Source: a virus
Reading direction: 5' to 3' (one strand)
Length of the DNA: 21,113 nt
IMG/VR virus record: IMGVR_UViG_3300034956_000058
Coordinates: 1 to 21,113 of that record
The notes beneath the pieces were generated by a model. The model searched no databases. It had not been told where the DNA came from and saw only the letters and a program-made list of their open reading frames with translations. The position numbers and the translations under genes are program-made. Positions 1-21,113 of the stretch are shown here, piece by piece; positions within the stretch are counted from its first letter, which is position 1, and each line of letters opens with the position of its first letter.

Positions 1-182
1 GCTGTCGTGTAACGTTCTTCTATTGCTTGATCTTTTGATTTTTTCAAATCTAATACTGCTTTCTCACGAGCTTCATATAAACCTTTCATATGAGCTGCGG
101 TAACACCGTGTTGGCCAGCCATTACACCGATTGCTCTGCTGTAACCAATAACCTCTAAACGTAACCATAAACGATCTAACAT
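1..182 (-). CDS. Small hypothetical protein, 3' end outside the window
   Basis: Only the first 60 codons are visible; the reading frame is still open at the window edge. The start is the ATG at 182-180, preceded by GGAGA, which lies in the last codons of the DUF1127 gene upstream, with one base between that gene's stop and this start. The protein begins MLDRLWLRLEVIGYSRAIG and is helical and charged, with a Lys/Glu-rich second half. The stretch with WLRLEVIGYSRA loosely recalls small proteobacterial proteins that accompany DUF1127 genes, but that is a weak impression. Coupling to the DUF1127 gene suggests the two are made together. Function unknown. Confidence 0.6.
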   Translation of the reverse strand, partial: MLDRLWLRLEVIGYSRAIGVMAGQHGVTAAHMKGLYEAREKAVLDLKKSKDQAIEERYTT

Positions 183-183
183 A

Positions 184-471
184 TTATGTGTCTCCTTTGA
201 TATTGTTGTTGGGTCCAAGGATCTTCATTTCGCTATCGACGCGAGTGCGAATAGATTCTGCATAGAAGTTATCATTTACTACATTCCAGATATCGCCACG
301 ACATAAACCAATATCGTTTAGTTCTCTATTTGAAAGTGCGGATAATTCTTTAATTGATTGCTTACGCTTTGCACGATGGGCGAGGTACTCGTTTGCAGCT
401 GAGACTAGCTTAATAGTTTTATCTTTTACTGAAGTGAGAATTGAATGATTGAATTGAAGTGTGTGTGCCAT
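184..471 (-). CDS. DUF1127 domain small protein
   Basis: A 95-residue protein with a clear DUF1127 (YjiS-like) core at about residues 35-61: a basic helix, then the signature LSALSNRELNDIGLCRGDI. The family consists of short, often basic proteins abundant in alpha- and gammaproteobacteria; studied members from alphaproteobacteria act in RNA turnover and in phosphate or carbon uptake control. The flanks (residues 1-34 and 62-95) are not recognised. The phage copy probably interferes with host regulation, which is inference. A purine-rich AAGGAG sits upstream but about 13 bases from the ATG, longer than usual. A late-like octamer lies about 50 bases upstream. No transfer scar is visible. Confidence 0.75.
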   Translation of the reverse strand: MAHTLQFNHSILTSVKDKTIKLVSAANEYLAHRAKRKQSIKELSALSNRELNDIGLCRGDIWNVVNDNFYAESIRTRVDSEMKILGPNNNIKGDT

Positions 472-520
472 GATATTTTTGCATCTCCTTAACGCATATA
501 GTTGTTTTAATTTACAAATA

Positions 521-528
521 TATTTATT
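521..528 (-). promoter_or_regulatory. Possible late promoter octamer before the DUF1127 gene
   Basis: The minus strand reads AATAAATA, one mismatch from the T4 late octamer TATAAATA and containing the ATAAATA core. It lies about 50 bases before the DUF1127 start. In such AT-rich DNA a one-mismatch hit is only suggestive. Confidence 0.35.
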
Positions 529-558
529 AAGAAAACGCGAAAATAAGGTCTAATTTAG

Positions 559-597
559 GTTGCCAATTTGGTATAGTCGGTATTCACCAGAGGCAAC
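559..597 (-). other. Inverted repeat after the ligase-like gene
   Basis: GTTGCC (559-564) pairs with GGCAAC (592-597), with a second inner helix TGGT/ACCA around a loop of about 13 bases. It sits directly after the stop of the 410-residue gene, where a terminator would fit. No U-tract follows on the minus strand, so it may be a processing or stability element rather than an intrinsic terminator. Confidence 0.3.
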
Positions 598-599
598 TG

Positions 600-1832
600 T
601 TATTTTTGCCAGCCTTTGATGTATTTGTCTGAGAAGTTCGCGTTACTAAATCCCAATCGATCTACTAGCTTAACAGCGTTCTTACCCATCTTATCAATTG
701 CAACAAAGCCTTCTTGCTCTGCTACTTCATAACCGTCTGCAGTTCTTAAGAACGTGCCGATAGTCTTTGCTTTATCAAGTTTGCTAATAATCATACGCTT
801 AGCATCGATAATTATGTTATACAATTCAAACACCGCTACAATCTGAGCTGTAGTTGTTTTTCTAAAGTATTCTAAGGTAACATCTTTCTTTACTCTTTGA
901 GCTGCTTTGCCCTTTTCAGTCTTTCGCTTATCTGCTTCTTTATCGTATATAGCAGCAATATAAGCTTCTAATTCTTTTACGAATGTCTTTGGATTCTTGA
1001 TGCGTTCCCCAGCCCGTACTTTTTTGTTAACAAATGCTTTAACTCTCATAAGAGTATCTTCGTTACCTGAGATACCATTTAAAGTATCTTTCTTAATGGT
1101 ATTGAATAACTTACCAGCTTGACTAAGAAGTGCAGTAACTTTCTCTGTTTCTGATTTTGTAAAGTTTGCAGTACCAGATACATCTTTGTAGATAGCGTCT
1201 ACTGACCATGCTGATTTTATTGTCTTGAGGCCAGAAGCAATCTCCTCTCCAAAGCTTGCAGACATTTCCTCAAAGCTTGATCCTCGGTAAGTTGTATGCC
1301 AGACCACACCGACCTTGGATCTGAGAATCTGTCTGCCGAGGTCTGAGTTTTTAGGTACCGCGTAAACAATCGTATTAGGATGGAAAGTAATGTGCGGTTC
1401 ACCTTCAATGTCCACCACTTTGAGATCTTCTTTAGCATATAGGAAATCACCTTGTACTACACCTTTGATTCCAAGTTTTGAGAACTCGGCTAAGGCCAGT
1501 TTCATTTTATCATTTAAGTCACCAGATTTTATATCGGCGTCAATGTCTGCGTTCGATTTGTATACCTTGGGATTCTTATTAAAGATACCCTTTTTAGCAA
1601 CAAAGAACTTCTTATCAGATGGATCAATACCAGCAAATACTGCTGGCGCACCGTCCCATTTAACGGTAACATTTACTTTTGATGGAGCAGTTCCAGCAAG
1701 CATATCACGTAATGCTCTTAGGAAGTTAATAGCCTCGCGAGTACCATTCACACCTTGGTTTAAAATAGCATCTTCTAAATGCTCCATGTGTGTATTCTTA
1801 TTTTCTGTAATATAACCTGTGTAGGATAACAT
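600..1832 (-). CDS. Putative nucleotidyltransferase (RNA/DNA-ligase-like), DUF6267-type
   Basis: 410 residues. It shows what look like the ordered motifs of the ATP-dependent ligase/capping nucleotidyltransferase fold: motif I TVKWDGAPAVFAG with candidate adenylated Lys58 (K-x-D-G, residues 58-61); a beta-strand block GVVQGDFLY at 124-132 that could stand for motif III; HPNTIVYAV at 151-159 (IIIa-like); and, at the C-terminus, EGFV (374-377) and VKLV (387-390), resembling motifs IV and V. An alpha-helical, Lys-rich insert spans about 185-360, much larger than in compact ligases. Similar proteins in T4-like marine phages carry only hypothetical or DUF labels as far as I recall. It overlaps the upstream nuclease-like gene by one base (TAATG), so the two are probably co-translated. 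Activity and substrate are inference. Confidence 0.55.
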   Translation of the reverse strand: MLSYTGYITENKNTHMEHLEDAILNQGVNGTREAINFLRALRDMLAGTAPSKVNVTVKWDGAPAVFAGIDPSDKKFFVAKKGIFNKNPKVYKSNADIDADIKSGDLNDKMKLALAEFSKLGIKGVVQGDFLYAKEDLKVVDIEGEPHITFHPNTIVYAVPKNSDLGRQILRSKVGVVWHTTYRGSSFEEMSASFGEEIASGLKTIKSAWSVDAIYKDVSGTANFTKSETEKVTALLSQAGKLFNTIKKDTLNGISGNEDTLMRVKAFVNKKVRAGERIKNPKTFVKELEAYIAAIYDKEADKRKTEKGKAAQRVKKDVTLEYFRKTTTAQIVAVFELYNIIIDAKRMIISKLDKAKTIGTFLRTADGYEVAEQEGFVAIDKMGKNAVKLVDRLGFSNANFSDKYIKGWQK

Positions 1833-2641
1833 TATGCTGAAGTCCTTACTCTATTGTGTGTAAATGGGTTTTTCTTTTTAGTTCCAGGCTTCATTGAATA
1901 AGGGCTCGTTGGCATGTTATTAATTTTAATTTCAGGCTGAATTTCATAGAAAGGCTTGCTTCCGCGAATACCGATTCTCATTTTAAACGAACCCATACAT
2001 TGACCTTTTCTTCCTAGTTCTGGAATATCAGTAGGAAGGCCGAGCGGATTCTTTTTACCAATCATATAGAAATCGTCGCCAGCTTGCATGTAATGTGCAG
2101 GTTCAGCTTTACCTACTAAATAGTGCTGAGTTACTAGCTGACCAAGATCTACATTAGGTACATCAAGAATATACTGTGTTCTTTTGCTCATATATTCTTT
2201 CATCTTCACATACGAAACTGCATTTGTATTTTTAAGCAATCCCATCGTAGAAGCAACGGTCATATCTTTCCAATTTTTAATACCAGCAAATTGTGCAACA
2301 TCTTTCAAGAACTGAATTGTTTTAAGATCTTTTGTTAGATACTCGATAGCAAATTTCTTTACTGGATCTAGTGGCATAGCCGCAGTCCATTTACCGTTGA
2401 CATACGAAACGCGGGTGTTACCAAGATTATCAGTATGGTTCATCTTGACTTCAAGCCAAGTTACTTTACCACCCATCTGAAGTTTAACATCGGCGAATTT
2501 AGCACTAACCTTTGGCCTAGTTGCTACAACGTCGTCTAACGCATTAATCTCATTTGCTACCTGTATTTCATATGAATCTGACTTAGCGCTCATTTCAAAC
2601 AACTCCATCTCTTCGGTAACAAAGGTCTTAAAATTTTTCAT
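1832..2641 (-). CDS. Putative PD-(D/E)XK-like nuclease
   Basis: 269 residues. The N-terminal third fits the PD-(D/E)XK core: a helix YEIQVANEINAL (24-35, with Glu25 and Glu31), a strand with Asp51 (KFADVKLQ), then a strand WLEVKM with Glu64 and Lys66 (the E-x-K pair). The rest, including a Lys/Arg-rich C-terminus, is not recognised. The fold assignment rests on spacing and motif order, not on a close relative. Its stop overlaps the start of the ligase-like gene (TAATG), and a perfect late octamer lies 31 bases upstream of its ATG. Together these point to a late two-gene unit for cutting and sealing nucleic acid. It could instead be a structural or DNA-binding protein with a chance motif. Confidence 0.5.
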   Translation of the reverse strand: MKNFKTFVTEEMELFEMSAKSDSYEIQVANEINALDDVVATRPKVSAKFADVKLQMGGKVTWLEVKMNHTDNLGNTRVSYVNGKWTAAMPLDPVKKFAIEYLTKDLKTIQFLKDVAQFAGIKNWKDMTVASTMGLLKNTNAVSYVKMKEYMSKRTQYILDVPNVDLGQLVTQHYLVGKAEPAHYMQAGDDFYMIGKKNPLGLPTDIPELGRKGQCMGSFKMRIGIRGSKPFYEIQPEIKINNMPTSPYSMKPGTKKKNPFTHNRVRTSA

Positions 2642-2671
2642 CTAACTACTCTTTGAATTGCTGTAATTACT

Positions 2672-2679
2672 TATTTATA
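2672..2679 (-). promoter_or_regulatory. Late promoter octamer TATAAATA
   Basis: A perfect T4-type late octamer on the minus strand, 31 bases before the start of the nuclease-like gene and in the 42-base gap after gp41. It would be recognised by host core polymerase with gp55 and gp33, both encoded in this window. Confidence 0.65.
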
Positions 2680-2683
2680 GTAA

Positions 2684-4090
2684 TTATGTAATGCCGCCTG
2701 CTGAGAACATTGATTTCTTGTCACCGCCGAAGGAAGTCTTAGTTTGACCACTGTTATTACCGAATGATGCTGTATTAGCAGCGCTTTGTCCACCAATACC
2801 ACGTTGAGCACTATCTTCTAGATCAAAGATTTGCATCTTAGAACGATCAATACCTACTACAAACCTGCGATAATAATCTAGTGCACCCCATCGATTTTTC
2901 AATTGTTTCATCATTAGTTGGCCAAGATTATCAAGCTCTTCAGTTGTAACCAAACCAATAATACAATCAGCGGTGTGGGTAATACCCATAGACTCAGAAG
3001 TGTTTGTAAGATCTACATCTGAATTGCCGTAACCATCACGATTGAACTGAGATGATGAAACAACTGCACAGTTGTATTCCATAGCAAGACCACGAATTTC
3101 TTCAGCAATAGATTTTACTAGAGTGTAACTGTTTGCAGCAGCTGCACCTTTAATACGAGATGATGCACAAATATTAAGATAATCGATAAAGATTACATCA
3201 GGAGTAAAGTTCTTCTTAAGTTTTAATTCATTAAGTAAGTGGCGGAAGTGACCAGCATGTGCTGAGCCAGTAGGATATTCTTTAATAACTAATTGGCCAG
3301 TACACTTTGATTTGATACGTTCCATGCGTTTCTTATAAACATCTCGTGGTAACAATTTCAAATCATCTAGACTAATATCCATCATGTTAGCATCAATACG
3401 CTCGGCTACACGTTCTTCAGCCATTTCCATAGTAATATAAAGGCAGTTCTTACCAGTCATTAGATAGCTTGCAGCAGCGTGGCATTTAACAAGAGATTTA
3501 CCGCCACCTGTAGTAGCTAGTAATACTGTTAATGATTTACGAGGCAAACCACCTTTGGTAATTTTGTTTAGAAGATCAATATCGAACGGCATACGTTCTT
3601 CTTTACGATGGTAGAATTCATAACGTTCATCTGAGTCTTCAATAAAATCGTGACCTACCGAGGTATCAAAGCTAATACCCAAGGAATCAGATAACAAATT
3701 TGGAATTGAACCTTTGTCGTTGTCTTTGTCTTCGCCATCCATAATTAGAATAGCTTTGCGAATAGAATTAAACAGATCTTTATCTTGACAGAACTTTTCA
3801 GTTTCATTTACAAGAAAATCATAATCTGTAGTTTCGTCAGCCTTAAATGTATCAACCATAGACATAACATTAGTATAAGAGTCTTCACTCATATCTTTAC
3901 GTTTATCAAGGGATATTTTAAGTGCTTCGATTGAAGGAGGGGCTTTATATTGTTCTACATATTCAGAATATGTGTCGAATATTTTTTTCATTGAACCATC
4001 ATCAAAATACTCGTCCTTGATATAAGGATATACTTTGCGATAGTATGCTTCATTAAATATAAGATTTGATAGTACTGTGGTTTCGATCAT
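2684..4090 (-). CDS. 41: Replicative DNA helicase gp41 (DnaB-like)
   Basis: 468 residues, close to T4 gp41 (475). A helical N-terminal domain (about 1-130) is followed by a RecA-type motor with Walker A ATTGGGKS at 192-199, the segment YITMEMAEERVAERI, and Walker B VIFIDYLNI with Asp303. The Gly/Ser-rich C-terminal tail fits a hexameric 5'-3' helicase that moves on the lagging strand with primase and is loaded by gp59. The start is ATG at 4090; its ribosome site is weak (GGAAATAGG just upstream). The leader from the early promoter at 4169-4197 contains a 12-bp hairpin. It sits directly downstream of uvsX, as in many T4-like genomes. Confidence 0.93.
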   Translation of the reverse strand: MIETTVLSNLIFNEAYYRKVYPYIKDEYFDDGSMKKIFDTYSEYVEQYKAPPSIEALKISLDKRKDMSEDSYTNVMSMVDTFKADETTDYDFLVNETEKFCQDKDLFNSIRKAILIMDGEDKDNDKGSIPNLLSDSLGISFDTSVGHDFIEDSDERYEFYHRKEERMPFDIDLLNKITKGGLPRKSLTVLLATTGGGKSLVKCHAAASYLMTGKNCLYITMEMAEERVAERIDANMMDISLDDLKLLPRDVYKKRMERIKSKCTGQLVIKEYPTGSAHAGHFRHLLNELKLKKNFTPDVIFIDYLNICASSRIKGAAAANSYTLVKSIAEEIRGLAMEYNCAVVSSSQFNRDGYGNSDVDLTNTSESMGITHTADCIIGLVTTEELDNLGQLMMKQLKNRWGALDYYRRFVVGIDRSKMQIFDLEDSAQRGIGGQSAANTASFGNNSGQTKTSFGGDKKSMFSAGGIT

Positions 4091-4115
4091 TGCCTATTTC
4101 CAATTGTAAAGTTGA

Positions 4116-4150
4116 GTACTGGCGACTAACACAATATCAGCCGCCAGTAC
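4116..4150 (-). other. Strong hairpin in the gp41 leader
   Basis: In the minus-strand RNA, 12 bases at 4150-4139 pair with 4127-4116 (GUACUGGCGGCU with AGUCGCCAGUAC, one G-U pair) around an 11-base loop. It lies between the early promoter and the gp41 start. No U-tract follows, so it is not a standard intrinsic terminator; it could be a translational control or RNA-processing element. Confidence 0.55.
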
Positions 4151-4168
4151 ATTCAAGTATTATTAACT

Positions 4169-4197
4169 ATAATAATATACATCATATAAATTGTCAA
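4169..4197 (-). promoter_or_regulatory. Early sigma70-like promoter for gp41
   Basis: On the minus strand TTGACA (4197-4192), 17 bases, then TATTAT (4174-4169; 5 of 6 consensus). It lies in the gap between uvsX and gp41 and allows gp41 to be transcribed apart from the gp32-uvsX unit. Confidence 0.65.
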
Positions 4198-4206
4198 CAG
4201 TTAATT

Positions 4207-5307
4207 TCAGCTTTGACCATCATTCTGAATATCGTCAAGGGCTTTTTCAACAGCAGCGTTTTCATCATCATCTTCACGCATAATGGAACCAGAGGCACCA
4301 ATAGTGAAAGCATTCTTGATATATGTACTAAAGTCAGTTTTCTCAAACATCATCAACCAGAAGTCTTTGTTGTTATTAACCTCTTTAGCACGCATCAATT
4401 TGTCAGATAGAACTTCGCCGGTTGCAGGATCAATAGCTTCATACCAACCAACTTTAGGCTTAGTAAGATAACCACCTTTCTCAGCAATATCCATCAATCC
4501 AGACCACTTAACAATGCCGCCTTCCCAAGATACCGAGACTGGAATCTTAGACTTCTCTTTAACATGTCGAGATTTCTCAATGTTAATAATGAAGTGGTAG
4601 CCTTGAATTTCTGTACCAACCTTATCTTGCTGGCGTCCGATGATCCAGATTGCATCTGCTGAATAGTAGATACCTGTACCGCCTGAAACAACAGCCTTAG
4701 GAAACAATCCAATCTCTTGATACGTATGGTTAACGGCAATCAGTGGAATATCTTTAAGGTTTAGATGTGGTGTTACAATACGGAAGAGAGACTTAAGAGC
4801 TTTAGCTCGTGACATATCTGCTACCGATTTACCGTCAAGTGCATCAGCAACTTCTTTCTTAGAAGCGAGGTTACCGATAGAGTCAATAACAATAATGACT
4901 TTTTCACCTTTAGTAATATGATCCAACTGGTGTGCAATATCAAACTTAAGTTCTTCAACATTGGTAATTGGTGTATGGACTACGCGATCCATGTCAATAC
5001 CGAATGATTCAAAGTAAGCTTGAGGTGTACCAAATTCTGCATCATAAAACAATAATACAGCATCTTTGTTACGTTGCATATAAGCACCTGCCATCAACAA
5101 TGCGAATGCTGATTTAAAGTGCTTAGAAGGACCTGCCAAGACGAGTAGTCCTGGAGTTACGCCACCATCAATACGACCTGATAGTGCTACGTTTACCATA
5201 GGCACGTTAGTTGGTGCCATATCTTTCTTACCATAGACTTTGGAATCCAATAGCGGAGCCGACATCTTAATGGTACTGTTCTTAACTAGTCTGTCTAATA
5301 GACTCAT
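4207..5307 (-). CDS. uvsX: UvsX RecA-like recombinase
   Basis: 366 residues (T4 UvsX 391). Walker A is GPSKHFKS at 59-66, close to the T4 version; Walker B IIVIDSIGN has Asp142; the acidic C-terminal tail (EDDDENAAVEKALDD) is typical. The protein forms filaments on single-stranded DNA and drives strand exchange in recombination-dependent replication, with UvsY loading it over gp32; both partners are encoded in this window. It begins three bases after the small coiled-coil gene, so it is probably part of the gp32 operon. All key residues are present. Confidence 0.94.
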   Translation of the reverse strand: MSLLDRLVKNSTIKMSAPLLDSKVYGKKDMAPTNVPMVNVALSGRIDGGVTPGLLVLAGPSKHFKSAFALLMAGAYMQRNKDAVLLFYDAEFGTPQAYFESFGIDMDRVVHTPITNVEELKFDIAHQLDHITKGEKVIIVIDSIGNLASKKEVADALDGKSVADMSRAKALKSLFRIVTPHLNLKDIPLIAVNHTYQEIGLFPKAVVSGGTGIYYSADAIWIIGRQQDKVGTEIQGYHFIINIEKSRHVKEKSKIPVSVSWEGGIVKWSGLMDIAEKGGYLTKPKVGWYEAIDPATGEVLSDKLMRAKEVNNNKDFWLMMFEKTDFSTYIKNAFTIGASGSIMREDDDENAAVEKALDDIQNDGQS

Positions 5308-5310
5308 AAT

Positions 5311-5637
5311 TTATTTTCCTTCAACGATTGATTCCAATTTACCTTTATAAGCCTGAATCTTAGCAACTCGATCTGGCCAGTAGATTGTCGATTTCTCAGA
5401 GTTCTTACAAAGATTATCTAAGAATGGTGTGATAGATTTATATAGAAGTTCTAGCCTATATTCAAGATCATCAGCAGCGAGTTTAGAATCAGTTAATTGA
5501 TCTTCTAACGTATTCTTCTCGCTGTTGATATTCTCAATCGCGTCCTTGGCCGCAGCTTCTTTTTCTTGAAGCTCTTCATCAATGAAGCTGAAGCCAAAGT
5601 CGAAATCTAAAACCTCTTCATAGGTTTTATTAACCAT
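5311..5637 (-). CDS. Small conserved coiled-coil protein between gp32 and UvsX
   Basis: 108 residues. The first 20 are acidic and aromatic (DFDFGFSFIDEE), residues about 22-75 form a charged heptad-like coiled coil (NTLEDQLTDSKLAADDLEYRL), and the end contains IYWPDRVAKI. Proteins of this shape are found next to uvsX in T4-like marine phages, but I know of no assigned role. The start overlaps the end of gp32 by eight bases and the stop is three bases before uvsX, so it is made with both single-strand-DNA proteins; a role at the replication fork is inference from this position alone. Confidence 0.8.
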   Translation of the reverse strand: MVNKTYEEVLDFDFGFSFIDEELQEKEAAAKDAIENINSEKNTLEDQLTDSKLAADDLEYRLELLYKSITPFLDNLCKNSEKSTIYWPDRVAKIQAYKGKLESIVEGK

Positions 5638-6550
5638 TCGCTAGTTCCTTGAAGATCGATAGATCATCATCGTCATCCATAGACATAGCTGTTGAAGCAG
5701 CTGGAATTGCATCAGGCAAAGTTGGCGTTGGGGCCGCGGTTGATTGATTACCCATGCTGCTGAGATCAAACTCGTCATTTTCTGCTGTTGCTGGAGTTGA
5801 AGCTTCTTCACCAAGTGCAAGTACACGATAAAGTTTTGCTTTTAATTCAGCGTATGACTTGAAGTTTTTAGGATCAATAAGTTCTTGCAAAGAATGCTCT
5901 TCGTTGTAGATACGTTCTAGTTCACCATCATCTTCAGAGACCGGCGAAGGACCATCGAATTCTGATTTGTCGTAGTTAGGATAACCTTCGAACTTACGAA
6001 TTTTAAGACGGAAGTTAGCACCTTCCCATAGATCGAATGGGTTAACTGGTGTTTCATCTTCAAACTGAGGATTCATAAGATCATTCAATTTATCAAAGAT
6101 TTTCTTACCGTATTGATACATAAAGACTTTACCATCGTTTTCTGGATTAGCAGAATCTTTAATAACAAGAATGTTAGAGAAGTATTTCAAACGGCGTTTT
6201 TGCTTACGTGCAATTTCTTTATCAGACTCAACGCCTGAATTCCACAACTTACCATTGAATTCAGAGACTGGATCGTCTTGATTAATAGTTGTTAGGGAGT
6301 TTTCGATGTACCATTGTCCAGTTGGACCTTGGAAACCGTGATCCCACACACGTACGAAAGGCATTTCTTCACCGGCTGCTGCTGGTAGGAAACGAATAAT
6401 GGCAAAGCCGTTACCAGCTTTATCGCGGGTAGCTTTCCACATTTTACCTTCATTGGGATCTGAGTAGCTCTTAGTTGAGATTTTTTCGAGCTGAGTGTTC
6501 AATTTTGTTAGAGAAGCTGAACGGTTCTTCTTGAGTGCGTCAAAAGACAT
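5630..6550 (-). CDS. 32: Single-stranded DNA-binding protein gp32
   Basis: 306 residues from MSFDALKK (ATG at 6550), chosen over an in-frame ATG at 6583 because AAGGAA sits seven bases before it and the N-terminus matches the basic gp32 leader (LKKNRSASLTKL), the T4 cooperativity region. The OB-fold core shows VRVWDHGFQGPTGQWYIENS. The C-terminal tail is acidic (DDDDDLSIF), like the T4 region that recruits replication partners. The protein has no cysteine at all: where T4 gp32 has its zinc-binding Cys cluster this one reads TTINQDDPVSEFNGKLWNSG. An early promoter lies inside gp59 upstream, and a late-like octamer overlaps the gp59 stop. Confidence 0.92.
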   Translation of the reverse strand: MSFDALKKNRSASLTKLNTQLEKISTKSYSDPNEGKMWKATRDKAGNGFAIIRFLPAAAGEEMPFVRVWDHGFQGPTGQWYIENSLTTINQDDPVSEFNGKLWNSGVESDKEIARKQKRRLKYFSNILVIKDSANPENDGKVFMYQYGKKIFDKLNDLMNPQFEDETPVNPFDLWEGANFRLKIRKFEGYPNYDKSEFDGPSPVSEDDGELERIYNEEHSLQELIDPKNFKSYAELKAKLYRVLALGEEASTPATAENDEFDLSSMGNQSTAAPTPTLPDAIPAASTAMSMDDDDDLSIFKELANG

Positions 6551-6625
6551 ATTTTTATTCCTTAATATTGCTGTATATAGCATGGTTATATTTGCGATGT
6601 ATGTTGTGGATTATAGCCCACCATC

Positions 6626-6633
6626 TATTTATT
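6626..6633 (-). promoter_or_regulatory. Possible late promoter octamer before gp32
   Basis: The minus strand reads AATAAATA, one mismatch from the late octamer, overlapping the gp59 stop codon and about 76 bases before the gp32 start. The distance is longer than at the clear late promoters in this window. Confidence 0.3.
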
Positions 6634-7234
6634 AGAAAAAGCGTGCTCGGATTAAATCCTTGTACTTTTTTTCGTCAATCGTCAAGAAAGGTTTGTACTT
6701 ACTTGATAGTCTTATTATATCACGTGCTACGATTTTGTCAACTACTTCTTTGTCCCAATAGGGAAAAATATTTGCAATACCTGCCATGATACTAAACGTT
6801 TCAAGACTAATCTTCTTCTGCATGTACATAGTCATAATAAAAGGATGTCCACCATTTACAGAAGTAAAATTAGCTTGAAAGTTGTCGTCAAGAAGATTTA
6901 GATCTGATTTGAAAACCCGCGATAGAGTATCCATCTTGCGTTGCCAATCAACATAACGATCTTCACCTTCCTGTTCTATGATTTCACGAATCCAGATATT
7001 TGGCTTAACAATCATATTAGCCAACATTAACTGCTCTGGGTTATCTTTCCGTGAAAGCTTCTCGAAGAAGTAGGCGTCATTACGTGTTCTAAACTTATCG
7101 AACGACGCTCTAATCTTTCCGCGATATTTTATATAGTCATAACTGTCTGATGTGAAATGCTTTTTCATTGCGAGGTACTTTACATACCACTGAAAAGATT
7201 CCTCATTAGCATAACTTTCCGATGTCTTGATCAT
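6632..7234 (-). CDS. 59: Helicase loader gp59
   Basis: 200 residues (T4 gp59 217). The N-terminal helical half carries the family segment YVKYLAMKKHFTSDSYDYIK followed by KFRTRNDAYFFEKLSRKD and LMLANMIVKPNIWIREI, as in T4 gp59. It loads gp41 onto gp32-coated forked DNA. It is placed exactly as in T4, between gp33 and gp32. The start overlaps the end of gp33 by 29 bases; GGTGA sits six bases before the ATG. The coding region contains the early promoter for gp32. Confidence 0.87.
   Translation of the reverse strand: MIKTSESYANEESFQWYVKYLAMKKHFTSDSYDYIKYRGKIRASFDKFRTRNDAYFFEKLSRKDNPEQLMLANMIVKPNIWIREIIEQEGEDRYVDWQRKMDTLSRVFKSDLNLLDDNFQANFTSVNGGHPFIMTMYMQKKISLETFSIMAGIANIFPYWDKEVVDKIVARDIIRLSSKYKPFLTIDEKKYKDLIRARFF
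6714..6741 (-). promoter_or_regulatory. Consensus early promoter for gp32, inside gp59
   Basis: Minus strand: TTGACA (6741-6736), 16 bases, TATAAT (6719-6714), with GTGA directly before the -10. Both hexamers are perfect. It lies within the gp59 coding region and gives a leader of about 155 bases for gp32, allowing the binding protein to be made in excess of gp59. Confidence 0.75.
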
Positions 7235-7454
7235 CTTTAATCACCAACCTCAAATCAATAGCTTCTGCTCGTACTTTCTCTTTTAGTATAGAGGACTTCT
7301 TTACGATATCAGCAACTGTTTCAATTTCCAAATCATTGATGCGGGCATATTCTACCAATGCATCTATATAGTTTATTCCACTTGCAAGCATCTCACGAAT
7401 GTCGTGATGTACTTTTTCTGGTGTTCTTGGAGCAATCATAGCGATGTTATCCAT
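7206..7454 (-). CDS. 33: Late transcription coactivator gp33
   Basis: 82 residues (T4 gp33 112). The helical core aligns with T4: INYIDALVEYARINDLEIET matches the T4 segment with MSYLEATTAFLEENSIPET, and VRAEAIDLRLVI matches its SEAIDENLL. gp33 binds the RNA polymerase beta flap and links it to the sliding clamp at late promoters. The protein lacks the N-terminal extension of T4 and ends KDDQDIGKLC rather than in an obvious hydrophobic-acidic clamp-binding tail. It overlaps the preceding small gene by eight bases. An in-frame ATG five codons in (7439) is an alternative start. Confidence 0.75.
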   Translation of the reverse strand: MDNIAMIAPRTPEKVHHDIREMLASGINYIDALVEYARINDLEIETVADIVKKSSILKEKVRAEAIDLRLVIKDDQDIGKLC

Positions 7455-7644
7455 TTAAAGTTTTAATTCCTGCTACCCAATTTTCAGCAGCGCTTTGAGC
7501 AAAATGGATGTTCTTGCCCTCATAGACTTCTTCTTTAAGGAAATCACCATTGATGAAACATCGAATTCCTGCACCATTTTCAGTTGCGAAATAATCAACT
7601 TTCAAAGACTGTCCTGACTTTTCTGTCATAATAGTATTACTCAT
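7447..7644 (-). CDS. Small hypothetical protein upstream of gp33
   Basis: 65 residues, not recognised. It reads like a small beta-rich protein with the segment GIRCFINGDFLKEEVYEGK followed by a helix AQSAAENWVAGI. GGAG lies about 11 bases before the first ATG; an ATG five codons in is possible. It follows the 69-residue gene by one base and overlaps gp33 by eight, so it belongs to the same transcript as the late coactivator. Confidence 0.65.
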   Translation of the reverse strand: MSNTIMTEKSGQSLKVDYFATENGAGIRCFINGDFLKEEVYEGKNIHFAQSAAENWVAGIKTLNG

Positions 7645-7645
7645 A

Positions 7646-7855
7646 TTACTTATACTCCTGTATGTTAGATGTTGCTTTTACTTGACCGCAATATTCACAA
7701 TGAGCAACAGTTACCATGAACTTGTGTTTACCAATTGGTATGATTGATTTAACACTTATTATATTTACTTTATCACAACAACCATTAATTGTCAACTGTT
7801 TTTTTGCTGGATTGCGATTTAAATTTGCGGTGGCTGCAACTGGTGCTATTCTCAT
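7646..7855 (-). CDS. Small four-cysteine protein, coupled to the bilin reductase
   Basis: 69 residues, not recognised. After a basic N-terminus it has Cys26-Cys27 (INGCCDKV) and, after two predicted strands, Cys53 and Cys56 (HCEYCGQV), with His44 and His52 nearby. The pattern resembles a small zinc-ribbon-like knuckle. Its ATG directly follows the TAG stop of the bilin reductase (TAGATG), so it is translationally coupled to it, but an early promoter inside the gene drives the genes beyond it. It is not a plant-type ferredoxin: the Cys spacing is wrong. Confidence 0.6.
   Translation of the reverse strand: MRIAPVAATANLNRNPAKKQLTINGCCDKVNIISVKSIIPIGKHKFMVTVAHCEYCGQVKATSNIQEYK
7767..7795 (-). 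promoter_or_regulatory. Early promoter inside the four-cysteine gene
   Basis: Minus strand: TTGACA (7795-7790), 17 bases ending GTGA, TAAAGT (7772-7767; 4 of 6). It would serve the 65-residue gene, gp33 and gp59. The -35 and the GTGA element match the other early promoters; the -10 is weaker. Confidence 0.45.
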
Positions 7856-8539
7856 CTAATCTAACACCTCAAACAGCACGTTGTTTACATAACGATCTTT
7901 ATCTTCTTCTGATATACCCATTGCAAGGATAGATCGATGCAAATGTGGATTCATTTTCTGATTAGTACAGTACTTATTTAATATAGGTATTGTATCACGT
8001 TCTGAATGAATTGTCAACTGTTCTAGGTTATTTAAGTAGTAATCTACTAAATCATTTGTAATCGCCATAAACTGATCTAGCTCTTCACCGTCTTTAATAT
8101 TACCAACAGCAAGCATATTATCTGAAAAGATTTCTTTAGCCCAAGGTGGCAACTCACGAGGTTTGTTCCACTCTACGCCTTCAACCTTATCTCTCATATA
8201 TTCATGCATTACGTGGTCGTGACCATGAAGCGGTGAAAAGTCCATAAAGGAACCGGTGATTTTCTTAGGACCAGCTACGATATCAAATCCAAGAATAGGT
8301 AGTTCATAACCACCTTCAGGGAATATATTGATATGCATTAACCAAAGACCTTTACCATCTTCTGGTTTAATTGTTTTCAGATGGCATTTATACACTTCAT
8401 CAGAGTGCCAGAAAGTATCATTCCAACCATCAAAATGAAGATCTTCGGTGTACTTAGGGTTGTCGTAACGATGAAAATGCTTATCAAACTTATCTGATAG
8501 TGTTTGCGCGTAATCATCTAATCTATTCCAAAGTTCCAT
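7856..8539 (-). CDS. pcyX: Ferredoxin-dependent bilin reductase, PcyX-like
   Basis: 227 residues; one full FDBR domain. It aligns with cyanobacterial PcyA through LMHINIFPEGGYELPILGFD and the strand after it (residues 67-95), the FMDFSPL strand, and RELPPWAKEIFSD (128-140). Catalytic His88 and Asp105 of Synechocystis PcyA correspond to His69 and Asp86; the PcyA Glu76 position is Lys55. FDBRs reduce biliverdin IXalpha with ferredoxin electrons. PcyA needs Glu76 for reducing the 18-vinyl group, so its loss fits the phage PcyX type, which makes phycoerythrobilin. TGGAGG lies seven bases before the ATG, inside the preceding gene. It ends one operon that begins with heme oxygenase, which supplies biliverdin. 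An early promoter lies inside the gene. No ferredoxin gene is in the window. Confidence 0.88.
   Translation of the reverse strand: MELWNRLDDYAQTLSDKFDKHFHRYDNPKYTEDLHFDGWNDTFWHSDEVYKCHLKTIKPEDGKGLWLMHINIFPEGGYELPILGFDIVAGPKKITGSFMDFSPLHGHDHVMHEYMRDKVEGVEWNKPRELPPWAKEIFSDNMLAVGNIKDGEELDQFMAITNDLVDYYLNNLEQLTIHSERDTIPILNKYCTNQKMNPHLHRSILAMGISEEDKDRYVNNVLFEVLD
7989..8017 (-). promoter_or_regulatory. Early promoter inside the bilin reductase gene
   Basis: Minus strand: TTGACA (8017-8012), 17 bases ending GTGA, TACAAT (7994-7989; 5 of 6). It reads into the four-cysteine gene, the 65-residue gene, gp33 and gp59, keeping these essential genes independent of the bilin module upstream. Confidence 0.65.
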
Positions 8540-8705
8540 ATGTGCCCCTCCACTCAGGATTTATGTCAGCTTTCAATATAACTCTAAGCCGTGTTTTTGT
8601 TTCGCCATCTTTAGTAAGATACGTTTCAATCTCGTCTGTTGTTAACCATTCAGAAGTATAACAAAATACTGGAGATTTGTAACTTGGTTTTTGACGTGAT
8701 CTCAT
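8523..8705 (-). CDS. Small hypothetical protein in the bilin operon
   Basis: 60 residues, not recognised. The middle, SEWLTTDEIETYLTKDGETK, looks like a helix-turn segment followed by a strand TRLRVILKAD. The start lies two bases after the stop of the AbrB-like gene (TAACAATG) and the end overlaps the bilin reductase start by 17 bases and contains its ribosome site. Its reality rests on this tight packing; function unknown. Confidence 0.55.
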   Translation of the reverse strand: MRSRQKPSYKSPVFCYTSEWLTTDEIETYLTKDGETKTRLRVILKADINPEWRGTYGTLE

Positions 8706-8707
8706 TG

Positions 8708-8863
8708 TTACTCTACGCGAGAAAAACTACATGAACCGTCATCATTTACTATCCATTCTATATTATCACCTACTGATAAGTTTGCAGCTTTTAACAGTTC
8801 AGCAGGTAGTTCAATGTAAAGATCCCCCGAAAGGGGATCCTCATGTACAAACGTAGTGGTCAT
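8708..8863 (-). CDS. AbrB/SpoVT-like small DNA-binding protein
   Basis: 51 residues, starting MTTTFVHEDPLSGDLYIELP. The body has the swapped-hairpin AbrB pattern: a strand DLYIELPAELLKAANL, then SVGDNIEWIVNDDGSCSF (the GD turn followed by the second beta pair). Dimers of this fold bind DNA as transition-state regulators or as antitoxins; no toxin gene is adjacent. The ATG overlaps the preceding stop (ATGA) and is preceded by GGAAGA; the stop is two bases before the next start. It sits between heme oxygenase and the bilin reductase, so regulation of this operon is possible but not shown. The codons for residues 9-14 form a GC-rich hairpin. Confidence 0.72.
   Translation of the reverse strand: MTTTFVHEDPLSGDLYIELPAELLKAANLSVGDNIEWIVNDDGSCSFSRVE
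8821..8839 (-). other. GC-rich hairpin inside the AbrB-like gene
   Basis: The minus strand reads GATCCCC, TTTCG, GGGGATC, a perfect 7-bp stem with a 5-base loop, followed by CTTTACATT. It is unusually GC-rich for this DNA. It may act as an attenuator or processing site between heme oxygenase and the bilin reductase; the U-run is too short for a convincing terminator. Confidence 0.45.
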
Positions 8864-9063
8864 TTATTCTTCCGATCCCTACGGGCTTTTGCCCAAGCGT
8901 TAGTTATCTTTGTTTCAATAACACCTTTAACATTTTGGCGTTTAGCACGAGCAGTTTCTGAACGACCTCGGCGATATGCCTGTGTCATGTCTTTACTAGG
9001 CTCAGATACTGTATCATCTTCTAACTCGTCAGTGATACTTGTTTCTTCCAATTGCGCTTGCAT
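8860..9063 (-). CDS. Small basic-tailed hypothetical protein
   Basis: 67 residues, not recognised. The first 27 are acidic (TSITDELEDDTVSEPSKD), the rest strongly basic (YRRGRSETARAKRQNVKG and WAKARRDRKNK), giving a charge-split protein that could bind nucleic acid. AAGGAGA lies nine bases before the ATG. It starts 11 bases after the heme oxygenase stop and overlaps the AbrB-like gene by four (ATGA), so it is part of the bilin operon. Confidence 0.65.
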   Translation of the reverse strand: MQAQLEETSITDELEDDTVSEPSKDMTQAYRRGRSETARAKRQNVKGVIETKITNAWAKARRDRKNK

Positions 9064-9074
9064 AGAATGTCTCC

Positions 9075-9632
9075 TTACTGTTGAATGATTTCTTTAGATA
9101 GTTCATCAAATAATTCAGACGCGAAGTCAAAGCATTTTTTAGCTTCATCAGCCATATCATCACTAAGAAGCGTTCTAAATTCTTCAATAAGAACTTTAGT
9201 ATCTCCATTAAACTCGTACATTAGACCAGAGCCAGGAGTCTTCTTCTTGATAATCTGTCCGCCATGTAATTCACCAAAATGACGAACATACATATTAGCT
9301 AATAGTGCTTCATTGTTATCAGATGCTTTTAATGCGTCGACGTGGGCAATATACTTATCTACAGACTCTGGATATTCGCCTGGAGGTTCAAAGCCAAACA
9401 ATTCTTCAAGCTCACGAATGTCTTGGAAAATACGAGGTGCTCGATGAATAGCGATAAGATTAGGTGGGATGATTGTAACACGCTCAAGTACCTTGTATGC
9501 AAGATACTGACAACATAGGAATTTGTGATATAGCTTTGGTTCGATGTTGCCTGAGATAAGCTCTTTAGCAAACAACCTACGCTCGGCAGATTGATGATGT
9601 GCCCAAGTAAGTTCTTTTAGTTTGTTCGACAT
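9075..9632 (-). CDS. ho1: Heme oxygenase (biliverdin-producing)
   Basis: 185 residues from MSNKLKEL (ATG at 9632), preferred over an in-frame ATG at 9650 because GGAG lies seven bases before it. The all-helical heme oxygenase pattern is clear: proximal heme ligand His13 in AHHQSAE (HTMAE in cyanobacterial HO1), and the distal helix HFGELHGGQII at 118-128, matching the GDLSGGQ motif. It opens heme to biliverdin, CO and iron with ferredoxin electrons. The catalytic Asp of that motif (Asp140 of human HO-1) is Glu121 here and the following Ser is His123, both unusual. A perfect late octamer is 31 bases upstream. It is the first gene of the unit that ends with the bilin reductase. Confidence 0.88.
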   Translation of the reverse strand: MSNKLKELTWAHHQSAERRLFAKELISGNIEPKLYHKFLCCQYLAYKVLERVTIIPPNLIAIHRAPRIFQDIRELEELFGFEPPGEYPESVDKYIAHVDALKASDNNEALLANMYVRHFGELHGGQIIKKKTPGSGLMYEFNGDTKVLIEEFRTLLSDDMADEAKKCFDFASELFDELSKEIIQQ

Positions 9633-9662
9633 AATATACTCCGTTTTCATGTCCCATAAATT

Positions 9663-9670
9663 TATTTATA
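9663..9670 (-). promoter_or_regulatory. Late promoter octamer before heme oxygenase
   Basis: Perfect TATAAATA on the minus strand, 31 bases upstream of the heme oxygenase start, the same distance as at the nuclease-like gene. It lies in the only gap between the mazG unit and the bilin unit. Confidence 0.65.
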
Positions 9671-9681
9671 AAGACTTGTGA

Positions 9682-9807
9682 TTAATCTTCGGCAATCCAC
9701 ACATTGATAGTAACCATCTTACCGTTGTGTTCTTTAAAAACTGCATAGTCTAGCCCTGCTTTATGTAATGCTTTTTGCAGGGCTATCATTTTAGGTGTTT
9801 TAATCAT
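9682..9807 (-). CDS. 41-residue hypothetical protein coupled to the MazG-like gene
   Basis: The ATG overlaps the stop of the MazG-like gene (TAATG). The 41 residues begin MIKTPKMIALQKALHKAG and end MVTINVWIAED, a helix followed by a beta strand pair. It is too short to assign. Its support is the overlap, and the fact that its stop comes just before the late promoter of the bilin unit. Confidence 0.5.
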   Translation of the reverse strand: MIKTPKMIALQKALHKAGLDYAVFKEHNGKMVTINVWIAED

Positions 9808-10271
9808 TACAAAGACTTTCTTAATTCACCGTGGTTGCCTTCGTGATTAGGTGCTACCCACCCCACCGGTTTGATAAGGTCTGGTAAACCGAACTTGTTA
9901 GGACGACCTTCTTTAACTCCGACGCTTTTGACCATGTTAGCTTCCAACACTCTATTCCAAGCAGAGTTAGCATCAACACCAAATACATCGAGAGTACCAA
10001 TAGCAAAAACACACATGTCGATAAGACCATCCACGATTTCTTCAGGATCTGTTTTAGCGACATCGCCCACGAACTCATACTTACCATCTTCATTAACAAC
10101 CAAGTCCATATCAGCAGCTTCTGCAGTTTCAAGTAACTCCTCCAAACACATGTTCATACGGAAAGTAAGATACTTCGCCATAAGTTCTGTGTCGCCCTTA
10201 TTGGTTTCAAACCAATCCTTAACACCAAACTTGTTGTGCATGTTTGTAATGTCATTAGCCCAATCGCTCAT
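9807..10271 (-). CDS. MazG-like nucleotide pyrophosphohydrolase
   Basis: 154 residues with the all-alpha NTP pyrophosphatase core: helix MCLEELLETAEA with Glu44, Glu45 and Glu48, then PEEIVDGLIDMCVFAIGTLD with Glu78, Asp81 and Asp85, then EANMVKSVGVKEGR (Asn112, Lys115). The E-x-x-E and E-x-x-D pairs would hold the magnesium. The same kind is common in marine phages, where it is proposed to hydrolyse non-canonical dNTPs or alarmones; the substrate cannot be read from sequence. The C-terminal tail (WVAPNHEGNHGELRKSL) is extra. A consensus early promoter lies just upstream and the 41-residue gene is coupled downstream. Confidence 0.8.
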   Translation of the reverse strand: MSDWANDITNMHNKFGVKDWFETNKGDTELMAKYLTFRMNMCLEELLETAEAADMDLVVNEDGKYEFVGDVAKTDPEEIVDGLIDMCVFAIGTLDVFGVDANSAWNRVLEANMVKSVGVKEGRPNKFGLPDLIKPVGWVAPNHEGNHGELRKSL

Positions 10272-10305
10272 AAAATATTCCTCTCATAATTTAGGTTATG
10301 CTTTA

Positions 10306-10334
10306 ATTATACACCAGTTATTGAATATTGTCAA
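10306..10334 (-). promoter_or_regulatory. Consensus early promoter for mazG and beyond
   Basis: Minus strand: TTGACA (10334-10329), 17 bases ending GTG, TATAAT (10311-10306). Both hexamers and the spacing are perfect. It lies in the 66-base gap before the MazG-like gene and could read on into heme oxygenase. Confidence 0.8.
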
Positions 10335-10337
10335 CAA

Positions 10338-10550
10338 TTAATCTTCAATTCTTCGTTGCCACATAACTGGATATTCTTCTTCATAAACAGCTGGTGCTGA
10401 ACTCTTAAATGCTTCTTGAATTTTCCATCTAAGTTCAGCATGTTCTGCTTTCAATTTATTAACAAATTCTTCTGGTGCCTTTTCAGCCTCAGCCGCTTCA
10501 ATCAACTTATTAAGTTTCGTAAAGCGCTCTTTCATTTGGCGATAGTCCAT
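10338..10550 (-). CDS. Small coiled-coil hypothetical protein after gp43
   Basis: 70 residues, not recognised. Nearly all helical and highly charged (MDYRQMKERFTKLNKLIEAA, then PEEFVNKLKAEHAELRWKIQ), ending EEYPVMWQRRIED. It starts nine bases after the DNA polymerase stop, with AAGGATAAAAA before the ATG, so it belongs to the gp43 transcript. The next promoter begins only four bases after its stop. Confidence 0.7.
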   Translation of the reverse strand: MDYRQMKERFTKLNKLIEAAEAEKAPEEFVNKLKAEHAELRWKIQEAFKSSAPAVYEEEYPVMWQRRIED

Positions 10551-10559
10551 TTTTTATCC

Positions 10560-13106
10560 TTATACAAAGAAATCATCTAGTGTTGCAATCTTTACCCCAG
10601 ACCAACCAACAGCTTCAAGTATAGCTTGCAGAGGACTTAGGAATACTTTTTCGAATTGTTTTTCGTAGTCAATAAAATCATGTAATCCAAATTCAGCTGG
10701 TAGTACACCTGGAAACGATATAATGTTTTCTTTGATTGGATTAGGGGTTTTAAGATAAACGTACTTGATCTTGTCGCCGCCAGATACTAGTGATAATTTC
10801 TTACTTAGACCGTGAGCATCTAGATAGTGGTTATATAGGATACAGCCACGAACGTGCATTGGGCAACCTTTCTTATACATGTTACCATTACCACGTTCAC
10901 GATACTTATCAATGTTATCAGTACCAGAGTTGCGACCGATAGCTTCAGGTGGCAAACTGTAGAACTCTTGGCGGAAAGTTTCAATAAACTCTTGAACTGC
11001 AGCTTCATCACCATTCATAATAACATCGAATGAACCACGTAGCTTATCACGACAAACTTCTGGAGTAGATGAACGAACTGATTCAAGACCGGTTACTGAG
11101 ATCTTAGGCTTATCATAGTGAACACCTTCAGAGTTGAGTGTATTCATAATGTAACGCTTCTTAGCAATGAACACTGTTTTATCAGTAATCTTTTCGCGTT
11201 TCATTACCATAGCTTGGCGATATGCACCCATGTCAGATGCAAGCTTAATATAACCATTTTCAATGACTTCTTCAATCTTAAGCTGGCATACTTTATCGAG
11301 ATACTCTTCACCTTGCTTACGAGTAACGTCAGTGGTACCAAAACCTTGTTGAACGAATGGAGCCATGTCAACATAGATTGAATCGGTATCAATATAGATG
11401 ATATAGTCTTTATCAGTCTTTAGGATCCTGTTCATATAATCATTAACAGACTTTTGTGCATATCGAATTGATAGCTGGCCTGACGTTGTAATTGCTTCAG
11501 CCATGTCGTTAATATAGTACAAGAAGTAAATATTAGCGGTAGCACCATACAACGAGTTCATGGCAATTTTGATGGCCATTTGCTGGTTATGAAGGTTATT
11601 AGCTTCACGTTTAAGTGCTGCTTTTTCAACAGGATCAGTTGCATTTTCAAGTTCTTGTTCTACACCAAGCATCTTCTTCTTAATAATAGAACGATTACCG
11701 TAGTATTCATCGATTATTGAAGGAATAACACCTTTGAATTCATTAGTAAAACATGCACCGTTAGCTGCAACTGAAATAGTCTTATCATCGTTTTTAAACT
11801 TGCCTTCGAGTACCATGTCTTGTGAAACATATTCACGACGGTCTTCAATGTAAGTTTCTGGTGACATGTTATATTGCAACATTAAGTGTGGATATAGAGA
11901 GTTAAGATCGAATGATACAACCCAAGGATGCATGCCAACTTTTGGATCCTTAACATAACCACCCACAAGATCACCTGCTCGTGCACCTGGACCTTCTTTA
12001 AGGGGTGGAACAGTACCTTCAGCGATTAGTTTACGATAGAGGGTTGTTTCCCAAATGCCAACAGTACCAAAGGCATCATTGTAGTTTACACCACCGCCAT
12101 AAGCAACAGTCATAACTAGAGATAGCAGACCTGTTTCATCTTCAAAGCGCTGAATGAGCCACGTATCTTTAAGGTTATAATCGAGATAGAGTTGTGGATT
12201 TTGCTCGTAAAGTGCAGTAAGACTGCCATACTCAGAGTAATCAAGTTTTGCTTCACCGAGTACAACGTTAGCAATATGATCGAGCTTCCATGATTCCTGT
12301 GGGCCATACTTAAAGCCAAACTTCTTGAAAACATCCATGTAATCGACTACAGCAACACCAGAGATTTCATATGTTTGTTGCATCTTACCAAAGAATTCAC
12401 GACCTGTTTGACGAATAGTGCGCCAAGGAGATAAGTCTTTAGCAAACTCGTCACCGAACAAAGAATTCATACGTGTAATAATGTATTGAATATCGAAGTA
12501 AGCTACGTTCCAGCCAGTAACAATATCCGGATAATCATTCATCCATAGTTGTTTAAAGCGACGCAGCAGCGCTTCTTCAGTATCAAACTTCATGAAGTGA
12601 ATGTTATCTGGATCAATATCAAGCAGAGTCTTAGACTTGTCGTAATCTTTACGACCAAGCAGGTGGTAATCATTAGACTTTGAAGACTTATAAGCGATAG
12701 AGGTAATTTCTTTATCAGCGAGATTCATATCTGGATAACCGTCAGAAATATCAACCTCGATATCAAATGACGCGATATTAATTTTAGTAATATCAAACTC
12801 TACTTTGTTTGGATATTTTTCTTGAATGAACTGTGCAACATAGTTTGTACTACCAGCAATTTGCATACCGTGTACATCTTTATATTGTTCAATCCAATCT
12901 TTAGCTTCTCGCATTGTATCCATTTTGATAGGAGACAAAGGACGACCGTTTACCAGAGACTTGTACTGAGTTTCAGTATCTTTTTTGCCACTAATAAAGA
13001 GTGTAGGAGAATATTTTACTTTGCGTTCAAAACGCTTACCATTCTCGTAGCCACGCCACAAGATACTGTTTGCATACCGCTCAACGGATGTGTAAAAACT
13101 AGACAT
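10560..13106 (-). CDS. 43: DNA polymerase gp43 (family B)
   Basis: 848 residues (T4 898). Exonuclease motifs: ASFDIEVDI with Asp115 and Glu117, GWNVAYFDIQYI with Asp205, and YNLKDTWLI near 310-318. Polymerase motifs: A VSFDLNSLYPHLM with Asp400, B KIAMNSLYGA at 513-522, C YIDTDSIYV with the Asp-Thr-Asp at 573-575. Both proofreading and polymerase sites look intact, with no intein or intron. The C-terminus LDDFFV fits the hydrophobic-acidic sliding-clamp motif of T4-like polymerases. An early promoter lies just upstream. A small coiled-coil gene follows in the same transcript. Confidence 0.96.
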   Translation of the reverse strand: MSSFYTSVERYANSILWRGYENGKRFERKVKYSPTLFISGKKDTETQYKSLVNGRPLSPIKMDTMREAKDWIEQYKDVHGMQIAGSTNYVAQFIQEKYPNKVEFDITKINIASFDIEVDISDGYPDMNLADKEITSIAYKSSKSNDYHLLGRKDYDKSKTLLDIDPDNIHFMKFDTEEALLRRFKQLWMNDYPDIVTGWNVAYFDIQYIITRMNSLFGDEFAKDLSPWRTIRQTGREFFGKMQQTYEISGVAVVDYMDVFKKFGFKYGPQESWKLDHIANVVLGEAKLDYSEYGSLTALYEQNPQLYLDYNLKDTWLIQRFEDETGLLSLVMTVAYGGGVNYNDAFGTVGIWETTLYRKLIAEGTVPPLKEGPGARAGDLVGGYVKDPKVGMHPWVVSFDLNSLYPHLMLQYNMSPETYIEDRREYVSQDMVLEGKFKNDDKTISVAANGACFTNEFKGVIPSIIDEYYGNRSIIKKKMLGVEQELENATDPVEKAALKREANNLHNQQMAIKIAMNSLYGATANIYFLYYINDMAEAITTSGQLSIRYAQKSVNDYMNRILKTDKDYIIYIDTDSIYVDMAPFVQQGFGTTDVTRKQGEEYLDKVCQLKIEEVIENGYIKLASDMGAYRQAMVMKREKITDKTVFIAKKRYIMNTLNSEGVHYDKPKISVTGLESVRSSTPEVCRDKLRGSFDVIMNGDEAAVQEFIETFRQEFYSLPPEAIGRNSGTDNIDKYRERGNGNMYKKGCPMHVRGCILYNHYLDAHGLSKKLSLVSGGDKIKYVYLKTPNPIKENIISFPGVLPAEFGLHDFIDYEKQFEKVFLSPLQAILEAVGWSGVKIATLDDFFV

Positions 13107-13134
13107 ATTTGATCCCTATTCATAATATAAGACT

Positions 13135-13163
13135 ATAATAACATAGCAATGCGGAAATGTACA
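13135..13163 (-). promoter_or_regulatory. Early promoter for gp43
   Basis: Minus strand: TGTACA (13163-13158; 4 of 6), 17 bases ending ATGT, TATTAT (13140-13135; 5 of 6). It lies in the 60-base gap before gp43. The -35 is weaker than in other early promoters of the window. Confidence 0.5.
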
Positions 13164-13166
13164 CAG

Positions 13167-13373
13167 TTATTTTCGAGTATCAATCTCAGACTTTATTTCA
13201 TCATTTTGATCGTCTTTAGCAATGAGGTAAGCTATACCTCGTATATCGGCTAGTATGTTATCACACTGGGTTCTATCATAGTCAGGTTTTGCATTTCTGA
13301 TTCTGTGTAGCTCCATTGCTTTATCATGCATTACATTAATTCTTTTGATAAGGTCTTCTACTGTATGGTTCAT
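13167..13373 (-). CDS. Small hypothetical protein between gp46 and gp43
   Basis: 68 residues, not recognised. Largely helical (VEDLIKRINVMHDKAMELHR; later DNILADIRGIAYLIAKDD), a single Cys, no membrane segment. AGGAGA lies six bases before the ATG. It starts 10 bases after the gp46 stop, so it is the last gene of the gp55-47-46 unit; the gp43 promoter follows its stop. Confidence 0.65.
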   Translation of the reverse strand: MNHTVEDLIKRINVMHDKAMELHRIRNAKPDYDRTQCDNILADIRGIAYLIAKDDQNDEIKSEIDTRK

Positions 13374-13383
13374 ACTCTCTCCT

Positions 13384-15096
13384 TTACACTGCTATTTCGC
13401 TGAAGTTTTTAACTTTATCGAATTTGATGTGGGACATGAACTTGTCGCCAAATTGGTGTCCACGGTGTGAGATAACAAAAATATTATCATCTGAGTTTAA
13501 GTTATGTAGTGTGTCGATTAACATTTCAATTCCAACACCATCTAAAGCACCATCTAGTGTTTCATCTAGAATTAAGAGATTAGTTGATACTGAGTTGCGT
13601 AGCTTGGCAACCGACCGCCAAGACAACATAATTGCAAGTGTGATACGTAGCTTCTCGCCTTCTGAGAATGAAGCATAAGAGAAAGTATCACGGAATCGAG
13701 ATTTGATTATCTCATTAAAGTTTTCATCAAGCTGGAAGTCTACAAACAAATCGAACGCTTGTAAATACTTGTTGATGAGCTTATTCATTACCGGAACATA
13801 TTGCTTAATGATCTTAGCTTTGATACCACCATCTTTAAGCATTTGAGCTGTAACACTGATTACTTCTTTCTCGTTATATAGTTCAGTTTGACGTGCTTCG
13901 ATTTCATTTAGAGTGTTACTATATTCAAAGAGCTTAGTCATGTCAACTGCTTCAACCTCTTCTTCAGCAGAAGTTAATTCGTTCTTATATGATACTAAAG
14001 CATTCTTAGCAACTTTAATTGTTGCACGCTGATCGCCAATACCAAGATTGATAGTACGCATTTGATCTTCAAGTTTTGAGATGGCACTAAGACGACCGTC
14101 ATATTCTGAAGACTTTACAGCAAGTTTCTCAAGACCATCCATCAATGCAGTTACTTTAATATCTTTATCTGTAATGATACCAGCTTTGAAAGCTTGCTCA
14201 ATACCTTGCTTACACGTAGGGCAATCATCGTGATCTTTATAGAAAGATAACTCTTTTTGATGTGAACGCATTTGGCTTTCAATATCGCGACGAAGAGACT
14301 TGGCTTTTTCTGACTTAGCTTGCATATCAGGCTTATCTTTAATATCATCTAATACAACATCAAGTGCAGCATTCTGTGTCTCAATAATAACCTTAGCATT
14401 CTCAATATCTTTAAGGTGAGCACTCATCTTTTCACGAATCTTCTCAGCTTCGACTTCTTTCATCTTACGAATAGAAGCATTATGATCTTTAGCTGAATCA
14501 ATACGGGTTTCTACCAGATCTTTTTGGTATCCGTTCTCCTTTATGCTTTCTTTATTAGAGCTAGTCTTTTCTTTCAATAATGTATTCATTGTGCTGAAGA
14601 TCTGAATATCGAGTAGATCCTCAATGATTTCACGACGACCATGCGCTGGAAGTTCCATAAACGGTACGTATGTAGCACTACCAAGAATTACAATCTGAGT
14701 AAACGACTTATAGTTTAACTTAAGAATGTTTTGCTCAAGATATGTTTGGTAATCACGAACAGCTGCATCTTGGTCAATCAGTACATCGTTAACAGCAATC
14801 TCGAAGAAGTTTGGCTTGATACCACGTCTAATCTTATAATCCTTAGAGCCAATGCTGAAATCGATCTCAGTCACTAGCTCTTTCTGATTAATAGAGTTAA
14901 CAAGCTGTGGCTTACTAATCTTACGAAAAGCTTTGCCATATAGAGCAAACGTAATAGCATCAAGCAGAGTTGATTTGCCACTACCATTAGATCCACTAAT
15001 TAAAGTAGTCTTGCTCTTATCAAATAATATTTCAGTAAATACATTACCTGAAGATAATACGTTCTTATAACGGATCTTCTTAAAATTAATTTTCAT
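13384..15096 (-). CDS. 46: Recombination nuclease ATPase subunit gp46 (Rad50/SbcC-like)
   Basis: 570 residues (T4 560). Walker A GSNGSGKS at 35-42; a coiled-coil arm from about 175 to 400 broken by the zinc-hook CPTC (Cys292, Cys295); ABC signature FSEGEKLR at 477-484; Walker B LLILDET at 507-513 and a D-loop-like DGALDG. With gp47 it forms the Mre11/Rad50-type complex that trims DNA ends for UvsX loading and takes part in host DNA breakdown. Its ATG overlaps the gp47 stop by one base (TAATG). Confidence 0.94.
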   Translation of the reverse strand: MKINFKKIRYKNVLSSGNVFTEILFDKSKTTLISGSNGSGKSTLLDAITFALYGKAFRKISKPQLVNSINQKELVTEIDFSIGSKDYKIRRGIKPNFFEIAVNDVLIDQDAAVRDYQTYLEQNILKLNYKSFTQIVILGSATYVPFMELPAHGRREIIEDLLDIQIFSTMNTLLKEKTSSNKESIKENGYQKDLVETRIDSAKDHNASIRKMKEVEAEKIREKMSAHLKDIENAKVIIETQNAALDVVLDDIKDKPDMQAKSEKAKSLRRDIESQMRSHQKELSFYKDHDDCPTCKQGIEQAFKAGIITDKDIKVTALMDGLEKLAVKSSEYDGRLSAISKLEDQMRTINLGIGDQRATIKVAKNALVSYKNELTSAEEEVEAVDMTKLFEYSNTLNEIEARQTELYNEKEVISVTAQMLKDGGIKAKIIKQYVPVMNKLINKYLQAFDLFVDFQLDENFNEIIKSRFRDTFSYASFSEGEKLRITLAIMLSWRSVAKLRNSVSTNLLILDETLDGALDGVGIEMLIDTLHNLNSDDNIFVISHRGHQFGDKFMSHIKFDKVKNFSEIAV

Positions 15097-16160
15097 TATA
15101 AATTCTGTGCCTCAACATATAGTTCGTCAATTAATGTTTTGATCTGTACTTTATCAACCTTTGTTTCTAAAGAATTGATATAGTCGTGCAAGATGTCTTT
15201 CGTATCTTTCGTTTCATCTAGTATCTCGTCAAGACCTTCACCTTCAAGGTTAAGAGAATCTTCGATGGCTTTAACATCAGCTGCACCAGCATCAGTCAAC
15301 TTATTAAGAAACAAATCATAGATATATGGATTAGTTCTGTTCTTAACAATAACTTTAATAAAAGTATCTTTAAGAGCACTTACATCTAAGTTTGCGATAT
15401 CTTCAATAGTCATATCAGCATCATCATATTCTATTTTGTGGAATATAACATTAGGATTCAAGATCCATTCAAGTTCACGAGTTTCAGTATCTAGTACACG
15501 AAATCCACGTTTACCTTGATAGTCTGACCAAGTCATCTCATAAGGAGAACCAAGATATGAAATATTGTTATATGTAGAAGGATGATGGAAGTGACCAGAA
15601 TAAACAGCTTCGAAGTTAGTGAATACGTCTCTAGTTAGACCGTGATCACATAAGTGACCCTTGTCCATTTCAAACCCTTGAATAGAGAAGTGACCCATAC
15701 ATACTTGAGCAGAAGATTCACGGATATTAGTCATCATTTCTTTATAGTTACTATTATTAATCCAAGGAACCATTAAGAATTTTGTAGAACCAATATCAAT
15801 TTCTTTAGCTTCATTCTCGTAGATGTTAAAATCAGGATACTCACGTAAAAGCAAATTCATAGAGTTTACTTCGTTAGTGTTGGTGTAATACGTAGTGTGA
15901 TTACCAACAAGTCCATGATATTCAATACCACGTTTTGCAATTTGATCAAAGAAGAATTGCTTGCCACGTTCAAGAGAAACATAGTTAATAAACTTACGAC
16001 GATCAAACGTATCACCAAGATCAAAAATAATCTTAATGCCATGCTCATCTATATAAGGAAAGAACACTTCAGAAAAGAAACGTTCTTGATGATCCAAAAA
16101 TAACTTTGAATCACCTCTAACACCAATATGCATATCTGTTACAATTGCTATTTTACTCAA
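15096..16160 (-). CDS. 47: Recombination nuclease subunit gp47 (Mre11/SbcD-like)
   Basis: 354 residues (T4 339). A calcineurin-like phosphoesterase with ordered metal motifs: Asp9 and His11 in TDMHIG, FDLGDTFDRR with Asp47 and Asp50, GNHTT with Asn87 and His88, MGHFSIQG, and SGHFHHPS at 188-195. It is the nuclease half of the gp46-gp47 complex. It overlaps gp55 upstream by four bases (ATGA) and gp46 downstream by one (TAATG), so the three are probably co-translated from the gp55 promoter. Confidence 0.94.
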   Translation of the reverse strand: MSKIAIVTDMHIGVRGDSKLFLDHQERFFSEVFFPYIDEHGIKIIFDLGDTFDRRKFINYVSLERGKQFFFDQIAKRGIEYHGLVGNHTTYYTNTNEVNSMNLLLREYPDFNIYENEAKEIDIGSTKFLMVPWINNSNYKEMMTNIRESSAQVCMGHFSIQGFEMDKGHLCDHGLTRDVFTNFEAVYSGHFHHPSTYNNISYLGSPYEMTWSDYQGKRGFRVLDTETRELEWILNPNVIFHKIEYDDADMTIEDIANLDVSALKDTFIKVIVKNRTNPYIYDLFLNKLTDAGAADVKAIEDSLNLEGEGLDEILDETKDTKDILHDYINSLETKVDKVQIKTLIDELYVEAQNL

Positions 16161-16738
16161 GTTTCGTCTCCAGTAGAGTCGTCGGCTTCTGCTGAAAGTC
16201 TTGCTTCTTCTTCTAACTTCTTAGCAGCTTCTGTTTCTTTCTTCTTAGCTTTGTCTTTAGCTAACTTATCTTCAAAGTCTCTTACGAAATCATTCATGTA
16301 ATCTGCACTAGTATTTAAGTTAAGATCTACACCATCACCTGTGTATGTACCACCAGTAGCAATCATATGCTGAGAAGATTTAAAGCGAATATACATCTGC
16401 TTCTTCTCTTTAGCGATCCTACGTAAGAATGCATACCAAATGATCTGCGTAAAATAAGCAAACGGATTAGAAGATTTTTCTGGATTAAAGTTGTTAATAT
16501 AAAGGAGACAATTCTCAATACCATCTGAGATCATATCTTCTTTATATGAGTAACCAGAAAAGTTTGGCTTAGTTGCAAGACGTGTACCGATCTGAAAAAT
16601 ACATGTTCCAATATAGTCTGGAACTCTTGGGCGATCGTCACCAGCATCTTCAGCCTCACGACAGGATTTTTGGTATTGAACTAGAGCTTCTAAAAAGTCT
16701 GGGTTATTTACGTAATTTCGTGTGGCTCTTTTAGCCAT
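16157..16738 (-). CDS. 55: Late-transcription sigma factor gp55
   Basis: 193 residues (T4 185). The sigma-2-like core is well kept: DYIGTCIFQIGTRLATKP, then YKEDMISDGIENCLLYINNF and FAYFTQIIWYAFLRRIAKEK, as in T4 gp55. It directs host polymerase to the TATAAATA late octamers seen in this window. The last 30 residues are Lys- then Glu/Asp-rich (KKLEEEARLSAEADDSTGDE) and lack the hydrophobic end that binds the sliding clamp in T4. A strong AAGGAGGT precedes the ATG by seven bases, and an early promoter lies about 30 bases further up, so it is made early. Confidence 0.92.
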   Translation of the reverse strand: MAKRATRNYVNNPDFLEALVQYQKSCREAEDAGDDRPRVPDYIGTCIFQIGTRLATKPNFSGYSYKEDMISDGIENCLLYINNFNPEKSSNPFAYFTQIIWYAFLRRIAKEKKQMYIRFKSSQHMIATGGTYTGDGVDLNLNTSADYMNDFVRDFEDKLAKDKAKKKETEAAKKLEEEARLSAEADDSTGDET

Positions 16739-16767
16739 GATATTACCTCCTTGATTGATTTAATACT

Positions 16768-16796
16768 ATATTAACACAGTTATGCACTGCTGTCAA
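16768..16796 (-). promoter_or_regulatory. Early promoter for gp55-gp47-gp46
   Basis: Minus strand: TTGACA (16796-16791), 17 bases ending TGTGT, TAATAT (16773-16768; 4 of 6). The -35 is back to back with that of the rightward promoter at 16852, and both carry the flanks of GTTGACAGC, giving a perfect 9-bp inverted repeat (16789-16797 and 16851-16859). Confidence 0.6.
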
Positions 16797-16851
16797 CTAG
16801 TTTGTTGCACCGAGTAGAAATAATTTATTTTGAAATAAGTGAAAATAAAGG

Positions 16852-16879
16852 TTGACAGCTTCTCAAAGCCGTGTATAAT
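16852..16879 (+). promoter_or_regulatory. Rightward early promoter with no gene downstream
   Basis: Plus strand: TTGACA (16852-16857), 16 bases ending GTG, TATAAT (16874-16879). Both hexamers are perfect. The transcript would start near 16886 and run into the 3' end of uvsW in antisense. The only ATG nearby (16886) opens a six-codon frame. Confidence 0.7.
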
Positions 16880-16914
16880 AGGGTTATGCCCTTTAAACAA
16901 TACTAATCAATCCA

Positions 16915-18408
16915 CTATATGTTAACAGTAAAGATCTTAAAGTTAAACTGTTGAGTACCATATATGTCGATCCTCTTCTTAAAATGAAGTAACGTGTAGT
17001 TTTCAAAACTTCCATGTGTCAAATCATCAGTAATATCATATAATGTTGCCTTATCGGCGTCGTTGCCCTTTCTTAGGGCACGACCAATTGATTGCAATAC
17101 TTTGACTTCAGACTTAGAACCAGAAGCGAATATGATGTTATCAAGTTTCTTGAGGTTGATACCCGTTGAGAATGTACCATAAGATGCAAGAATATCATGT
17201 TGTTTGATAGGATCATTCTCTACTAAATGTCTGATACGCTCACGTTCCTCTCCCTTGACTGCTCCATAGATAAAGTGTAGTTCTCTACCTTCTTTGCGTA
17301 ACATAGGCTCAAGCATCTTACCATGCTTCTCAACAAGATCAAACAAGACCAAATTGTTCTGTCCTTCGAGAGACCATAGAAGATTTCTGATAAACATATT
17401 TCTTTTATGATTGTTTACAAGGAATTCACGCTCAGCAGGATATTTCTTTTGTGGCTCTTTGATTTTCTTGAATTCAGTATAGAAAGCTTTCTTAGCCTCT
17501 TTACTATGAGCAAGCACAATAGCTTTGATATTAAAGTCAGCTACAGTTCCTTGATCAATAAGATCCTTGGTAGTAACATGACTACGAACAGAACCAAAGC
17601 AACCCTCTAGAACAAGACGGTGTGTTTTACTTTCTTCTGATTTTAAAGTACCAGTAAAGCCGTGACGATAATAACATTCATCAAGACCTTCCATAATCTT
17701 TTGTAATGATTTAGCTTGGAATAAATGGGCTTCATCTCCAAGAGCAACTTTAAATTGGCTCAACCAATCTTTACCGACTTTCATCAGTGACTGCCAAGTA
17801 GAGATAACGATAGGATGATTCGTGTTCTTATCAACACCACCTTGTATTTTATAGATATCGTTTTCATCACAACCGTAATCAACAAAGTCACCAGCCATCT
17901 GATGTACTAATGATATAGTAGGTACGATAATAAGGGTACGATGTTCAAATGCTCGAAAGTAATGCTGTTGAATCAAATAAATGATTAACGATTTACCTGA
18001 GGATGTTGGAGATAAAGATAAAGAACGACTGTCTCTAATAGCATCTACAACATATTGATTTTGATAATCACGTGGTTCGAAAGGGCAATTAACTTCTTTA
18101 GCTAATTGATAACCATAATCTTCTGGTGTAGGTTCACCATGCAATAAATGATCTGGAGCATTGAGAGTGTAGCCACGATCTTCACAGAATTTTTTAAGGC
18201 GAGGGAATAATCCTACATATAGAACAGGACGTAATGGCTGATAGAGTCTAATAACTCCATCCCACATTCTATTCTTATAAGCTGGAGACCATTCATATCC
18301 AGCAGGTTTGAATGAGAAGTATTCGCTGATTTCCATTGCGGTACCAGGATCTGCTCGTACAATTAGATGCACAGCATTCTTTACTTCTACATTGATTATA
18401 TCGGTCAT
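16915..18408 (-). CDS. uvsW: UvsW helicase
   Basis: 497 residues (T4 503). A T4-type N-terminal DNA-binding domain (1-100, with SPAYKNRMWDGVIRLY), Walker A SPTSSGKS at 133-140, DEAH box at 225-228, the GFTGTLK motif at 250-256, and the helicase motif VI QSIGRALRKG at 439-448. An SF2 helicase that unwinds branched DNA and R-loops and helps shift from origin- to recombination-dependent replication. T4 uvsW is a late gene, and here a perfect late octamer lies 33 bases before the start. uvsY is upstream, as in T4. Confidence 0.94.
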   Translation of the reverse strand: MTDIINVEVKNAVHLIVRADPGTAMEISEYFSFKPAGYEWSPAYKNRMWDGVIRLYQPLRPVLYVGLFPRLKKFCEDRGYTLNAPDHLLHGEPTPEDYGYQLAKEVNCPFEPRDYQNQYVVDAIRDSRSLSLSPTSSGKSLIIYLIQQHYFRAFEHRTLIIVPTISLVHQMAGDFVDYGCDENDIYKIQGGVDKNTNHPIVISTWQSLMKVGKDWLSQFKVALGDEAHLFQAKSLQKIMEGLDECYYRHGFTGTLKSEESKTHRLVLEGCFGSVRSHVTTKDLIDQGTVADFNIKAIVLAHSKEAKKAFYTEFKKIKEPQKKYPAEREFLVNNHKRNMFIRNLLWSLEGQNNLVLFDLVEKHGKMLEPMLRKEGRELHFIYGAVKGEERERIRHLVENDPIKQHDILASYGTFSTGINLKKLDNIIFASGSKSEVKVLQSIGRALRKGNDADKATLYDITDDLTHGSFENYTLLHFKKRIDIYGTQQFNFKIFTVNI

Positions 18409-18440
18409 ATATCACCTTGTTACATTATCTATTATACTAC

Positions 18441-18448
18441 TATTTATA
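18441..18448 (-). promoter_or_regulatory. Late promoter octamer before uvsW
   Basis: Perfect TATAAATA on the minus strand, 33 bases upstream of the uvsW start, in the 80-base gap after uvsY. The known late expression of T4 uvsW supports the reading. Confidence 0.7.
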
Positions 18449-18488
18449 AAGATTCTCAAAGTTCCAAAGTGATACGCGAAGTGATACG

Positions 18489-18935
18489 TTAGTACTCACC
18501 GTGCTGGAATTTGAGAATATCAATCATTGACTTGATGATAAAATTTCTTGAATGAATTGTTTTGATAATATCTTCGAGGAAATTAGCTCGTGCTGAATGA
18601 TAATCAATTCTAAGACTAAGACGAATAACTTCTTTATCAGCCTGAATGTGTTTATCTAAATCATTACGGATAATTTTTCTGGGGTTAGGTTTCCAGCCGA
18701 GATCCTTGAGATCTTGTTCAGCCATAGAACCATCTAACCATTCGCGCTTATTAAGTTCGAGCTCTTTATAATCATACTTAAGCTTTTTGACTTTTAATGC
18801 TTCTTTATAATAGAGACTATAATACTTATTATGTAGCTCTGGAATTCTTTTGGACTCGCCACCTAAGTTTGATTCATCAATCTTGCAGTCCGCTGCCCAG
18901 ATATCGCTTATGTCGTCCGTACTGCTTATCATCAT
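18489..18935 (-). CDS. uvsY: UvsY recombination mediator
   Basis: 148 residues (T4 137). The N-terminal part shows the family pattern IWAADCKIDESNLGGES followed by RIPELHNKYYSLYYKEAL, then charged helices, with little else to mark it. UvsY helps UvsX displace gp32 from single strands. Gene order next to uvsW supports the call. Two ATG codons begin the frame and either may be used, with AAAGGG 11 bases upstream. Its own early promoter lies at 18976-19004, overlapping the end of the tail-protein gene. Confidence 0.85.
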   Translation of the reverse strand: MMISSTDDISDIWAADCKIDESNLGGESKRIPELHNKYYSLYYKEALKVKKLKYDYKELELNKREWLDGSMAEQDLKDLGWKPNPRKIIRNDLDKHIQADKEVIRLSLRIDYHSARANFLEDIIKTIHSRNFIIKSMIDILKFQHGEY

Positions 18936-18975
18936 AATATAATAACCCTTTGGTCTGTGAATGTTTTACATTTCT

Positions 18976-19004
18976 ATTGTATCACAGGTAAATCTAAATG
19001 TCAA
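18976..19004 (-). promoter_or_regulatory. Early promoter for uvsY
   Basis: Minus strand: TTGACA (19004-18999), 17 bases ending GTGA, TACAAT (18981-18976; 5 of 6). The -35 overlaps the last codons and stop of the tail-protein gene, separating early uvsY from the late gene upstream. Confidence 0.65.
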
Positions 19005-19495
19005 CTAATTTTTTCAAACTTCATATTGTCGTATCTAAAAGTAACGGTAGCTTCAGGGTAATCTACATCAGTAGCCCTAACATCTAATGGTACACCACTA
19101 AGTGACGTTGGGAAACAATCCGTGAATGTAAACTTGATGTTAGCGTTTCTAGCACTGTTCTCTATAATAATAGAGATATCAGATCTTACTCCGTCTTTGG
19201 TTGCTTCGAGATTGAGTCTTTGCTCTGTAGATTCTGGAGTACCCATGCCTTCCATCCACCTAAGAATTTCTTCATAGTTTTTCATATTCTCATCTACTAT
19301 AAAGGATAGGTCTAGATCAGAATAATCCATGCGATCTGGTGTCTGAAAGATGTTATGTATAGGAGAGGCTACCTGTGGTGCCGTCATACTCAGCTGTGGT
19401 AGTTGTACCCGTTGAGTAGTGAATTCCGTTTGTGGAAGCCTATCGATAACAATTTTGAACGAGACTGGTGATAAATAATTTGTAGTCATTTGCAT
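19001..19495 (-). CDS. Tail-tube-like (gp19-related) virion structural protein
   Basis: 164 residues. The pattern NYLSPVSFKIVIDRLPQTEF followed by LDLSFIVDENMKNYEEIL and WMEGMG is shared by T4-like tail tube proteins and their small structural paralogues: an N-terminal strand pair, then the VDE-NY helix, then C-terminal strands. Which structural gene it is cannot be told. It starts at 19495 or two codons later at 19489, where AGGA has better spacing. A late octamer lies 40 bases upstream, as expected for a virion gene. It is the only structural gene in the window, placed between topoisomerase and uvsY. Confidence 0.7.
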   Translation of the reverse strand: MQMTTNYLSPVSFKIVIDRLPQTEFTTQRVQLPQLSMTAPQVASPIHNIFQTPDRMDYSDLDLSFIVDENMKNYEEILRWMEGMGTPESTEQRLNLEATKDGVRSDISIIIENSARNANIKFTFTDCFPTSLSGVPLDVRATDVDYPEATVTFRYDNMKFEKIS

Positions 19496-19503
19496 TTTTC
19501 CTA

Positions 19504-19532
19504 TTGACAGTTAATCCATCTTGACTTATAAT
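19504..19532 (+). promoter_or_regulatory. Consensus early promoter for gp39, distal
   Basis: Plus strand: TTGACA (19504-19509), 17 bases, TATAAT (19527-19532), perfect in both hexamers. It lies just right of the start of the tail-protein gene and points at gp39, giving a leader of about 120 bases. Confidence 0.7.
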
Positions 19533-19534
19533 AC

Positions 19535-19546
19535 TATTTATAAATA
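19535..19546. promoter_or_regulatory. Palindromic late promoter, both directions
   Basis: TATTTATAAATA is a perfect 12-bp palindrome that holds a late octamer on each strand: minus at 19542-19535, 40 bases before the tail-protein gene, and plus at 19539-19546, about 115 bases before gp39. The leftward use fits a structural gene; the rightward use is less certain. Confidence 0.6.
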
Positions 19547-19599
19547 CAGCCACTAAAGCATCAGTGGTTACTATTTACATAAGCTACTGAAAAAAAAGG

Positions 19600-19628
19600 T
19601 TGACATTCAGTTGAGTATGGTATAGAAT
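19600..19628 (+). promoter_or_regulatory. Early promoter for gp39, proximal
   Basis: Plus strand: TTGACA (19600-19605), 17 bases, TAGAAT (19623-19628; 5 of 6). It lies 33 bases before the gp39 start and is tandem with the promoter at 19504. Confidence 0.6.
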
Positions 19629-19660
19629 GGATACATTAATGAATCTTGTGGAGAATAACT

Positions 19661-21113
19661 TTGAGTGAACAATTTAGAATTCTAACTGCACGGCAACATG
19701 TTCGTGAACGTATTGGAATGTATATGGGCTCAAGCTCTCAAGAAGAGATCGAGCGTTTCGTAATGGGTGAATGGAAGACCGCAAGGTATGTTCCAGCCTT
19801 ATCTAAAATGGTTGATGAAATTCTTGACAACTCTATCGATGAAGCGATTAGAACTCAGTTCAAATTTGCTAATAAAATCGATGTGTCAGTTAAGAGCGGT
19901 GTTATTGTTGTTACAGATAATGGTAGAGGAATTCCACAGGATGAAGTCTTTGACGAGACTAGCGGTGAGAAAATTCTTCAACCAGTTGCTGCATGGACAC
20001 GGGTAAATGCTGGTACAAGCTTTGACGATAGTCGAGTTACTATTGGCACAAACGGCGTTGGTTCAGCAGCTACTAACTTCCTTTCATCTAAGTTTGTAGG
20101 TAGAACTTGGAAAAACGGTACTCGTATTGAAGTTAGCTGTAAAGACGGTGGTGAAGATGTTAAAGTATCTGTTAAAAAGGGTATTGAAGGAAGCGGTACT
20201 GAAGTATCATTTGTTCCAGACTATGCATTATTTGAAGTAGATAGTCTAGAAGCTCTTGATACTATTGCTCTTGTCGAAGATCGTATGACTAGTCTTCAAA
20301 TGGCATTCCCTGAAATTACTTTCTCCTTTAATAAGAAGCGTATCAAAGTAAACGATCTTAAGAAATATGCCAAATTGTTTGTTGGTGAAGATGGTGACTT
20401 CGTTATAGATAAAACTGAAAACCTTTCATTCTTCTATGCTCCATCAGAAGATGGTTTCCGTTCTAACTCTTTTGTTAACGGTGTTAATACTCGTCAAGGT
20501 GGTACATACGTAGACTTCTTAACCAACGGTGTTTTAGAAGAACTCGGTACTATGATCAAACGCAAGCATAAGATTGAAGTTGCTAAGTCGACTATAAAGA
20601 ACGGTCTTACTTTTGTAATGTTTGCACGAAACTTTATTAATCCGAAATTTGATTCACAAACAAAAGAACGTTTAACGAATCCTATGACTAACGTTCGCGA
20701 TCATGCTCTTGAAGCTGGTGTAAAAGATGCAGCTACAATTGCTCGTAAGATTATGGCAATGCCATCTATCATTGATCCAATCGTAGAAGCACAACTCGCT
20801 AAGAAAATTGCTGCTGATCGTCGAGCTGCTACTTTAGCTCAGAAGAAACTCCGCAAGGTAAAGGTTGCAAAGCATATCTCAGCTAATCGTGATGATGCTA
20901 CTCTTAAGATTGTAGAGGGTGACTCAGCTATGGGATTCCTGCTGAAGGTGCGTGATGCTAATAAGGTTGGTGCTTACCCACTACGCGGTGTTATCATGAA
21001 CACATGGGACATGAAACCAGCAGATGTTCTTAAGAATAAAGAATTATCAGAATTGGTATCAGTTCTTGGATTAGATATTACTGATCCAAACAGCGTTGAT
21101 GATATGACTTATA
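19661..21113 (+). CDS. 39: Type II DNA topoisomerase large subunit gp39, 3' end outside the window
   Basis: 484 codons are visible and the frame is open at the window end. The start is a TTG at 19661 with GGAG seven bases before it; a stop lies in frame at 19640-19642, so no upstream ATG can serve. The protein reads (M)SEQFRILTARQHVRERIGMY and follows T4 gp39 throughout. GHKL ATPase motifs: Glu53 and Asn57 in DEILDNSIDEA, DNGRGIP at 86-92, GTNGVGS. The TOPRIM motif EGDSA begins at Glu419. It relaxes DNA during replication together with the gp52 subunit, which is not in the window. It is the only gene on the plus strand here. Whether gp60 is fused or separate lies beyond the edge. Confidence 0.94.
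   Translation, partial: MSEQFRILTARQHVRERIGMYMGSSSQEEIERFVMGEWKTARYVPALSKMVDEILDNSIDEAIRTQFKFANKIDVSVKSGVIVVTDNGRGIPQDEVFDETSGEKILQPVAAWTRVNAGTSFDDSRVTIGTNGVGSAATNFLSSKFVGRTWKNGTRIEVSCKDGGEDVKVSVKKGIEGSGTEVSFVPDYALFEVDSLEALDTIALVEDRMTSLQMAFPEITFSFNKKRIKVNDLKKYAKLFVGEDGDFVIDKTENLSFFYAPSEDGFRSNSFVNGVNTRQGGTYVDFLTNGVLEELGTMIKRKHKIEVAKSTIKNGLTFVMFARNFINPKFDSQTKERLTNPMTNVRDHALEAGVKDAATIARKIMAMPSIIDPIVEAQLAKKIAADRRAATLAQKKLRKVKVAKHISANRDDATLKIVEGDSAMGFLLKVRDANKVGAYPLRGVIMNTWDMKPADVLKNKELSELVSVLGLDITDPNSVDDMTY

Follow-up and report, generated by a model that had tools for sequence, protein, structure and literature searches.

A lineage of T4-like phages, most likely infecting marine Alphaproteobacteria, carries a heme oxygenase (HO) gene and a ferredoxin-dependent bilin reductase (FDBR) gene as fixed components of its replication locus. 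We infer that the two enzymes constitute a pathway from heme to a reduced bilin, with driven heme turnover as the favoured role, and we lean towards this reading as a whole.

The window, that is, the whole stretch of DNA analysed, comprises the 21,113 bases of a viral record and represents a fragment, so that larger relatives were searched for the remaining genes. Its minus strand encodes a T4-like replication locus, delineated from the list of open reading frames (ORFs) and by profile and tblastn searches, which includes gp43, MazG, gp33, gp59, gp32, UvsX and gp41. UvsX and gp41 also lie downstream of the bilin unit; the unit and its immediate flanks consist of the following features.

10560..13106, minus strand: gp43 DNA polymerase, upstream flank (tblastn to T4-like phages, about 42% identity)
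9807..10271, minus strand: MazG-like nucleotide pyrophosphohydrolase, upstream flank (phrog_671, E=2.8e-20)
9075..9632, minus strand: heme oxygenase, 185 aa (PF01126, E=1.9e-19; an alternative ATG start at 9650 is possible)
8860..9063, minus strand: small ORF, 67 aa (tblastn synteny, recurring in many relatives; weak VbhA match below the cut-off)
8708..8863, minus strand: small AbrB/MazE-fold-like protein, 51 aa (PF04014, E=6.1e-5, just below the cut-off; phrog_661, E=6.9e-7; recurs in relatives)
8523..8705, minus strand: small ORF, 60 aa (ORF list; 17-base overlap with the FDBR start; found in a minority of relatives)
7856..8539, minus strand: ferredoxin-dependent bilin reductase (PF05996, E=2.2e-18; 5owg, E=1.1e-36)
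7206..7454, minus strand: gp33-like late transcription regulator, downstream flank (phrog_254, E=9.1e-11)
6632..7234, minus strand: gp59 helicase loader, downstream flank (phrog_269, E=1.5e-49)
5630..6583, minus strand: gp32 single-strand DNA binding protein, downstream flank (phrog_224, E=3.7e-115)

HO and FDBR thus bound a compact unit at 7856-9632, between gp43-mazG and gp33-gp59-gp32. Three small ORFs of 60, 51 and 67 aa separate them, and neighbouring frames overlap or lie apart by no more than about 17 bases. This is the arrangement described in the sequence-only reading, the coordinates of which are correct, and both profile matches exceed their cut-offs. A promoter scan yielded a site count no higher than in shuffles.

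The same arrangement is found throughout the lineage. In tblastn comparisons of the window proteins with related loci, HO and FDBR occur together at this location, in most cases on either side of the 67 aa and AbrB-like ORFs; because both recur at this position in related viral contigs, the pairing is not due to chance. When loci were anchored independently of the bilin genes, via gp59 and via an ORF adjacent to gp32, both genes were present in 35/35 and 38/38 loci with enough upstream sequence, in two sets that share contigs and with anchors that reach fairly close relatives only. This presence in every adequately covered locus of two independently chosen samples is new here, and since the pair is universal in the tested loci of one lineage, the benefit it confers must be general. 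HO accompanies FDBR in 216 of 236 FDBR loci; the sequence of most of the remaining 20 ends just upstream of FDBR, and 5 of the 20 are pcyA loci of cyanophages. The expectation from the first scans (14 vs 140 loci) that HO would be far commoner than FDBR was rejected, the synteny indicating that the two travel together. Relatives of the broader FDBR alignment are encoded on at least 590 viral contigs, a count in which this lineage and PcyX phages are mixed. A dN/dS of about 0.05-0.09, at nearly saturated dS, indicates purifying selection. Between relatives, HO and FDBR show somewhat higher synonymous divergence than the genes flanking the 7856-9632 unit, so allele exchange is possible; the idea of a recombined block, suggested by one pair, was reduced to a modest trend over 541 pairs.

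The assignment of the upstream gene to the HO family is firm (PF01126, 70.8 bits; cut-off 23), with solved heme oxygenases as distant matches only (best E 5e-11) and a homologue in the pelagiphage Mosig EXVC030M at 36% identity. Conserved positions are the proximal His13 (human HO-1 His25), Tyr115, Arg117, Gly120, Gly124, Gly125 and Arg153. At the site of human HO-1 Asp140 the window protein has Glu121, as do most members of the lineage (Glu in 105/126 sequences, Asp in 21/126); the His25 and Asp140 equivalences refer to what we take to be the human HO-1 sequence. The protein would be expected to convert heme to biliverdin.

The downstream gene encodes a member of the FDBR family (PF05996, 67.2 bits against a cut-off of 31), the best solved relative of which is PcyX_EBK42635 (5owg). 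The AF2 model (pLDDT 92.2) retrieves PcyA-biliverdin complexes as the best Foldseek matches (E 8e-13, TM 0.76) and also matches the PcyX structure 5owg. Both catalytic residues of the PcyA/PcyX branch, Asp and His, are present: His69 and Asp86 (PcyA His88 and Asp105) are invariant in all 161 aligned FDBRs that have those columns. Loss of the heme or bilin pocket residues, which the sequence-only reading had named as an outcome that would undermine it, is not observed for the core residues, which are kept in both proteins (the proximal His and glycines in HO, His69 and Asp86 in FDBR). Position 55 (PcyA Glu76), by contrast, is split across 161 sequences into Lys (82), Asp (73) and Glu (6), with Lys in all 82 distinct lineage FDBRs that have the column, Asp in every PcyX compared and Glu in every PcyA compared. 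In a 2018 study of PcyX, that Asp was reportedly dispensable for catalysis and the Asp-His pair critical. The use of Asp55 as a marker for all PEB synthases was dropped, the aligned residue in P-SSM2 PebS being His. In PcyA, Glu76 is required for 18-vinyl reduction and is specific to this enzyme, missing in PcyX and pre-PcyA (PMC10151467), and Asp55 is PcyX-specific (PMC11480375). Accordingly, the earlier label of a PcyA/PcyX-type reductase is too loose: the window FDBR departs from PcyA in having Lys55 instead of Glu76 and in scoring 97.7 bits against the NF002760 cut-off of 206, and it differs from PcyX in the residue at 55 and in its placement outside the PcyX clade.

In a quick maximum-likelihood tree, the Lys, Asp and Glu groups each form one clade, with the Lys clade (SH-aLRT 98) sister to the PcyX clade, under a root that the long branches to PcyA and PebS make less sure. 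The window FDBR thus belongs to a clade of its own beside PcyX, marked by Lys55, and this too is new here. Besides 5owg and Mosig, the Asp group takes in many other phages, among them one represented by a phage-like contig of 335 kb in a Neomarinimicrobiota metagenome-assembled genome (MAG). On this contig, a nitrilase-like ORF stands between HO and an Asp-type PcyX, all three in a row (L097:8387-10684), clpS- and Hsp20-like ORFs, read from translations, precede HO, and the contig has its own tmRNA. FDBR-like matches also occurred in two other alphaproteobacterial genomes and were set aside; the one that is fully readable is a divergent protein without the Asp-His pair.

Judged from the residues, activity of the FDBR with Lys55 is plausible. 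Phycocyanobilin (PCB) is an unlikely product because the enzyme lacks Glu76 but retains the Asp-His pair; the product would probably be phycoerythrobilin, phytochromobilin or a dihydrobiliverdin. The pocket Lys might also alter or impair activity. Tentatively, the Lys55 FDBRs could represent a distinct enzyme class with its own product or regiochemistry and with a function other than light capture in phages of bacteria without phycobilisomes. The Lys/Asp/Glu split at a single pocket position offers a direct biochemical handle on FDBR product choice.

The remainder of the genome was surveyed in 15 related records, three of which are 183-221 kb long and have about 130 genes in common; one large relative (G003, 201 kb) has 24 tRNA genes in a single cluster (L180:9121-17978). 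No psbA was found in these 15 records, including the three large ones, in agreement with the earlier observation that no photosynthesis gene accompanies the pair. The genome-wide search for ferredoxin and phytochrome genes that had been proposed found neither (Fer2, PHY) in the same records, nor was GAF detected. No phycobiliprotein gene with support was found there either, the one sub-threshold phycobilisome-family match falling in a 3,674 aa frame. The gene for 5-aminolevulinate synthase (AlaS), not present in the 21 kb window, occurs in most large relatives. It was identified in 9 of 26 records searched, of which one is MAG G017 and the other eight are phage records belonging to the lineage. 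Among lineage records that reach at least 30 kb beyond FDBR, 8/10 encode AlaS, so the broken HO/FDBR/AlaS cassette already known (PMC11480375) is usual here; AlaS is absent from a large record (G002) and a divergent one (G012).

The host is very probably an alphaproteobacterium and, by a slight lean, a member of Rhodobacterales. In 24 of 45 loci of the lineage, the interval from mazG to HO holds a permuted tmRNA that matches the alphaproteobacterial model (for example, L104:7993-8345, L119:7713-8191 and L165:9731-10119), with an atypical tag in 2 of the 24; the window has none. The type of this tmRNA in the relatives suggests the host class. Some tags, for example ANANRAPKMALAA, are similar to those of Rhodobacteraceae (such as ANDNKAPAMALAA), and others (ANDNFAPSGYALAA) are less similar. 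A gene for a DUF1127 protein is located at 184-471 of the window, near T4-like genes (PF06568, E=8e-11). MAG binning is mixed, with three relatives in a Rhodobacteraceae MAG and one in a Bacteroidetes MAG, the latter counting against a firm host assignment. With the phage-bearing bin set aside, none of 198 genomes of this candidate host family, Rhodobacteraceae, contains FDBR.

In the mechanism that we propose, HO would open heme to yield biliverdin IXalpha, Fe2+ and CO, and FDBR would then reduce biliverdin with electrons from host ferredoxin, the presumed donor because the search of the phages yielded no gene for ferredoxin. FDBR would act as a sink that clears biliverdin so that HO keeps running, and the AlaS of most relatives could let the infected cell make bilin de novo. 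The two-step module of the sequence-only reading, in a phage whose host probably lacks phycobilisomes, is supported by the protein families and residues described above. The purpose of bilins in phages of such bacteria has been called 'still enigmatic' (PMC11480375). Light capture is an unlikely role because no photoreceptor or antenna protein of the phages was found.

We favour driven heme turnover over provision of a ligand for a photoreceptor or other host protein. Several points count against the main reading as a whole: co-expression of phage HemO and FDBR in E. coli left porphyrin accumulation unrelieved (PMC11480375), most of the lineage has Glu at the HO-1 Asp140 site, one relative is binned with Bacteroidetes, and the genes show no evident use for the bilin. 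It is possible, if rather unlikely, that the reduced bilin itself is the wanted product, as ligand or chromophore of a host bilin-binding protein, for example, a re-tuned or disabled host bacteriophytochrome. AlaS suggests net bilin synthesis, HO and FDBR are co-conserved, and the PcyA of freshwater phage CB_2 could charge a phytochrome in E. coli (PMC11480375); a PHY domain occurs in 31/199 candidate host-family genomes but is missing from most, and the phages lack both PHY and GAF. The universal pairing of HO with FDBR says that the FDBR step matters. We consider it unlikely that HO serves to free iron from host heme, with FDBR merely disposing of biliverdin. Iron liberation is established heme oxygenase chemistry, the literature discusses it for nutrient-poor waters (PMC11480375), and HO, searched for with PF01126 alone, occurs in just 3/198 candidate host-family genomes other than G016; AlaS, however, present in most relatives with enough sequence, would pull iron back into new heme. 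AlaS thus suggests flux through new heme and weakens pure iron salvage, which the sequence-only reading had listed among its options and which stays among the readings in this weakened form.

As a kind, the HO-FDBR pair is not new, because hemO with pcyX or pcyA has already been published for non-cyanobacterial phages, the pelagiphage Mosig and a freshwater phage (Wegner et al. 2024, PMC11480375). New here, besides the fixed presence and the Lys55 clade, are the high share of relatives with AlaS, the negative survey for photosynthesis, photoreceptor and ferredoxin genes, and the alphaproteobacterial-type tmRNA of the relatives. The vhemO/vpcyA-X/valaS sets unite HO, FDBR and AlaS in phages that infect bacteria other than cyanobacteria, with AlaS apart in a 'broken cassette' (PMC11480375), but the window has small ORFs between HO and FDBR; in CB_2, compared by its published description, the FDBR is a functional PcyA that makes PCB (PMC11480375). 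That the window carries ordinary cyanophage pigment genes, supporting the phycobilisome of a cyanobacterial host, is very improbable: cyanophages are among the matches of gp32 and gp43, and cyanophages (P-SSM4, P-RSM6 and others) do carry FDBR-family genes, but both window enzymes are distant from pcyA/pebS of these phages (about 24-31% identity for FDBR), which have no HO in the 1.5 kb flanks seen and the pcyA products of which have Glu at position 55. The missing psbA, the alpha-type tmRNA and the DUF1127 gene also stand against a cyanobacterial host. Transfer of the PcyX cassette of Mosig, making this a pelagiphage (SAR11) module, is improbable. SAR11 belongs to the alphaproteobacteria, and Mosig is a T4-like marine phage with both enzyme families and the Asp-His pair; its proteins, however, are 33-36% identical to those of the window, its HO and PcyX are adjacent beside neck genes rather than between gp43 and gp33, and its FDBR, like 5owg, has Asp at position 55 and falls in a separate clade. 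Four genes for putative 2OG-Fe(II) oxygenases and one for a putative ferrochelatase lie ahead of HO in Mosig (L016:10596-15011).
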